Source: an uncultured Treponema sp. (GTDB lineage: Bacteria; Spirochaetota; Spirochaetia; Treponematales; Treponemataceae). From it: a stretch of 52,841 bases of DNA. Below the pieces are notes generated by a model, which did no database searches, was not told the DNA's origin, and was given only the letters and a program-made list of their open reading frames with translations. The stretch is taken from contig CAMJZA010000020.1 in NCBI GenBank assembly GCA_946410085.1, positions 1 through 52,841 on the forward strand. Reading direction: 5' to 3'. Of the stretch, positions 1 through 52,841 are shown piece after piece; within the stretch, counting starts at the first letter, position 1; the number at the start of each line of letters is the position of its first letter. The position numbers and the translations under genes are program-made.

Positions 1-1143
1 AACAGGAAAAAGGCGAATGTACGTATCCTCGGGAACATCTTCGGCGGCAATGAGGGCCCTGTTTCCGGGGGCATCATCCAGATAAACGTGCCGAAAAACG
101 GGGCCGGAGATGTCGGTGGAATGCAGGGGCTGCCTGCGGAATCTGCTGCGGAAGGGACCGCTTCGGCGCCTGCAGCAGATGCGTCTGCTGCCGCGAACGC
201 TGCGAACGCAGCTGATGCCGTGAACGACGCAGATGCTGCGGGAGATACGGGGGAAATGTCGGCAACCCGGGAGAAATTCCGCCAGATGCTCCGTGACGGG
301 AAGCTGGAAGACCGCATGGTTGACGTGACGATACACCAGCAGCCCCGGATCAGCGGCATGGAGATGTTCGGTTCGGGATCGCCGGAAGATCTTGAGGCGA
401 GCATCAGCAGCCTGCAGGAGATGCTGTCGGGCGGCAGGAACCGGCAGAAGTCAATGACGGTCCGCGAAGCACGGCAGGTCCTCATGATGGATACGCTGGA
501 GCGGATTACGGACCGCGACAAGGTTGCCGATGAGGCAAAGCAGCGCGTGGAGCAGTCGGGAATCATCTTCATCGACGAAATCGACAAGATCGCGACGAAA
601 GGCGGCGAAGGAAACCGGCAGGACGTGAGCCGCGAGGGTGTGCAGCGGGATATCCTTCCGATTGTGGAAGGAAGCGACGTCAACACGAAATGGGGCGTCG
701 TCAACACGACGCACATCCTGTTCATCGGTGCAGGCGCCTTCAGCCTGTCGGCACCGAGCGACCTGATTCCTGAACTGCAGGGACGCTTCCCCCTGCGCGT
801 GGAACTGGATGCCCTGAAGAAAGAGGACTTTAAGCGCATCCTGACGGAGCCGAAGAATGCCTTGATAAAGCAGTATGAGGCCCTGCTCGGGACGGAAGGC
901 GTAAACCTTGTCTTTACCGACGAAGCGATTGACCGGATGGCCGTCATTGCGGAGGACGTGAACTCCCATGCGGAAAACATCGGTGCCCGCCGCCTGCATA
1001 CGATTATGGAGACAGTGCTTGAGGACCTGAGCTTTGAGGCAGACATGCACCGCGGCGAGACGATAACGATCGACGAGGCCTTTGTCAATGACAAGCTCAA
1101 GGGCATCATGCAGAATCAGGACCTTGAGCGCTATATTCTGTAG
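1..1143 (+). CDS. hslU: HslU, ATPase subunit of HslUV protease (5' truncated by window edge)
   Basis: AAA+ unfoldase that feeds substrates to the HslV peptidase in the cytoplasm. The reading frame is open from base 1, so the start and Walker A lie outside the window; 380 residues are present of the roughly 440 or more expected. Visible are Walker B (GIIFIDEIDKIA), the DVSREGVQRD segment, the arginine-finger region ELQGRFPLRVEL, the sensor-2 motif GARRLHT, and a C-terminal LERYIL that matches the HslV-docking tail of the family. The I-domain begins with an Ala/Asp/Asn-rich stretch (about 100-258) that replaces a short linker in E. coli HslU. hslV is presumably just upstream, outside the window. 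The assignment is firm. Confidence 0.96.
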   Translation, partial: NRKKANVRILGNIFGGNEGPVSGGIIQINVPKNGAGDVGGMQGLPAESAAEGTASAPAADASAAANAANAADAVNDADAAGDTGEMSATREKFRQMLRDGKLEDRMVDVTIHQQPRISGMEMFGSGSPEDLEASISSLQEMLSGGRNRQKSMTVREARQVLMMDTLERITDRDKVADEAKQRVEQSGIIFIDEIDKIATKGGEGNRQDVSREGVQRDILPIVEGSDVNTKWGVVNTTHILFIGAGAFSLSAPSDLIPELQGRFPLRVELDALKKEDFKRILTEPKNALIKQYEALLGTEGVNLVFTDEAIDRMAVIAEDVNSHAENIGARRLHTIMETVLEDLSFEADMHRGETITIDEAFVNDKLKGIMQNQDLERYIL

Positions 1144-1172
1144 AAAGGGGGACGGCAGGAAGGGGAATGGCG

Positions 1173-1203
1173 CTGTCCGGAAGCCAGCCGGGTTTCCGGA
1201 CAG
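1173..1203. repeat. Inverted repeat between convergent hslU and tmk
   Basis: Perfect 10-bp inverted repeat (CTGTCCGGAA / TTCCGGACAG, 11-nt loop) in the 85-bp convergent gap. It has no T-tract on either side, so it is terminator-like but not a classical intrinsic terminator. Confidence 0.6.
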
Positions 1204-1228
1204 ACTGAATGTTCCGGGGCTCGGGAGC

Positions 1229-1876
1229 TTACGCTTTTAGCCCTGTAATTTCTGCCCAGATTGTGTCTGAAAGCTCCTCGATGCCTTTTGTCGCGTCGAG
1301 GATGACGACTTTCATTTCCGGTTCCCCGGCGGACAGCCTGGCGATGACTTCCCGGTAGTTTTGTGCTGCCTGCCTGAGAAATGCTTCTTTTTCATAGATT
1401 TCCCGTATGCCCCTGCCCGTGATCCGCCTGAGCGAGACGGACGGATCTATGTCAAAATAGAAGAGCAGCCGGGGGAGGGGAAATCTGCCGTTCAGCTGCC
1501 AGGGCAGGCTGTCCGTGCCGGTTCCCAGCCCGACTCCCTGGTAGGCAAGGCTCGAAAAGAGGTAGCGGTCGCTGACGACGGTCCTGCCGTTCGTGCAGGC
1601 ATCTGCTATTCCGTGTATAAGGGTTTGCCCGTCGGCTGCCGGCGTGCCGTAGATGTGTTCATTCCGGTCGGCGGCGAACAGGTATGCCGCCGTCGTGTTT
1701 TCGAGCGGTATGTCACCCCTGAGCATGCGGCGGAGGAATTTTCCGGTTTCCCCTTCCGTCGGCTCTGCCGTGAAGAAGAATTGGGCTGCATCCGGCCGTT
1801 TTTTCAGCTCTGCGATCTGGGTGGAGGTTCCCGCCCCGTCTATGCCTTCAAATACGATAAATTTATGTAAAATCAT
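1229..1876 (-). CDS. tmk: Thymidylate kinase with substituted Walker A lysine
   Basis: dTMP kinase (dTMP + ATP to dTDP) of pyrimidine deoxynucleotide synthesis; 215 residues, normal for the family. The N-terminus FIVFEGIDGAGTSTQ aligns with the family P-loop (FEGIDGSGKTTQ), and RYLFSSLAYQGVG is the DRY/SLAYQ substrate motif. The invariant P-loop lysine is read as threonine (codon at 1826-1828). The start ATG is preceded by an AAGAAGGG Shine-Dalgarno sequence. It is monocistronic, convergent with hslU and divergent from the tamB-like gene. Loss of the lysine could be a lineage trait or could change catalysis; the rest of the fold looks intact. Confidence 0.88.
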   Translation of the reverse strand: MILHKFIVFEGIDGAGTSTQIAELKKRPDAAQFFFTAEPTEGETGKFLRRMLRGDIPLENTTAAYLFAADRNEHIYGTPAADGQTLIHGIADACTNGRTVVSDRYLFSSLAYQGVGLGTGTDSLPWQLNGRFPLPRLLFYFDIDPSVSLRRITGRGIREIYEKEAFLRQAAQNYREVIARLSAGEPEMKVVILDATKGIEELSDTIWAEITGLKA

Positions 1877-1927
1877 GAAACCCTTCTTGCGTTTGTCGTT
1901 TTATAATAAGGTAGTATTTTTACGCCC

Positions 1928-1954
1928 GTTTCAAAAGCAGTCTGCTTCTGAAAC
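1928..1954. promoter_or_regulatory. 27-bp palindrome in the tmk/tamB divergent gap
   Basis: Arms GTTTCA/TGAAAC and AAGCAG/CTGCTT around a central T, with one mismatched pair (A1934/C1948). It lies 52-78 bp upstream of tmk and 48-74 bp upstream of the tamB-like gene. It may be an operator or a leader hairpin. The mismatch would be a U-G wobble in RNA read from the minus strand, that is, a tmk leader. Confidence 0.6.
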
Positions 1955-2001
1955 TGTCACCGGAAGCATGCCTTTGGCAGCTACAAGTAAACACTGGAGC
2001 G

Positions 2002-5000
2002 ATGAAAAAGTCAAGGTTCATTAAAACGGCAGCAGCGTTCTTGATCTTTCTCTTGATTCTTTTCGTGAGCCTTTCTTTTCTGCGGCCCGTTTACCGGGAG
2101 ATAGACGGCCGGATGAGGCAGGCCGAAAGCCGTTTTCTGACTGAATTTTCAGAAAGCACGGGCCTGGGCCTCAGCTATGACTCCATTTCTCCTTCGCTCC
2201 TGACGGGGATAACAATCCGCAATATCTGCATCCGCGACATACGGAACGGGGAAACCATACTGACGGTAAAGAAAGCCGTGTTCCGCTACCGGCTCCTGAG
2301 CCTGCTGCTGCGGGACTTTGACCATGCATTCTCGGTGCTGGTCATTTCGGATGTACAGGGGGACTTGAGCAGCGAAAAAATTGCTTCCATACGGCGCTGT
2401 CTGGCGGAAAGCCGGGAACGGAAGCAGAAGGGGAAGGACCGCGTGCAGGGAGAATCCGGAGGCGAACGGCATCCCCCGGAGCCCCCGGCGGAACAGGAAG
2501 CCGATGCGGCCCCCGTTGCGGTTGAAATCAACGGCCTTGCCGCCGGTGAATTCCTGAGCGACGGGCAGAAGGCGTTCATCAACCGCATTCTGACCGGCCT
2601 GCCGGCAAAGATCCAGTGCAAGAACATCGCCGTCAGATATGCCTGGAAAGGGAAACTGCTTGATTTCAGGCTGGGTAAGCTTTCGTTTGACAAGAAGCGC
2701 GATCAGAATATCGGTGCCGCGGCACATTCCGGTTCCATCATGTTCCGTCTGGCAGGTGGTGCAACTGCGGCCGTCCAGTTCAGCCTGAACGGCACGGTTG
2801 TTCCCGGATTCTCAGGCTCTTCTGCCATGCTGAACCTGTCGCCGTACGCTGCCGCCGATTATACCCTGTACAAGACCCAGTTCCTCGTCCGCTATGCAGA
2901 TTCCCGTATTGTCGCCCGTTCTACCCAGCGGCTGCTGCCCTACAGCATCGCTGCCGAGTTTGATGTTGCCGATCGGGAACTTTCGGCTGACCTTGAGCTG
3001 AAGGGTGTCAGCGTCCTGTCGCTCCTGAAGCTCCCCTTGAAGAGTGATCGGGTCAGGGAACTGGCGGAAAGCCCCCTGACGCTTAAGGCGAACGGGTTCC
3101 TGGACGTGAAAACCAGGCGTTTTTCATGGTCGGGGGAAGGGGAAGGATCGCTTCCTGAGTCGCTGCTCAAGGCAGAAGAGCTGGTAACATTCAAGGCCTC
3201 GGGTACCGAGCAGCGGTTGACCGTGGATTTCCTGTCCGTGACCGGCAAAACGCTGAATGCGAGCGTTTCGGGTACGCTGGACCTTGTGACGAAGATTCCC
3301 GACTGCTCCCTCCGGGTAGACTCATTCCTCCTGCCGAACGGGAATAGGCTTGCTTTTTCTGCGTCCGTCCAGGCGAACGGCCGCACGGTTCATGCCCGCA
3401 TTCCCCGGCTGCTGCTCGGAGAAGCCGCTTTTTCTGCGATAACTGCCGATGTCAGGGTTAACAGCGGCAGTGCTCCCTTCAGTTTTTCGCTTCAGAATGA
3501 TTCCCATCCGGCATACCGCGATGCTTCCCTTGCGGGAAACGGCACCTTTTACTGGACGGGAGGGCGGAAGCTGACGGCAAGCCTTTCCTTGCACTCCCTT
3601 TTTGCGGATACTGCGGCTCGGGTGGCGCTGTTCTTTCTGGATGCGAAGAAGGCGGTGAAGCTTGACCGGTATATGGGCCGCCTTTCCAGCTTCGTTGCCG
3701 ACGGATCGCTTTCATTTTCAACGGATTTTAAGGATGCAGGCTATGAGCTTTCGTCCTTTACGGTCAGGGACTGTTCGAAGGAGGGCCGGGAACTTTCGCT
3801 TTCCCTGTCGGGAACAAAGAGTTCTGTCAGCGTCAGGCAGCTGCGGCTGGATTACGGACCGGTCCACCTCAAGGCAGAGGCGGATGCGCTCCTGGCTTTG
3901 GCCGACGGTGAGCTTTCGTTTACCACGTCAATGGATGTCAATGGAATCCTGTATGATTTCAAGGGTGCCTTTGCGAAAGGTCGGTGGTTCAACCTGACCG
4001 GTTCCTACGGCATTGATATCCTGACGAATCTTGAAAACGGGGCTGCCGGATCCGCAAAAATCCTTTCATTTCCTTTCTCAATAAAGAATAATGACTTTAC
4101 CTTTTCATTTGACAGCGAGTTCAGCGTAAAATCCCTGCAGGATTTCATCGTCGACATAAAATCCCTCCAGCTGGAACAGCAGAAAGGGAAGCTGAACCGG
4201 TCTCCGAAGGTAGCCCTGGCGGGAAAGCTGGATTCCATGGGCTTCATCATCGATTCGCTTTCCTATTCCGACATAAACTCGTCCAACGGCGGAAAAGGCT
4301 ATATTCTGTGGAATCTGCACGACGGAATCCTTGAGTCGGCAACGATGTCAATCGGCATGACGAATGAGTTTACGAACGAAAAGATAACCCTCGCCGGGGA
4401 CTTTACGAACCCGCTGCGCGCTCCCCTGTCCAGGGATACCCTGCTGAAGGACTGTTACTTTTCGATCCTGAGCGACATCCGGGGCTTCCCCCTGATGCGC
4501 TTTATTCCGAATCAGTATGCGGATGATACCTTCAACGGGTCCATCATTGCGAGCGGAACGATTGAAAATCCCTATGTATCCGTCAAGCTGGAGAATTTTT
4601 CGGTCCAGGTCGGAACCAAGCCGGTCATCATAAACGGAAATGCCGAGCTGCTCGAGGGAGACCTGTTTATCCCTGACCTTGACATCAGCTGGGGAAACAT
4701 GAGGCTGACCGACTTTACGACGGATCTGGACCTGACGACCTTTAACGGAGCCGCCTCTGCCGAATACAGTATCCGCGTGTTCGGCAGCCGCTACATCAAG
4801 ATTCCCCTGAAGCTGTCCGTACGGAATGCAGACGAGCATCAGGAGCGGCACAGCCTGCTGGAACGCTTTGTTCCTGCTCAGTTTGTCGTAGATGTGGACG
4901 CTGACGTCAGCTGCAAGGGGCTGATGAACGGCAGCATACCGCTCAAAGGGCTGGTGACCCGGGACGGGAGGGATATCCGCTTTGCTACCGACGATACGCT

Positions 5001-6645
5001 GGGGGTAAGCGGTAGCTTCCTGACCGAAACCGGTGCCCTGAGCGTCAGGATCAAGGACGACAAGCCCCTGCGGGGCAGTGCCGAAGGAACGATAAAGCAT
5101 TCCAGAATCAATTTGACGATACAGGATATCCGGGGAGATTTCTCGCAGTTCCACGATCTGTTCAGCACCGAGATGTTCGGCCTCTACAAGGGGCTTGCAT
5201 CCGGTTTCATCACCATACGGGGGATGACCAGCGATCCGACGCTCGACGGAACCCTACTCCTGCGGGGACTGGAAATCGGTGTTCCCGCCGTGACGCCTGA
5301 CCATCTTACGGCGAAGAACCTGCTGCTGACCTGTTTCGGCCAGAATATCGAGATTCCTTCCTGCCGCCTCCAGGCCGGAGAGGCACGCCTTGACCTTGCG
5401 GCTTTGCTCCAGCGGGAGCGCTGGGGAATGGGGTCGCTGGACGTTTCTCTCAAGACGGTCGATGAAGACCGCTTTGCCGTCAAGATGGCGGTCCCGATGA
5501 CTGACATCAAGGGGCAGGCTGCGGTAGATGCGAAGATGCATCTTGAAGATTCTGTCCTGCAGACCGACATCAATGCATCGCTGGAGCAGGGAGAGGTCAG
5601 CATCGTGACTATGCTGACGAGTCTCCGGCCCATCGGAACGCTCGTGAGCCTTTCCGGCGGTACCGTCAGGGAAAAGAAGGAGCGGGACGACGGGGAGCCG
5701 GGCCTGTGGGAATCGCTCAGGCGGTCAAAGGACGTCATCATCAACGTCAACGCAACTGTTGGCCGCAAGGTTGACCTGGTGATCCAGCCCCTGATTCAGG
5801 CTATGGTCAATCCCGGTACGAAATTTGAGTTTTCCCTTGACACGTCCCAGTCTTCGTGGAGCATGAAGAGCGATGTCGGCCTGCGCGGCGGGCATTTGAC
5901 CTATTTGAGCCGGAATTTCTACCTGCGGGAGGGCCAGGTACTGCTGAACGAGAACGAGAAGTCCTTTAACCCCCTTATAACGGCCCGGGCGGAGACAAAG
6001 GAGCGGGATTCCGACGGTATCGTCGTTACCTTGGGGCTTGAAGCCGTCAAGCAGACCTTTTCTGCCTTCTCTCCCCGCGTTTATTCAGTACCGGCCCGGT
6101 CAGAGGCTGAAATCATGGCAATGCTGGGTCAGGTCGTCTCGGGCGATTCTGACAATGCCGGAAGCCTTGCCCTTGCGGGGCTCGATTACGGACTCCAGTT
6201 CGCCGTGTATAAAAAGATGGAAAACGCATTGCGTGATTTGCTGAATTTTGATATATTTTCTGTACGTATGAACGTCCTGCAGAATGCCCTGAACTACGGG
6301 CGTTCCGGATCAAGGCGTTTATATAACGGAACTTTTACCAGTTCCAGCAATCCGCTGGGTAACTTTTTGGATAACGCGAGTGTTTACATGGGTAAATACT
6401 TCGGTGATTCAATTTATGCCGATGCTCTGCTTCAGTTTACCTATGATGAGAATTCTGAGCTGAGCGGAGGCGGAGTACTTGGCAGCGGAATCGTATTCAG
6501 ACCGGAGATAGGTGTTGAATTTGAGGCACCCTTTGCAAATATACGATGGAATTTTGCTCCAGACCTTGAACCTTTACGGTACGGAAACGTGCCTGATATA
6601 GTGGCGGGGAATTCCATCACGCTGTCATGGAGATTTACGTTTTAA
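2002..6645 (+). CDS. tamB: TamB/AsmA-like translocation and assembly protein (DUF490)
   Basis: 1547-residue inner-membrane-anchored periplasmic protein of the TamB/AsmA-like bridge family, thought to carry lipids or help outer-membrane protein assembly across the periplasm. It has one N-terminal membrane helix (about residues 10-27), then about 1,450 residues of repetitive beta-rich sequence, a C-terminal TamB/DUF490 region (about 1100-1547), and a terminal LSWRFTF with the aromatic last residue typical of outer-membrane-associated beta proteins. The start is set by GGAG 4 nt before ATG. It lies directly upstream of bamA, as TP0325 does before TP0326 in T. pallidum as I recall it; this supports TamB over a generic AsmA protein. 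Confidence 0.85.
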   Translation: MKKSRFIKTAAAFLIFLLILFVSLSFLRPVYREIDGRMRQAESRFLTEFSESTGLGLSYDSISPSLLTGITIRNICIRDIRNGETILTVKKAVFRYRLLSLLLRDFDHAFSVLVISDVQGDLSSEKIASIRRCLAESRERKQKGKDRVQGESGGERHPPEPPAEQEADAAPVAVEINGLAAGEFLSDGQKAFINRILTGLPAKIQCKNIAVRYAWKGKLLDFRLGKLSFDKKRDQNIGAAAHSGSIMFRLAGGATAAVQFSLNGTVVPGFSGSSAMLNLSPYAAADYTLYKTQFLVRYADSRIVARSTQRLLPYSIAAEFDVADRELSADLELKGVSVLSLLKLPLKSDRVRELAESPLTLKANGFLDVKTRRFSWSGEGEGSLPESLLKAEELVTFKASGTEQRLTVDFLSVTGKTLNASVSGTLDLVTKIPDCSLRVDSFLLPNGNRLAFSASVQANGRTVHARIPRLLLGEAAFSAITADVRVNSGSAPFSFSLQNDSHPAYRDASLAGNGTFYWTGGRKLTASLSLHSLFADTAARVALFFLDAKKAVKLDRYMGRLSSFVADGSLSFSTDFKDAGYELSSFTVRDCSKEGRELSLSLSGTKSSVSVRQLRLDYGPVHLKAEADALLALADGELSFTTSMDVNGILYDFKGAFAKGRWFNLTGSYGIDILTNLENGAAGSAKILSFPFSIKNNDFTFSFDSEFSVKSLQDFIVDIKSLQLEQQKGKLNRSPKVALAGKLDSMGFIIDSLSYSDINSSNGGKGYILWNLHDGILESATMSIGMTNEFTNEKITLAGDFTNPLRAPLSRDTLLKDCYFSILSDIRGFPLMRFIPNQYADDTFNGSIIASGTIENPYVSVKLENFSVQVGTKPVIINGNAELLEGDLFIPDLDISWGNMRLTDFTTDLDLTTFNGAASAEYSIRVFGSRYIKIPLKLSVRNADEHQERHSLLERFVPAQFVVDVDADVSCKGLMNGSIPLKGLVTRDGRDIRFATDDTLGVSGSFLTETGALSVRIKDDKPLRGSAEGTIKHSRINLTIQDIRGDFSQFHDLFSTEMFGLYKGLASGFITIRGMTSDPTLDGTLLLRGLEIGVPAVTPDHLTAKNLLLTCFGQNIEIPSCRLQAGEARLDLAALLQRERWGMGSLDVSLKTVDEDRFAVKMAVPMTDIKGQAAVDAKMHLEDSVLQTDINASLEQGEVSIVTMLTSLRPIGTLVSLSGGTVREKKERDDGEPGLWESLRRSKDVIINVNATVGRKVDLVIQPLIQAMVNPGTKFEFSLDTSQSSWSMKSDVGLRGGHLTYLSRNFYLREGQVLLNENEKSFNPLITARAETKERDSDGIVVTLGLEAVKQTFSAFSPRVYSVPARSEAEIMAMLGQVVSGDSDNAGSLALAGLDYGLQFAVYKKMENALRDLLNFDIFSVRMNVLQNALNYGRSGSRRLYNGTFTSSSNPLGNFLDNASVYMGKYFGDSIYADALLQFTYDENSELSGGGVLGSGIVFRPEIGVEFEAPFANIRWNFAPDLEPLRYGNVPDIVAGNSITLSWRFTF

Positions 6646-6659
6646 GAATGAGGACTTGT

Positions 6660-9119
6660 ATGCATATAAAAAGGCTTCTTGCTGTGTTTCTGCTTATGAT
6701 GGCTGCAGGGCTGTCATGTCTGTCCGCTCAGGAGTCTGAAGAATGGTACTACGATAAACCTATCCGTGACATAAAATTCAAGGGGCTGCATAACGTCACT
6801 GAAAGTGATCTCAGAGGCATAACAGAGCGTTTTGTCGGTGAAGAGTTTTCCGATGAGCTGTTTGCGGATCTGATAAACAAGCTGTTTGCAATAGATTATT
6901 TTGAGGATATAACGCCGACCGCGGTTCCGCTTGACAAAGACCATCAGACCGTGCGGATTGTCGTCGAAGTCGTTGAAAAACCCGTCGTTCAGAAAGTCCG
7001 CTTTCTGGGGGCGGTGAAAGTCAAGTCCGATGACCTTAAAAAGGAAATAGCAACGAAGGATAAGGCTGTCTTCGATGAATACAAGCTCGCTTCTGATGTG
7101 ACGGCTATCCGCAATTATTACTATGGAAAGGGCTACAGCGATGTTGAAGTCAGTTCTGGCTACGAAAAGGGGAGTGACGGCATCATCGTCACCTTCACGA
7201 TACAGGAAGGCAGCCAGGTTGTCGTCAGGGACATCGCTTTTTCCGGCAACCGCATGGTTTCGGCGAGGACCCTCCGCAGCAAGCTGACGTCAAAGCCGTC
7301 CAATTTCATCAACCGCAACGGTTTCAGCGAAGCTTCCATTGAACAGGATAAAAAGGCGATAATGCAGTATTACGCTGAGAACGGCTATATTGACGTGAGC
7401 GTACTGAATGTCGAGCAGAAAATTGAGCATAATCCGAAGCGAAACCGCCAGGAAATAACGCTGACCTTTCATATCGAAGAAGGTTCCCAGTACACCTTCG
7501 GCGGGCTTACCATTACCGGAAATGAGATTTTTACGAGCATGGAGCTTGAGAGTCTTGTCAGGCTCAAGCCGGGCGATGTCTTTAATATAACGAAGTTTCA
7601 GGAAGGCATGTCGGCAATCCAGAGCAAATACACGGACAGCGGATACTGGTCAAACCAGTATCTGCCGCAGATGATGCGGGATTCCGATGCAAAGACGATC
7701 GGCTATACGCTGAATATACTGGAAGGCGAGCGGAGCCACATAGAGTCAATTACGATTGTGGGAAACAACCGGACTAAGGAAGAGATTATCCGGCGGGAAC
7801 TGCCCCTGCAGGAAGGTGACGTCTTTTCCAACGAAAAGGTGACGACGGGACTGCGCAGCCTGTACAACCTCCAGTATTTCTCCAGCATCGTTCCTGAAGT
7901 GACGCCCGGTTCGGAAGAAGATCTCGTTGACTTGACCTTAAAGGTTGCGGAACAGAGTACCCGGTCGGTTCAGTTCGGCTTGACCTTCAGCGGCTCTTCC
8001 TCTGCGGATGAGTTCCCGATATCGCTGAACCTGGGCCTTTCCGATTCAAACCTCTTCGGTACGGGAAGGTCTGCAAGTGTATCTGCGTCCATTGCAACGA
8101 ATACGCAGTCTGCTGCGATTGCGTACGGTGTTCCCTATTTGTTCGGGAAACCGATTTCGAATACCCTTTCTCTGAGCTATACGAGGTCAAAAATCTATAC
8201 GTCCCGGAGCATTTTCCTTGCAAACGGTAATATAGACAACGTTACCAACGCCTTTGATCTTGTCCAGCATAAGATTTCCCTTTCCGATTCGATTGCACGC
8301 CGCTGGCAGCAGCGGTGGGGCGACTTTACCCTTGCCGGCGGCGGTTCCATATCGCTCGTCACAAACCGCTATGACGGGGAATCCTATATACCGACCTTTT
8401 CATCTGTTGCGGACTATCATAACAAGTGGAATCCGAGGAATTCCGTCTTCGGGCAGGTTTCATTCGACGGCAGGGATTTCTATTTCAATCCCAGCAAGGG
8501 CTGGTTTGCAAGCCAGCGTCTGACCTGGATCGGCCTGCTGCCGACAGGTCTGATTTCGGAAGATTTCGGTGAATCAGAGTTCATCCTCCGGTCAACGACG
8601 ACGGGAGAAGGATATCTGCAGCTCGTGAATAAACCCTTTAACGAGAAGTTCTCGCTTCAGCTCATCCTTGCAGGTATCAGCCAGGTTTCCTATCAGCGGG
8701 CATTCTTTGACAGTGCCATCTCTTCGATGAATAAGCTGTACATCGACGGTATGGTCTTTGGCCGCGGCTGGGAACTGACTGACTCCGATATAGGGCACGG
8801 TGATTTATTGTGGAACAATTCCATCGAGCTCCGCTATCCGGTCTTCAAGAATGCGCTTTCGGTCGACCTGTTCTTTGATGCTTCAATGATCAAGAATACG
8901 ACCAGCGGCGGCCTTGACATCAGTGATACCAGCAACTGGTTCTTCAGTTTCGGTCCCGGACTCCGCGTCCTTATGCAGCAGCTGCCGATTCGCCTGTATA
9001 TGGCAAACAATTTTACGGTTAATGACGGTTTCCAATGGCGGAATTCGAAGGGACGGCCTATTGACAATTTCTGGTCGGGCTGGCATTTTGTCCTGTCCTT
9101 CTCGTCACCGAACCGATAG
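6660..9119 (+). CDS. bamA: BamA outer-membrane protein assembly factor
   Basis: Core of the Bam complex, which inserts beta-barrel proteins in the outer membrane. The ATG at 6660 is preferred over upstream in-frame starts because GAGG sits 6 nt before it and it gives a proper signal peptide (about 22 residues, ending SCLSA-Q). The 819-residue product has about five POTRA domains (roughly residues 25-420; repeats such as IRDIKFKGLHNVTESDLRG, VQKVRFLGAVKVKSDDLKK and IESITIVGNNRTKEEIIRR) followed by a C-terminal Omp85/D15 barrel. It is the counterpart of T. pallidum TP0326. The gene starts 14 bp after the tamB-like stop, so the two are co-transcribed. Confidence 0.95.
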   Translation: MHIKRLLAVFLLMMAAGLSCLSAQESEEWYYDKPIRDIKFKGLHNVTESDLRGITERFVGEEFSDELFADLINKLFAIDYFEDITPTAVPLDKDHQTVRIVVEVVEKPVVQKVRFLGAVKVKSDDLKKEIATKDKAVFDEYKLASDVTAIRNYYYGKGYSDVEVSSGYEKGSDGIIVTFTIQEGSQVVVRDIAFSGNRMVSARTLRSKLTSKPSNFINRNGFSEASIEQDKKAIMQYYAENGYIDVSVLNVEQKIEHNPKRNRQEITLTFHIEEGSQYTFGGLTITGNEIFTSMELESLVRLKPGDVFNITKFQEGMSAIQSKYTDSGYWSNQYLPQMMRDSDAKTIGYTLNILEGERSHIESITIVGNNRTKEEIIRRELPLQEGDVFSNEKVTTGLRSLYNLQYFSSIVPEVTPGSEEDLVDLTLKVAEQSTRSVQFGLTFSGSSSADEFPISLNLGLSDSNLFGTGRSASVSASIATNTQSAAIAYGVPYLFGKPISNTLSLSYTRSKIYTSRSIFLANGNIDNVTNAFDLVQHKISLSDSIARRWQQRWGDFTLAGGGSISLVTNRYDGESYIPTFSSVADYHNKWNPRNSVFGQVSFDGRDFYFNPSKGWFASQRLTWIGLLPTGLISEDFGESEFILRSTTTGEGYLQLVNKPFNEKFSLQLILAGISQVSYQRAFFDSAISSMNKLYIDGMVFGRGWELTDSDIGHGDLLWNNSIELRYPVFKNALSVDLFFDASMIKNTTSGGLDISDTSNWFFSFGPGLRVLMQQLPIRLYMANNFTVNDGFQWRNSKGRPIDNFWSGWHFVLSFSSPNR

Positions 9120-9132
9120 GGGGTTGAATAAC

Positions 9133-9654
9133 ATGCGTACGATTCTGAAATGGCTGCTTGTCGGTGGACTTTTCCTGGTGTCCCAGCTGGCTTTTTCCCA
9201 GCAGATTACCCGTTTTGCCGTCGTTGACACGGCACGGGTCTATCAGGCCTATTTCCGTAATTCCTCTCCTGTCCGGAGCTATGAGAACAAGAAGAGCGAT
9301 TATCAGCATGAAATCGACAGTCTGGCGGAAGAACTTGAACGCCTGCATGACGAAAAGCTTGCTGCCGACCGGGAAGGCGATGCTGCGGCATCTGCCCGTC
9401 TTGCGGCCGAGATTTCCCAGAAGACCGACTATGTCAAGGAATACACGACGGCAAAAAATGCTGAGCTGAAGGCAATGAAGGAATCGCTCGAAAACACCGA
9501 CGAGTTTTATGAAAGCCTCTATGCCACGATAGAAAAAATCGCCGAAAACGGCGGTTACAGCGTTGTCATGAGCCTGCAGCAGGCAAATGCAATCCTCTGG
9601 TACAGCCCTTCCGTTGATATTACTGACGATGTCATAACGCAGCTGGGACTCTAA
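9133..9654 (+). CDS. skp: Skp/OmpH-family periplasmic chaperone
   Basis: Periplasmic holdase that delivers unfolded outer-membrane proteins to BamA. The ATG at 9133 follows AGGGGG 9 nt upstream and opens a signal peptide (about 24 residues, ending LAFSQQ). The 173-residue protein then shows the OmpH pattern: a short strand ITRFAVVDTARVYQAYF, a long charged coiled coil (about residues 50-130), and a closing segment NGGYSVVMSLQQANAILWYSP typical of OmpH. The length fits Skp (about 160-180). Position between bamA and mutS matches T. pallidum TP0327. Confidence 0.9.
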   Translation: MRTILKWLLVGGLFLVSQLAFSQQITRFAVVDTARVYQAYFRNSSPVRSYENKKSDYQHEIDSLAEELERLHDEKLAADREGDAAASARLAAEISQKTDYVKEYTTAKNAELKAMKESLENTDEFYESLYATIEKIAENGGYSVVMSLQQANAILWYSPSVDITDDVITQLGL

Positions 9655-9675
9655 TACCTGTACCGGCGGCAGCGT

Positions 9676-12447
9676 ATGACTGATGAAACTCCCGTTTTCC
9701 TGCAGTACCAGCGTCTGAAGCTGGAGCATCCCGGGGAAATCCTCTTTTTCCGCCTCGGTGACTTCTACGAGATGTTCGATGAGCAGGCTGATGATGTTTC
9801 AAAGCTGCTCAACCTGACGCTTACCCACCGCGGTGACCACCACATGTGCGGTATCCCCTATCATGCCAGTAAGATTTATATTGCCCGCCTGCTGCGTTTG
9901 GGCAGGAAGGTAACGATTGCCGAGCAGATCGGCCCGATTGCACCGCACGGCCAGCTGACGGAGCGGAAGGTCGTTGAGACGATTACCCCCGGTACGGCCC
10001 TTGAAAGTGAGTATCTTGACGGCGGGGCGAATAACTTTCTTGCGTCATTCTGCCTTGACGGGAAAAATGCGGCTTTTGCGTACATCGATGTGACGACGGG
10101 AGAGTTCCGTGCGACCGATTTTCCGCGGAATGCCGCTGCCGAAAATTTCCAGAAGGAGCTGGGGCGCTGCCGTCCCCGGGAACTGCTCCTGCCGGAAAGC
10201 CTCAGGAACGTTGATTTTGTGCTCCGTATTCTGGCAGAATTCGGCAGCATGTCTGTTTCCTTTTACCCTGACTGGCATTTCAATGCCGGTCAGTGCTATG
10301 AAAAACTCCTTGCGCATTTCAAGACCAGCACACTTGCCTCCTTTTCTCTTACGAAGGATTCCCCGGAACTGCTTCCTGCCGGTTTTCTTCTGGACTACCT
10401 GGAAAAAACGACGAATTCCGCTGCCCCCCATGTCGAGGGCATTACGGTGTACCATGACAGTGATTATGTGATCCTTGACGATTCCTCCCGGAAAAATCTG
10501 GAGATAACGGAAAACCTGCGGGATGCATCGGCGGATTTTACCCTTTTGGAATGCCTGAACTATACGATGACTTCGATGGGCATGCGGATGCTCCGCCATT
10601 TTCTGTTTTTCCCGCTGAAGGATGCAGGCCTGATTATGGAACGGCAGGAGCACGTTTCCCTCTTTGTCAGTGACAGCAGCCTGCAGCGGCAGTTTCGGAA
10701 TGAGATGGACGGCATTCTCGATATTGAGCGTCTGGCGGGGCGGATTGCAATGGACCGGGCGCACGCAAAGGATCTGAAAGCACTCGAGCACAGCCTGAGC
10801 CTCTGGCTCAATGCCCAGAACCTTCTCGGCCGCTTTAATTTTGCATCGCTTTCAACGGATCTTGCCAAAGAGATCATTGATCAGATAGAACGGGCTATTG
10901 TCGATGACCCGTCGACGGTTTTCACGGAAGGCAGGATCATTAAGGAAGGCTGGTCAGAAGAATTTGACCACTGGAAGGGAATCCGCGATAACTTCAGCAG
11001 GGTGCTGGAAGAGTATACCGAGGAAGAGCGGCAGGCAACGGGAATCCAGAGCCTCCGCATCAAGAATACGGCCGGCATGGGCTATTACATTGAAATTCCC
11101 CGGGGAAAAACCTCCCGTGTGCCCGATTATTTCATCAGGAAGCGGTCCCTCGTAAACGTTGACCGCTTTACGACAGAGCGGCTTAAGGAACTGGAAGCAA
11201 ACCTGAATGATTCCGGTGACCGGGTCCTACAGCTGGAGCATGACCTGTTCATTGCCTTCCGCTCGTCCCTGAAACAGCATGTCGGATACCTCCGGCAGAT
11301 GGCAAAGGAAATCGCCTATGCCGACTGTATTTCCGCACTTGCCGAGGCAGCGGTCAAAAACGCCTGGGTCCGTCCTCAAATCGATGACAGCCTCGTGTTT
11401 GATGTCCGGGAGGGCCGGCATCCCGTCGTTGAAAAGCATTTGCCGTCAGGCGAGTTTGTCCCCAACGATCTTGCACTCTGCGTTGATGCGGGCTCTGCCC
11501 CGGGCGATGCCTCGGGCAGTACTTCGGGTATCGCCGCAGACCTTGTCCCAGGGGGCGACACGGGCGGCGACCCGCAGGGCGGTGCGGATGCCGGCCCGAC
11601 CACCGGGCAGGTGACTTTTGCCCTTATTACCGGACCGAATATGGCGGGAAAAAGCACCTTCCTGCGGCAGAATGCCCTGATAGCCCTGCTTGCCCAGATC
11701 GGCAGCTTTGTTCCGGCTTCTCATGCCCGCCTGGGAACGGTCGACCGGATTTTCTGCAGGGTCGGTGCGAGCGATAATCTGGCGCGGGGAGAGTCGACTT
11801 TCCTTGTCGAGATGTCGGAGACGGCCCGCATCCTGCGGTCTGCGACAGAGCGCTCGCTTGTCATCATGGACGAGGTCGGGCGGGGAACCAGCACCGAAGA
11901 CGGTCTTTCCATCGCATGGGCAGTCAGCGAATACCTGCTGAACAGCATCCGGTGTAAAACCCTCTTTGCCACCCATTATCATGAGCTGACCCGCCTTGAG
12001 CATCCTGCCGTGTGCAAGCTGTGCATGTCGGTCAGTGAGAACGGGAGCGAAATCGTATTCCTCCGCAAGGTTGTTTCCGGTTCAAGCGCGAACAGCTACG
12101 GCATTCACGTTGCCCGCCTTGCAGGCATTCCCTCATCGGTCATTGCCCGGGCAGAACAAATCCTTGCGCATATTCAGTCCGATGCGGAGGACCGGCCCCT
12201 GCTGGTCGAGTCTTACTCCCTCCATGCGGAAGCCGTACGGGAAGACGCTGCTCATGCGGGAGCATGCTCCACCTCAGATGACAGTACTGCCGCTGCACGG
12301 GTCTGTCCGCCTCCCGCTCCGGTCGGCCTCTTTACGGATGAGGAACTGGTCATGGATGAGATTCTGTCGGTTGATCCTGACAACCTGACGCCCCTGAAGG
12401 CCCTTGAACTTGTTGCCCGCTGGAAACATACCCTGCTTCCCCAGTAA
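9676..12447 (+). CDS. mutS: DNA mismatch repair protein MutS
   Basis: Recognises mismatches and starts repair with MutL. 923 residues, slightly long for MutS1 (about 850-880). The mismatch-binding F-Y-E motif is at residues 30-32 (RLGDFYEMF). Walker A TGPNMAGKST lies near residues 652-661, and the signature EMSETARILRSA, Walker B LVIMDEVGRGTS and ATHYHELTRL follow. The extra length comes mainly from a Gly/Asp/Ala insertion of about 42 residues (about 603-644) just before Walker A, and a low-complexity linker before the C-terminal helices that mediate dimer contacts. It starts 21 bp after skp. The upstream Shine-Dalgarno match is weak. Confidence 0.97.
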   Translation: MTDETPVFLQYQRLKLEHPGEILFFRLGDFYEMFDEQADDVSKLLNLTLTHRGDHHMCGIPYHASKIYIARLLRLGRKVTIAEQIGPIAPHGQLTERKVVETITPGTALESEYLDGGANNFLASFCLDGKNAAFAYIDVTTGEFRATDFPRNAAAENFQKELGRCRPRELLLPESLRNVDFVLRILAEFGSMSVSFYPDWHFNAGQCYEKLLAHFKTSTLASFSLTKDSPELLPAGFLLDYLEKTTNSAAPHVEGITVYHDSDYVILDDSSRKNLEITENLRDASADFTLLECLNYTMTSMGMRMLRHFLFFPLKDAGLIMERQEHVSLFVSDSSLQRQFRNEMDGILDIERLAGRIAMDRAHAKDLKALEHSLSLWLNAQNLLGRFNFASLSTDLAKEIIDQIERAIVDDPSTVFTEGRIIKEGWSEEFDHWKGIRDNFSRVLEEYTEEERQATGIQSLRIKNTAGMGYYIEIPRGKTSRVPDYFIRKRSLVNVDRFTTERLKELEANLNDSGDRVLQLEHDLFIAFRSSLKQHVGYLRQMAKEIAYADCISALAEAAVKNAWVRPQIDDSLVFDVREGRHPVVEKHLPSGEFVPNDLALCVDAGSAPGDASGSTSGIAADLVPGGDTGGDPQGGADAGPTTGQVTFALITGPNMAGKSTFLRQNALIALLAQIGSFVPASHARLGTVDRIFCRVGASDNLARGESTFLVEMSETARILRSATERSLVIMDEVGRGTSTEDGLSIAWAVSEYLLNSIRCKTLFATHYHELTRLEHPAVCKLCMSVSENGSEIVFLRKVVSGSSANSYGIHVARLAGIPSSVIARAEQILAHIQSDAEDRPLLVESYSLHAEAVREDAAHAGACSTSDDSTAAARVCPPPAPVGLFTDEELVMDEILSVDPDNLTPLKALELVARWKHTLLPQ

Positions 12448-12500
12448 GCAGTAAGGAAGCAGGGCGTATGCTGTCAGAGTGACGGTGTGAAACGGCCAGG

Positions 12501-12519
12501 AGGCAGGGCGCTCCTGCCT
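12501..12519. terminator. Hairpin in mutS/M48 convergent gap
   Basis: AGGCAGG, loop GCGCT, CCTGCCT: a perfect 7-bp stem within the 124-bp gap between the mutS stop and the M48 stop. No T-run follows on either strand, so it may terminate with Rho or act as a transcript-stabilising hairpin for either gene. Nothing else recognisable lies in this gap. Confidence 0.4.
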
Positions 12520-12571
12520 GCCTGCATGTACATGGCCCGCCGCAGCTTCAGCGCTTACGGCAGCCTCTGCG

Positions 12572-13531
12572 TTACAGCGCGTCCTTTACTGCGGCAAAGC
12601 GGGCTGTCCGCTTTGTTTCATTGAACGAAGCCGTACCCTTTGCTTCAGTCCTGAGGAGACCGCGTATGTGGCCGCGTACCTGGAGGAGTCGCGAAGATGC
12701 ACTGGGATGGGTTTTAACCATTCCTGCGGTCTGCGTCTTTTCCCGCTCCTGTAAGCCTTCAAGCATGGTAGCAAGTGCCTCAGGATTGTATCCCGCACCG
12801 GCCATAAGGTCTGCGGCCTTCACATCTGCTTCATATTCGAGGGTTTTCGAATAGCCCGTTGTGCTCAGCGTCGTCATCAGCGAACCGGCAGCACTGCCGA
12901 GTCCTTCCTGATAGCTTCCGCCGGTCAGTATGGACCCTGCCGCACTGAACAGGCTCTGGGTTGCTTCATTTCCCCGGCTCGTCCTGATGGATTTTACCGC
13001 ATGCTTCAGCTGGATATGGCCGACTTCATGCGCAATGACCGCAGCAAGTTCATCCTCGGAAGCCGCACATTCCAAAAGGCCCCTCGTGACTAATATGTGT
13101 CCGCCCGGGGTTGAAATTGCGTTTATTTCCTTGGTGTCCAGGATACCGACATGGTAGCCGTTGTAGATGTCCGGCATATCGGATGCGGAAGTCAGCGCCG
13201 TGCAGATCTCATTGACGTAGGCTGTTGCCTTTGCATTCTGGTACAGCTTGTAGTTGCTGAGAACCTTTGCCGCAACATCCCGGCCGATGTAGTATTCCTG
13301 CTCCGGGGTAATGTCTTCCTTCGCTTTTTTATTTGCCTCGCGGCTTTCGTCGATCTTGACCCTGTTCTTGTCTGATATGGCCTGACCTTTTTCCGTAATC
13401 TTGTCGGAAGCCTTCTGCATTCCGGCCGTCAACTTGTCCGTCGTTTCGCACGAGGCGAGGGTCAGGAGCATGATGACGCCGGCTGCAAGAGGCATCAGAC
13501 GGGACAGACCTTTGCTGCTCTTCGTTTTCAT
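12572..13531 (-). CDS. M48-family metalloprotease, lipoprotein
   Basis: 319-residue zinc peptidase of the M48 family (BepA/Oma1-like, periplasmic). The N-terminus is a lipoprotein signal with lipobox LASC (Cys28). The zinc motif HEVGH is at residues 168-172, followed by the downstream EYEAD segment that gives the third ligand. A charged helical spacer (about 35-75) precedes the catalytic domain. Members of this group act in envelope quality control, but the substrate here is unknown. The start overlaps the stop of the SH3 gene by one base (TAATG), so the two are translationally coupled. Confidence 0.88.
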   Translation of the reverse strand: MKTKSSKGLSRLMPLAAGVIMLLTLASCETTDKLTAGMQKASDKITEKGQAISDKNRVKIDESREANKKAKEDITPEQEYYIGRDVAAKVLSNYKLYQNAKATAYVNEICTALTSASDMPDIYNGYHVGILDTKEINAISTPGGHILVTRGLLECAASEDELAAVIAHEVGHIQLKHAVKSIRTSRGNEATQSLFSAAGSILTGGSYQEGLGSAAGSLMTTLSTTGYSKTLEYEADVKAADLMAGAGYNPEALATMLEGLQEREKTQTAGMVKTHPSASSRLLQVRGHIRGLLRTEAKGTASFNETKRTARFAAVKDAL

Positions 13532-13974
13532 TACTCGCTTACCTTAAGGCCGCCCTGCGTCTTGAACGATTCATTGCTGCTCTCGCTGACGCTGTTTTTC
13601 TCGACGGCGTTCACGGCTGCGTAGTTGCCGTTTTCGGCATCCGCCTCAAGCCCCTCGCCGAATCCCTTGCCGGCGAGTGCGATTTCCTTGGCATCCGTTG
13701 ACACCTTGCCGGTGGTGACGATCTTCCGCTTCGTGAGGGCGTTCGTGCTTATCCAGCCCTGCGTACTGCCCTTGGAAACGAGGGTCCAGCTGCCTTCTTC
13801 CTTGACCCAGGTAACGGGATCCCCGTAGCTGACGCCTGCAACATTCTTTGCGACTCCGGAAGGCTTTGCCTTCAGGTTTGAACTCTTTACCGACACGTAG
13901 TAGGTCTCAGCGAACACCGCCGCAGAAAGCAGCATGACGGCTGCGGCTGACAAAAATTTCTTCATAAAGTTCAT
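13531..13974 (-). CDS. Secreted bacterial SH3-domain protein
   Basis: 147-residue exported protein. The ATG at 13974 has a strong GGAGG 5 nt upstream and opens a clean signal peptide (MNFMKKFLSAAAVMLLSAAVFA). An SH3b-like domain follows (YYVSVKSSNLKAKPSG ... GDPVTWVKEEGSWTLV ... GWISTNALTKRKI), a fold that often binds peptidoglycan or protein partners. The Ser/Glu-rich tail has no recognised motif. It is the first gene of a two-gene unit with the M48 lipoprotein and has its own promoter; a role with that protease in the periplasm is inference. Confidence 0.8.
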   Translation of the reverse strand: MNFMKKFLSAAAVMLLSAAVFAETYYVSVKSSNLKAKPSGVAKNVAGVSYGDPVTWVKEEGSWTLVSKGSTQGWISTNALTKRKIVTTGKVSTDAKEIALAGKGFGEGLEADAENGNYAAVNAVEKNSVSESSNESFKTQGGLKVSE

Positions 13975-14017
13975 ATAACCTCCGTAAAAATAAAACAAAG
14001 ACGTATATGCATTTAAA

Positions 14018-14046
14018 ATCCTACTTGATTTTCTGGTAACTGTCAA
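14018..14046 (-). promoter_or_regulatory. Sigma-70 promoter for SH3-M48 unit
   Basis: On the minus strand, TTGACA (14046-14041), 17-bp spacer, TAGGAT (14023-14018). The predicted leader is about 37 nt, carrying the GGAGG ribosome site at 13979-13983. Confidence 0.7.
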
Positions 14047-14122
14047 GAAAAAGGCAGTTGCGGCTTTGTTTCATACCATAATAAACAGCTGAAAGGGGAA
14101 GAGATTACAGAAAGCGGGGCTG

Positions 14123-14142
14123 AAAAACTGCCGGCCCCCGGC
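14123..14142 (-). terminator. Intrinsic terminator of fakB-fakA-plsY operon
   Basis: Read on the minus strand: stem GCCGG / CCGGC with a GGG loop, two further bases, then TTTTT. It lies just past the plsY stop and closes the operon. Confidence 0.7.
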
Positions 14143-14148
14143 GGATCC

Positions 14149-14763
14149 CTAGCGGAAAGAAAACTTTTTCTCCGTCCCCGTGTGCAGGCGCCGGATATTT
14201 TCCTTGTGGCGGAAAATGAGGAGCAGGACGGAGGCCGTGCATATCACGGGGACCCAGACGCTTGCAAAACCAAAGACGAAAAGGAGGGGAGGGCAGGCGG
14301 CCGCCGCCAGCATCGTTGCAAGCGACATATACCGTACCGTAAAGAGGACCGCACAGAGGACTCCGGCGGCTATGAGGCCGATCCGCCAGTCCATCAGGAA
14401 AATCGCCGCAACGGCAACGAGGAAGCCCTTGCCGCCCTTGAAGCGGTACCAGACGGGGTAGCAGTGGCCGAGCATGGCAAAAAAACCCGTGTAGGAAGCC
14501 CCCAGCTGGAAGGGCAGGCCCAGCCGTGAAAAGAGGAGTGCTCCTGCAAGGCAGATGGCGATCCCCTTGCCGACGTCAAGGACGAATACAATCCAGGCTG
14601 TCTTGCCGTATACCCGGTTAAAATTCGTAAAGCCGGGGTTGCCGCTGCCTTTATCCCGTATGTCCTCATGGTAGAGGAGCCTGGAAAGCACGATGGCAGG
14701 GTTCAGCCCGGAAACAAGCCATGCAGCAAGGGCTGCTGCGGCACAAAGTATCACTCTATTCAT
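14149..14763 (-). CDS. plsY: PlsY acyl-phosphate:glycerol-3-phosphate acyltransferase
   Basis: Integral membrane acyltransferase that puts the first acyl chain on glycerol-3-phosphate using acyl-phosphate. 204 residues, normal length, with about five membrane helices and the three conserved loops: GSGNPGFTN (family GSGNxGxTN), GHCYPVWYRFKGGKGF and the C-terminal loop. It lies 15 bp downstream of fakA, so the acyl-phosphate made by FakA/FakB is used by the product of the next gene. The tail is rich in Lys and Arg, as expected on the cytoplasmic side. Confidence 0.95.
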   Translation of the reverse strand: MNRVILCAAAALAAWLVSGLNPAIVLSRLLYHEDIRDKGSGNPGFTNFNRVYGKTAWIVFVLDVGKGIAICLAGALLFSRLGLPFQLGASYTGFFAMLGHCYPVWYRFKGGKGFLVAVAAIFLMDWRIGLIAAGVLCAVLFTVRYMSLATMLAAAACPPLLFVFGFASVWVPVICTASVLLLIFRHKENIRRLHTGTEKKFSFR

Positions 14764-14778
14764 AATGCCCTACTCATG

Positions 14779-16479
14779 TTACTGCAGGATCAAAAGGTAG
14801 TCGTATACATCCTGCCTGCCGTCAATTTCGTAAAGCTCCAGCTTCGGATAGCGCTCCTTCATTGCCGCATGGAAGTCCTGCCTTTCTGCTCCTCCGGTTG
14901 CTGCACCGTATATGATGATCATGAATTCATGGTCTCCGGCATGGAGTGAATCCGCCAGCTTTTTTGCTGCTTCTATCCGCCTGCTGTCGCAGGCAAGCAT
15001 ATCTTTCCCGCAGAAGCCGATGTAGTCGCCGGTGTGGATTTCAATGCCGCCCAGCCTTGCATCCCTGACCGCAATGGAAACCTCGCCGGTCTGGACCCCT
15101 TCCATGGCTTCCGTGAAATTCCGGGTAATCTCTTCCGTGTCGTTGCTGTCGTAAGACAGCATCGTCAGTGCCGCATAGCCGTCGCCGATGGTCCTGCTGT
15201 CTATGACGCGGATGTCCGCCTTTGTATAGAGTGCGGCCGCCTGTCTGGCTGCGAGGATGATGTTCGAGTTGTTCGGCAGGACGAAAATCGTCTCTGCGTT
15301 TACCTCGTCAAAGGCGCGGATGAAGTCTTCTGCCGACGGATTCTTTGTCTGCCCGCCGTCGATGACGCAGTCTGCCCCCAGATCCTGAAAGGTTTTCCTG
15401 ATGCCGTCTCCGCTTGCGACGGCGACGGTTGCGTAGCGCTTGCGCTCCGCCTTTTTTTCTGCCTTGACGATCTCCTCATGGGCCTTAAAGTTGTTTATGA
15501 CGGTTGACTCGTTGTGTTCGAGCGTCATGTTTTCGATTTTGAGCGTGAGGAACTCGCCGTATTTCTGGCAGTAGTCAAGGACAATGCCCGGGGTCAGCGT
15601 GTGGACGTGAATCTTGACGATGGTCCCGTTCTGAAAGGCGACGATTGAATCCCCGATTGTCTTGAGGAAGTCGATGAGGTTGTCAATCTTGAAACTGGAC
15701 AGTTCGATTTTTGAAGTCTGCAGGCGCAGGAGGCATTCCGTACAGTAGCCGTACTTCATCACGTCAAACTCGGTGAATTTGCTGAAGTCCAGCTTCTTCT
15801 GGGCCGGTGCCGCTCCTGCCGGAGCCGTGGAAAAGGGCACTTCCCGTTCTCCCGGCAGGTCCTCGCCGCTGAGCGTCCGGTAGATGCCTTCGACGATGTA
15901 GTAGAGGCCTGCTCCGCCGGAATCGACGACACCGGCCTCCTTGAGTACGGACAGGAGCTGGGGCGTCCGGTCCAGCGAGTCCTTCATTTCCCTGAGCGTG
16001 TCGGTCATCAAAGACTCGGTGCTGCCCTCGTCGTTGACCCGGGAAGAGACGAACTCGCTCGTTTCCCGTGCAACCGTCAGGATGGTGCCTTCGGTCGGGT
16101 TTACGACTGCCTTGTAGGCCCGGTCGACTCCCATTTTCAGGGCGTTTGCCAGGTCAATGACGCTGGCCGTCTTCTTGTCTTTCAGGCTGTCGGCGATACC
16201 TGCAAAGAGCTGGGACAGGATGACGCCGGAATTTCCCCGGGCGTTCATCAGCATGCCGGATGCAATCTTTGAGGAGGTCTCTCCGATGGAATTTTCGTTG
16301 CAGTCATCAAATGCGCCGATTCCCCCGTCGATCGTCATGCTCATGTTGACGCCCGTGTCACCATCGGGAATCGGGAACACGTTGAGGTCATTGACGACCT
16401 GGGCATGTTCCCGTAAGTTTGCTGCCCCTGCCGTGATGAATTTTATAAGGTCTCTACCGTCGAGCACGCTGCCGGCCAT
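14779..16479 (-). CDS. fakA: FakA-like fatty acid kinase (DAK2 / YloV family)
   Basis: ATP-dependent kinase that phosphorylates FakB-bound fatty acid to acyl-phosphate. The N-terminal DhaL-like domain has NVFPIPDGDTGVNM, MNARGNSGVILSQ and AGVVDSGGAGL; the middle and C-terminal parts show GYCTE, IVKIHVHT, DGGQTKNPS and LPNNSNI, the set seen in FakA/YloV. ATG 16479 (566 residues) is chosen because GAGGG lies 8 nt before it; the alternative ATG at 16485 has GAGGG only 2 nt away. It lies between fakB (18-bp gap) and plsY. A dihydroxyacetone kinase is the older annotation for such genes but lacks support here. Confidence 0.9.
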   Translation of the reverse strand: MAGSVLDGRDLIKFITAGAANLREHAQVVNDLNVFPIPDGDTGVNMSMTIDGGIGAFDDCNENSIGETSSKIASGMLMNARGNSGVILSQLFAGIADSLKDKKTASVIDLANALKMGVDRAYKAVVNPTEGTILTVARETSEFVSSRVNDEGSTESLMTDTLREMKDSLDRTPQLLSVLKEAGVVDSGGAGLYYIVEGIYRTLSGEDLPGEREVPFSTAPAGAAPAQKKLDFSKFTEFDVMKYGYCTECLLRLQTSKIELSSFKIDNLIDFLKTIGDSIVAFQNGTIVKIHVHTLTPGIVLDYCQKYGEFLTLKIENMTLEHNESTVINNFKAHEEIVKAEKKAERKRYATVAVASGDGIRKTFQDLGADCVIDGGQTKNPSAEDFIRAFDEVNAETIFVLPNNSNIILAARQAAALYTKADIRVIDSRTIGDGYAALTMLSYDSNDTEEITRNFTEAMEGVQTGEVSIAVRDARLGGIEIHTGDYIGFCGKDMLACDSRRIEAAKKLADSLHAGDHEFMIIIYGAATGGAERQDFHAAMKERYPKLELYEIDGRQDVYDYLLILQ

Positions 16480-16497
16480 GTTCATATCCCTCGCCGA

Positions 16498-17385
16498 TTA
16501 GCCTTCAAACGTTATTTCTTTTCCGATGGCCCAGATGCCGATTGCATCCGGTCCGATGGAAGCTCCGATAATGGGGCCTATGTAGTTTACGTATACATCC
16601 TTGCAGTGGACTTCTTCTTTCAGGAGTTTTACCACCGAATCCACTTCCTCTGCCGGACAGTCGGCATGACTCAGGTAGACGGTCTGTGACTCTGCGTCAA
16701 TGATGGAATCCTTGAGCATGGTTACGATTTCATGAAAGGAATTCTGCCGGCCCTTCACTTTCTTAAAGGCGACCTGGGAGCCCTTAGCGTCTGCAATGAG
16801 AATGGGTTTTACGCCGAGCAGGTTGCCCAAGAAGGCTGCCGATGCCTTGACGCGGCCTGCCCGCTTCAGGTAGTCAAGCGAGTGGACGGTCACGTACTGG
16901 TTGATGGTCTTCCGCTCCGCGATAAGCCTGTCATAGATTTCTTTTGCACTCAGGCCCTGGTCCCGGTAGCCGGCTCCCCTGATGGCGAGGAGACCTTCTC
17001 CCATGCAGGCATTCATTGAATCCACGCAGTAGATGCTCGCATCCGGCCGGGATTCCAGCAGGGTCCGGGCGACGACGGCCCCCGTATTGACGGAACCGGA
17101 CTGCTTGAGCGAGCAGCCGATGTAGATGATGTCAAAGCCCTGGTCCAGATATGCCGTGAAAATCCGCGTAAACTCATCCGGCGGTACCTGGGTCGTCAGG
17201 ATCCGGTTTCCCTGCCGCATGATGTCGTAGAGCTGCCTGGGCGTGTAAAACTCAAAGTCAAGGCTTGCCCATTCCTCCTTGCCGTTGTAGACGGTCTTCA
17301 TCCGGGCGTAGTCAATGTCATATTTTTCGCGCAGCTCCCGGCTCAGGTCCGAACAGGAATCGGTCAGGATTTTCACTGGTCTCAT
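16498..17385 (-). CDS. fakB: FakB-like fatty-acid-binding protein (DegV family)
   Basis: DegV-family protein that holds a fatty acid for phosphorylation by FakA. 295 residues with the family start KILTDSCSDLS, the TTQVPPDEF segment (TSQPS-like in relatives), YIGCSLKQSGSVNTG and the HSLDYLKRAGRVKASAAFLGNLLGVKPIL core. The ATG is preceded by GAGAGG about 6 nt away; further upstream the frame closes. First gene of the fakB-fakA-plsY operon and divergent from tetR. Chain-length preference cannot be read from sequence alone. Confidence 0.9.
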   Translation of the reverse strand: MRPVKILTDSCSDLSRELREKYDIDYARMKTVYNGKEEWASLDFEFYTPRQLYDIMRQGNRILTTQVPPDEFTRIFTAYLDQGFDIIYIGCSLKQSGSVNTGAVVARTLLESRPDASIYCVDSMNACMGEGLLAIRGAGYRDQGLSAKEIYDRLIAERKTINQYVTVHSLDYLKRAGRVKASAAFLGNLLGVKPILIADAKGSQVAFKKVKGRQNSFHEIVTMLKDSIIDAESQTVYLSHADCPAEEVDSVVKLLKEEVHCKDVYVNYIGPIIGASIGPDAIGIWAIGKEITFEG

Positions 17386-17451
17386 AGCATACCTCTCTGC
17401 CGAGAGCTTACCCTTTTGCAGGGGGAACGGGAATAGGCTTTTTTGTATTTG

Positions 17452-17468
17452 TGCCTAAAATTTGGGCA
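17452..17468. promoter_or_regulatory. Palindrome, candidate operator in fakB/tetR gap
   Basis: TGCC and GGCA arms around AAAATTT with one mismatched pair (17 bp). It lies 67 bp from the fakB start and 50 bp from the tetR start, a usual place for a TetR-family operator. Confidence 0.45.
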
Positions 17469-17479
17469 TTTTTTACTGT

Positions 17480-17508
17480 TTGACTAGAAAAATCGTTTCT
17501 GCTAGACT
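17480..17508 (+). promoter_or_regulatory. tetR promoter with inverted repeat in the spacer
   Basis: TTGACT (17480-17485), 17-bp spacer, TAGACT (17503-17508). The spacer holds AGAAA-N5-TTTCT (17486-17500), suggesting autorepression. The -10 box ends 9 nt before the ATG and there is no Shine-Dalgarno sequence, so the mRNA is probably leaderless. Confidence 0.65.
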
Positions 17509-17517
17509 TGTTTTACT

Positions 17518-18048
17518 ATGGAAAACCTGACGAGGCGTGAAATAGAGCGCTGCTTCCTTGCCCTGATCCGGGAGAAGGACGTTGAGAAGGTTACGGTCAG
17601 CGACATCGCTGCCAGATGCGGCATAAACCGGAATACCTTCTATTATCATTTTCATGACATTCCTTCCCTGCTTGAAGCCCTTTCCCGGGAGACGGTGGAG
17701 TATTTTTTCCGCGGCATGCCCCCGGACATCTCCCTGTCGGAGGCTCTCGGCCGCTTTTATGCCTGTCTGGAGGAGAACCGGCAGCTTATCGGGGGCATGT
17801 TTTCCCTGTCCCGGCGGAACGGGGACCGGAAGGGCTTCATCGGCAGCATCTGCGGTTCGGTCGCCTGCTGGCTCGTGGGCATCATCGGGGGAGAGCAGCG
17901 GCTTTCGAAAGTCCAGGCAGACGTCGTCACCGAAATCCTCAAATGCGAGTTCATCGGGCAGATCGTCCAGTGGGTGGATTCCGGCTTTTCCTATGACATG
18001 AAGGAGTACGGCCTCAAGATATGCCGGGAGATAAAGACCTTCATCTAG
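17518..18048 (+). CDS. TetR/AcrR-family regulator, probable regulator of fakB-fakA-plsY
   Basis: 176-residue repressor-type protein. The N-terminal helix-turn-helix is clear (VTVSDIAARCGINRNTFYYHF, about residues 24-44); the C-terminal ligand domain resembles the TetR_C_8 type found near DAK2/FakA-like kinases. It is divergent from fakB with 132 bp between start codons, and the gap holds two palindromes, so control of the fatty-acid uptake operon is a reasonable inference. A likely effector would be a fatty acid, acyl-phosphate or related lipid, but nothing in the sequence proves this. There is no ribosome-binding site before the ATG. Confidence 0.88.
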   Translation: MENLTRREIERCFLALIREKDVEKVTVSDIAARCGINRNTFYYHFHDIPSLLEALSRETVEYFFRGMPPDISLSEALGRFYACLEENRQLIGGMFSLSRRNGDRKGFIGSICGSVACWLVGIIGGEQRLSKVQADVVTEILKCEFIGQIVQWVDSGFSYDMKEYGLKICREIKTFI

Positions 18049-18061
18049 TGAACGCGGCAGC

Positions 18062-18193
18062 TGTTCAACACGGTGCACGGCGGGTGTTCAACACGGTGCA
18101 CGGCAGCTGTTCAACACGGTGCACGGTGAGTGTTCAACACGGTGCACGGCGGGTGTTTAACATGGTGCACGGTGAGTGTTTAACAGTGAACAC
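18062..18193. repeat. 23-bp tandem repeat array (5 copies plus a partial)
   Basis: Copies start at 18062, 18085, 18108, 18131 and 18154, with a partial at 18177. The core is TGTTCAACACGGTGCACGG followed by four variable bases (CGGG, CAGC, TGAG, CGGG, TGAG). Most copies contain the odd palindrome GTGTT-C-AACAC and the palindrome GTGCAC. The partial copy ends in GTGTTTAACAGTGAACAC, itself an inverted repeat. The period is not a multiple of 3 and the array lies between the tetR stop and flbD, so it is non-coding, possibly an array of protein-binding sites. Confidence 0.9.
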
Positions 18194-18251
18194 TTCCGGT
18201 GGCCGGCACGGGGCTTTTTTCGTGAAAATCGCCGAAATCCTTGAAAAGCTC

Positions 18252-18280
18252 TTGACGCCTGTCGATTTATGGGTCAATAT
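18252..18280 (+). promoter_or_regulatory. Candidate flbD promoter
   Basis: TTGACG (18252-18257), 17-bp spacer, weak -10 CAATAT (18275-18280). The -10 ends 8 nt before the flbD ATG and no Shine-Dalgarno is visible. This would be the first promoter of the motility operon. Confidence 0.4.
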
Positions 18281-18288
18281 ATGCTATT

Positions 18289-18483
18289 ATGGTAGAAGTT
18301 ACGCGGTTGGATGGGAAAAAATACTGGATAAATCCGCATCAGGTCGAATACATGGAGCAGACACCGGACTTGACCCTTACCATGCTTACCGGCAAGAAAG
18401 TCGTTGTCCGGGAGAGCCCGGAGGAAGTCATAGACCGGATCGTCGCCTACCGGCGGCGCATAGGCATAAATCAGGAATTATAG
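18289..18483 (+). CDS. flbD: FlbD-family flagellar protein
   Basis: 64-residue FlbD (not the Caulobacter regulator of the same name), a small protein encoded before motA in spirochaetes and Firmicutes. Visible family features are VEVTRLDGKKYWINPHQVEYMEQTPDLTLTMLTGKKVVVRESPEEVIDRI. Its role is poorly known. Here it is the first gene of the flagellar operon; in T. pallidum flgE precedes it, whereas here the neighbour is a TetR gene and a repeat array. There is no ribosome-binding site, so translation may start from a leaderless message. Confidence 0.9.
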   Translation: MVEVTRLDGKKYWINPHQVEYMEQTPDLTLTMLTGKKVVVRESPEEVIDRIVAYRRRIGINQEL

Positions 18484-18506
18484 CCTTGAAACGCATAACT
18501 TTGATT

Positions 18507-18533
18507 TAAAATTTAGGCAGAATATACCGACAA
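18507..18533 (+). promoter_or_regulatory. Sigma-28-like promoter candidate before motA
   Basis: TAAA (18507-18510), 15-bp spacer, ACCGACAA (18526-18533): exact -35 and 6 of 8 for the GCCGATAA -10 consensus. An overlapping sigma-70 reading (TTGATT-N16-TATACC) is also possible. Confidence 0.4.
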
Positions 18534-18569
18534 TAAAAAAAACGGAATAGCGGGAGGCTCCTTCTTTTT

Positions 18570-19361
18570 ATGGATATAGCTACGATAATAGGTTTGTTTG
18601 GTGGTGCGATGGCGATCGTGCTCGGAGTTATGACAGGACCGAGCGGTATCGCCGGTATCGGAAACATCATCGATATTCCTTCGGTCTTCGTTACGGTCGG
18701 AGGTTCGTACTTCTCCCTGTGGCTTTGTGCCCCGATGTCGGACATCCTGCAGCTGTTCAAGATACTCGGCCGTACCTTCAAGCTCTTTGATTTCGGTGAA
18801 GCAGCGATTGTTGAGAATATGGTTTCCCTGAGTGAGAAGGCCCGCCGCGAGGGTATCCTTGCCCTTGAAGAGGGACTTGACGATCTGGACGACCCCTTCC
18901 TCAAGGAAGGCCTGCGCCTGATGGTCGACGGTTCTGACGGAAATGTCATCCGTGCAATCCTTGAAAGTGAGATGGCCCAGACTGAGGCCCGCCACATGAA
19001 GTACATTAACCTGGTCACCCAGTGGGCAGGATTCGGACCGGGATTCGGAATGATGGGTACCGTTATCGGTCTGATCGGAATGTTGCAGAACCTCGAGGAC
19101 AAGAGCTCCCTTGGTCCTAACATGGCTACTGCTCTTATTACGACCCTGTACGGTGCATGGGTTGCCAACTGGCTGTTCGGACCTATGGCGCAGAAGCTGA
19201 TCGGTCAGAATGCAAGCGAAATGAATGCAAAAGAGATGGTTATCGAGGGCATCCTTTCAATCCAGGGCGGAGACAACCCCCGCGTCCTTGCACAGAAACT
19301 GCTGACCTTCCTTGATCCGAAGACCCGCAAGACGGTCGAGGCGAACGTCCTGAAAGACTAA
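18570..19361 (+). CDS. motA: MotA flagellar stator subunit
   Basis: Inner-membrane stator protein that forms the ion channel with MotB and drives the rotor. 263 residues, with four membrane helices: two near the N-terminus (ATIIGLFGGAMAIVLGVM and DIPSVFVTVGGSYFSLWL) and two after the cytoplasmic loop (GFGPGFGMMGTVIGLIGML and LITTLYGAWVANWLFGPM). The large loop carries the charged residues that contact FliG. The ATG has GGGAGG 12 nt upstream, slightly far. MotB follows after 14 bp. Confidence 0.97.
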   Translation: MDIATIIGLFGGAMAIVLGVMTGPSGIAGIGNIIDIPSVFVTVGGSYFSLWLCAPMSDILQLFKILGRTFKLFDFGEAAIVENMVSLSEKARREGILALEEGLDDLDDPFLKEGLRLMVDGSDGNVIRAILESEMAQTEARHMKYINLVTQWAGFGPGFGMMGTVIGLIGMLQNLEDKSSLGPNMATALITTLYGAWVANWLFGPMAQKLIGQNASEMNAKEMVIEGILSIQGGDNPRVLAQKLLTFLDPKTRKTVEANVLKD

Positions 19362-19375
19362 GGCGGGAGCGAAGC

Positions 19376-20098
19376 ATGGCAAAGAAAGAAAAAAAGGAAC
19401 CGGAAAAGCCGTCAACCGCCTGGCAGGGAACCTACGGCGACATGATTACGCTCATGCTCTGTTTCTTCGTCGCCCTGTACGATCCGAGCGAGACGGATGC
19501 CGTGCAGATGGCGGCCCTTTCCGCGTCCATACAGAACAACAATGCCGGCGGCGGCATTTCCCTGAGCCGGGGACGCCTGTCGGACATGGGAAACGTGGTG
19601 TCTTCCCTTCCTTCCATAGAAAAGGGTGCGCACCTTGGTCCGACGATGAAAAAGGCTGTCAGTATCTTTCAGCCTGACATCAAGTCCACGAAGGTTACCG
19701 TTACGAGCGATGAGCGGGGAATCGTCATTTCCCTCATATCCGATGCGTTTTTCGAGCAGGGGAGTGCGGAGCTGAACATCGATGAGACGCGGGAAACCCT
19801 GATCCACCTGTCCCAGTTCTTCAACGAAGAGAAGGTGAAGGACCTGCGCTACCGGATTGAAGGGCATACCGATAATATACCGGTTCCTGCCGACAGCGAG
19901 TTCCCGAGCAACTGGGAACTTTCTGCGATGCGGGCGGCGAACGTGCTTCACTACCTGTCGGATTTCGGGGTTGATGAATCAAAGTTTTCGATAGCCGGCT
20001 ACGCCGACACGCGGCCCCAGTTCACGAACAATACGGAAGAAGGACGGGCCTACAACCGGCGGGTTGACATCATAATTCTGGATGAGGGGCATTTCTAG
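19376..20098 (+). CDS. motB: MotB flagellar stator subunit
   Basis: Peptidoglycan-anchored stator partner of MotA, 240 residues. The single membrane helix (YGDMITLMLCFFVALYD) contains the essential channel aspartate, Asp22. The C-terminal OmpA-like peptidoglycan-binding domain shows RYRIEGHTDNIPV ... NWELSAMRAANVLHYL ... GYADTRPQFTNNTEEGRAYNRRVDIIIL. The stator ion (proton or sodium) cannot be read with certainty. GGGAG precedes the ATG. Confidence 0.97.
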   Translation: MAKKEKKEPEKPSTAWQGTYGDMITLMLCFFVALYDPSETDAVQMAALSASIQNNNAGGGISLSRGRLSDMGNVVSSLPSIEKGAHLGPTMKKAVSIFQPDIKSTKVTVTSDERGIVISLISDAFFEQGSAELNIDETRETLIHLSQFFNEEKVKDLRYRIEGHTDNIPVPADSEFPSNWELSAMRAANVLHYLSDFGVDESKFSIAGYADTRPQFTNNTEEGRAYNRRVDIIILDEGHF

Positions 20099-20143
20099 GG
20101 AATGGCTGCCGGGTACGCCGGGGCGCTCCGCTCAATTCCAGGC

Positions 20144-20191
20144 AGATTGTCTATAGATTGTCTTATAGATTGAAAATTGATTTGCCGATAA
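20144..20191 (+). promoter_or_regulatory. Sigma-28-like promoter overlapping a short tandem repeat, before fliL
   Basis: An exact GCCGATAA -10 box (20184-20191) has TATA (20164-20167) 16 bp upstream, close to the TAAA -35. Three 11-12 bp tandem copies beginning AGATTG (20144, 20155 and 20167) overlap the -35 side. The 135-bp motB-fliL gap contains nothing else; FliL starts 43 bp after the -10 box. Confidence 0.5.
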
Positions 20192-20233
20192 GGTAAATAT
20201 AGAAGATTAGAAGTTATTCTTTTGGAGGATGAT

Positions 20234-20785
20234 ATGGCAGATGATGCAGCAGCAGACTTGGGTGATGGACTCGATGCTGGCGGTGAGGCCCCGGCGAAAA
20301 AGGGTGGACTCAAGGGTGCGTTCCCGGCCCTCTTGAAGTGGATTTTGATTGCGCTCGCAGCCGTCATCTTTATCATTACGGTGGTATTCATTGCCGTCAG
20401 GCTGATGACGAGGGGTGGCAGTTCAAATACGGCCATTCCGATCAGCGAGGAATATACGACGCAGCGCGAAGAGCTTGAATGGTATACATCGCTGGATCAG
20501 GTACGGACCCAGACGTCTGATCCTATTTCATCGAGCGTATCCATTCAGATAGCACTCGGCTACAAGAAGGACGATAAGCAGGCTTCTTCTGAGATTACGG
20601 CACGGAGAATTGAGATCATCGACTACCTGCGCCGCTACTTCTCCGCCAAGACGGCAGAACAGCTGCGGCCTGAGCATGAGGACGAGATAAAGATTGAGAT
20701 CCGCGACGGAATCAATGACAATATCTTGAGTAACTCCAAGATCCGGTCTGTCATGTTCACGGCGAAGGATGTCGTTTCGCAGTAA
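20234..20785 (+). CDS. fliL: FliL flagellar basal-body-associated protein
   Basis: 183-residue single-pass membrane protein that sits round the stator and helps motor function; in spirochaetes it affects the orientation of periplasmic flagella. The ATG at 20234 is preferred over an upstream TTG because GGAGG is 5 nt before it. An acidic N-terminus is followed by a membrane helix (LKWILIALAAVIFIITVVFI) and the periplasmic FliL domain (SVSIQIALGYKKDD ... IEIIDYLRRYFSAKTAEQL). It is preceded by a sigma-28-like promoter. Confidence 0.92.
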   Translation: MADDAAADLGDGLDAGGEAPAKKGGLKGAFPALLKWILIALAAVIFIITVVFIAVRLMTRGGSSNTAIPISEEYTTQREELEWYTSLDQVRTQTSDPISSSVSIQIALGYKKDDKQASSEITARRIEIIDYLRRYFSAKTAEQLRPEHEDEIKIEIRDGINDNILSNSKIRSVMFTAKDVVSQ

Positions 20786-20835
20786 GGTAAGCGTGCTTAT
20801 ACGTTATTGGGATATAAAATAGGGTGGAATAAGAC

Positions 20836-21876
20836 ATGAATGAAGTTCTGTCACAGGATGAAATAGACCAGCTTCTCCAGGCCATCAGCTCGGGCGAGAG
20901 CGAATCGGACGATTTTAAGCCGGTCAGCGATACTCGTCGTATAAAGATATACGACTTCCGCCGTCCGGACAAGTTCTCCAAGGAGCAGATACGTACTGTC
21001 TCCAATATGCACGAGACTTTTGCCCGTCTTACGACGACGAGTCTTTCTGCGCAGCTTCGTACGCTCGTTCACGTGCATGTTGCTTCGGTTGACCAGCTCA
21101 CGTATGAGGAGTTTATCCGTTCGATACCGACGCCGACAACGCTCGCCGTCATCAACATGGATCCGTTGAAGGGTAATGCGGTATTGGAGATTGCTCCCGA
21201 AATCACCTTCATCATGATTGACCGCCTGTTCGGCGGTTCCGGTGATACGGGCGGCAAGGTGAACCGTGACCTGACGGACATTGAGCAGTCCGTCATGGAA
21301 GGCATCATCGTCCGCATCCTTGCGAACATGCGTGAGTCCTGGACCCAGGTCATTGACCTTCGCCCGAGGCTGCAGCAGATTGAGACGAATCCTCAGTTTG
21401 CCCAGATTGTTCCTCCGACGGAAATGGTCATCCTTGTGACGCTTGAGATAAAGATCGGCGATGAGGCAGGTATGATGAATATCTGTATTCCCTACCTGAC
21501 GATTGAGCCGATCGTCTCAAAGCTTTCATCACAGTTCTGGTTCAGTTCAGTGCGCCGCAGTTCTACCACCCAGTACCTCGGTACGCTGAAAGAGAAGATT
21601 TCCGATGTGGAGATGGCTCTTGTTGCGGAAATCGGTTCCCTGAACGTTCCTATCCGGGATGTCGTCGGCCTGCGTGTCGGTGATGTCGTGCGGCTCGTTA
21701 ATACAAAGATAACGGATCCGCTGACGCTTGCAATCGGCAACAAGAAGAAGTTCTACTGCCAGCCCGGCGTCGTCGGCAAGAAGATGGCCATTCAGGTCAT
21801 AGGAAAGATAGAGGAAGAAGATAAAGAAGACTTTGAAGAGTTATCAACCGCCAATGAAGGAGAGGAATCTATATGA
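20836..21876 (+). CDS. fliM: FliM flagellar switch protein
   Basis: C-ring protein that binds CheY-P and FliG. 346 residues. The N-terminal CheY-binding peptide LSQDEIDQLLQAI is intact, followed by the CheC-like middle domain (RPDKFSKEQIRTVSNMHETFARLTTTSLSAQLR, MIDRLFGGSGDTG) and a C-terminal SpoA domain (VGLRVGDVVRLVNTKITDPLTLAIGNKKKFYCQPGVVGKKMAIQV). The stop overlaps the fliY start by 4 nt (ATGA), so the two are translationally coupled. Confidence 0.97.
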   Translation: MNEVLSQDEIDQLLQAISSGESESDDFKPVSDTRRIKIYDFRRPDKFSKEQIRTVSNMHETFARLTTTSLSAQLRTLVHVHVASVDQLTYEEFIRSIPTPTTLAVINMDPLKGNAVLEIAPEITFIMIDRLFGGSGDTGGKVNRDLTDIEQSVMEGIIVRILANMRESWTQVIDLRPRLQQIETNPQFAQIVPPTEMVILVTLEIKIGDEAGMMNICIPYLTIEPIVSKLSSQFWFSSVRRSSTTQYLGTLKEKISDVEMALVAEIGSLNVPIRDVVGLRVGDVVRLVNTKITDPLTLAIGNKKKFYCQPGVVGKKMAIQVIGKIEEEDKEDFEELSTANEGEESI

Positions 21877-23000
21877 GTGAAGGATCTATATCACAGGCAG
21901 AAATCGATGCTCTGCTTTCAGGTGTTGATACGGGCGGCCTGAGCGCAAGCGGTTCTACGAAAGCGGATCCTCAGATTGCGATAGATGAGCCGACGCTGAA
22001 GAAATTTGCGGGAGACATAAAGGACAAGCTCGCTGCCAATTTAGGCACGATGACGGGAAGTGATGTGCAGGGGGGAGATCCGACGGTCGAGACGGTTGGC
22101 CGCGATCAGCTGCTTGCCAAGATACCGGAGACGGTTGTTGCCGTCATGCTCGATTTTTCGACGGGCCTTTCCGGTGACCACCTCTTCCTGCTTACCCAGG
22201 AGTTTGCCCAGAAGCTTGTTTCCCTGATAAACAAGGAAGACAGCGCTGAGCTGGACGACATGGCACTTTCTGTCATTTCGGAAGTGGTGTCCAACCATTC
22301 AGGGGCGGAAATTACAGCCCTGAGTGCCGGCGGCAACCTGCCTGGTCTTGCGACGATCCCTCCGGAGGCTGTCAACCAGCCGAAGGCGATGGTCCGGATG
22401 CCGCAGAACCAGTTTGTTTTGTTCACATATCCTGTCACGGTTGACGGGACAACATACGATATGTGGGAAGCTGTAAGTACGTCCGTCGCTGATGGAATGG
22501 CGAAGGCTCTGGGTGGAGGCGTTGCGCCTGCTCCCGAAGCTGCTCCGGCTATGGCTATGCCTACAGCAGGGCAGGCGATGGGATCGCCTGCTATGAATCC
22601 AAATATAATGATGGGGCAGCCGATGATGCAGCAGCCCCTCATGGGAGTGAATATGGCTGGAATGCAACCGCTGTCAACGCCGCCGAATGTTCAGTCCCTT
22701 GCTTTCCCGAACCTGCAGCAAGTTGGAGGCAGTACGGAGCAGGGCAACATCGGCCTTATCATGGATGTCTATATGGAGATGACGGTCGAGCTCGGCCGTA
22801 CAAAGAAAACCATAAAAGAGATCCTCGGTATGGGCGAGGGAACAATCATCGAGCTTGACAAGCTTGCCGGAGAGCCGGTAGATATTTTAGTAAACCATAA
22901 GCCTATTGCGAAGGGTGAAGTTGTCGTCATTGACGAAAACTTCGGTGTCCGCGTCACGGAGATTCTTCCGGCGATCGAGCACGTAACCAGTCAGATGTAG
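21873..23000 (+). CDS. fliY: FliY/FliN-type flagellar switch protein
   Basis: 375-residue C-ring protein. It starts with a CheY-binding-like peptide (SQAEIDALLSGV), has a CheC-like middle domain (about 45-205), a Met/Pro/Ala-rich linker (about 210-270, with repeated PMM and QPM), and a C-terminal SpoA/FliN domain (EMTVELGRTKKTIKEILGMGEGTIIELDKLAGEPVDILVNHKPIAKGEVVVIDENFGVRVTEI). In the CheC-like part the phosphatase motif S-x3-E-x2-N is read as SVISEVVS, with Ser where Asn is expected, so CheY-P phosphatase activity of that site is doubtful. Confidence 0.93.
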   Translation: MSEGSISQAEIDALLSGVDTGGLSASGSTKADPQIAIDEPTLKKFAGDIKDKLAANLGTMTGSDVQGGDPTVETVGRDQLLAKIPETVVAVMLDFSTGLSGDHLFLLTQEFAQKLVSLINKEDSAELDDMALSVISEVVSNHSGAEITALSAGGNLPGLATIPPEAVNQPKAMVRMPQNQFVLFTYPVTVDGTTYDMWEAVSTSVADGMAKALGGGVAPAPEAAPAMAMPTAGQAMGSPAMNPNIMMGQPMMQQPLMGVNMAGMQPLSTPPNVQSLAFPNLQQVGGSTEQGNIGLIMDVYMEMTVELGRTKKTIKEILGMGEGTIIELDKLAGEPVDILVNHKPIAKGEVVVIDENFGVRVTEILPAIEHVTSQM

Positions 23001-23004
23001 GTTG

Positions 23005-23841
23005 ATGCCGTCCGGGCAGGGGGGAACTGCACGGGCGGATGTTTCAATATGGGTGGGGGAACATACGATTTACTCAAAAAAAGTTATGGCAGCTGTAATA
23101 GGGGTTGCTACCATGATTTTCCTGACACAGGCTCTCGGCGCCCAAAGCGCGGCTGCCCCGACAGAGGCAGTCCGTGCGGCGGACGCTGATACCGTCTCCG
23201 GTGGGGCTGCTCAGTCTCAGCAGCAGACTGCGTTCGGGGAGAATGACATAGATTTTTCTTCCTGGGGTACAGCCGCTTCCGGCGGAACAGATCCGTCTGC
23301 CGGCACATCTTCGTTTGGACTCGGCGTGTATGTCCGCATGCTTGTCGTGCTGGCGGTTATTGTTGCTGCGATTATCCTTCTGTTCCGCTTTTTCAAGCGG
23401 GCCGCCGGCATGCAGGGGGTGCAGGTTGATGACGATACCTTTTTACGGCATATTTCCGGTGTCTCTGTCGGTGCAAACAAAAGCGTCCAGATTGTTACTC
23501 TTGTTGACAGGGCCTATCTTGTCGGGGTCAGTGACAGTTCCGTCAACCTCATAGCGGAAATTGAGGACCGGGAGCTGGTCAATGCGATGAACCTCTGGTC
23601 CGACAAGAAAAACAAGACCTCCAAACCCCGTTCCTTTGCCGACGTGCTCGATATCTTCATGCCGCACGGTCCCCGTGCAGAGCAGGCCGCTTCTCAGGAT
23701 GCTTCTTCCCGGACTTCCGGAAACACTCAGAATCTGTTTTCGTCTGACAACAGCAGGGATCTGCTTGCCAGCCTGCAGCGGCAGGCAAGCCGCTTGAACG
23801 AAGATGCCGACGGCGCTTTTGACGAAGGGGGAAAGCTGTGA
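23005..23841 (+). CDS. fliO: FliO flagellar export protein
   Basis: FliO/FliZ-type protein that helps FliP assemble in the export gate. It has a putative signal or first membrane segment (AAVIGVATMIFLTQALGAQ), a Gly/Ala-rich periplasmic stretch, then the FliO membrane helix (YVRMLVVLAVIVAAIILLFRFF) and a cytoplasmic part with VGANKSVQIVTLVDRAYLVGVSDSSVNLIAEI. The start is uncertain: ATG 23005 has a weak AGGT, GTG 23053 and ATG 23086 are alternatives; 23086 gives the neatest signal peptide. It overlaps fliP by 4 nt. Confidence 0.85.
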   Translation: MPSGQGGTARADVSIWVGEHTIYSKKVMAAVIGVATMIFLTQALGAQSAAAPTEAVRAADADTVSGGAAQSQQQTAFGENDIDFSSWGTAASGGTDPSAGTSSFGLGVYVRMLVVLAVIVAAIILLFRFFKRAAGMQGVQVDDDTFLRHISGVSVGANKSVQIVTLVDRAYLVGVSDSSVNLIAEIEDRELVNAMNLWSDKKNKTSKPRSFADVLDIFMPHGPRAEQAASQDASSRTSGNTQNLFSSDNSRDLLASLQRQASRLNEDADGAFDEGGKL

Positions 23842-24680
23842 AAACCATCATCTGTCTTGTCTGCCTGGTTAGTTTTCTGGCGGTGCAGCCTGCCGGAGCG
23901 CAGAGTGCCGGCAACGAAAACTTCCCGGCTGGTTCGACCCAGGGAACGAGTGAGATGTCCGAAGGAATGACCGGAATTGACTTCCCGAACATCAGTTTTT
24001 CTGCATCTGCCCCGCAGGACGGGCATCAGGTTGCATTCAGCATAGAGCTCCTCCTCCTCCTTTCGGTTCTGACGCTTGCACCGAGCATCATGCTCCTCTG
24101 TACCTGCTTCCTGCGCTTTTCAATCGTACTCGATTTCATCAAGCGGGCGCTTTCCCTGCAGCAGGTGCCGCCGACTGCGGTTCTGAACGGCATTGCCCTG
24201 TTCATGGCCCTGTTCTGCATGCGTCCGACCTTCCAGCGCCTGTATACCGACGCCTTCCGCCCGCTGTCCAACAATGAGATAACGCTCAGCGAGGCCTACA
24301 GCCGGGCGGAAAAACCCATAAAGCTCTGGATGTTCAGCCAGATGGACGAACAGCAGGGCGGGCGGCCCGCCTATGAGTCCTATGTTGGCAATTTCCTGAA
24401 GATGGCGCAGCTTGACCAGCCGAAGAACCTTGACGAGGTGCCGATGACGATCATCATCCCCGCCTATATCCTGCACGAGCTGACCGTCGCATTCAAGATA
24501 GGCATCCTGCTCTACATTCCCTTTATCGTCATCGATATGGTGGTTGCGAGTATCCTGATGAGCATGGGTATGATGATGCTGCCGCCCGTTCAGATTTCCA
24601 TGCCGTTCAAGCTGATGCTCTTTGTCCTTGTTGACGGATGGGGACTTTTAACGATGCAGCTGTTCAACAGCGTCATGTAG
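23838..24680 (+). CDS. fliP: FliP flagellar export gate protein
   Basis: 280-residue core component of the FliPQR export gate. It has a cleavable signal peptide (about 21 residues), then the conserved membrane blocks LLLSVLTLAPSIMLLCTCFLRFSIVL, VPPTAVLNGIALFMALFCMRPTF and the C-terminal VAFKIGILLYIPFIVIDMVVASILMSMGMMMLPPVQISMPFKLMLFVLVDGW, which is diagnostic. The start overlaps the fliO stop (ATGA). Confidence 0.97.
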   Translation: MKTIICLVCLVSFLAVQPAGAQSAGNENFPAGSTQGTSEMSEGMTGIDFPNISFSASAPQDGHQVAFSIELLLLLSVLTLAPSIMLLCTCFLRFSIVLDFIKRALSLQQVPPTAVLNGIALFMALFCMRPTFQRLYTDAFRPLSNNEITLSEAYSRAEKPIKLWMFSQMDEQQGGRPAYESYVGNFLKMAQLDQPKNLDEVPMTIIIPAYILHELTVAFKIGILLYIPFIVIDMVVASILMSMGMMMLPPVQISMPFKLMLFVLVDGWGLLTMQLFNSVM

Positions 24681-24706
24681 GATGGATGTATGGATGGAGG
24701 AAAAAG

Positions 24707-24970
24707 ATGTCGGTGACTGAAATAGCGCTCCTCATGCGGGAGGGAATCCTGCAGGTTTTCATGCTCTGTGCTCCCGTGCTCGGCGGTGCCCTTGTGATAG
24801 GTCTGGTGATTGCAATCTTTCAGGCGACGACTTCGATTCAGGAGTCAACGCTGACCTTCCTGCCCAAGCTCGTGACGATTCTCCTTGTCCTTGCCGTATT
24901 GGGCGGCTTTATGTTTACGGAACTGTCTGCCTATACGGTGAGGCTCTTCAGTAAAATCGGAGCCATGTAG
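24707..24970 (+). CDS. fliQ: FliQ flagellar export gate protein
   Basis: 87-residue protein with two membrane helices (VFMLCAPVLGGALVIGLVIAIFQ and LVTILLVLAVLGGFMFTELSAY) and the conserved FQATTSIQESTLTFLPK loop of FliQ. The ATG at 24707 follows GGAGG by 6 nt and gives the normal FliQ length. It forms the export gate with FliP and FliR. Confidence 0.96.
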   Translation: MSVTEIALLMREGILQVFMLCAPVLGGALVIGLVIAIFQATTSIQESTLTFLPKLVTILLVLAVLGGFMFTELSAYTVRLFSKIGAM

Positions 24971-24991
24971 GGGGAGTGATGAGGTAGGAGT

Positions 24992-25822
24992 ATGCTGGAT
25001 ACGATTGTAGGGAACGCGCCGGCCTTTCTGCTGGTTGCGGCGCGCTGTTTTGCCCTGATTATGTCTCTTCCCCTTTTCTCTTCCAAGACTGTATCCCGCC
25101 TGCCCAAGGTGGCGCTCGCATTTTACCTTGCCTGGTTTGAATTTCCTCAGCTTTCCTTCAGGGAAGGCCTGTTTGCCCCCTACCAGTCCTTCCTTTCGCC
25201 GGACGGCAATTTCTCGCTGGAATATATCCTGCTGCTGCTCGGTGAGGCGATGATCGGCATTATCATCGGCTTTTACGTGAACATCATTTTTGCCGCCTTC
25301 AGTACGGCGGGCCAGTTCTTCGCATTCCAGATGGGCTTTGCCGCCAGTTCCGTCTATGATTCGATGAGCGAGGTTGAAAACCCCCTGATGGGTGAGTTCC
25401 TCAATTTCATCGCGATGCTCGTGTTCCTGGAAACCGGCCTCTTCCAGCGCCTGTTCGTACAGGGGCTCGGGACGAGCTTTCAGACGCTCAACGTGTTTTC
25501 GATTCTCGAAAACTCGAACCGCATTGCGCATTTCATGATGGGTGCCCTGACAACGCTCTTTCACGATGCCCTGATCATCGCGCTTCCGCTCGTGGCAACC
25601 CTCTTCCTCGTGAACGTCACGATGGGCATCCTGTCCAAGGCTGCACCGCAGATGAACCTGCTCGCCGAAGGCTTCCCCATTCTGATGCTGACGAGCTTCC
25701 TTATCCTCTCTTTTCTGATGCCGAGCCTGATCGAATTCTTCAGCGCGGGCTTTTCGCACGGCTTTAAGGCACTGCAGACCTTTTTCATTACCGTCGGTCA
25801 GCAGATCGGAGGCGGCCTATGA
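24992..25822 (+). CDS. fliR: FliR flagellar export gate protein
   Basis: 276-residue integral membrane protein, the third FliPQR gate subunit. Conserved features include RCFALIMSLPLFSSKTVSRLPKVALAFYLAW, GEAMIGIIIGFYVNIIFAAFSTAGQFFAFQMGFA and ALPLVATLFLVNVTMGILSKAAPQMNLLAEGFPI. TAGGAG precedes the ATG. The stop overlaps the flhB start by 4 nt. Confidence 0.96.
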   Translation: MLDTIVGNAPAFLLVAARCFALIMSLPLFSSKTVSRLPKVALAFYLAWFEFPQLSFREGLFAPYQSFLSPDGNFSLEYILLLLGEAMIGIIIGFYVNIIFAAFSTAGQFFAFQMGFAASSVYDSMSEVENPLMGEFLNFIAMLVFLETGLFQRLFVQGLGTSFQTLNVFSILENSNRIAHFMMGALTTLFHDALIIALPLVATLFLVNVTMGILSKAAPQMNLLAEGFPILMLTSFLILSFLMPSLIEFFSAGFSHGFKALQTFFITVGQQIGGGL

Positions 25823-26913
25823 GTCAGATTGACCTCCAGTGGTTTTCGGCAGAGGATGAAGGCAAGACCGAGGAACCGTCAGAGTACAAGCTCCGTAAGG
25901 CGCGTGACGAAGAAGGCCGTGTTCCGAAAAGCCAGGAACTGAACTCGACCCTCATCTACCTGTTTGACATCCTCCTGCTTGCCCTGCTGGCTTCCTGGAT
26001 GCTCCGCAGTTTTGAGAACTGCATGTACTACTTTTACTCGAATATCTTCACCATCGAGTTGACGAACTACGAGGCGGCCTACATTTTTGCCCGCTACTTC
26101 ATCAGGATGGTGATTCCCTTCGGCATTCTGGGTATGGTCATCGGCGTTGTGGCAAACCTTGTGCAGAACAAGGGCTTCCTCTTTGCGCCCAAGCTGATCA
26201 TGCCCAAGTTCGACAAGCTTGTTCCCCACTTCGGCCAATACCTGAAGCGGACCCTCTTTTCACTGGAGGGCGGCTTTAACATCGTGAAGTCCCTGCTCAA
26301 GGTCATCGTCATCGCATTCACGAACTATCTGATTATCAGGGGGGACATGAAGCGCCTCCTGGCGCTGACCAAGACCGGATCGCTGGAGCTTGCGCTCGGC
26401 CACGTGGGCCGCATGGCAGTAAAAATGCTGATCATCAGCGCCGTATTTCTGCTTGCCATCGGAATCGTGGACTATCTGGTGCAGAAACGGCAGTTCATGG
26501 AAAACATGAAGATGACCAAGCAGGAAGTCAAGGAGGAATTCAAGGAGCAGGAAGGAGACCCGGAGGTGAAGAGCCGCCTTGACAGTGCCCAGCGGGAAAT
26601 GCTTGCCAGAAACATGCCTAAGGCGGTCCGGGAGGCTGACGTCCTCATTACGAACCCGACTCATTTTGCGGTTGCCCTTGAGTGGAAGCGGCATATCGAC
26701 GACGCCCCCAAGGTGACGGCGAAAGGCACGGATCTGACGGCCCTGAATATGCGGCGGATAGCGGGGGAGGCTGGAGTTCCCGTCGTGGAAGACAAGCCCC
26801 TTGCCCGTGGTCTCTATACAGAAACTGAAATTGGTGATATAATACCAGAGGCATATATTAAAGCCATCGCAACGGTGTATGCTCATATTGGATATATAAA
26901 TAAACAAAAATGA
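25819..26913 (+). CDS. flhB: FlhB export switch protein
   Basis: 364-residue membrane protein that controls the substrate switch of flagellar export. Four membrane helices lie between residues 45 and 225, followed by a cytoplasmic domain with the autocleavage motif NPTH at 279-282 and the usual HFAVALEW context. The start DLQWFSAEDEGKTEEPSEYKLRKARDEEGRVPKSQE is the classical FlhB N-terminus. A GGAGG lies shortly before the ATG. Confidence 0.97.
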   Translation: MSQIDLQWFSAEDEGKTEEPSEYKLRKARDEEGRVPKSQELNSTLIYLFDILLLALLASWMLRSFENCMYYFYSNIFTIELTNYEAAYIFARYFIRMVIPFGILGMVIGVVANLVQNKGFLFAPKLIMPKFDKLVPHFGQYLKRTLFSLEGGFNIVKSLLKVIVIAFTNYLIIRGDMKRLLALTKTGSLELALGHVGRMAVKMLIISAVFLLAIGIVDYLVQKRQFMENMKMTKQEVKEEFKEQEGDPEVKSRLDSAQREMLARNMPKAVREADVLITNPTHFAVALEWKRHIDDAPKVTAKGTDLTALNMRRIAGEAGVPVVEDKPLARGLYTETEIGDIIPEAYIKAIATVYAHIGYINKQK

Positions 26914-26930
26914 CAGGTGGGTGGGAATAA

Positions 26931-29069
26931 ATGCCTGAGAGGCGGAACAATTTTTTAAATGCGTTGCTTTCATCTCAAAACAGCATGGTCGCAGTTGCGG
27001 TCGTCATAACGGTTTTGATGATGTTCATTCCCTTGCCGAAGGGACTGATAGACCTGGCGATGGTCATCAATATCGCCTTTTCCCTGACGGTACTGCTGAC
27101 GGTCATCTATACCAAGCGGGCTGCCGACTTTACGTCCTTCCCCCGGCTGATCCTGCTGGTGACCCTCTTCGGCCTTGCCATCAACATATCGTCTACCCGC
27201 CTCATCCTGACGGGCGCCAATGCGCGGGGAAACATGATGGCAAGCCAGAGCGAAATGGTCAAGTCTTTCGCCGACATCGCAACGGGCAACAGCGAGCTGG
27301 TCGGCTTCATCATATTCATCATCCTCATCGTCGTCCAGGTCCTCGTCGTTACCAAGGGTGCGACCCGTGTTTCTGAGGTTACCGCCCGCTTCACGCTGGA
27401 TGCGATGAACAACAAGATGTTCGACGTCCAGAACGAGATGAACGCCGGGGTCATTACGGAAGAAGAAGCTTCCCGCAAGAAGGCCCTGATCCGGCAGGAA
27501 ATTGACTTTTACTCCGCAATGGACGGTGCCTCGAAGTTTGTCTCGGGAAACGTCAAGGCGGGCATTTTCATTACCGCCCTCAACCTGATCGGCGGTTTCA
27601 TAACCGGTATGGTGCTCGGCGGTATGCCCTTCCAGGAGGCGCTCGGAAGCTATGCCCACCTGACGATCGGTGACGGCCTGATTTCCCAGCTGCCGGCCCT
27701 GATGCTCTCGTTTGCAACCGGTATCCTCGTGACGGGCGGCTCTTCCGAAGAAGTCGTCGGCGAGCAGCTCAAGAAGAACTTCACGGTTTCCGGTACGGTC
27801 TACATGATCGTCGGTGCGGCACTGGCCCTCATGGGCCTTGCCTTCCATAATGCGTCGGCGACGGTCCTCCTGCCGATGGGGGCGCTCTTTATCTTTGCAG
27901 GCTGGCGGATCCGCGGTAATCTGGAGAAGGAAGAGCAGAAGAAGCGGACCGCCGCGCTCGGCGGACCTGCTGCCGCCTCCGGCAGCAAGAAGGCCGCTGG
28001 CGGCGGGGAAATGTCTCCCGTCGTCGATCTGCCGGAACTGTCCCTCGATCTGGGCTACACCCTCGTTCCCCTCGTTGACCGGGAAAAGGGGGCGGAGCTT
28101 CTGGAGCGCGTGACGAGAATCCGGCGCGAGGAGGCGCTGGATCTGGGCCTTGTCGTGCCGCCCATCCGCATCCGCGACAGCATGTCAATCGACCCCGAGG
28201 AGTATACCTTCAAGATCCGCGGCATCGAAGTCGGGCGGGCAAAGCTCAAGCTCGGCTACTATATGTGCCTCAATACGGGCAATGTGCCCAAGGACAAGGA
28301 GCTTGCCGGACAGAAGACGCATGATCCTGCCTTCGGCATGGAGGCGGTGTGGATTCCCGAAGAGAAGCGCGTCGAGGCAGAGAAGGTCGGCTATGCGGTC
28401 ATCGACCCGCCGACGATTATCGCAACCCACCTGACCGAGATCATCAAGCGGCATGCCGCCGACATACTCACGAGGCAGACGGTCAGTTCAATTATAAGCA
28501 AGATAAAGGAATCTCACCCGGTCATCGTCGATGAAGTCCTGTCCGGCGAGCACAAGTTCTCGTACGGTGAGATTGAGGCGGTCCTGAAGAACCTGCTTGA
28601 GGAGCAGGTCAGCATCCGCAATATGGTGACGATCCTTGAGACGCTGGCGAACTTTGCTCCGATTACCAAGGATCCCTGGTTCCTGACGGAAAAGGTCCGT
28701 CAGGCCCTCGGTGCGCAGATCTGCCTCCAGTATACGGACGAAAACAAGACCCTCCATGTGCTCCGGCTTTCCCAGCCCCTGTCGCAGAAGATTCTGGAGC
28801 ACCGGGTGGAGCAGCCCGGCCAGAAGCCCTATGTTGCCTTTGATCCGGTCGACGGCAGGAACTACATCAATGCGATGAGTGCGTCGATTGCCGCCGTCAG
28901 GGACAGGAACTTCCTGCCGGTGGTGCTCTGCGTCGATGAGGTGCGGCAGCTGGTCAAGGCGTCGACGGACCGGGAAATTCCCGGCCTTGTTGTCCTTTCC
29001 ATCAGCGAAATCATGGCTGCAGGCGGCGAAATAAAGGTCGAAACCCTGGGGGACATCGATGTCCAGTAA
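26931..29069 (+). CDS. flhA: FlhA export gate protein
   Basis: 712-residue export gate protein with about eight N-terminal membrane helices (residues 20-330), the FHIPEP-type conserved loop region (FASFPRLILL-like ADFTSFPRLILL, ISSTRLIL, KGATRVSEVTARFTLDAMNNKMFDVQNEMNAG) and a C-terminal cytoplasmic docking domain for chaperone-substrate complexes. An Ala/Gly/Lys linker (about 340-365) joins the two parts. The stop overlaps the flhF start by 11 nt. Confidence 0.97.
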   Translation: MPERRNNFLNALLSSQNSMVAVAVVITVLMMFIPLPKGLIDLAMVINIAFSLTVLLTVIYTKRAADFTSFPRLILLVTLFGLAINISSTRLILTGANARGNMMASQSEMVKSFADIATGNSELVGFIIFIILIVVQVLVVTKGATRVSEVTARFTLDAMNNKMFDVQNEMNAGVITEEEASRKKALIRQEIDFYSAMDGASKFVSGNVKAGIFITALNLIGGFITGMVLGGMPFQEALGSYAHLTIGDGLISQLPALMLSFATGILVTGGSSEEVVGEQLKKNFTVSGTVYMIVGAALALMGLAFHNASATVLLPMGALFIFAGWRIRGNLEKEEQKKRTAALGGPAAASGSKKAAGGGEMSPVVDLPELSLDLGYTLVPLVDREKGAELLERVTRIRREEALDLGLVVPPIRIRDSMSIDPEEYTFKIRGIEVGRAKLKLGYYMCLNTGNVPKDKELAGQKTHDPAFGMEAVWIPEEKRVEAEKVGYAVIDPPTIIATHLTEIIKRHAADILTRQTVSSIISKIKESHPVIVDEVLSGEHKFSYGEIEAVLKNLLEEQVSIRNMVTILETLANFAPITKDPWFLTEKVRQALGAQICLQYTDENKTLHVLRLSQPLSQKILEHRVEQPGQKPYVAFDPVDGRNYINAMSASIAAVRDRNFLPVVLCVDEVRQLVKASTDREIPGLVVLSISEIMAAGGEIKVETLGDIDVQ

Positions 29070-30498
29070 GAACCTCATGCCCCGGATGGTTGAGGGGGAC
29101 AGCATTGATGATATCCGCGAGGTGCTGTATAAGAAATACGGTACGGATTATGATATCCTCGACATCAAGACGGTAATCAAGCCGGGTTTTTTGCATTTGA
29201 ACGAACATGCGGTCTGCCAGGTTCAGTATATTGTCCGGGACAACCAGTTTGACGACCTTCCCCGGAAGCAGCCGGGGGCCGTGCCGGGACCGGCTGCCGC
29301 ATTTCCCCGTTCCGTACCGCAGGCTGCGGGAGGAATGCGGCCGATGACGGCGGCAGCCGACAGCCGTTTTGCAGACGGGCAGCTGTATCCCGGTCTGTCT
29401 GCGTCAGTAGCGGGACCGGCTGCTTCCGCTCCGGCGGCATCGACGTTTGTTCCGCGGACCGGGACGAACGATTTTGCCCTGAACCAGAAGAAGCTCCTCG
29501 ACAGCCTTGGCGGGGAAGATGCCGTTACCCGGGTAAAGCTCAATGACATTTCCCGGAAAGTGGACAGCATGGCTGCGCTGCTTTCCAAGGTCAGCGAAAG
29601 CTCGTCCGTAAAGAACGAGCAGAAGACGATCGTCAAGATTGCATCCCTGCTGGAGCAGAATGATTTCTCGCAGTCCTATATTGAAGAGATAAAGGAGCGG
29701 ATCCGGGGGGAGTTTAACCTGGAAGAGCTGGACGACGAGCAGATGGTCATGGATCAGGTTGTCGACTGGCTTGGCGAGGATATTTCCATTGCCCCCCGTT
29801 TTCCGGGAAAAAAGAAGCCCCATATCATCATCATCGTGGGCCCGACGGGGGTCGGGAAAACGACGACCATCGCGAAAATGGCGGCTGCAATCAAAACGGC
29901 GAAGAAGGATACGGAACGGAATGCCGTCATCCACATGATTACGACCGACAGCATGCGCGTCGCTGCGAGGGAGCAGCTTGAGCGCTATGCCGATGCGATG
30001 GATTTAATCGTAGACAAGGCTGATACGAAAGAGGATTTTGAGAAGATTCTCAGCCTCTACATCGGCTCCCGGGGAGCGGGGGATTATGTTCTGGTGGATA
30101 CAAGCGGCTTTAGTCCGAACGACTACGAGCATATCTCCCGGCTCCAGAATATGCTTGACGTGCGGAACCTGAAGGCGGACATCTATCTTGCGGTTTCGGC
30201 AACGACGAAGGCGCGGGATCTTGAAAAGATTTTCAAGAATTATGAGGGCTTCGGCTTCCGCAGTGTCATCGTGACCAAATGCGATGAAACGACGAGCTAC
30301 GGCAATATCCTCAGCATCCTGCATGAAAAGCGGAAATCCGTTTCCTGGATTGCCGTCGGGCAGGAGATTCTGCATACCTTTGAGCGGGCGGATCCCGTGT
30401 TTTTCCTGCGGAATCTGGACGGCTTTGATATTGACCGGGCGCACCTTGACAAGAAATTCGGCAGGGAAAGCGGATCTGCTGACGGTAACCGTGAGTAA
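29059..30498 (+). CDS. flhF: FlhF SRP-type GTPase
   Basis: 479-residue SRP-family GTPase that sets flagellar position and number. The conserved N-terminal domain (about 1-65) is followed by a Pro/Ala-rich linker (about 67-135), the N helices, and the G domain with P-loop GPTGVGKTTT (261-270), DSMRVAAREQLERYAD, DTSGFSPND and TKCDET. GGGGGAC lies 6 nt before the ATG at 29059; ATG 29077 is possible but less well placed. flhG follows, as usual for this pair. Confidence 0.95.
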   Translation: MSSKNLMPRMVEGDSIDDIREVLYKKYGTDYDILDIKTVIKPGFLHLNEHAVCQVQYIVRDNQFDDLPRKQPGAVPGPAAAFPRSVPQAAGGMRPMTAAADSRFADGQLYPGLSASVAGPAASAPAASTFVPRTGTNDFALNQKKLLDSLGGEDAVTRVKLNDISRKVDSMAALLSKVSESSSVKNEQKTIVKIASLLEQNDFSQSYIEEIKERIRGEFNLEELDDEQMVMDQVVDWLGEDISIAPRFPGKKKPHIIIIVGPTGVGKTTTIAKMAAAIKTAKKDTERNAVIHMITTDSMRVAAREQLERYADAMDLIVDKADTKEDFEKILSLYIGSRGAGDYVLVDTSGFSPNDYEHISRLQNMLDVRNLKADIYLAVSATTKARDLEKIFKNYEGFGFRSVIVTKCDETTSYGNILSILHEKRKSVSWIAVGQEILHTFERADPVFFLRNLDGFDIDRAHLDKKFGRESGSADGNRE

Positions 30499-30535
30499 AT
30501 GAGATTCCCGTTTGGGGAATATGAGGGATAGAGAG

Positions 30536-31396
30536 ATGGAAGAACAGTTGAGTGAACTTCGGATGGTAATGGGGAAGAATGAGGGCCATAAGACTCGGAT
30601 CATTGCGATAACGAGCGGAAAAGGCGGCGTCGGTAAGACGAACATCGCAATCAATATGGCCATTGCCTATGCCCAGCTGGGAAAGTCGGTGATTCTGATA
30701 GACGGTGACATGGGCATGGCGAACGTCAATGTCCTCCTGAATATTGTTCCCCAGTACAACCTGATGCAGGTGATAAACCGTCAGAAGAAAATGGAAGAAA
30801 TCGTACTTGAAACGGAGTACGGCATCCGCTTCATTGCCGGTGCGAACGGTTTTTCCAAGCTTGCAAACCTTTCCAAGGAGGACCTTGACGCCTTTGCCAA
30901 GGAATTTGCCTCCCTGTCCAATGCGGACATCATCATCATAGACACGGGAGCAGGAATTGCGAACAATGTCCTGCAGTTTGTCGCCGCCGCCGATGAAGTC
31001 TATATCGTTACGACCCCTGAGCCGACGGCGATAACCGACGCCTACGGCATCATCAAGATTATAACGACGGAGCTGGTTGACCGGGAGCTGAACCTGCGGC
31101 TGCTGGTAAACCGCGTCCATTCGGCAGAAGAAGGAAAGCGGATTTCTGACCGCATCATTACGATCGTCGGCCAGTTTTTGAATTTCAAGGTTGACTACAT
31201 CGGCTTCATCTACGATGATCCGGTGGTGCAGTCCTCCGTTATCCGGCAGAAGCCCTTTATGAGCGTGAATCCGACTTCAAAACCGTCCGTGTGCATCAAG
31301 CATCTGATCAACAGGATTGAAAAGTCTGATTCCGTTGATAATTCGGGGGTCTCTACCTTCCTGCAGAAGTTCGTCGGGGGCAAAAAAAAGCGGTAA
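30536..31396 (+). CDS. flhG: FlhG (YlxH) MinD-like ATPase
   Basis: ParA/MinD-type ATPase that works with FlhF to limit flagellar number and place the motors. The ATG at 30536 is chosen because GAGGG lies 8 nt upstream; it yields 286 residues. The N-terminal helix has EQLSELR, matching the D/E-Q-x3-L-R motif that stimulates the FlhF GTPase. The deviant Walker A is KGGVGKTN (29-36), followed by [15 protein letters not shown] and a membrane-associated C-terminus (FVGGKKKR, basic). A minor alternative start is ATG 30521. Confidence 0.94.
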
Positions 31397-31411
31397 AAGG
31401 GCAAGTTAAAC

Positions 31412-31440
31412 TTGACCTTAAAGAATTTTTGCCTTACGAT
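31412..31440 (+). promoter_or_regulatory. Internal promoter after flhG
   Basis: TTGACC, 17-bp spacer, TACGAT. A 13-bp palindrome CAAGTT-A-AACTTG (31403-31415) overlaps the -35. It would drive the downstream membrane-protein gene and whiG separately from the rest of the operon. Confidence 0.5.
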
Positions 31441-31470
31441 AGAAGGATAAGGGTTTGAGGAGAAGATTGT

Positions 31471-32313
31471 ATGCCTAAAGTAAAAAATATAGCCGGTCCT
31501 GCTGCGGCTGGATGTATCCTCTCGTTTCTGATAAGCATCTTTGTGACTCATAACATCGGCGTATCTCTTCTGAAAGGGCTTTTTTTTGGCGTACTCTTCG
31601 CTGTCCTGGCCTTTGTAATTGATTTTGTGTGGGGCCGCTTTCTCAGTGACGGTGCCGAACCGGTAGAACTTGCAGGCGATTCGCCCAAGGCTGATAAAAA
31701 TCTGGGCGCACGGGTTGACATAACGATTGATGATGCGGATTTGAGCGATGACGGCAGGAGCCTGCCCTTTGCGGTTGACCGGAACCGCGCAAAGCTGTCG
31801 GAATCCGATACGCAGGACCTGCGGAAAAATGACGTGCTGTTTGCGGCTGAGTCAAAGGGTGACAAGCCGTCCCTGTTTGACCGGACCCCGGAACCGGTGC
31901 AGAAGGCTGCTGCCGGTCCGGCTTCGCCTGAGCCAGCCGGGGAAAGTCAGGGAACTTTTACGCCCGTCAGCCTGGGGAAACCGCTTGCCGCTTCTGCTGC
32001 TTCCCCTGCGGCTCACGAAAGTGCTGCCGGTACGGCCGCCGGTCCGGCAAAAGCGGCTGCCGCCCCTGCCCGGAAGGCATCTTCCGGCGACGGAGAGCTT
32101 GACGGCCTCCCCGATATAGGCGGTTTTGATACTGATGATAACTATGTGTCCGAATCAGATATGGAAGAGGACGGTTCGTCCGGTGAAAGTCCTTCGAGCT
32201 ACTCCTCCCCGGCTTCCTCTTCTTCCGTGGACTCCAGTAAGGCTACCGCACATGATGCCGAGACTTTGGCGAAGGCAATTTCGACAGTCTTGAAACGTGA
32301 CGAGATGTCCTAA
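31471..32313 (+). CDS. Conserved membrane protein of the flagellar operon (unknown function)
   Basis: 280 residues, no family recognised. Two or so membrane helices occupy residues 5-55 (AAAGCILSFLISIFVTH and GLFFGVLFAVLAFVIDFVW), followed by a long cytoplasmic, Ala/Pro/Ser-rich, acidic and probably disordered tail ending SKATAHDAETLAKAISTVLKRDEMS. The position between flhG and whiG matches the gap held by hypothetical genes in T. pallidum (TP0710-TP0711 by recall). A scaffolding or regulatory role near the flagellar base is possible but unsupported. GAGGAG precedes the ATG. Confidence 0.85.
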   Translation: MPKVKNIAGPAAAGCILSFLISIFVTHNIGVSLLKGLFFGVLFAVLAFVIDFVWGRFLSDGAEPVELAGDSPKADKNLGARVDITIDDADLSDDGRSLPFAVDRNRAKLSESDTQDLRKNDVLFAAESKGDKPSLFDRTPEPVQKAAAGPASPEPAGESQGTFTPVSLGKPLAASAASPAAHESAAGTAAGPAKAAAAPARKASSGDGELDGLPDIGGFDTDDNYVSESDMEEDGSSGESPSSYSSPASSSSVDSSKATAHDAETLAKAISTVLKRDEMS

Positions 32314-32329
32314 AAGAGGGTTGGGAAGA

Positions 32330-33118
32330 ATGGCGACGACGCTTATAGATGAAAAGACAGAGGATGAACTCTGGCATGAATTCAAGAAAAGCCGGTCTAC
32401 GAAGATCCGGGATCAGTTTATACGGCAGTACATGCCGCTGGTGAAATATGTCGCCGGAAAGGTTTCTTCCGGTATGCCGGAGAGCGTTGAGTTTGACGAT
32501 CTGGTCGGCTACGGGCAGTTCGGCCTTCTGGATGCAATCAGCAAGTACGATCCCGATAAGAATGTCAAGTTCAAGACCTATGCCGTTACCCGTATCAGGG
32601 GGGCTATTTTTGATGAACTGCGGGAACTGGACTGGGTTCCCCGGTCGGTCAGGCAGAAGTCGCGTGAGATAGAAGATACGATCACGGAACTGGAGGCAAA
32701 GCTGGGCCGGACGGCGAGCGATGCCGAGATAGCGAAGGCGATGGGCATGACGGAGAGTGAATATGAGTCTGTCGTCATGAAGGTCAGCGGTACCAACATC
32801 CTTTCCCTCAATGACGTCTGGTATTCCAATGATGACAGCGACAATATGTCCATCGGAGACAACATAGAGGCTCCGAACAGCATGAACCCCGACGTCATCG
32901 TTGAGCGCGAGGAGATAAAGCGGGTTATCATTCAGGCGATCAATGAACTGCCGCAGAATGAAAAGATGGTCATTATCCTGTACTACCATGAGGATTTGAC
33001 CTTTAAGGAGATCGGAAAGGTTCTGAACGTCAGTGAGAGCCGGATCAGTCAGCTGCACTCAAAGGCAAACCTGCGGCTGCGGGCTAAGTTGACCAGCATC
33101 AGGAAGGGAATTTTTTAG
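32330..33118 (+). CDS. fliA: Flagellar sigma factor (WhiG/FliA, sigma-28 family)
   Basis: 262-residue sigma-70-family factor of the FliA/WhiG class. Region 2 is DQFIRQYMPLVKYVAGKVSSGMPESVEFDDLVGYGQFGLLDAISKYDPDKNVKFKTYAVTRIRGAIFDELRELDWVPRSVR, which is diagnostic; region 4 is the HTH FKEIGKVLNVSESRISQLHSKANLRL. The ATG at 32330 is preceded by GGGAAGA. It likely drives late flagellar genes and may recognise the GCCGATAA-like boxes before motA and fliL. No flgM anti-sigma gene was found in the window. Confidence 0.96.
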   Translation: MATTLIDEKTEDELWHEFKKSRSTKIRDQFIRQYMPLVKYVAGKVSSGMPESVEFDDLVGYGQFGLLDAISKYDPDKNVKFKTYAVTRIRGAIFDELRELDWVPRSVRQKSREIEDTITELEAKLGRTASDAEIAKAMGMTESEYESVVMKVSGTNILSLNDVWYSNDDSDNMSIGDNIEAPNSMNPDVIVEREEIKRVIIQAINELPQNEKMVIILYYHEDLTFKEIGKVLNVSESRISQLHSKANLRLRAKLTSIRKGIF

Positions 33119-33133
33119 GAGGGCATACGTCAG

Positions 33134-35104
33134 ATGGTAAACCTGGAAAAACTGAGGGGCGACCTCGAGAAACGCCTGACTGTTGACAAGCAGATTCACA
33201 GCGTCGTGGTACGGGCAGATTCCATTGACGAATGCCTGGAAGATGCCGCCGTCCAGCTGGAGTCCAGTGTAAAGCGGCTTGAATATGAAGTGGAAGAGCG
33301 GGGATCACAGGGCTTTCTGGGTTTGGCGCAGAAGCCCTGGGTGCTCCGGATTTATGAGAATCCCACCTTTGTGCAGGAAAAGATTCAGAAGGCTGCGGCT
33401 GCGGCTGCGGCTGCAAAGGCCGAGGAAGAGAAGAAAGCCCTCAATCAGGACGGCGTCTACTATGTCCACCGCTTCGGTGACCGGATATTTGTCAAGGTAC
33501 TCCTGCCGGTCGGGGAGGGTGCCCCTGTTTCCCTGGGCGACGTCCTGTCCGCTGCAAAGCGGAGCGATACGGAAGAGCTGGATGAGGAGCTGATAAAGAA
33601 GCTCTGCAGGGAGGGATCGAACTCTGAATATGTCGATGTCGGTTCCTTTGCGCATGTTCCGTCTGCGGATGCGGTGATGGCGGTCGATGTTGCGAAAGAC
33701 GAGATGTCGGCCTCGATTGAGGTGACTGCGCCGGCTGCAAGCGGCAGCGAGATTTCCCCCGAGCAGATCCGCAATGCACTGCGGACGCAGGGTGTTGTGG
33801 CGGGAATCAGCGAGGAAAAGATAACCGAGTATATCGATAATCCGGTCTATAACGTCCCCTTTGTCGTTGCCGAGGCAATCAAGGCGGTGGACGGTGCTGA
33901 CGCAAAGATGGACTTCAAGTTTGAAACCGACAGTTCCAAGCTTAAGCTCAAGGAGAATCAGGACGGTCAGATAGACTTCAAGGAGCTGAACCTGATTCAG
34001 AATGTCATGAAGGGGCAGCCGCTTGCAATCAAGATGCTTGCTGAGCGCGGAAAGGGCGGCAAGACGCTGTTCGGCCGTTACCTGGAGGCAAAGAACGGCA
34101 AGGATCTCGACGTGCATTACTATATGGGGCAGAACGTCGAGCTTGACGGTGATCAGAGGACGATCAAGGCGAGCATTGACGGCCAGGTCATGATGATCGG
34201 CAACAAGATTTCCGTCGAGCCGATCTACGAAGTGCCCGGAGTCAACATCAAGACGGGAAACATCACGTTCATGGGAACGGTCATCGTCAAGGGCAACGTC
34301 GAAGACGGCTACAACGTCAAGGCGAACGGCAATATCGAGGTATACGGTACGGTCGGCAACTGCCAGCTGGAAGCCGAGGGCGACATCGTTATTTCCCAGG
34401 GTGTCATGGGCCGCGACGAGGGTACGATAAAGACGTCCAAGTCCCTGTGGGCCCGCTTTATCCAGAATACGACCGTCGAGGCGCATGATTACGTGACGGT
34501 CAACGATAACATCATGAATGCCCATGTGACGGCCCTGAAAAAGATCGTCGTAAAAGGAAAGCGCGCCGTCATCATCGGCGGCCACCTGTTTGCACAGGAG
34601 GAAATTTCCGCAAAGAATATCGGTAATGCGACGGGTACGGAGACCATCCTTGAGGTTGGATTTGACCCGATTGCAAAGCAGCGCCTGACCCAGCTGCAGA
34701 GCGAGCAGGGCGAGCTGGTAAAGCAGCTTGAAGATCTGGACCTCAATATCCAGACCCTTGAGAATCAGATGGAGACCCGTCGCTCTGTTCCGAAAGAAAA
34801 ACAGAAACAATTGATGGAATTTAAGGAGCAAAAGGCCGATATTGAAGAGAAGAGCGATGCGATGACGGCTGAAATCAACCAGATTCAGGAGCATCTGCGC
34901 GCCCTGAAAGTTGTGGGCCGTGTCAATGCCAGCGGTACGGTCTATGCAGGTACGAAAATATACGTGCGTGACGAGAAGGATGAAGTCAAGGCTGACTGTA
35001 AGGCTGTCTCATTCTATTATGAGAATGGCTTTGTCCGCAGGGGTAAGTACGATCCCAGCCTTGTCACGAATACTGGTGATCCGGAAGGGTATGCCGGCGG
35101 CTGA
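33134..35104 (+). CDS. Jag_N-FapA (DUF342) polymerisation-like protein
   Basis: 656-residue FapA family protein. An N-terminal Jag_N-like segment (about 1-75, with SIDECLEDAAVQLESSVKRLEYEVEERGSQGFLGL) is followed by an Ala run and charged linker, a beta-helical DUF342 core (about 330-510, NGNIEVYGTVGNC ... EGDIVISQGVMGR) and a coiled coil (about 515-590). FapA genes commonly lie next to the flagellar sigma factor in spirochaetes and Firmicutes; the function is unknown, possibly a scaffold. The Ala run is encoded by a perfect GGCTGC hexamer repeat (33391-33414). Confidence 0.86.
   Translation: MVNLEKLRGDLEKRLTVDKQIHSVVVRADSIDECLEDAAVQLESSVKRLEYEVEERGSQGFLGLAQKPWVLRIYENPTFVQEKIQKAAAAAAAAKAEEEKKALNQDGVYYVHRFGDRIFVKVLLPVGEGAPVSLGDVLSAAKRSDTEELDEELIKKLCREGSNSEYVDVGSFAHVPSADAVMAVDVAKDEMSASIEVTAPAASGSEISPEQIRNALRTQGVVAGISEEKITEYIDNPVYNVPFVVAEAIKAVDGADAKMDFKFETDSSKLKLKENQDGQIDFKELNLIQNVMKGQPLAIKMLAERGKGGKTLFGRYLEAKNGKDLDVHYYMGQNVELDGDQRTIKASIDGQVMMIGNKISVEPIYEVPGVNIKTGNITFMGTVIVKGNVEDGYNVKANGNIEVYGTVGNCQLEAEGDIVISQGVMGRDEGTIKTSKSLWARFIQNTTVEAHDYVTVNDNIMNAHVTALKKIVVKGKRAVIIGGHLFAQEEISAKNIGNATGTETILEVGFDPIAKQRLTQLQSEQGELVKQLEDLDLNIQTLENQMETRRSVPKEKQKQLMEFKEQKADIEEKSDAMTAEINQIQEHLRALKVVGRVNASGTVYAGTKIYVRDEKDEVKADCKAVSFYYENGFVRRGKYDPSLVTNTGDPEGYAGG
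33391..33414 (+). repeat. GGCTGC hexanucleotide x4 in the fapA-like gene
   Basis: Four perfect tandem hexamers encode alternating alanine codons. Slippage would change the number of Ala residues in frame, so length variation is possible without loss of the gene. Confidence 0.8.
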
Positions 35105-35129
35105 TAGGTCTATGGATCTGTCGGCTGCT

Positions 35130-35162
35130 CCAGAGTTCCGTCTTCCTGAAGCGGGACTCTGG
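35130..35162 (+). repeat. Hairpin downstream of the fapA-like gene
   Basis: CCAGAGTTCC pairs with GGGACTCTGG (10 bp with one G-U wobble), loop about 13 nt, no T-run. It lies in the 169-bp gap before the next gene and may be a processing or stability element. Confidence 0.5.
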
Positions 35163-35220
35163 GGTGTCAAAGCGTTCCGATGGGCTGAGGTTCACGGGAA
35201 AAAGGCTTCCTGACAGGCAG

Positions 35221-35238
35221 GGGCACAAGGATGTGCCC
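35221..35238 (+). repeat. Short hairpin upstream of small flagellar-region gene
   Basis: GGGCACA, tetraloop AGGA, TGTGCCC: a perfect 7-bp stem 35 bp before the ATG of the small gene. It could hold an mRNA end or affect translation. No promoter was seen in the same gap. Confidence 0.5.
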
Positions 35239-35273
35239 TGTTGGTGTATGTCCTTCCTGACATGGAGGTTGCC

Positions 35274-35612
35274 ATGGGCATACAGCCGATTGATCTGTCT
35301 GTCGTGTATTCACAGATGGACAATGTATCCAAGTTCAACGCTTCTCAGAATCAGCTCGTGCAGGCTGCGAACCAGCAGGGGCGTGATAAGGTTGCTTCAG
35401 AGCACCTTGAAAAATCAAAAACAGTGCAGAATGCCGCCCGTGACGAGGCCCAGTCGGGCAATGTCAAGAACTCCCTTGAAGGCGGATCGTCTTTCGGGTA
35501 TGCAGGCGGTAAGCGGAAGAAACGGGAAGGGGAGGAAGACGGCGAAGAAGCGGCTGCCCCTGATGAAATCTCTGAGCCGGAGCTGGGACAGCTCATCGAC
35601 ATAATCGGATAA
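35274..35612 (+). CDS. Small conserved spirochaetal flagellar-region protein
   Basis: 112 residues. GGAGG lies 5 nt before ATG 35274, favouring it over upstream starts. The N-terminus (MGIQPIDLSVVYSQMDNVSK) is probably the conserved part; the middle is polar and the C-terminus is acidic (EEDGEEAAAPDEISEPELGQLIDIIG), with a basic KRKKRE patch between. No membrane segment or signal peptide is seen. I recall treponemal proteins of this kind near whiG, but no function is known. It is followed after 18 bp by the SwrB-like gene. Confidence 0.8.
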   Translation: MGIQPIDLSVVYSQMDNVSKFNASQNQLVQAANQQGRDKVASEHLEKSKTVQNAARDEAQSGNVKNSLEGGSSFGYAGGKRKKREGEEDGEEAAAPDEISEPELGQLIDIIG

Positions 35613-35630
35613 AACTGCTATAAAAGGGCT

Positions 35631-36428
35631 ATGCTTGGTAATGCCATTCTCCTCGCAGGAAATGTCCTGCTGTGGGTTTTTGTATTCCTGTACCTGAAGA
35701 AAAAGCTTTCGCCCCGGGGAATCGTGGCGGAAGCGAGGAAGGCGATTGATGAGCTCCTCCTTAAGCTGAACAGCGATTCCGACCGGAATATCCGCCTTAT
35801 CCAGAACCAGATTGAGCAGGTCAAGCGGGTCTCCCAGGAAGCCCGGCAGCTGTGCGACCGGGTCGAGGAGCGGCTTGCCCTGCTGTACGGGGAGCTGGAG
35901 AAGGTTTCATCGGTAAAGGATGCCGAGGAACGCCTGTATCCTGCCGTGCGGGCGCAGGCTGCCGTTCCGCCGCAGGAGGCTGCCGTTCCCGGGCCGGGGC
36001 CCTTTCCCCGGGAAACTGCGGCCCCGGCAGCGGAAGCTCTTGTCCTGCCGCAAAATAACCTGCCGCAGGAGGCTGCCGTCACGGCTTCCGGAGGCCTTCC
36101 GCAGGATGATACGCTGAACAAATCCCTTTCCCCCCTGGACAGCTACAGGAAGGAACAGCTGCGTTTTACCGCCGGAGAGGCAGCTGCCCTGCCGGCAGCC
36201 GGGGAAGAAGCCCCTGCTGCCCGGGAAAGACCGGTGTCCCGGGAGCCTTCCCGCACGCCGTCCGTACCGGAGTTCTTTCAGGCCGAAAAGCCCATTGCAA
36301 TTCCGAAATCCTTCCGCCGGCAGGTCATGGAAATGAAGCAGCTGGGCTATTCCATCGAAGAAATTGCCCATGAAACGGGAAGAAGTACGCAAGAAGTAAA
36401 AATTACTATTGAAATTTCGCCAGAATAG
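35631..36428 (+). CDS. SwrB-like membrane protein with coiled coil and C-terminal HTH (DUF6115-like)
   Basis: 265 residues: one N-terminal membrane helix (AILLAGNVLLWVFVFLYL), a coiled coil (about 30-100), a Pro/Ala/Glu-rich linker (about 105-220) and a C-terminal helix-turn-helix-like segment (QVMEMKQLGYSIEEIAHETGRSTQEVKITIE). This architecture matches Bacillus SwrB/YlxL, which lies directly after sigD in the fla/che operon and promotes motor assembly. The position downstream of whiG is analogous. The family link is by architecture only and needs a profile search. Confidence 0.7.
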   Translation: MLGNAILLAGNVLLWVFVFLYLKKKLSPRGIVAEARKAIDELLLKLNSDSDRNIRLIQNQIEQVKRVSQEARQLCDRVEERLALLYGELEKVSSVKDAEERLYPAVRAQAAVPPQEAAVPGPGPFPRETAAPAAEALVLPQNNLPQEAAVTASGGLPQDDTLNKSLSPLDSYRKEQLRFTAGEAAALPAAGEEAPAARERPVSREPSRTPSVPEFFQAEKPIAIPKSFRRQVMEMKQLGYSIEEIAHETGRSTQEVKITIEISPE

Positions 36429-36436
36429 GATATAAT
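36409..36436 (+). promoter_or_regulatory. galM promoter, near-consensus, leaderless
   Basis: TTGAAA (36409-36414), 16-bp spacer, TATAAT (36431-36436). It overlaps the end of the SwrB-like gene. The -10 ends 10 nt before the galM ATG, so transcription should start at or very near the start codon; no Shine-Dalgarno lies in the correct position. Confidence 0.7.
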
Positions 36437-36446
36437 TAAACTACTT

Positions 36447-37505
36447 ATGTTGACTAAAGGTTTGAAAATCGTAAAAAACCGCTTCGGTCTGTTGTCCGAT
36501 GGCACAAAGGTTCATCTGTATACACTGAGCAACGGCAAGATGAGTGTCTCTGTCTGTGACTATGGATGTATCATTACCAGTATCGTCATTCCTGACAAGA
36601 AGCATAAGCGGCTTCTGGATGTTTCCCTGGGACCTTCCACGCTTGACGGTTGGGTTTTGAACCGCGAAACCTTTGGCGCAGTGGTCGGCCGCTTTGCAAA
36701 CAGGATTGGCGGGGCATCGTTCACGCTTGACGGGGTGAAGTATGAACTGGACAAGAATGACAACAAGGCGAATACCCTTCACGGCGGATTTGATCGCTGG
36801 GACAAGAAGGTCTGGAAGGCCAAGCGCATTGCGAACGAGTACGGCATCGGCGTGAAGCTGACCCGTAAGAGTCCTGACGGTGAGCAGGGCTTCCCCGGAA
36901 ATGCGAAGGTCAGCGTCAGCTACCTGCTGAATGACCGGAATGACCTGACGATTGTCTACAAGGCGACGAGCGACAAGGCGACGCCGTTCAACATGACGAA
37001 TCATTCCTATTTCAACCTGAACGGTCATTCCTCAGGAAACATCACGGGGCATACCCTGCAGATGAACTGCTCGCAGTATCTTGAGGTTGACAAGGAACTC
37101 ATCCCGACGGGAAAGAAGATAGACGTTGCGGGCGGTCCGTTTGACTTCAGGACGGAAAAGACCCTCGGTACCGACATGTCCAAGGTTGGAGTCGGCTATG
37201 ACCACTGCTACTGCGTCGACGGTTTCACGGGAGACGGTTCGCTGAAGACGATCGGCGTCCTGTCAAGCGATGACGGTTCACGGAGGATGACGGTGCGGGG
37301 AACGCAGCCGGGTGTCCAGCTGTATACAGGTAATTTCCTCAATAACATAAATGGTAAGGATGGTGCTGTTTACCAATGCCATGATGCTGTGTGTCTGGAA
37401 ACGCAGGATTTCCCTGATGCGCCGAACAAGGACTCTTTCCCGCAGTCTATTTTGCGCCCGGGGAATACATACCGGCAGGTAACGCAGTATTCCTTTATGT
37501 TTTGA
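36447..37505 (+). CDS. galM: Aldose 1-epimerase (galactose mutarotase)
   Basis: 352-residue enzyme that interconverts alpha and beta anomers of aldoses. The family residues are visible: FGAVVGRFANRI, NTLHGG (His of the substrate site), TNHSYFNLNGH (catalytic His near residue 185) and CLETQDFPDAPN (catalytic Glu near residue 318). Length is normal. It is read from its own promoter and lies between the motility operon and the V-ATPase genes with no obvious link to either. It has no signal peptide. Confidence 0.95.
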   Translation: MLTKGLKIVKNRFGLLSDGTKVHLYTLSNGKMSVSVCDYGCIITSIVIPDKKHKRLLDVSLGPSTLDGWVLNRETFGAVVGRFANRIGGASFTLDGVKYELDKNDNKANTLHGGFDRWDKKVWKAKRIANEYGIGVKLTRKSPDGEQGFPGNAKVSVSYLLNDRNDLTIVYKATSDKATPFNMTNHSYFNLNGHSSGNITGHTLQMNCSQYLEVDKELIPTGKKIDVAGGPFDFRTEKTLGTDMSKVGVGYDHCYCVDGFTGDGSLKTIGVLSSDDGSRRMTVRGTQPGVQLYTGNFLNNINGKDGAVYQCHDAVCLETQDFPDAPNKDSFPQSILRPGNTYRQVTQYSFMF

Positions 37506-37544
37506 GTTTAATTTGCAAAAATCCAATCAATAAGAGAGGTTAGA

Positions 37545-38294
37545 ATGGACGTTCAGTTACAGGAACTAATCGAAAAGATTAGAAAAGACGGTGTAGAGAG
37601 CGCTACGGCTTCGGCAGGGAATATTATTGACGAAGCCGAAAAGAAGGCTGCCACAATCGTTAAGGAAGCTGAAGAAAAAGCCGAAGCAATCATCCGCAAT
37701 GCCAAGGCTGAGACTGCCCGCATGGAAAAAGCGAGCGAGGATGCAATCACCCAGGCCGGACGCAACCTCATCATCTCATTCCGTGACGGAATCAACAAGG
37801 AACTGTCAGCCATTGTTTCCAGTGAGACGGAAAAAGCCTATGATAAGGACGTGCTGAAGAAACTGATTCCTGAAGCAGTAAAGGCATGGTCGGCGAATCC
37901 TGATGCCGATGACCTGACGGTTCTCCTTTCTTCCAAGGATTTGAAAGCACTGAGCGCAGGCTTGAAGACGGCATTGAAGGCAAAGATCTCCAAGGGACTT
38001 GAGCTGAAAGCAGATGATTCCATGGCCGGCGGCTTCAGGATCGGAAGCCGGAAGGGCAATGCCTTCTACGATTTCAGCGCCGAGGAAGTCGCTTCCCTTT
38101 TCAGTGCGTATCTGAATCCGAAGACAACGGAACTCATGAAGCGGGCCGCTGCGGGAATTGAACCGGAAGAAATCGATGATGCCGGTGACGATGATGTGGC
38201 TGAAGAAGAAGAGGATTCGGCCCCTAAGGCAAGGCGGGGAAGAAAGCCCGGCTCCGGAAGGGGGACTGCTGCTGAAAAGAAAGCGAGGAAATAG
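37545..38294 (+). CDS. atpE: V-type ATPase subunit E with AT-hook-like tail
   Basis: 249-residue peripheral-stalk subunit of the V-ATPase. The N-terminal two thirds is a charged coiled coil with the usual EAEKKAATIVKEAEEKAEAIIRNAKAE pattern; the C-terminal globular part includes DDLTVLLSSKDLKAL and GGFRIGSRKGNAFYDFSAEEVASLF. An unusual extension (about 205-249) is acidic (DDAGDDDVAEEEED) then basic (ARRGRKPGSGRG), like an AT hook. GAGAGG precedes the ATG. First gene of the V-ATPase operon. Confidence 0.9.
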   Translation: MDVQLQELIEKIRKDGVESATASAGNIIDEAEKKAATIVKEAEEKAEAIIRNAKAETARMEKASEDAITQAGRNLIISFRDGINKELSAIVSSETEKAYDKDVLKKLIPEAVKAWSANPDADDLTVLLSSKDLKALSAGLKTALKAKISKGLELKADDSMAGGFRIGSRKGNAFYDFSAEEVASLFSAYLNPKTTELMKRAAAGIEPEEIDDAGDDDVAEEEEDSAPKARRGRKPGSGRGTAAEKKARK

Positions 38295-38839
38295 TGGAAC
38301 ATCTGTATTATTTGGTATCCCAGCTCCCTGCGATAAAGACTGACGACAGCGGTGCGAAGCTTCCAATTTCTACAGAGTATTTCCGTGACCTGTGCCAGCG
38401 CTTCATGTCTGAAAAGTATGCAAGGATCGCCGGAACACTTTCACTGGAACCGCCTGTGGAAGACGCGCCGACAGGTTCGCCATTCCTTGATGCATGGTAC
38501 AAGAAGGAGCGGGATCTCCGTTTTGCACTTGCAGGACTCCGTGCCCTGAAGATGAAGAAGGATACAAAAGATATTCCTCCGGTATCTGACGGCGAGGTTG
38601 TCCAGGCTGCCCGTACTGCGACAGGCATGGACAGCCCCCTGAGTGCGGAACAGTTCCTCAACGAGTACAGGCTTCAGGTCTTGGATAAGATTTCGCCGCT
38701 CGATTACTTCACGGTGGATGGTGTTTTCAGCTATGGCCTGCGTCTGATGCTTACGGAGCGGATGAAGAAATTCAATCGTGATGAAGGTTTGGCTTCTTAT
38801 CATAAGATATATGATGATATTCTTGGAGAAAATAAATGA
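38294..38839 (+). CDS. DUF2764 protein of the V-ATPase operon
   Basis: 181-residue DUF2764-type protein (YYLVSQLPAI start, YKKERDLRFALAGLRALK, NEYRLQVLDKISPLDYF). The start is GTG at 38294, overlapping the atpE stop by one base (TAGTG), and it overlaps atpA by 4 nt, so it is tightly coupled. It occupies the place where archaeal operons have subunits C and F, neither of which is recognisable here. A role in the stalk is an inference from position. Confidence 0.82.
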   Translation: MEHLYYLVSQLPAIKTDDSGAKLPISTEYFRDLCQRFMSEKYARIAGTLSLEPPVEDAPTGSPFLDAWYKKERDLRFALAGLRALKMKKDTKDIPPVSDGEVVQAARTATGMDSPLSAEQFLNEYRLQVLDKISPLDYFTVDGVFSYGLRLMLTERMKKFNRDEGLASYHKIYDDILGENK

Positions 38840-40605
38840 GTGAAACAAAGGGCAAAGTAGTTGCTGTCAACGGCAATATGGTCTCTGTTGAGTTTGACGG
38901 AAGAGTCTCCCTCAACGAAGTGGGCTATGTCAACGTTGATGATACACAGCTCAAGGGTGAGGTTATCCGTGTCCGCGGTAATACTGCCCAGATGCAGATT
39001 TATGAGATGACGAACGGTATTTCGACGGACTGTTCCGTTGAATTTACCGGTGATCTTCTGAGTGTTGAGGTTGGTCCGGGACTTTTGGGACAGGTTTACG
39101 ACGGTCTGCAGAACCCCCTGAAGCTGCTTGCCGAACATTCCGGTTACTTCCTTGAGCGGGGTGTGTACCTTTCTGCCCTGGACGAGGAGAAGATGTGGGA
39201 GTTTACCCCGACTGCACAGGAAGGCGACAAGGTCGTTGCGGGCGACAGTGTCGGAACGGTTCCTGAGGGGCCCTTTACCCATAAGATTCAGGTTCCTTAC
39301 GGATTCCTCGGAAGCTATACAGTCAAGAAACTTGCCGCTGCCGGCAGCTATAAGATTCACGATACGATTGCGACGCTGGTGGACGAGAAGGGAAAGAGCC
39401 ATGACATATGCATGAGCTTCCGCTGGCCGGTTAAGCGTGCCGTCAACTGCTACGCCGAGCGCCTTGCTCCGTCTGAGCCGATGCTCACGAAGATCCGCCT
39501 TATCGATACCTTCTTCCCGGTTGCACGCGGCGGAACCTACTGCATCCCCGGTCCGTTCGGCGCAGGAAAGACCGTTCTGCAGCATACGACAAGCCGTAAT
39601 GCGGACGTTGACATCGTTATCGTTGCTGCCTGTGGAGAGCGCGCCGGAGAGGTCGTTGAGACGCTCACGGAGTTTCCGGAGCTTAAGGATCCCCGCACCG
39701 GCCGTTCCCTCATGGAAAGGACGATCATCATCTGTAATACCTCTTCAATGCCGGTTGCTTCCCGCGAAGCTTCCGTTTACACGGGCGTTACGCTTGCTGA
39801 ATACTACCGGCAGATGGGTCTGAACGTCCTGCTTCTTGCAGACTCAACTTCCCGCTGGGCACAGGCAATGCGCGAAATGTCCGGCCGTCTGGAAGAGATT
39901 CCGGGAGAAGAAGCCTTCCCTGCCTACCTGGAGAGTACGATTGCCTCGTTCTACGAGCGTGCAGGAATTGTCCGCCTCCGCGACGGAAGCAAGGGGTCCG
40001 TTACGATCGGCGGTACGGTTTCACCTGCCGGCGGTAACTTCGAGGAACCCGTTACCCAGGCTACGTTGAAGGTCGTCGGTGCCTTCCACGGACTTTCCCG
40101 TGACCGTTCCAATGCACGCCGCTATCCGGCCATTGACCCGCTGGAATCCTGGTCAAAATACAGTTCCGTCATCCGGAGCGATATGGTTGAATATGCACGT
40201 GCCATCTACAAGCGCGGTTCTGAAGTCAACCAGATGATGAAGGTCGTCGGTGAGGAAGGAACGTCGCTTGAAGACTTCATCATCTACCTCAAGAGTGAGT
40301 TCCTGGATGCGGTCTATATGCAGCAGGACAGCTTTGACGAGGTTGAGGGAGCTTCCAGCGTTGAACGGCAGCGCTATATGTTCAAGAAAATCCTGGGCAT
40401 TCTCGGTTCTACGTTCAAGATTACGGAGAAGGACGAGGCCCGTGACTTCTTCAATACGCTGAGGCAGAACTTTGTTGACATGAACTACTCAGTCTATGAG
40501 AGCCCTGAGTTTAAGACGCAGGAAAAGAAGATTGACGAAGTTCTTGCCCAGAAGGAAGCCGTGGTTTCAGACAAGGTAAAAGCTTTGATTAAGGACGGTG
40601 AGTGA
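38836..40605 (+). CDS. atpA: V-type ATPase catalytic subunit A
   Basis: 589-residue catalytic subunit. Walker A GPFGAGKT is near residues 238-245, with the long non-homologous insert typical of V-type A chains before it ([16 protein letters not shown] region), followed by [49 protein letters not shown] and [14 protein letters not shown]. The active site looks complete. Its start overlaps DUF2764 by 4 nt. Confidence 0.97.
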
Positions 40606-41900
40606 TGAGCAAAGTATATAGCAGAATAGAAAGCATAAACGGAAGTGTTATCACAGTCCGCGCGAAGGGCGTGAAGCTCAACGAGCTCGCCGAGATAACG
40701 ACCCGTTTCGGAAAGTCTCTCGCTGAGGTCAACAAGATTGACGGAGACTTGGTTTCCCTGCAGGTTTTCGCAGGAGGCCGCGGTGTTGCCACCAACGATC
40801 AGGTCCGCTTCCTGGGACACGACATGCGCGTTTCCTTCAGCGACAACCTGCTCGGCCGCATCTTCAACGGTTCTGCGGAACCCCGCGATCACGGCCCTGC
40901 GCTGGTTGACAATCTGGTGCAGATTGGCGGACCTTCCGTCAACCCTGCCAAGCGCATTCAGCCGAACCGCATGCTGCGTACGAACATCCCGATGATTGAC
41001 GTGTTCAATACGCTGGTTATCAGCCAGAAGATACCGATTTTCTCCATTTCGGGAGAGCCGTATAACCAGTTGCTTGCCCGCATCGCAATGCAGGCGGATG
41101 CTGACGTCATCGTTCTGGGCGGCATGAGCCTGAAGTATGACGATTACCTCTATTTCAAGAAGACCCTGGAAGAGGGCGGCGCTTTGAGCAAGACCGTCAT
41201 GTTCATCCATACCGCTGCTGACCCGACGGTTGAATGTATGAAGATTCCGGATCTTTCGCTTGCCGTTGCCGAGCAGTTTGCCCTGCAGGGCAAGGATGTC
41301 CTTGTCCTGCTGACGGATATGACAAACTTTGCGGATTCCATGAAGGAAATCGCAATTACCCAGGAGCAGGTTCCGTCAAACCGCGGCTATCCGGGAGACC
41401 TCTACAGTCAGCTTGCGTCCCGCTATGAAAAGGCGGTTGACTTCTCTGACCAGGGATCAATTACGATTCTCGCCGTTACGACGATGCCGGGCGATGACGT
41501 TACGCACCCGGTTCCCGACAATACGGGATACATCACTGAGGGACAGTTCTACCTGAAGGGCGGCCACATTGAGCCGTTCGGATCCCTTTCTCGCTTGAAG
41601 CAGAACGTCAACGGCAAGACCCGTAAGGATCACCGCTCGCTGATGGACGGTATGATCCGTCTGTATGCTTCGTACAAGGATACGCTTGAAAAGAAGAGCA
41701 TGGGCTTTACGATGAGCTCATGGGATGAAAAGCTTCTGAAGTACGGTGAGCTGTTCGAGGCCAAGATGATGGACTTGAGCGTAAACGTTTCGCTTGAGGA
41801 CGCGCTTGACAACGGATGGAAGATCCTTGCCCAGTGCTTTGACAAGAAGGAGACGGGTCTGAAGACCGAGCTCATTGAAGAGTTCTGGCCGAAGAACTAG
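40605..41900 (+). CDS. atpB: V-type ATPase subunit B
   Basis: 431-residue non-catalytic regulatory subunit. ATG 40605 overlaps the atpA stop by one base (TGATG); a GTG one codon upstream is also possible. Conserved text includes [79 protein letters not shown] and [21 protein letters not shown]. As expected for B subunits it lacks a proper P-loop ([10 protein letters not shown]). Confidence 0.97.
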
Positions 41901-41920
41901 CTGAGAATCAGGGGTTGTGA

Positions 41921-42538
41921 ATGCCTAAGATAAAGCTGACGAAAAATGAGCTGAAGACTCAGAAAGATGCGCTTAAGATGTATAACCGCTATCTTCCGAC
42001 GCTTACGCTCAAGAAGCAACAGCTGCAGTCAGAGATTCGCACGATAGATGAAAAAGCCAAGGCCGTCCGCGAGGAGAAGAAAGTCATTGAGGCTGACTTT
42101 GAGCGCTGGATTGCCGTGTTTGGCGAGAAGGAAGCCTTTAAGCCCGGAATGGTAACGGTTGACAACATCAAGAAGGGCTGGGGCAACATCGCCGGTGTGA
42201 AGATACCCATTTACGAGGGGGCGGATTTTGGCCGTGGAGATTACGACCTGTATTCTACGCCTCTCTGGGTTGATCTGGCAGCAGATCGGATGGAGAAGGT
42301 TCTCGAGCTGGATCTTCAGGCCGAGGTGCTTGAAGAGCAGGTCCGCTTGCTTTCAAAAGAGCTGCGGGTGACCACCCAGCGCGTGAATCTGTTTGAGAAG
42401 GTGAAGATACCGGAGACTAAGGCGAACATTAAGAAAATCAATGTTTTCCTGGGAGACGAGCAGGTTTCTGCGGTTGTCCGGAGTAAGATCTCAAAGAAGA
42501 AGCTTGAGAGGAACAAGAACGAGGAGGCCGAATCATGA
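41921..42538 (+). CDS. atpD: V-type ATPase subunit D
   Basis: 205-residue central-stalk subunit. Long N- and C-terminal helices form the coiled-coil axle (KIKLTKNELKTQKDALKMYNRYLPTLTLKKQQLQSEI and LFEKVKIPETKANIKKINVFLGDEQVSAVVRSKISKKKLERNK), matching the D family. The stop overlaps the atpI start by 4 nt. No subunit F gene, the usual partner of D, is seen nearby. Confidence 0.93.
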   Translation: MPKIKLTKNELKTQKDALKMYNRYLPTLTLKKQQLQSEIRTIDEKAKAVREEKKVIEADFERWIAVFGEKEAFKPGMVTVDNIKKGWGNIAGVKIPIYEGADFGRGDYDLYSTPLWVDLAADRMEKVLELDLQAEVLEEQVRLLSKELRVTTQRVNLFEKVKIPETKANIKKINVFLGDEQVSAVVRSKISKKKLERNKNEEAES

Positions 42539-44487
42539 TTGAAAAGATGAAAAAGGTTTCCATCGTCGTCCTCGATGCGACCCGGAAGGAATCTGTCAAG
42601 GCCCTGCGGAAGGCTGGAGTCGTCCACCTCGAAGAGATAGAGGGAAAGGGACCGCTCCTTGCGTCCTATAAGGATGCCGCCGCTACGGCTGACAAGGCGA
42701 TTGCCATTCTGGATGAGATCAAGCTGCCCAAAAAGCAGATCGTCAACCAGCTGGATCTGACAAAGGACGATGCCCTTGAGACGGCGAAAAAGATTGTTTC
42801 GTTGAGCGATGAGAAAAAGTCTCTCTTTGAGACGATATCCCGTGATACGAACGAGATTGACCGGCTTGCAAAGTGGGGCAGCGTTGATCCGGCTTCATTT
42901 GTGTCGCTTGCCGAAAAGGGAATCTTCGTCTATATGTATGAGATCCCTGAGGATAAGTACGGGACGATCGGGAAGGAGCTGAAGACCATTAAGGTCAATG
43001 CTGCCAACAAGGTTGTCCGCTTCCTCCTGCTGTCTGAGGAACAGGTTACTGAGCGTCCGGCCCTTATGCCGCCGGAAGCCTATGCCGTTCCGATGCCGGA
43101 AAAGTCAACCGAGGCCTTTAAGGAAGATATCCAGACCGCCCGGCAGACGATTTCCCGCATAGAGAGTGAGCTTGCCGATGACAAAAAATACGCATCGACA
43201 CTGGCTGCATACCGGGAGCTGCTGGCTTCTGACATAGAGTTTGAAACCGTATGCTCCGGTATGGAACACGAAGAGGCTGATGAAGCGCCGGAAGCCGCGG
43301 GGGTTCTGGGAGGCATTGCTTCTACGAAGCTTGCATGGCTGACGGGCTATGTGCCGGTTGACCTGCTTCCGAACTTTGTTGCGGCCTGTAAGGAAAACTC
43401 CTGGGCCTATGCATCGGCAGATCCTGCGGATGATGATCCGGTGCCGACGAAGCTCAAGAACAACAAGCTCGTCAGCATCATCTATCCGCTGATGGACTTC
43501 CTTGATGTTACGCCCGGCTATCACGAGTTTGACATCTCGGGTTGGTTCCTGCTGTTCTTCTGCATCTTCTTCGCGATGATTTTCGGCGATGCCTGTTATG
43601 GTGCGCTGATTGCAATTGTCGGACTTGCAGTGCTTGCAAAGAGCAGAAAGGGAAGCCGATCCCTCGGTGTCCTCGTGACGCTGCTCGGCTTCTGTACCAT
43701 GCTGTGGGGTGTCATGACCTGCTCATGGTTCGGTATTGAGCCCGGGAAACTGCCGAAGACGCTCGTCGACATCTCTTTTGCCCCCTTCTCGGCGGCAAAG
43801 AGCGGCTCGGATGTTGCCAACACGAACCAGAAGATTTTCTGTTTCTCGCTGGCCCTCATCCAGCTTTCCGTTGCGCACTTCAAGTGTATGTTCGCTGACC
43901 GCAAGAGCCTGAAGTTCTTCGGTGACATGGGATCGCTCTTTATGATCTGGGGCATGTTCTATGTCGTCATGAACATGGTCGTGGACGGCGTGAAGTATCC
44001 GCTTGCGGACACCGGCAAGGCTATTCCGATATTTGGCGGCATGATTGCGCTGCCTTCATGCTTCCCCTTCATATCGCTGGGGATTCTTGGGGTAGGCTTC
44101 GTACTGAACTTCATATTCGCAAATTATGAAGGAAGTGTCGGGAAGTCGGTGCTTGAAAGCGTGAAAAACATCATTTCAGTATTGCTGGGCGTGGTAAACC
44201 AGTTCAGCGATATTGTCTCGTACATCCGCCTGTGGGCTGTCGCCCTTGCCGGTGCTGCAATCAGCGGTACGGTCAATCAGATGGCAGGTCCGATGTTCGG
44301 CAAGCTGATTATGGTGATTTTCGGCGTCGTGCTGCTGGTGTTCGGTCATGGCCTGAATATGATACTGAACCTGCTTTCGGTTATCGTTCACGGTGTGCGT
44401 CTGAACACGCTGGAATTCTCCCAGCATCTCGGGATGGCGTGGAGCGGCATGAAATACCGCCCCTTCTCGGAGCGCAAGGAGAAGTAG
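42535..44487 (+). CDS. atpI: V-type ATPase subunit I (a-type membrane subunit)
   Basis: 650-residue stator subunit of the ion channel. The N-terminal cytoplasmic half (about 1-330) contacts the peripheral stalk; the C-terminal half has seven or eight membrane helices, including DISGWFLLFFCIFFAMIFGDACYGALIAI, the VVNQFSDIVSYIRLWAVALAGAAISGTVNQMA segment with the essential channel arginine (SYIRLWAVALA) and GLNMILNLLSVIVHGVRLNTLEF. A 167-bp gap with hairpins separates it from atpK. Confidence 0.95.
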   Translation: MIEKMKKVSIVVLDATRKESVKALRKAGVVHLEEIEGKGPLLASYKDAAATADKAIAILDEIKLPKKQIVNQLDLTKDDALETAKKIVSLSDEKKSLFETISRDTNEIDRLAKWGSVDPASFVSLAEKGIFVYMYEIPEDKYGTIGKELKTIKVNAANKVVRFLLLSEEQVTERPALMPPEAYAVPMPEKSTEAFKEDIQTARQTISRIESELADDKKYASTLAAYRELLASDIEFETVCSGMEHEEADEAPEAAGVLGGIASTKLAWLTGYVPVDLLPNFVAACKENSWAYASADPADDDPVPTKLKNNKLVSIIYPLMDFLDVTPGYHEFDISGWFLLFFCIFFAMIFGDACYGALIAIVGLAVLAKSRKGSRSLGVLVTLLGFCTMLWGVMTCSWFGIEPGKLPKTLVDISFAPFSAAKSGSDVANTNQKIFCFSLALIQLSVAHFKCMFADRKSLKFFGDMGSLFMIWGMFYVVMNMVVDGVKYPLADTGKAIPIFGGMIALPSCFPFISLGILGVGFVLNFIFANYEGSVGKSVLESVKNIISVLLGVVNQFSDIVSYIRLWAVALAGAAISGTVNQMAGPMFGKLIMVIFGVVLLVFGHGLNMILNLLSVIVHGVRLNTLEFSQHLGMAWSGMKYRPFSERKEK

Positions 44488-44542
44488 GGAGCAGTAAAGG
44501 AACGTTTCGTTTGCCGTATCGTTGATGCGGCAACGGGATGCA

Positions 44543-44559
44543 GCATCCATAGCGGATGC
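44543..44559 (+). repeat. Hairpin in the atpI-atpK gap, attenuator-like
   Basis: GCATCC, loop ATAGC, GGATGC, followed by GATTATTTTTG. It resembles a weak intrinsic terminator. An overlapping palindrome GGATGCAGCATCC (44536-44548) could form an alternative structure. It may set the 3' end of the upstream message or reduce read-through. Confidence 0.4.
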
Positions 44560-44625
44560 GATTATTTTTGATTCTACAGTCCTGCCGAAGGCGGGCTGTT
44601 TGAAATAGAAATTTGGAAGTTAAAA

Positions 44626-44641
44626 ACGCAGGAAACTGCGT
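44626..44641 (+). promoter_or_regulatory. GAAA-tetraloop hairpin just before atpK ribosome site
   Basis: ACGCAG, GAAA loop, CTGCGT: a perfect 6-bp stem 2 nt before AAGGAG (44644-44649), which is 5 nt before the atpK ATG. Such placement may protect the 5' end or expose the ribosome site; it fits a subunit needed in many copies. Confidence 0.5.
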
Positions 44642-44654
44642 ATAAGGAGTAAGT

Positions 44655-45095
44655 ATGAACTGGGGTTTTCTTGGTGCAGGATTGGTAATGGGTATCGCCG
44701 CTATGGGAAGTGCGATTGGAATCGGAATTGCCGGACAGGGAGCTATCGGTGCCTGGAAGAGGTGCTACCTCAACAATAAGCCGGCTCCCTTCCTTCTCGT
44801 CGTTTTTGCCGGTGCTCCGCTGACGCAGACTATCTACGGATTCCTGCTCATGCAGTCAATGATCGGCAACGTCGGTAGCGCAGACACGGTCAAGCAGCTT
44901 TTCTTCCTTGGCCTTGGACTTGCCTGCGGTCTTTCAATGTGCATGTCTGCCATCGCTCAGGGAAAGGCTGGTGCCGCCGGTTCTGATGCGCTTGCTGAGA
45001 CGGGAAAGGGCTTTACCAACTACATCATGGTCGTCGGTCTTTGTGAAACCATCGCTCTGTTCAGCATGGTCTTCGGAATGATCGCTACGGTCTAA
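44655..45095 (+). CDS. atpK: V-type ATPase rotor subunit K (c-ring)
   Basis: 146-residue proteolipid with four membrane helices arranged as two hairpins (GAGLVMGIAAMGSAIGIGIAG, PFLLVVFAGAPLTQTIYGFLLM, FFLGLGLACGLSMCMSAIAQG and YIMVVGLCETIALFSMVFGMI). Only the second hairpin has the ion-binding carboxylate (Glu in GLCETIALF). Compared with sodium-binding NtpK, the T-Q-x2-Y (TQTIY), the Gln in IAQG and the Glu are kept, which points to sodium coupling. AAGGAG precedes the ATG. Last gene of the operon. Confidence 0.95.
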   Translation: MNWGFLGAGLVMGIAAMGSAIGIGIAGQGAIGAWKRCYLNNKPAPFLLVVFAGAPLTQTIYGFLLMQSMIGNVGSADTVKQLFFLGLGLACGLSMCMSAIAQGKAGAAGSDALAETGKGFTNYIMVVGLCETIALFSMVFGMIATV

Positions 45096-45109
45096 GGAGA
45101 AGCAGTTTT

Positions 45110-45130
45110 AAAGTCCCGGACGGACTTTTT
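45110..45130 (+). terminator. First intrinsic terminator of V-ATPase operon
   Basis: AAAGTCC, loop CGGAC, GGACTTT with further T residues to 45130. It begins 14 nt after the atpK stop. Confidence 0.65.
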
Positions 45131-45139
45131 AATGCTCAT

Positions 45140-45172
45140 GCCGCCGGTACATCGTGTTCCGGCGGCTTTTTT
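45140..45172 (+). terminator. Second, strong intrinsic terminator of V-ATPase operon
   Basis: GCCGCCGG / CCGGCGGC (8 bp, 11-nt loop) followed by six T residues. It ends 7 nt before the proposed ispG start codon. Confidence 0.85.
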
Positions 45173-45179
45173 GTGTAAA

Positions 45180-46289
45180 ATGACTATGTATAAGGAAAGC
45201 AGGACCGTCGAAATCGGCGGTCAGAACGGAATACGGAAAATTCTGGTCGGCGGGAAGAATCCCGTTACGATCCAGACGATGTGGAAAGACGGCATTGCCG
45301 ATGTTTCCGCCGACAGGGAAAAGCTTGCATCGATACTGCGGCAGATACAGACGCTCAAATCCCTCGGATGCGATATTATCCGCTTTGCCGTTCCTGATAT
45401 GGAAAGCGCAGACGGACTGTGTGCAATTGCGCAGGAGACGGATGTTCCGCTCGTTGCCGACATACACTTTGACTATCGCCTTGCGCTTGCCTGCCTTAAA
45501 GGGGCTGTCTCCGTCATACGGATAAACCCCGGCAATATCGGGAGCGGGGACCGTGTCAAGGCTGTCGTCGATGCCTGTGGGGAAAAGGGCGCCGCAATCC
45601 GCATCGGGGTCAACTCGGGCAGCCTGCCCAGGGACCTGGCGGATGCCGTGGAGGCGGGCAGCCTGTCGCGGGCAACGGCTCTGGCGCAGGCTGCCATGCG
45701 GGAGGCAGACGTATTTGACAGGCTCGCATTCAGGAATGTCGTCGTCAGCATGAAAAGCAGTGACGTGCAGGAGACGATCGAGGCGAATGAAGCCTTTGCC
45801 TGCCAGAGTGACATCCCGCTCCATATCGGCGTCACCGAAGCCGGTCCCCTTATTTCCGGGGTCGTCAAATCGACACTTGCGTTCAGTACGCTGCTCAGGG
45901 AAGGAATAGGTGCTACGATTCGGGTAAGCCTTTCTTCCAGCCCGGAAAACGAGGTGCTGGCCGGACGGGAAATACTCAGGGAGTGCGGCCTCCGTGCGGG
46001 GGGCGTTACCATCGTGAGCTGTCCCCGCTGCGGCAGGCTGGGATTTGACGTGCACGGTTTTGTGGACCGCTGGCAGGAAGAACTCTATGCAATCAAAAAG
46101 CCCCTCGTCGTTGCCGTCATGGGCTGTGTCGTCAACGGACCGGGTGAAGGCAAGCATGCGGATCTGGGAATAGCCGGGGGTGGCGGCAAGGTGATTCTTT
46201 TCAGGCACGGGCAGGTTATCCGTACCGTGGATGAAAAGGATGCAGACAACGAGTTCAGAAAGGAACTGGAAGGCCTGCTGAATGCATAG
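45180..46289 (+). CDS. ispG: IspG, HMBPP synthase (MEP pathway)
   Basis: 4-hydroxy-3-methylbut-2-enyl diphosphate synthase, 369 residues, an iron-sulfur enzyme of the non-mevalonate isoprenoid pathway. Conserved text includes NPVTIQTMWK, VPLVADIHFDYRLAL, IRINPGNIG, IRIGVNSGSL, and the cluster ligands in SCPRCGR and GCVVNGPGEGKHADLGIAGG. The start may be ATG 45180 or ATG 45186; neither has a Shine-Dalgarno sequence because the terminator of the previous operon lies immediately upstream. Its promoter is not evident. The last 19 bases are repeated 78 bp downstream. Confidence 0.95.
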   Translation: MTMYKESRTVEIGGQNGIRKILVGGKNPVTIQTMWKDGIADVSADREKLASILRQIQTLKSLGCDIIRFAVPDMESADGLCAIAQETDVPLVADIHFDYRLALACLKGAVSVIRINPGNIGSGDRVKAVVDACGEKGAAIRIGVNSGSLPRDLADAVEAGSLSRATALAQAAMREADVFDRLAFRNVVVSMKSSDVQETIEANEAFACQSDIPLHIGVTEAGPLISGVVKSTLAFSTLLREGIGATIRVSLSSSPENEVLAGREILRECGLRAGGVTIVSCPRCGRLGFDVHGFVDRWQEELYAIKKPLVVAVMGCVVNGPGEGKHADLGIAGGGGKVILFRHGQVIRTVDEKDADNEFRKELEGLLNA

Positions 46290-46366
46290 TGCCTGTTCCA
46301 ACGGGTCCGCGTCAGCAATGCGGGCTCATGCGCCGCATTGCGGTGTCAAGGCCTGCTGAATGCATA
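46270..46366. repeat. 19-bp direct repeat of the ispG 3' end with hairpin between
   Basis: AAGGCCTGCTGAATGCATA occurs at 46270-46288, including most of the ispG stop codon, and again at 46348-46366. The offset is 78 bp (26 codons), so the second copy is in the same frame and ends in its own stop (TAA). The 59 bp between copies holds a perfect 9-bp stem, GCAATGCGG / CCGCATTGC (46315-46341). It looks like a small duplication or inserted element. Confidence 0.85.
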
Positions 46367-46370
46367 AAAT

Positions 46371-46396
46371 AAGAGCCGGAGTTTCCCCCGGCTCTT
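46371..46396 (-). terminator. Intrinsic terminator, minus strand
   Basis: A perfect 9-bp stem AAGAGCCGG / CCGGCTCTT with an 8-nt loop. On the minus strand it is followed by ATTTTAT, so it likely ends transcripts coming from the DUF115 gene or the RNA candidate upstream of it. Confidence 0.65.
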
Positions 46397-46510
46397 AAAA
46401 TGAGAGGTAATACAATTTCCCTCGGGCGTCTGGATGTCAAAAATACGCCCGAAGGAAACTGTATAAGGTTGATGCTGACTAATGCTCTTACCCACTAATC
46501 AGTTTGGACC
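46371..46510 (-). ncRNA. Candidate structured RNA or 3'-UTR element
   Basis: Minus-strand RNA can form three hairpins: stem 1, CTGATTAGTG with CATTAGTCAG (10 bp, about 46502-46475); stem 2, 20 bp with arms at about 46465-46446 and 46430-46411 around a 15-nt loop; and the terminator at 46371-46396. On the plus strand stems 1 and 2 each have two A/C mismatches; on the minus strand all four become G-U wobbles, so complete pairing exists only in minus-strand RNA. A GATAAT -10-like box lies at 46530-46535 but no good -35 was found, so it may be cut from the DUF115 mRNA. No known RNA family was recognised. Confidence 0.45.
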
Positions 46511-46530
46511 TCAATCACAATCTAATTCTA

Positions 46531-48537
46531 TTATCGGGGTAAGCTTTGAAAACTTGAGAAAAATTCAACATAATCGGCACATGCTTTTTTGAGCTCCCGG
46601 TAGATGATGCGGCTATAGAAGAGGGATGAGAGCGTCTTGTCTTCCGGCAGGTCTTTCGTCAGTTCCTTGAGTTTCCGTTCCGTCGGGAAAACGAGGGCAG
46701 CGGCATCTTTTGTCTCCGATTGCATGATTGCACGGTCGATTTTGTCCAGTTCCGCAAAGACTTCCGGCGCTTTCAGGCGGTTTGCAATGGCCTTTTCGCA
46801 GAGCGTAATTCCTTTTGCAGCAAGGGACTGCATCTGCGCAAGGTCCTGCAGGAAGCCGGTAAGGACCGCATCAAAGCCGGGCGTACAGGGAGTGCTGCCG
46901 GGAGAACAGCTATTGACGCCGGGATTGCTGCCGGGGCTGTCGATGGCACTGTTTTTGTCGCCGGGTCCGTTGGAAGCACTGCTGTGCCCGCTGCCGCTGC
47001 CCGTGCTCTTCCCGGACCGTTCCTGCGCCGCAGCAAAGAATGCTGCCTTTCCTGCCGTCTGGTCTTCCCGCTCAAGGAACTGCTCCAGGGAATAGCTTTC
47101 TATCCCTGCAATCGCAAGGCTTTCCGTTGTAAGGCTGTAGGTCCTGACTCCCTGTTCCCCCGCAACGGCGCAGTTCTTTTCGAACCACCAGGAAAAGAGG
47201 GACATCTTTTTGTCGGAGAGGAGCTCATTTCCGTTGTAATCCCTGAGCATTACCGGATTGGCACTGAGCAGGGCTGCCGTACTCTGGCTTTCGGACGTAT
47301 AGAGGCGGCTTGAAATGCGGTGCTCCCGCTCTTCAAACTGCGATCCCCGGATGTGAGTCTGCCTGCCGGGAAAACCGAGGTCCATGCCCGCAAGAAATAT
47401 CTCGTGTGCACCGCAGAAGCGGGCAAAATCCCATGCCGTCGTCGCAACGCTTCCCCCTGCACCGAGCTTGCCCTTTGCCCCCAGCTTGCTTTCAAAATAC
47501 TGACCGGGCGGGTACATCGAGGAACAGAGGACCTTTTCCCGGCAGCTGAACCTGAATACCGAAGGCCAGGCGGCGACTTCGGTAATCAGGATGGAAGTGG
47601 GGGCAGAAAGGAACTCCAGGTGCATTGCGCACGCATACTGGGGGTCGACCAGCACGATGAAGTCCGGTTCCACCCCTGCTTCCAGGCAGGAGTGGAGGGC
47701 GGTATCTACACAGACAATGACGGCCCTCCGCTTCAGCTCTGCCAGTTCAGGCAGGACACGGCCCAGGCTCGGCCCTGCCGCAAGCACGACAAAGGGAAGC
47801 CCTGCACCCAGTCCTGCATACTTACAAATCCCGTCAAGGAGGTCCAGCTGACGGATATTCCGGCAGGTATTGGAAAGCCAGAGGCGGGCAAACTTTTCGA
47901 GGGTCGCCGTGTTTGTTTCGTCTTTCCGCTTTTCCTGTGCAATCAGGAGGCGGAGGGCCTTGAAATACTCGGCGGAATGTGCCCCCTGGGCAGGCACGGA
48001 AAACAGACAGGCCTTCTTGAGGTCATACTGGCGCAGGACGCCTGCCGCGCTGTCAGTGTCGGCGGCGATCAGCAGGGTCAATGCCGTATGGGTCAGGACC
48101 GGCGTCCAGTCCAGGACAGCAAAGGCCTGCAAGATATAGTCAGCCCGTTCTTCGATGATGATGAGGGGAACGGAAGCATATTTCCAGCAAAAGGCAATCG
48201 GGGCGTAGCCGAGTCCGCAGGAAAAGAAGATGGCAGACTGCATTTCATCTGCCTTGAACGAGGCGATCTGCTGGTCGGCTTCACGCTCGGGATTGTACTT
48301 GGAGTGGAGCATGGCAGTGTTTTCCGACGCCGTCGGACTGCCGTTTTTTGCCGTCTCGATGCGGTAGGGCAGGGGGGCTGCCTGTGCTTCAGCCTGTGGC
48401 TCTCCCGCAGATGTGCCTCCTGCCGCCCCTGCCTCAATACAGCCGGCAAAGGATTCGATCGTATCCTGCAGCATATCGGCAAGGGCCGGAAAGCGCTCCC
48501 GAAAGAGGCGTATGTTCTTATTCCAGATAGAGTTCAA
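46531..48537 (-). CDS. DUF115 / Maf-like motility-associated glycosyltransferase family protein
   Basis: 668 residues. The DUF115 core is visible: FVVLAAGPSLGRVLPEL, VIVCVDTALHSCLEAGVEPDFIVLVDPQ, and AHEIFLAGMDLGFPGRQTHIRGSQFEE. Relatives (Maf proteins) modify flagellins with nonulosonic acids; others resemble MptE. A Ser/Gly/Pro-rich insertion (about 46870-47020 of the window) separates the core from a helical C-terminal part. The N-terminal region (1-130) is a typical variable domain. The start overlaps the PBP gene by 20 nt. The specific activity is not certain. Confidence 0.85.
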   Translation of the reverse strand: MNSIWNKNIRLFRERFPALADMLQDTIESFAGCIEAGAAGGTSAGEPQAEAQAAPLPYRIETAKNGSPTASENTAMLHSKYNPEREADQQIASFKADEMQSAIFFSCGLGYAPIAFCWKYASVPLIIIEERADYILQAFAVLDWTPVLTHTALTLLIAADTDSAAGVLRQYDLKKACLFSVPAQGAHSAEYFKALRLLIAQEKRKDETNTATLEKFARLWLSNTCRNIRQLDLLDGICKYAGLGAGLPFVVLAAGPSLGRVLPELAELKRRAVIVCVDTALHSCLEAGVEPDFIVLVDPQYACAMHLEFLSAPTSILITEVAAWPSVFRFSCREKVLCSSMYPPGQYFESKLGAKGKLGAGGSVATTAWDFARFCGAHEIFLAGMDLGFPGRQTHIRGSQFEEREHRISSRLYTSESQSTAALLSANPVMLRDYNGNELLSDKKMSLFSWWFEKNCAVAGEQGVRTYSLTTESLAIAGIESYSLEQFLEREDQTAGKAAFFAAAQERSGKSTGSGSGHSSASNGPGDKNSAIDSPGSNPGVNSCSPGSTPCTPGFDAVLTGFLQDLAQMQSLAAKGITLCEKAIANRLKAPEVFAELDKIDRAIMQSETKDAAALVFPTERKLKELTKDLPEDKTLSSLFYSRIIYRELKKACADYVEFFSSFQSLPR

Positions 48538-50398
48538 TCGTCATTCCCTCCGTGACGGGCGTTCCTTCCGGCGGGTACTGGGAGACAACCCAGCCCTCGC
48601 CGTTTATCTGGTAGTTTATGGCCGGATCATCAAGGAGGGGCAGCAGGTCCCGCTTGGGGCGGCCGATGAATGACGGCACGGCATCCTGTACGACGAGTGC
48701 AGGATTTCCCACGATGGAAACGGTTCCCGAGTGCTCCACGCCCACGGCTCCCTGCCGGTTCATGCCCAGATGGTCTATGATTTCGTCAGCGGCGAGGGCG
48801 ATGACCGGGGCGACGATGCGGCCCGCATAGGTCTCTCCCTTTGCCTTTTCGATGACGATGTACAGGATGATTTCCGGGTTTTCAACGGGGAAAATTGCGA
48901 GGCAGTTGGAAACAAAGTCCGTTTCGCTGTAGCCGCCGTTTACCGGGTCTGCCATCTGGGCAGTTCCCGTCTTGACGCCGATCGAGATGTCCCCGAGGTT
49001 TGCCCGGTGACCGGTTCCGCTCTGTGCCGTCGTTTCCATGCAGCTCAGGATGTACTTTGCCGTCGATGTCTGAATGACCCGGTCTCCGTATTCGGGCGTC
49101 AGCGTATACTTTGCATTCCCGTTCTTGTCCGTAATTTTAGAGATAACCGTCGGCTTTACGCTGATGCCGCCGTTTGCGATGACGGAAGCCGCCTGTACCA
49201 TCTGAAGGGCATTGACGCTCAGCTCCTGTCCGATGGACATCGTCGGCTTGGTCCGCGCCGACCAGTACCTGTCAGTCTCGTCCTTGACCTGGCCCGTTGC
49301 CTCTGCCGGCAGTTCAATGCCCGTCCGCGTTCCGAAGCCGAACTTGTGTATGTAGGCCAGGAAGGTTTTCGTGTCAAGCAGGTCGCTCATCTGGGCAAGG
49401 GCGTCATTGCAGGAGTACTTGAGGGCGTCCCTGACGTTTACCCAGCCGTGATGCTCAAGGCAGTTTATCCTGATGAGTTCGCCGAGATTCGTTTCCCGCT
49501 CGTAAATGCCGTCGCAGAGGAAAATCGTGTCCGCATCCAGTTTTCCGCTGTCCAGGTATGCTGCAGACGTGAAAATCTTAAAGACCGAACCCGGCTCGTA
49601 GGCGGCCATTGCCGGACGGTCAATTTTTTCCTCCGTTTCTGCGGAACTGTAGTCGTTGAGGTTTGCGGACGGCAGGCTTATGTAGGAGAGAATGCCGCCC
49701 GTCCTGGCGTCGGAAGCAATCAGCATCATGCATTCAGCCTGCGTTGTCCGCATCGTGTCCTTGGCGATTTTTTCAAGCTTGTGCTGCAGGTCCGCATCAA
49801 TCGTCAGGTACACGTTGTCGCCGAAGAGGTCTCCTGCCGCAATATCAGTCACCATGGGGGAAAGGACATTCTGCTGCGAGTACTCAATGCCGCTCAGGCC
49901 CTTGCCGTCATCGCCCATGTAGCCGATCAGCTGGCTGGCAAGGTCATTTTCGGGATACACACGGCCGGGAATCCGGTCAAAGCGGGAGAATGAGAGGTAG
50001 CCGTCATTCTGCAGCAGTGCATAGAGTTCCTCGTACTCTTCCTGGGAAAGCTTCTTTTTCAGGTACATGAAGCTGGAACTCTTGTTCTTCATGATGCTGT
50101 TGTAGATGTCTTCGGCATCAAGGTTCAGCAGGGAAGAAATCTCAAAGGCGAAGGTACTCACTTCGTCGGTCTTTATAGCTTTCGGCGTGATTCCGTAGTG
50201 ATAGAAATTCGTCTGGACGGCGAGGGGTTTTCCGTTCCGGTCCACGATGGAACCGCGCTCGACGGTCGGCGTCTTGACGGGGAGCCTGCTCTGCTCCTGA
50301 AAGGCAAGCTTTGCATAGGCGAAATAGATGTAGGTGACGACCAGCAGCAGGAGGAGGGCTGTCACGAACAGGCGGTTCTTATTAAAGAAGCTGTTCAT
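48518..50398 (-). CDS. Penicillin-binding protein (class B transpeptidase, FtsI-like) with PASTA domain
   Basis: 626-residue class B PBP that cross-links peptidoglycan. It has one N-terminal membrane helix (about 10-28), the PBP dimer domain (PTVERGSIVDRNGKPLA), and a transpeptidase domain with SxxK at 271-274 (SVFK), SCN at 329-331 and KTG at 476-478. A single PASTA domain lies at about 565-626. All catalytic motifs are intact. It overlaps lepB by 4 nt and the DUF115 gene by 20 nt. Whether it is the divisome FtsI or the elongasome/other class B enzyme cannot be decided from motifs; it is not in a dcw cluster here. Confidence 0.93.
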   Translation of the reverse strand: MNSFFNKNRLFVTALLLLLVVTYIYFAYAKLAFQEQSRLPVKTPTVERGSIVDRNGKPLAVQTNFYHYGITPKAIKTDEVSTFAFEISSLLNLDAEDIYNSIMKNKSSSFMYLKKKLSQEEYEELYALLQNDGYLSFSRFDRIPGRVYPENDLASQLIGYMGDDGKGLSGIEYSQQNVLSPMVTDIAAGDLFGDNVYLTIDADLQHKLEKIAKDTMRTTQAECMMLIASDARTGGILSYISLPSANLNDYSSAETEEKIDRPAMAAYEPGSVFKIFTSAAYLDSGKLDADTIFLCDGIYERETNLGELIRINCLEHHGWVNVRDALKYSCNDALAQMSDLLDTKTFLAYIHKFGFGTRTGIELPAEATGQVKDETDRYWSARTKPTMSIGQELSVNALQMVQAASVIANGGISVKPTVISKITDKNGNAKYTLTPEYGDRVIQTSTAKYILSCMETTAQSGTGHRANLGDISIGVKTGTAQMADPVNGGYSETDFVSNCLAIFPVENPEIILYIVIEKAKGETYAGRIVAPVIALAADEIIDHLGMNRQGAVGVEHSGTVSIVGNPALVVQDAVPSFIGRPKRDLLPLLDDPAINYQINGEGWVVSQYPPEGTPVTEGMTIELYLE

Positions 50399-50928
50399 CG
50401 GGCTGCCTTCTTCTGGCCGGCTTGCTTTGGCGGAACTGCCCGGGCGAGGATATTGTACAGCGGTATGAAGCCGTAGTCTCTGGAATCGATTGAGGCGTCA
50501 GGATTGTCACCGACGGCAAGAATCATGCCGTCCGGTACCTGGCCTGCCAAGGCCATGTTTTCGTACTGCGCCTCCGAGAGAGGAAATCGTTGCCCATTCA
50601 CGGCTAGAGTATATCCTATATTATAAGAATAATCCAGAGGAGCCGCGGCGACGGCAATGCAGCGTTTTATCACGAGTTTTCCCTCGTGCAGGTATATGAC
50701 GATGTCTCCGGCTTCCGGTTCCTGCCAGCTGCAGAGGACGGAATCCCCGAAGGGCTTGACAAGACCATAGGCAAGCTTGTTGATGAGTACGGCATCTCCG
50801 TCCCGGAATGTCGGTTCCATGGAACTTCCCCTGATGTGTACGATGTCGAGTACAAAGAGCTTCAGGAGTACGCCGAGACAGATTCCCAGCACAAGACTCT
50901 TCATGACTGACGGTATTTTGCGTTTCAC
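50395..50928 (-). CDS. lepB: Signal peptidase I
   Basis: 177-residue leader peptidase that releases exported proteins. One N-terminal membrane helix, then HIRGSSMEPT with catalytic Ser36, LVIKRCIAV with Lys88, and GDNPDASIDSRDYG, the family box that ends the active-site fold. The start is GTG at 50928; GAGAG lies 5 nt upstream. First gene of lepB-pbp-DUF115. Its promoter lies so close that the 5' leader is only a few bases. Confidence 0.93.
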   Translation of the reverse strand: MKRKIPSVMKSLVLGICLGVLLKLFVLDIVHIRGSSMEPTFRDGDAVLINKLAYGLVKPFGDSVLCSWQEPEAGDIVIYLHEGKLVIKRCIAVAAAPLDYSYNIGYTLAVNGQRFPLSEAQYENMALAGQVPDGMILAVGDNPDASIDSRDYGFIPLYNILARAVPPKQAGQKKAAR

Positions 50929-50937
50929 GATTCTCTC

Positions 50938-50966
50938 ATTCTAATATCGGCATTGGATTCTGTCGA
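50938..50966 (-). promoter_or_regulatory. lepB operon promoter, short or no leader
   Basis: On the minus strand TCGACA (50966-50961), 17-bp spacer, TAGAAT (50943-50938), each one mismatch from consensus. The -10 ends 9 nt before the GTG start codon. A weaker divergent plus-strand pair (TTGCGT-N18-TAATAT, 50918-50947) may serve the M23 gene. Confidence 0.65.
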
Positions 50967-50976
50967 TAGAGAAAGC

Positions 50977-52173
50977 ATGGAAGTAATAACCTATATTTCA
51001 AAAAGTCCCAGTCAGAACACTCAAAAAGAGCGCCTGAAGCGGCCGTTTTTCCTAAAATTCCTGAAGGAACGCCGTTTTTCCGGCCAGCAGGCATTCCATG
51101 CAGAAAGCTACAGCTTCCGTTCTGCGGATGCCGGCCGTAACCGCAGCCGGGCTCCTGCTTCCCGGGACCGGAAGAAGATCCTGCGCCTTTCCATCCTGGC
51201 GACAGCCTGCGTCATCCTCTATATTGCCTTTTCACTCCTGTTTTCACACATTGCTAAGGCCTATGACGGCAGGGTCAGGACCGTTGACTTCGGCGACACG
51301 CAGATACAGGAGAGCGTCTCCCTCGATAAGGACGGTTTTGACGTTTCCCTGTCCGACGAGGCCTTCTATGACAGCGAGGGCAACATCGTCTCGTCTTCCG
51401 GTGAGATGGGGGCCGTCATGTCCGAATACGTCTATAAGGAGCCGGTTTCCTTTACCGAATATACGGTGAAGGCGGGGGACAGCATCAGCGTCATCAGCCG
51501 GAATGCCGGCCTTTCCAACATTTCCACGCTCATCGCCGTCAACGGCATTGCCAATGTCCGCTACCTGCGCGAGGGGCAAAAGCTGAAAATCCCGTCCATG
51601 GACGGCCTGATCCACCGGGTTGCCGCCGGTGAGACCGTGGAAGGCCTGAGCGTCAGGTACCACACGGCCGTGGAAGACATCCTCGACGTGAACGACCTTG
51701 ACAGTTATGCCCTGACCCTCGGACAGGAGCTCTTTATCCCCGGTGCCAGAATGGACAGCACGTCGCTTCAGCGGGCGATGGGCGAACAGTTTGCCTGGCC
51801 CATTACGGCTTCGTACCGCATTACGTCCCGCTTTGGAGCGCGGAAAGATCCCATTACCGGCGCTGACTCCTACCATACGGGCATTGATTTGGCCTGTCCG
51901 ACGGGGACGGCGGTCAGGGCTTCGATGAGCGGAACGATTGCAAAGGCAGGCTGGTCCAATGTATTCGGAAACTACGTCATCATCCAGCATATTGACGGCT
52001 ACCAGACCCTCTACGGTCACCTGAGCAAGATAAAGACTAAAAAAGGCGCTTTCGTGAATCAGGGCGATTTGATCGGCCTTGTCGGGAACACGGGATACTC
52101 CACTGGTCCCCACCTGCACTTTACCGTGTACAAGAACGGCAAGCTGGTCAACCCTGCAACCTTGCTGAAGTAA
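50977..52173 (+). CDS. LysM-M23 peptidase, envelope-anchored
   Basis: 398-residue cell-wall hydrolase of the M23 family. A long basic cytoplasmic N-terminus (1-68) precedes one membrane helix (about 70-92). Two LysM domains (about 162-206 and 212-256) bind peptidoglycan; the M23 domain (about 280-398) has HxxxD at 300-304 and HLH at 379-381, so it is probably an active endopeptidase. ATG 50977 is used; a TTG at 50953 is possible. The ribosome site is weak (AGAG). It is divergent from lepB. Confidence 0.92.
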   Translation: MEVITYISKSPSQNTQKERLKRPFFLKFLKERRFSGQQAFHAESYSFRSADAGRNRSRAPASRDRKKILRLSILATACVILYIAFSLLFSHIAKAYDGRVRTVDFGDTQIQESVSLDKDGFDVSLSDEAFYDSEGNIVSSSGEMGAVMSEYVYKEPVSFTEYTVKAGDSISVISRNAGLSNISTLIAVNGIANVRYLREGQKLKIPSMDGLIHRVAAGETVEGLSVRYHTAVEDILDVNDLDSYALTLGQELFIPGARMDSTSLQRAMGEQFAWPITASYRITSRFGARKDPITGADSYHTGIDLACPTGTAVRASMSGTIAKAGWSNVFGNYVIIQHIDGYQTLYGHLSKIKTKKGAFVNQGDLIGLVGNTGYSTGPHLHFTVYKNGKLVNPATLLK

Positions 52174-52210
52174 GGCGGCCCCGGGCAGTTAGCCCGGCAG
52201 GTCCACAAAT

Positions 52211-52244
52211 AAAAAAAACTCCTTGCAATGCAAGGAGTTTTTTT
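52211..52244. terminator. Bidirectional intrinsic terminator
   Basis: AACTCCTTGC / GCAAGGAGTT with a 3-nt loop, flanked by eight A on the left and T on the right. It serves the M23 gene on the plus strand and ssrA on the minus strand. Confidence 0.9.
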
Positions 52245-52245
52245 G

Positions 52246-52603
52246 TGGAAGTGGGGAGAATCGAACTCCCGTCCAAATAAGTTAACCAGATGCCTCTACA
52301 GGTTTATTGAAGCGAGGTAGTTGTCGGGAAACGGTCGCGGCTTCAAAGGCATCGTCTCCGTATTCCGGTAAATCTCCCCTGCAAATCCCGGACAAGATAC
52401 AGGGAAAGTTCCTGTTGTCTACAGAGCACCTCCCCGCTAGGAACAGCGCAGAAAGGGCTCCGTGTTATCGCTGCTTACGCAGCGAGAGCAAACTGCTCAT
52501 CTTCAACAGATTCGTCAGTTATTGTTTCCGTCTGATCAGAGGTCAAACGCAACCTCACCTGCAGCATAAGATTACTCTTACCTGTCGAAACCGGAACACT
52601 CCC
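52246..52603 (-). ncRNA. ssrA: Transfer-messenger RNA (ssrA)
   Basis: tmRNA rescues stalled ribosomes and tags incomplete proteins. The 5' end GGGAGTGTTCCGGTTTCGAC pairs its first seven bases with CACTTCC at the 3' end, and the T arm is GGGAG-TTCGATT-CTCCC. The tag frame ends DESVEDEQFALAA with stop TAA at 52475-52477; the stop codon sits in the GTAA loop of a TCGCTGC/GCAGCGA hairpin. The resume codon is probably ACT (52517-52519), giving TDESVEDEQFALAA. CCA is not fully encoded. It is 358 nt long. Confidence 0.92.
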
Positions 52604-52619
52604 AATTTCTTCTATATCC

Positions 52620-52647
52620 ATTATCTGCAAAAAAAGATATTTGTCAA
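52620..52647 (-). promoter_or_regulatory. ssrA promoter
   Basis: Minus strand TTGACA (52647-52642), 16-bp spacer, GATAAT (52625-52620). The predicted start lies about 10 nt before the mature 5' end, leaving a short leader for RNase P. Confidence 0.8.
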
Positions 52648-52686
52648 GGGAAAAAAAAGAAATGTCGGGGAAGGGGACTGGTAATC

Positions 52687-52759
<73 letters not shown>

Positions 52760-52766
52760 AAGCACG

Positions 52767-52839
52767 TGGACGATGACGGGATCGAACCGCCGACAACCTG
52801 GGTGTAAACCAGGTGCTCTCCCAGCTGAGCTAATCGTCC
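52767..52839 (-). tRNA. tRNA-Val (anticodon TAC)
   Basis: 73 nt cloverleaf. The anticodon loop TTTACAC (anticodon TAC) is closed by CCTGG/CCAGG. T arm GGCGG-TTCGATC-CCGTC, acceptor GGACGAT paired with ATCGTCC. CCA is not encoded. It lies 7 bp upstream of tRNA-Pro, suggesting one precursor transcript. Confidence 0.94.
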
Positions 52840-52841
52840 AA

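Follow-up and report, generated by a model that had tools for sequence, protein, structure and literature searches.

The MIRU/VNTR elements of Mycobacterium tuberculosis are dispersed intergenic tandem repeats, with units longer than those described here and no constant core and linker design. At the phage lambda operators OR and OL, sites of 16-17 bp are separated by gaps of 6-7 bp, giving a centre spacing of about 23-24 bp, and are occupied by cooperative dimers; there are three such sites at two loci. The LTRR sequences of Anabaena/Nostoc PCC 7120 are short tandem repeats found in many intergenic regions over a limited taxonomic range, as stated where PMC2408588 cites Masepohl 1996. Here we analyse a 23-bp tandem array from an uncultured Treponema sp., for which the flagellar operon and the relatives likewise suggest a Treponema-like spirochaete, and the arrays related to it by sequence or by period.

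The repeat array between tetR and flbD

In the window, by which we mean the whole stretch of 52,841 nucleotides that was analysed, TRF assigned its best score to a tandem repeat of period 23 and 5.4 copies at 18062-18185. The array consists of five 23-bp units (18062-18176) and a partial sixth leading into a terminal inverted repeat. Units 1 to 4 (18062-18084, 18085-18107, 18108-18130 and 18131-18153, all on the plus strand) share the core TGTTCAACACGGTGCA, followed by the linkers CGGCGGG, CGGCAGC, CGGTGAG and again CGGCGGG, respectively; unit 5 (18154-18176, plus strand) carries the core variant TGTTTAACATGGTGCA and the linker CGGTGAG. The partial sixth unit runs into the short inverted repeat AGTGTTTAACAGTGAACACT (AGTGTT-N8-AACACT; 18175-18194, no strand assigned), which closes the array. 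For a MITE, terminal inverted repeats and a target-site duplication would be expected; beyond this one short inverted repeat, no alignable empty site was found, and the contig of the nearest relative, G173, stops before the site. The first-pass annotation had described five near-identical copies, each with GTGCAC, and both statements hold: the period by TRF is 23, with starts at 18062, 18085, 18108, 18131 and 18154, and GTGCAC occurs in 5/5 units. It overstated the frequency of GTGTT-C-AACAC, which was said to be present in most copies, as exact GTGTTCAACAC occurs in two of the five units and TGTTCAACAC in four. Its suggestion that bound proteins would line up on one DNA face is unsupported, because 23 bp corresponds to 2.19 turns and thus to a rotation of about 69 degrees per copy.

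Upstream of the array lies a gene for a TetR-family regulator (17518-18048, plus strand; Pfam TetR_N, E 5.8e-10), which stops 13 bp before unit 1. Downstream is flbD (18289-18483, plus strand; Pfam FlbD, E 2e-26), the leading gene of a flbD-motA-motB operon, preceded by a promoter-like element, TTGACG...CAATATA (18252-18281, plus strand), that begins 66 bp past the TRF array end at 18185. TTGACG is invariant in five species and the position of CAATATA is strongly conserved; a generic sigma-70 scan did not call the element at 18252-18281. The element is kept in four relatives and the array is absent in 3/3 of those whose upstream region was read; therefore either the array arrived later, upstream of a promoter that was already there, or it was lost in other lineages. 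About 8 nt separate the end of the element from the ATG of flbD, both in the window and in the relatives, and flbD transcripts may for this reason be leaderless.

A dispersed intergenic family in one genome

The genome-wide search for further copies that the first-pass annotation had called for returned a family. BLAST against the own genome, a draft of 134 contigs from a single strain of the species, gave 14 more places matching the array, and the 16-bp core gave 110 matches at two or fewer mismatches, against one for a reversed control pattern, a level well above chance. At least 21 related arrays were recovered, comprising 118 units, with the copy number differing among loci from 4 to 8 units and nearly all units in exact 23-bp steps. 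We observed directly that the arrays are dispersed and that all of them are intergenic (in gaps between genes predicted with a simple script), commonly between divergent genes. In a pattern search of the same genome, core matches outside the arrays came to about the chance number, and no single or paired units beyond chance were found there. Array orientation showed no consistent relation to GC skew, and a replication-strand bias was thus not seen.

A search of 199 other genomes of the genus with the window dimer pattern gave no match, and neither the viral nor the GTDB r220 contigs contained a strict degenerate dimer. With a relaxed dimer, these two contig sets gave 25 and 6 scattered matches in unrelated taxa; no organism matched showed a similarly dispersed family in the stretches inspected, and a phage collection had no match to the window array. 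On the evidence of these searches, the family is restricted to one species among the genomes tested.

The genes neighbouring the arrays share no common function. They include those for an MCP, secG with a P83/100 gene, mnmA, an Hpt protein, an acyltransferase, an SPFH protein and tRNA-His, as well as ribulose-phosphate epimerase, purL-type, MMPL, solute-binding and sulfatase-modifying-type proteins. Many arrays lie upstream of genes or between divergent ones, and about seven or eight of them have a strong promoter match (at least 10/12) no more than 130 bp away; at the Hpt gene, secG, the acyltransferase, the MCP and tRNA-His, the match lies 13-70 bp from the array. This distribution bears on the annotation's proposals that the array controls flbD/motA or binds TetR. 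Although the array stands between tetR and flbD, ahead of a conserved flbD promoter element, the twenty others lie beside unrelated genes without tetR, which adjoins only the array at 18062 (1/21), and at flbD the array is missing from close relatives. The array is not flbD-specific, since 21 or more unrelated intergenic loci carry it, an outcome that counts against such an element by the refuting condition set in the first-pass annotation. We consider local control, whether by the adjacent TetR protein with the array as its operator or by a dedicated flbD/motA regulator, the least probable of the readings and very improbable in itself. Nor is this an iteron array in the strict sense, to which the annotation had likened it, because neither a replication gene nor a neighbourhood resembling an origin was seen.

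Several arrays have larger duplicated flanks in common, indicating that they also move as passengers of segmental duplication. Arrays C1, C55, C53, C22 and C45c share duplicated flanks of 86-383 bp toward an HU-HIG/DUF4469 gene or its remnants, and the group C13, C49, C17a and C22 adjoins Rpn/PD-(D/E)XK-type genes. The own genome contains 14 matches to one HU-HIG/DUF4469 gene (L146:585-1157 and 5260-6036; L080; L079); the copies beside window-family arrays are truncated or remnants, and the intact C1 copy has no array.

The unit consensus, from column counts over the 118 units, is a 16-bp core, TGTTYANYRCNGTGCA, followed by a 7-bp linker that is GC-rich and variable. When arrays whose flanks are unrelated are compared, identity is 0.82 for the core versus 0.42 for the linker, where pooled linker composition predicts 0.34; inside arrays, linker identity is 0.61. 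Ten core positions (1-4, 6, 10 and 13-16) have an identical consensus base in 13/13 independent arrays, and the core contains an imperfect dyad, GTTCA-N6-TGCAC. A conserved core with a free linker in otherwise unrelated arrays is the pattern expected of a tandem operator array for a dimeric DNA-binding protein. Judging from this pattern, the core is probably recognised by something, because neutral divergence from one ancestor would wear down core and linker equally. A CRISPR array was rejected: the arrays of this family have no unique spacers, merely the 7-bp GC-rich linkers between cores.

The core might also be kept by mobilising machinery. The main rival to a binding array is a selfish or neutral dispersed repeat (MIRU-, LTRR- or REPIN-like), spread by a mobilising enzyme or by segmental duplication, tolerated only between genes and with no regulatory role, to which we give somewhat less than an even chance. 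In its favour are the missing single sites and the want of any common function among neighbours, and it agrees with a burst restricted to one species, with arrays carried on duplicated flanks and with the clustering of other array families by accessory genes. Against it, no dedicated transposase is linked to the arrays, and simple spread leaves unexplained a constant 22-23-bp period across unrelated sequences, described below. RAYT mobilisation in particular was not supported, as the sole Y1 transposase (Y1_Tnp, C3:72513) has its own, different hairpin ends and no nearby 23-bp units. This single IS200-like gene (L174, G000:C3:72513-72875) is located between CCCCGACGCTCTGCGTCGGGG-type hairpins.

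Arrays of 22-23-bp period with unrelated sequences

Non-coding tandem arrays in the order often have a period of 22 or 23 whatever their sequence, as seen both in relaxed pattern searches and in loci fetched otherwise. In 400 kb of own-genome stretches, picked regardless of arrays, TRF found ten arrays of period 21-24. Their sequences are distinct, most have a period of 22 or 23, and some coincide with long predicted ORFs that may be spurious. Genus relatives yielded three arrays of period 21-24 in 687 kb, and other genera of the family also yielded three, two of which lie within ORFs, in 470 kb; TRF found none in 100 kb of E. coli. The constancy of the period in unrelated sequences is, like the dispersal of the window family, a direct observation.

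Three own-genome 22-bp arrays (L220:13548-13756, L221:19019-19215 and L218:19408-19629) have different cores and a common AAGCC-type linker, which recurs as TAAGCCT in the palindromic 23-bp family f5; to judge by these sequences, there may be a modular exchange of cores and linkers. At L131:1057-1872 (G441), an unbroken array of 23-bp period extends over about 0.8 kb with three different palindromic cores in succession and an almost constant linker. In Fischerella sp. PCC 9431 (L106), several period-21 arrays of differing sequence occur in one 8-kb stretch, and cyanobacteria may have a similar fixed-period phenomenon of another length.

Family f5, from another family of the order, consists of near-perfect 16-bp palindromes, GTTCAnnnnnnTGAAC, joined by TAAGCCT linkers at a period of 23. 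Like the window family it combines a 16-bp core with a 7-bp linker, and its half-sites are GTTCA/TGAAC where the window family has GTTCA/TGCAC. This resemblance makes a common origin possible, if uncertain, because such a match could arise by chance among many arrays of period 23. Unlike the window array, which folds no better than shuffled sequence, f5 is palindromic and its arrays fold strongly (z -3.7 to -11.3).

Such folding would suit an RNA-level element, in which tandem hairpins act as terminator, attenuator or processing site of transcripts, and two arrays of the window family, C53 (z -5.1) and C17b (z -4.1), also fold better than shuffled. The window array itself has fold z-scores of -0.7 and -0.8 on its two strands relative to dinucleotide shuffles, and most others of its family likewise fold no better than shuffles on either strand. 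Across the 118 units, core positions T4 and C15, needed for pairing, form a near-invariant mismatch. The arrays precede promoters, nothing resembling a terminator was seen, and Rfam gave no match in eight array loci. We therefore regard a role in RNA as highly improbable for the window family.

Arrays of the same period and unrelated sequence also lie upstream of an orthologous HU-HIG/DUF4469 gene family in three species. Those upstream of such genes in G107, G012, G011, G173 and G214 are mutually different and unlike the window family; the closest relatives there of the C1 HU-HIG gene are those of G107 (54% identity) and G012 (48%). The HU-HIG assignment draws on Pfam PF14734, PF14848 and PF18291 across the alignment and on HU and IHF structures. 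Arrays occur upstream of 7/13 HU-HIG genes in the own genome (about five independent loci) and 6/28 in relatives, where 0.2-1.1 were expected, an excess that is large in relatives (6/28 genes, expectation 0.2) and moderate in the own genome. In a control with Rpn genes, arrays were found near 4/5 own loci and several relative loci. Because Rpn genes also have arrays beside them, the HU-HIG link is unspecific and singles out no one partner protein, and HU-HIG was rejected as the specific partner of the arrays. With the control positive and the genomes examined rich in such genes, the HU-HIG-side excess may instead reflect array-rich genomes and accessory regions. Repeats of period 24 also occur within Rpn-type genes (L317-L345), where they encode GLEQGLKQ-like C-terminal repeats; these coding repeats are distinct from the non-coding 22-23-bp arrays.

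A putative binding platform and its described counterparts

We give roughly even chances to the reading that the window array is a member of a set of at least 21 dispersed, species-restricted intergenic 23-bp arrays that form stacked sites for a dimeric DNA-binding protein beside promoters, and that it belongs to the wider 22-23-bp class. Each unit would present a 16-bp site for a dimeric, sequence-specific protein, and the 7-bp linkers would space these sites at 23 bp, with a step of about 69 degrees, allowing dimers to stack cooperatively along the DNA. The stacked sites would then form local cooperative binding platforms adjoining promoters, with a presumed effect on transcription, while slippage or recombination would alter and homogenise the copies inside an array. 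The family would sit within a wider genus class in which a period of 22-23 bp stays constant and the sequence is replaced from one species or locus to the next. HU-HIG proteins are candidate binders only. Of the first-pass proposal of a protein-binding array, the binding itself remains the best-supported reading, with a conserved core and an unconserved linker; flbD specificity and the one-face geometry fall away.

A binding constraint is favoured because the period is constant in unrelated sequences and the core differs from the linker in conservation. Counting against binding sites are the lack of lone or paired units outside arrays, unusual for a regulon, the lack of a common function among neighbouring genes and the presence of arrays beside both HU-HIG and Rpn genes. 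The constant period could also come from a copying mechanism instead of a protein footprint. More speculatively, and with a probability we put as low, there would be a genus-wide class of promoter-side arrays whose 22-23-bp length is fixed and whose sequence is replaced between species and loci, built and kept by a dedicated DNA-binding system of fast-changing specificity (HU-HIG being one candidate), a bacterial parallel to satellite DNA and the binding proteins that co-evolve with it.

The results suggest that these arrays are a widespread, fast-evolving kind of protein-binding DNA, not a flagellar-gene switch. Bacterial dispersed tandem repeats are usually described by their sequence; here length and placement appear conserved and sequence does not, which indicates a constraint that is physical or set by a protein footprint. 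Should the arrays control the genes beside them, promoters of unrelated housekeeping and accessory functions, namely those of tRNA-His, secG, the flagellar operon, a chemoreceptor and the Rpn and HU-HIG genes, would be coupled to one factor in one species, and this wiring would be replaced in sister species.

The window family has partial counterparts among described systems. Its site size, gap and spacing match the geometry of the lambda operators, with no homology claimed and a putative binder here, whereas it comprises at least 21 arrays of 4-8 units in place of three sites at two loci. Like the iterons of plasmid and phage origins, it is built of tandem direct repeats of about two helical turns each; unlike them, it has no replication initiator neighbour among those seen, and its array loci are spread through a chromosome-sized assembly and not confined to one origin. 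It resembles the REP/BIME/REPIN elements of RAYT transposases as a set of dispersed short intergenic repeats whose expansion is restricted to one species, but its units are not palindromic hairpins (most arrays fold close to shuffles) and none lies beside the single Y1 transposase. As in LTRR- and MIRU-like repeats, tandem direct repeats occupy many intergenic loci of one genome (21 arrays). The family shares its dispersed, intergenic siting and a copy number varying among loci with MIRU/VNTR, from which it differs in its shorter units and constant core and linker design. With the LTRR, as characterised in the cited account, it shares short tandem repeats in many intergenic regions of one genome and a narrow taxonomic range; relative to that account, it differs in sequence, has no hairpin requirement, combines a conserved core with a free linker and has a period that recurs with unrelated sequences in relatives.
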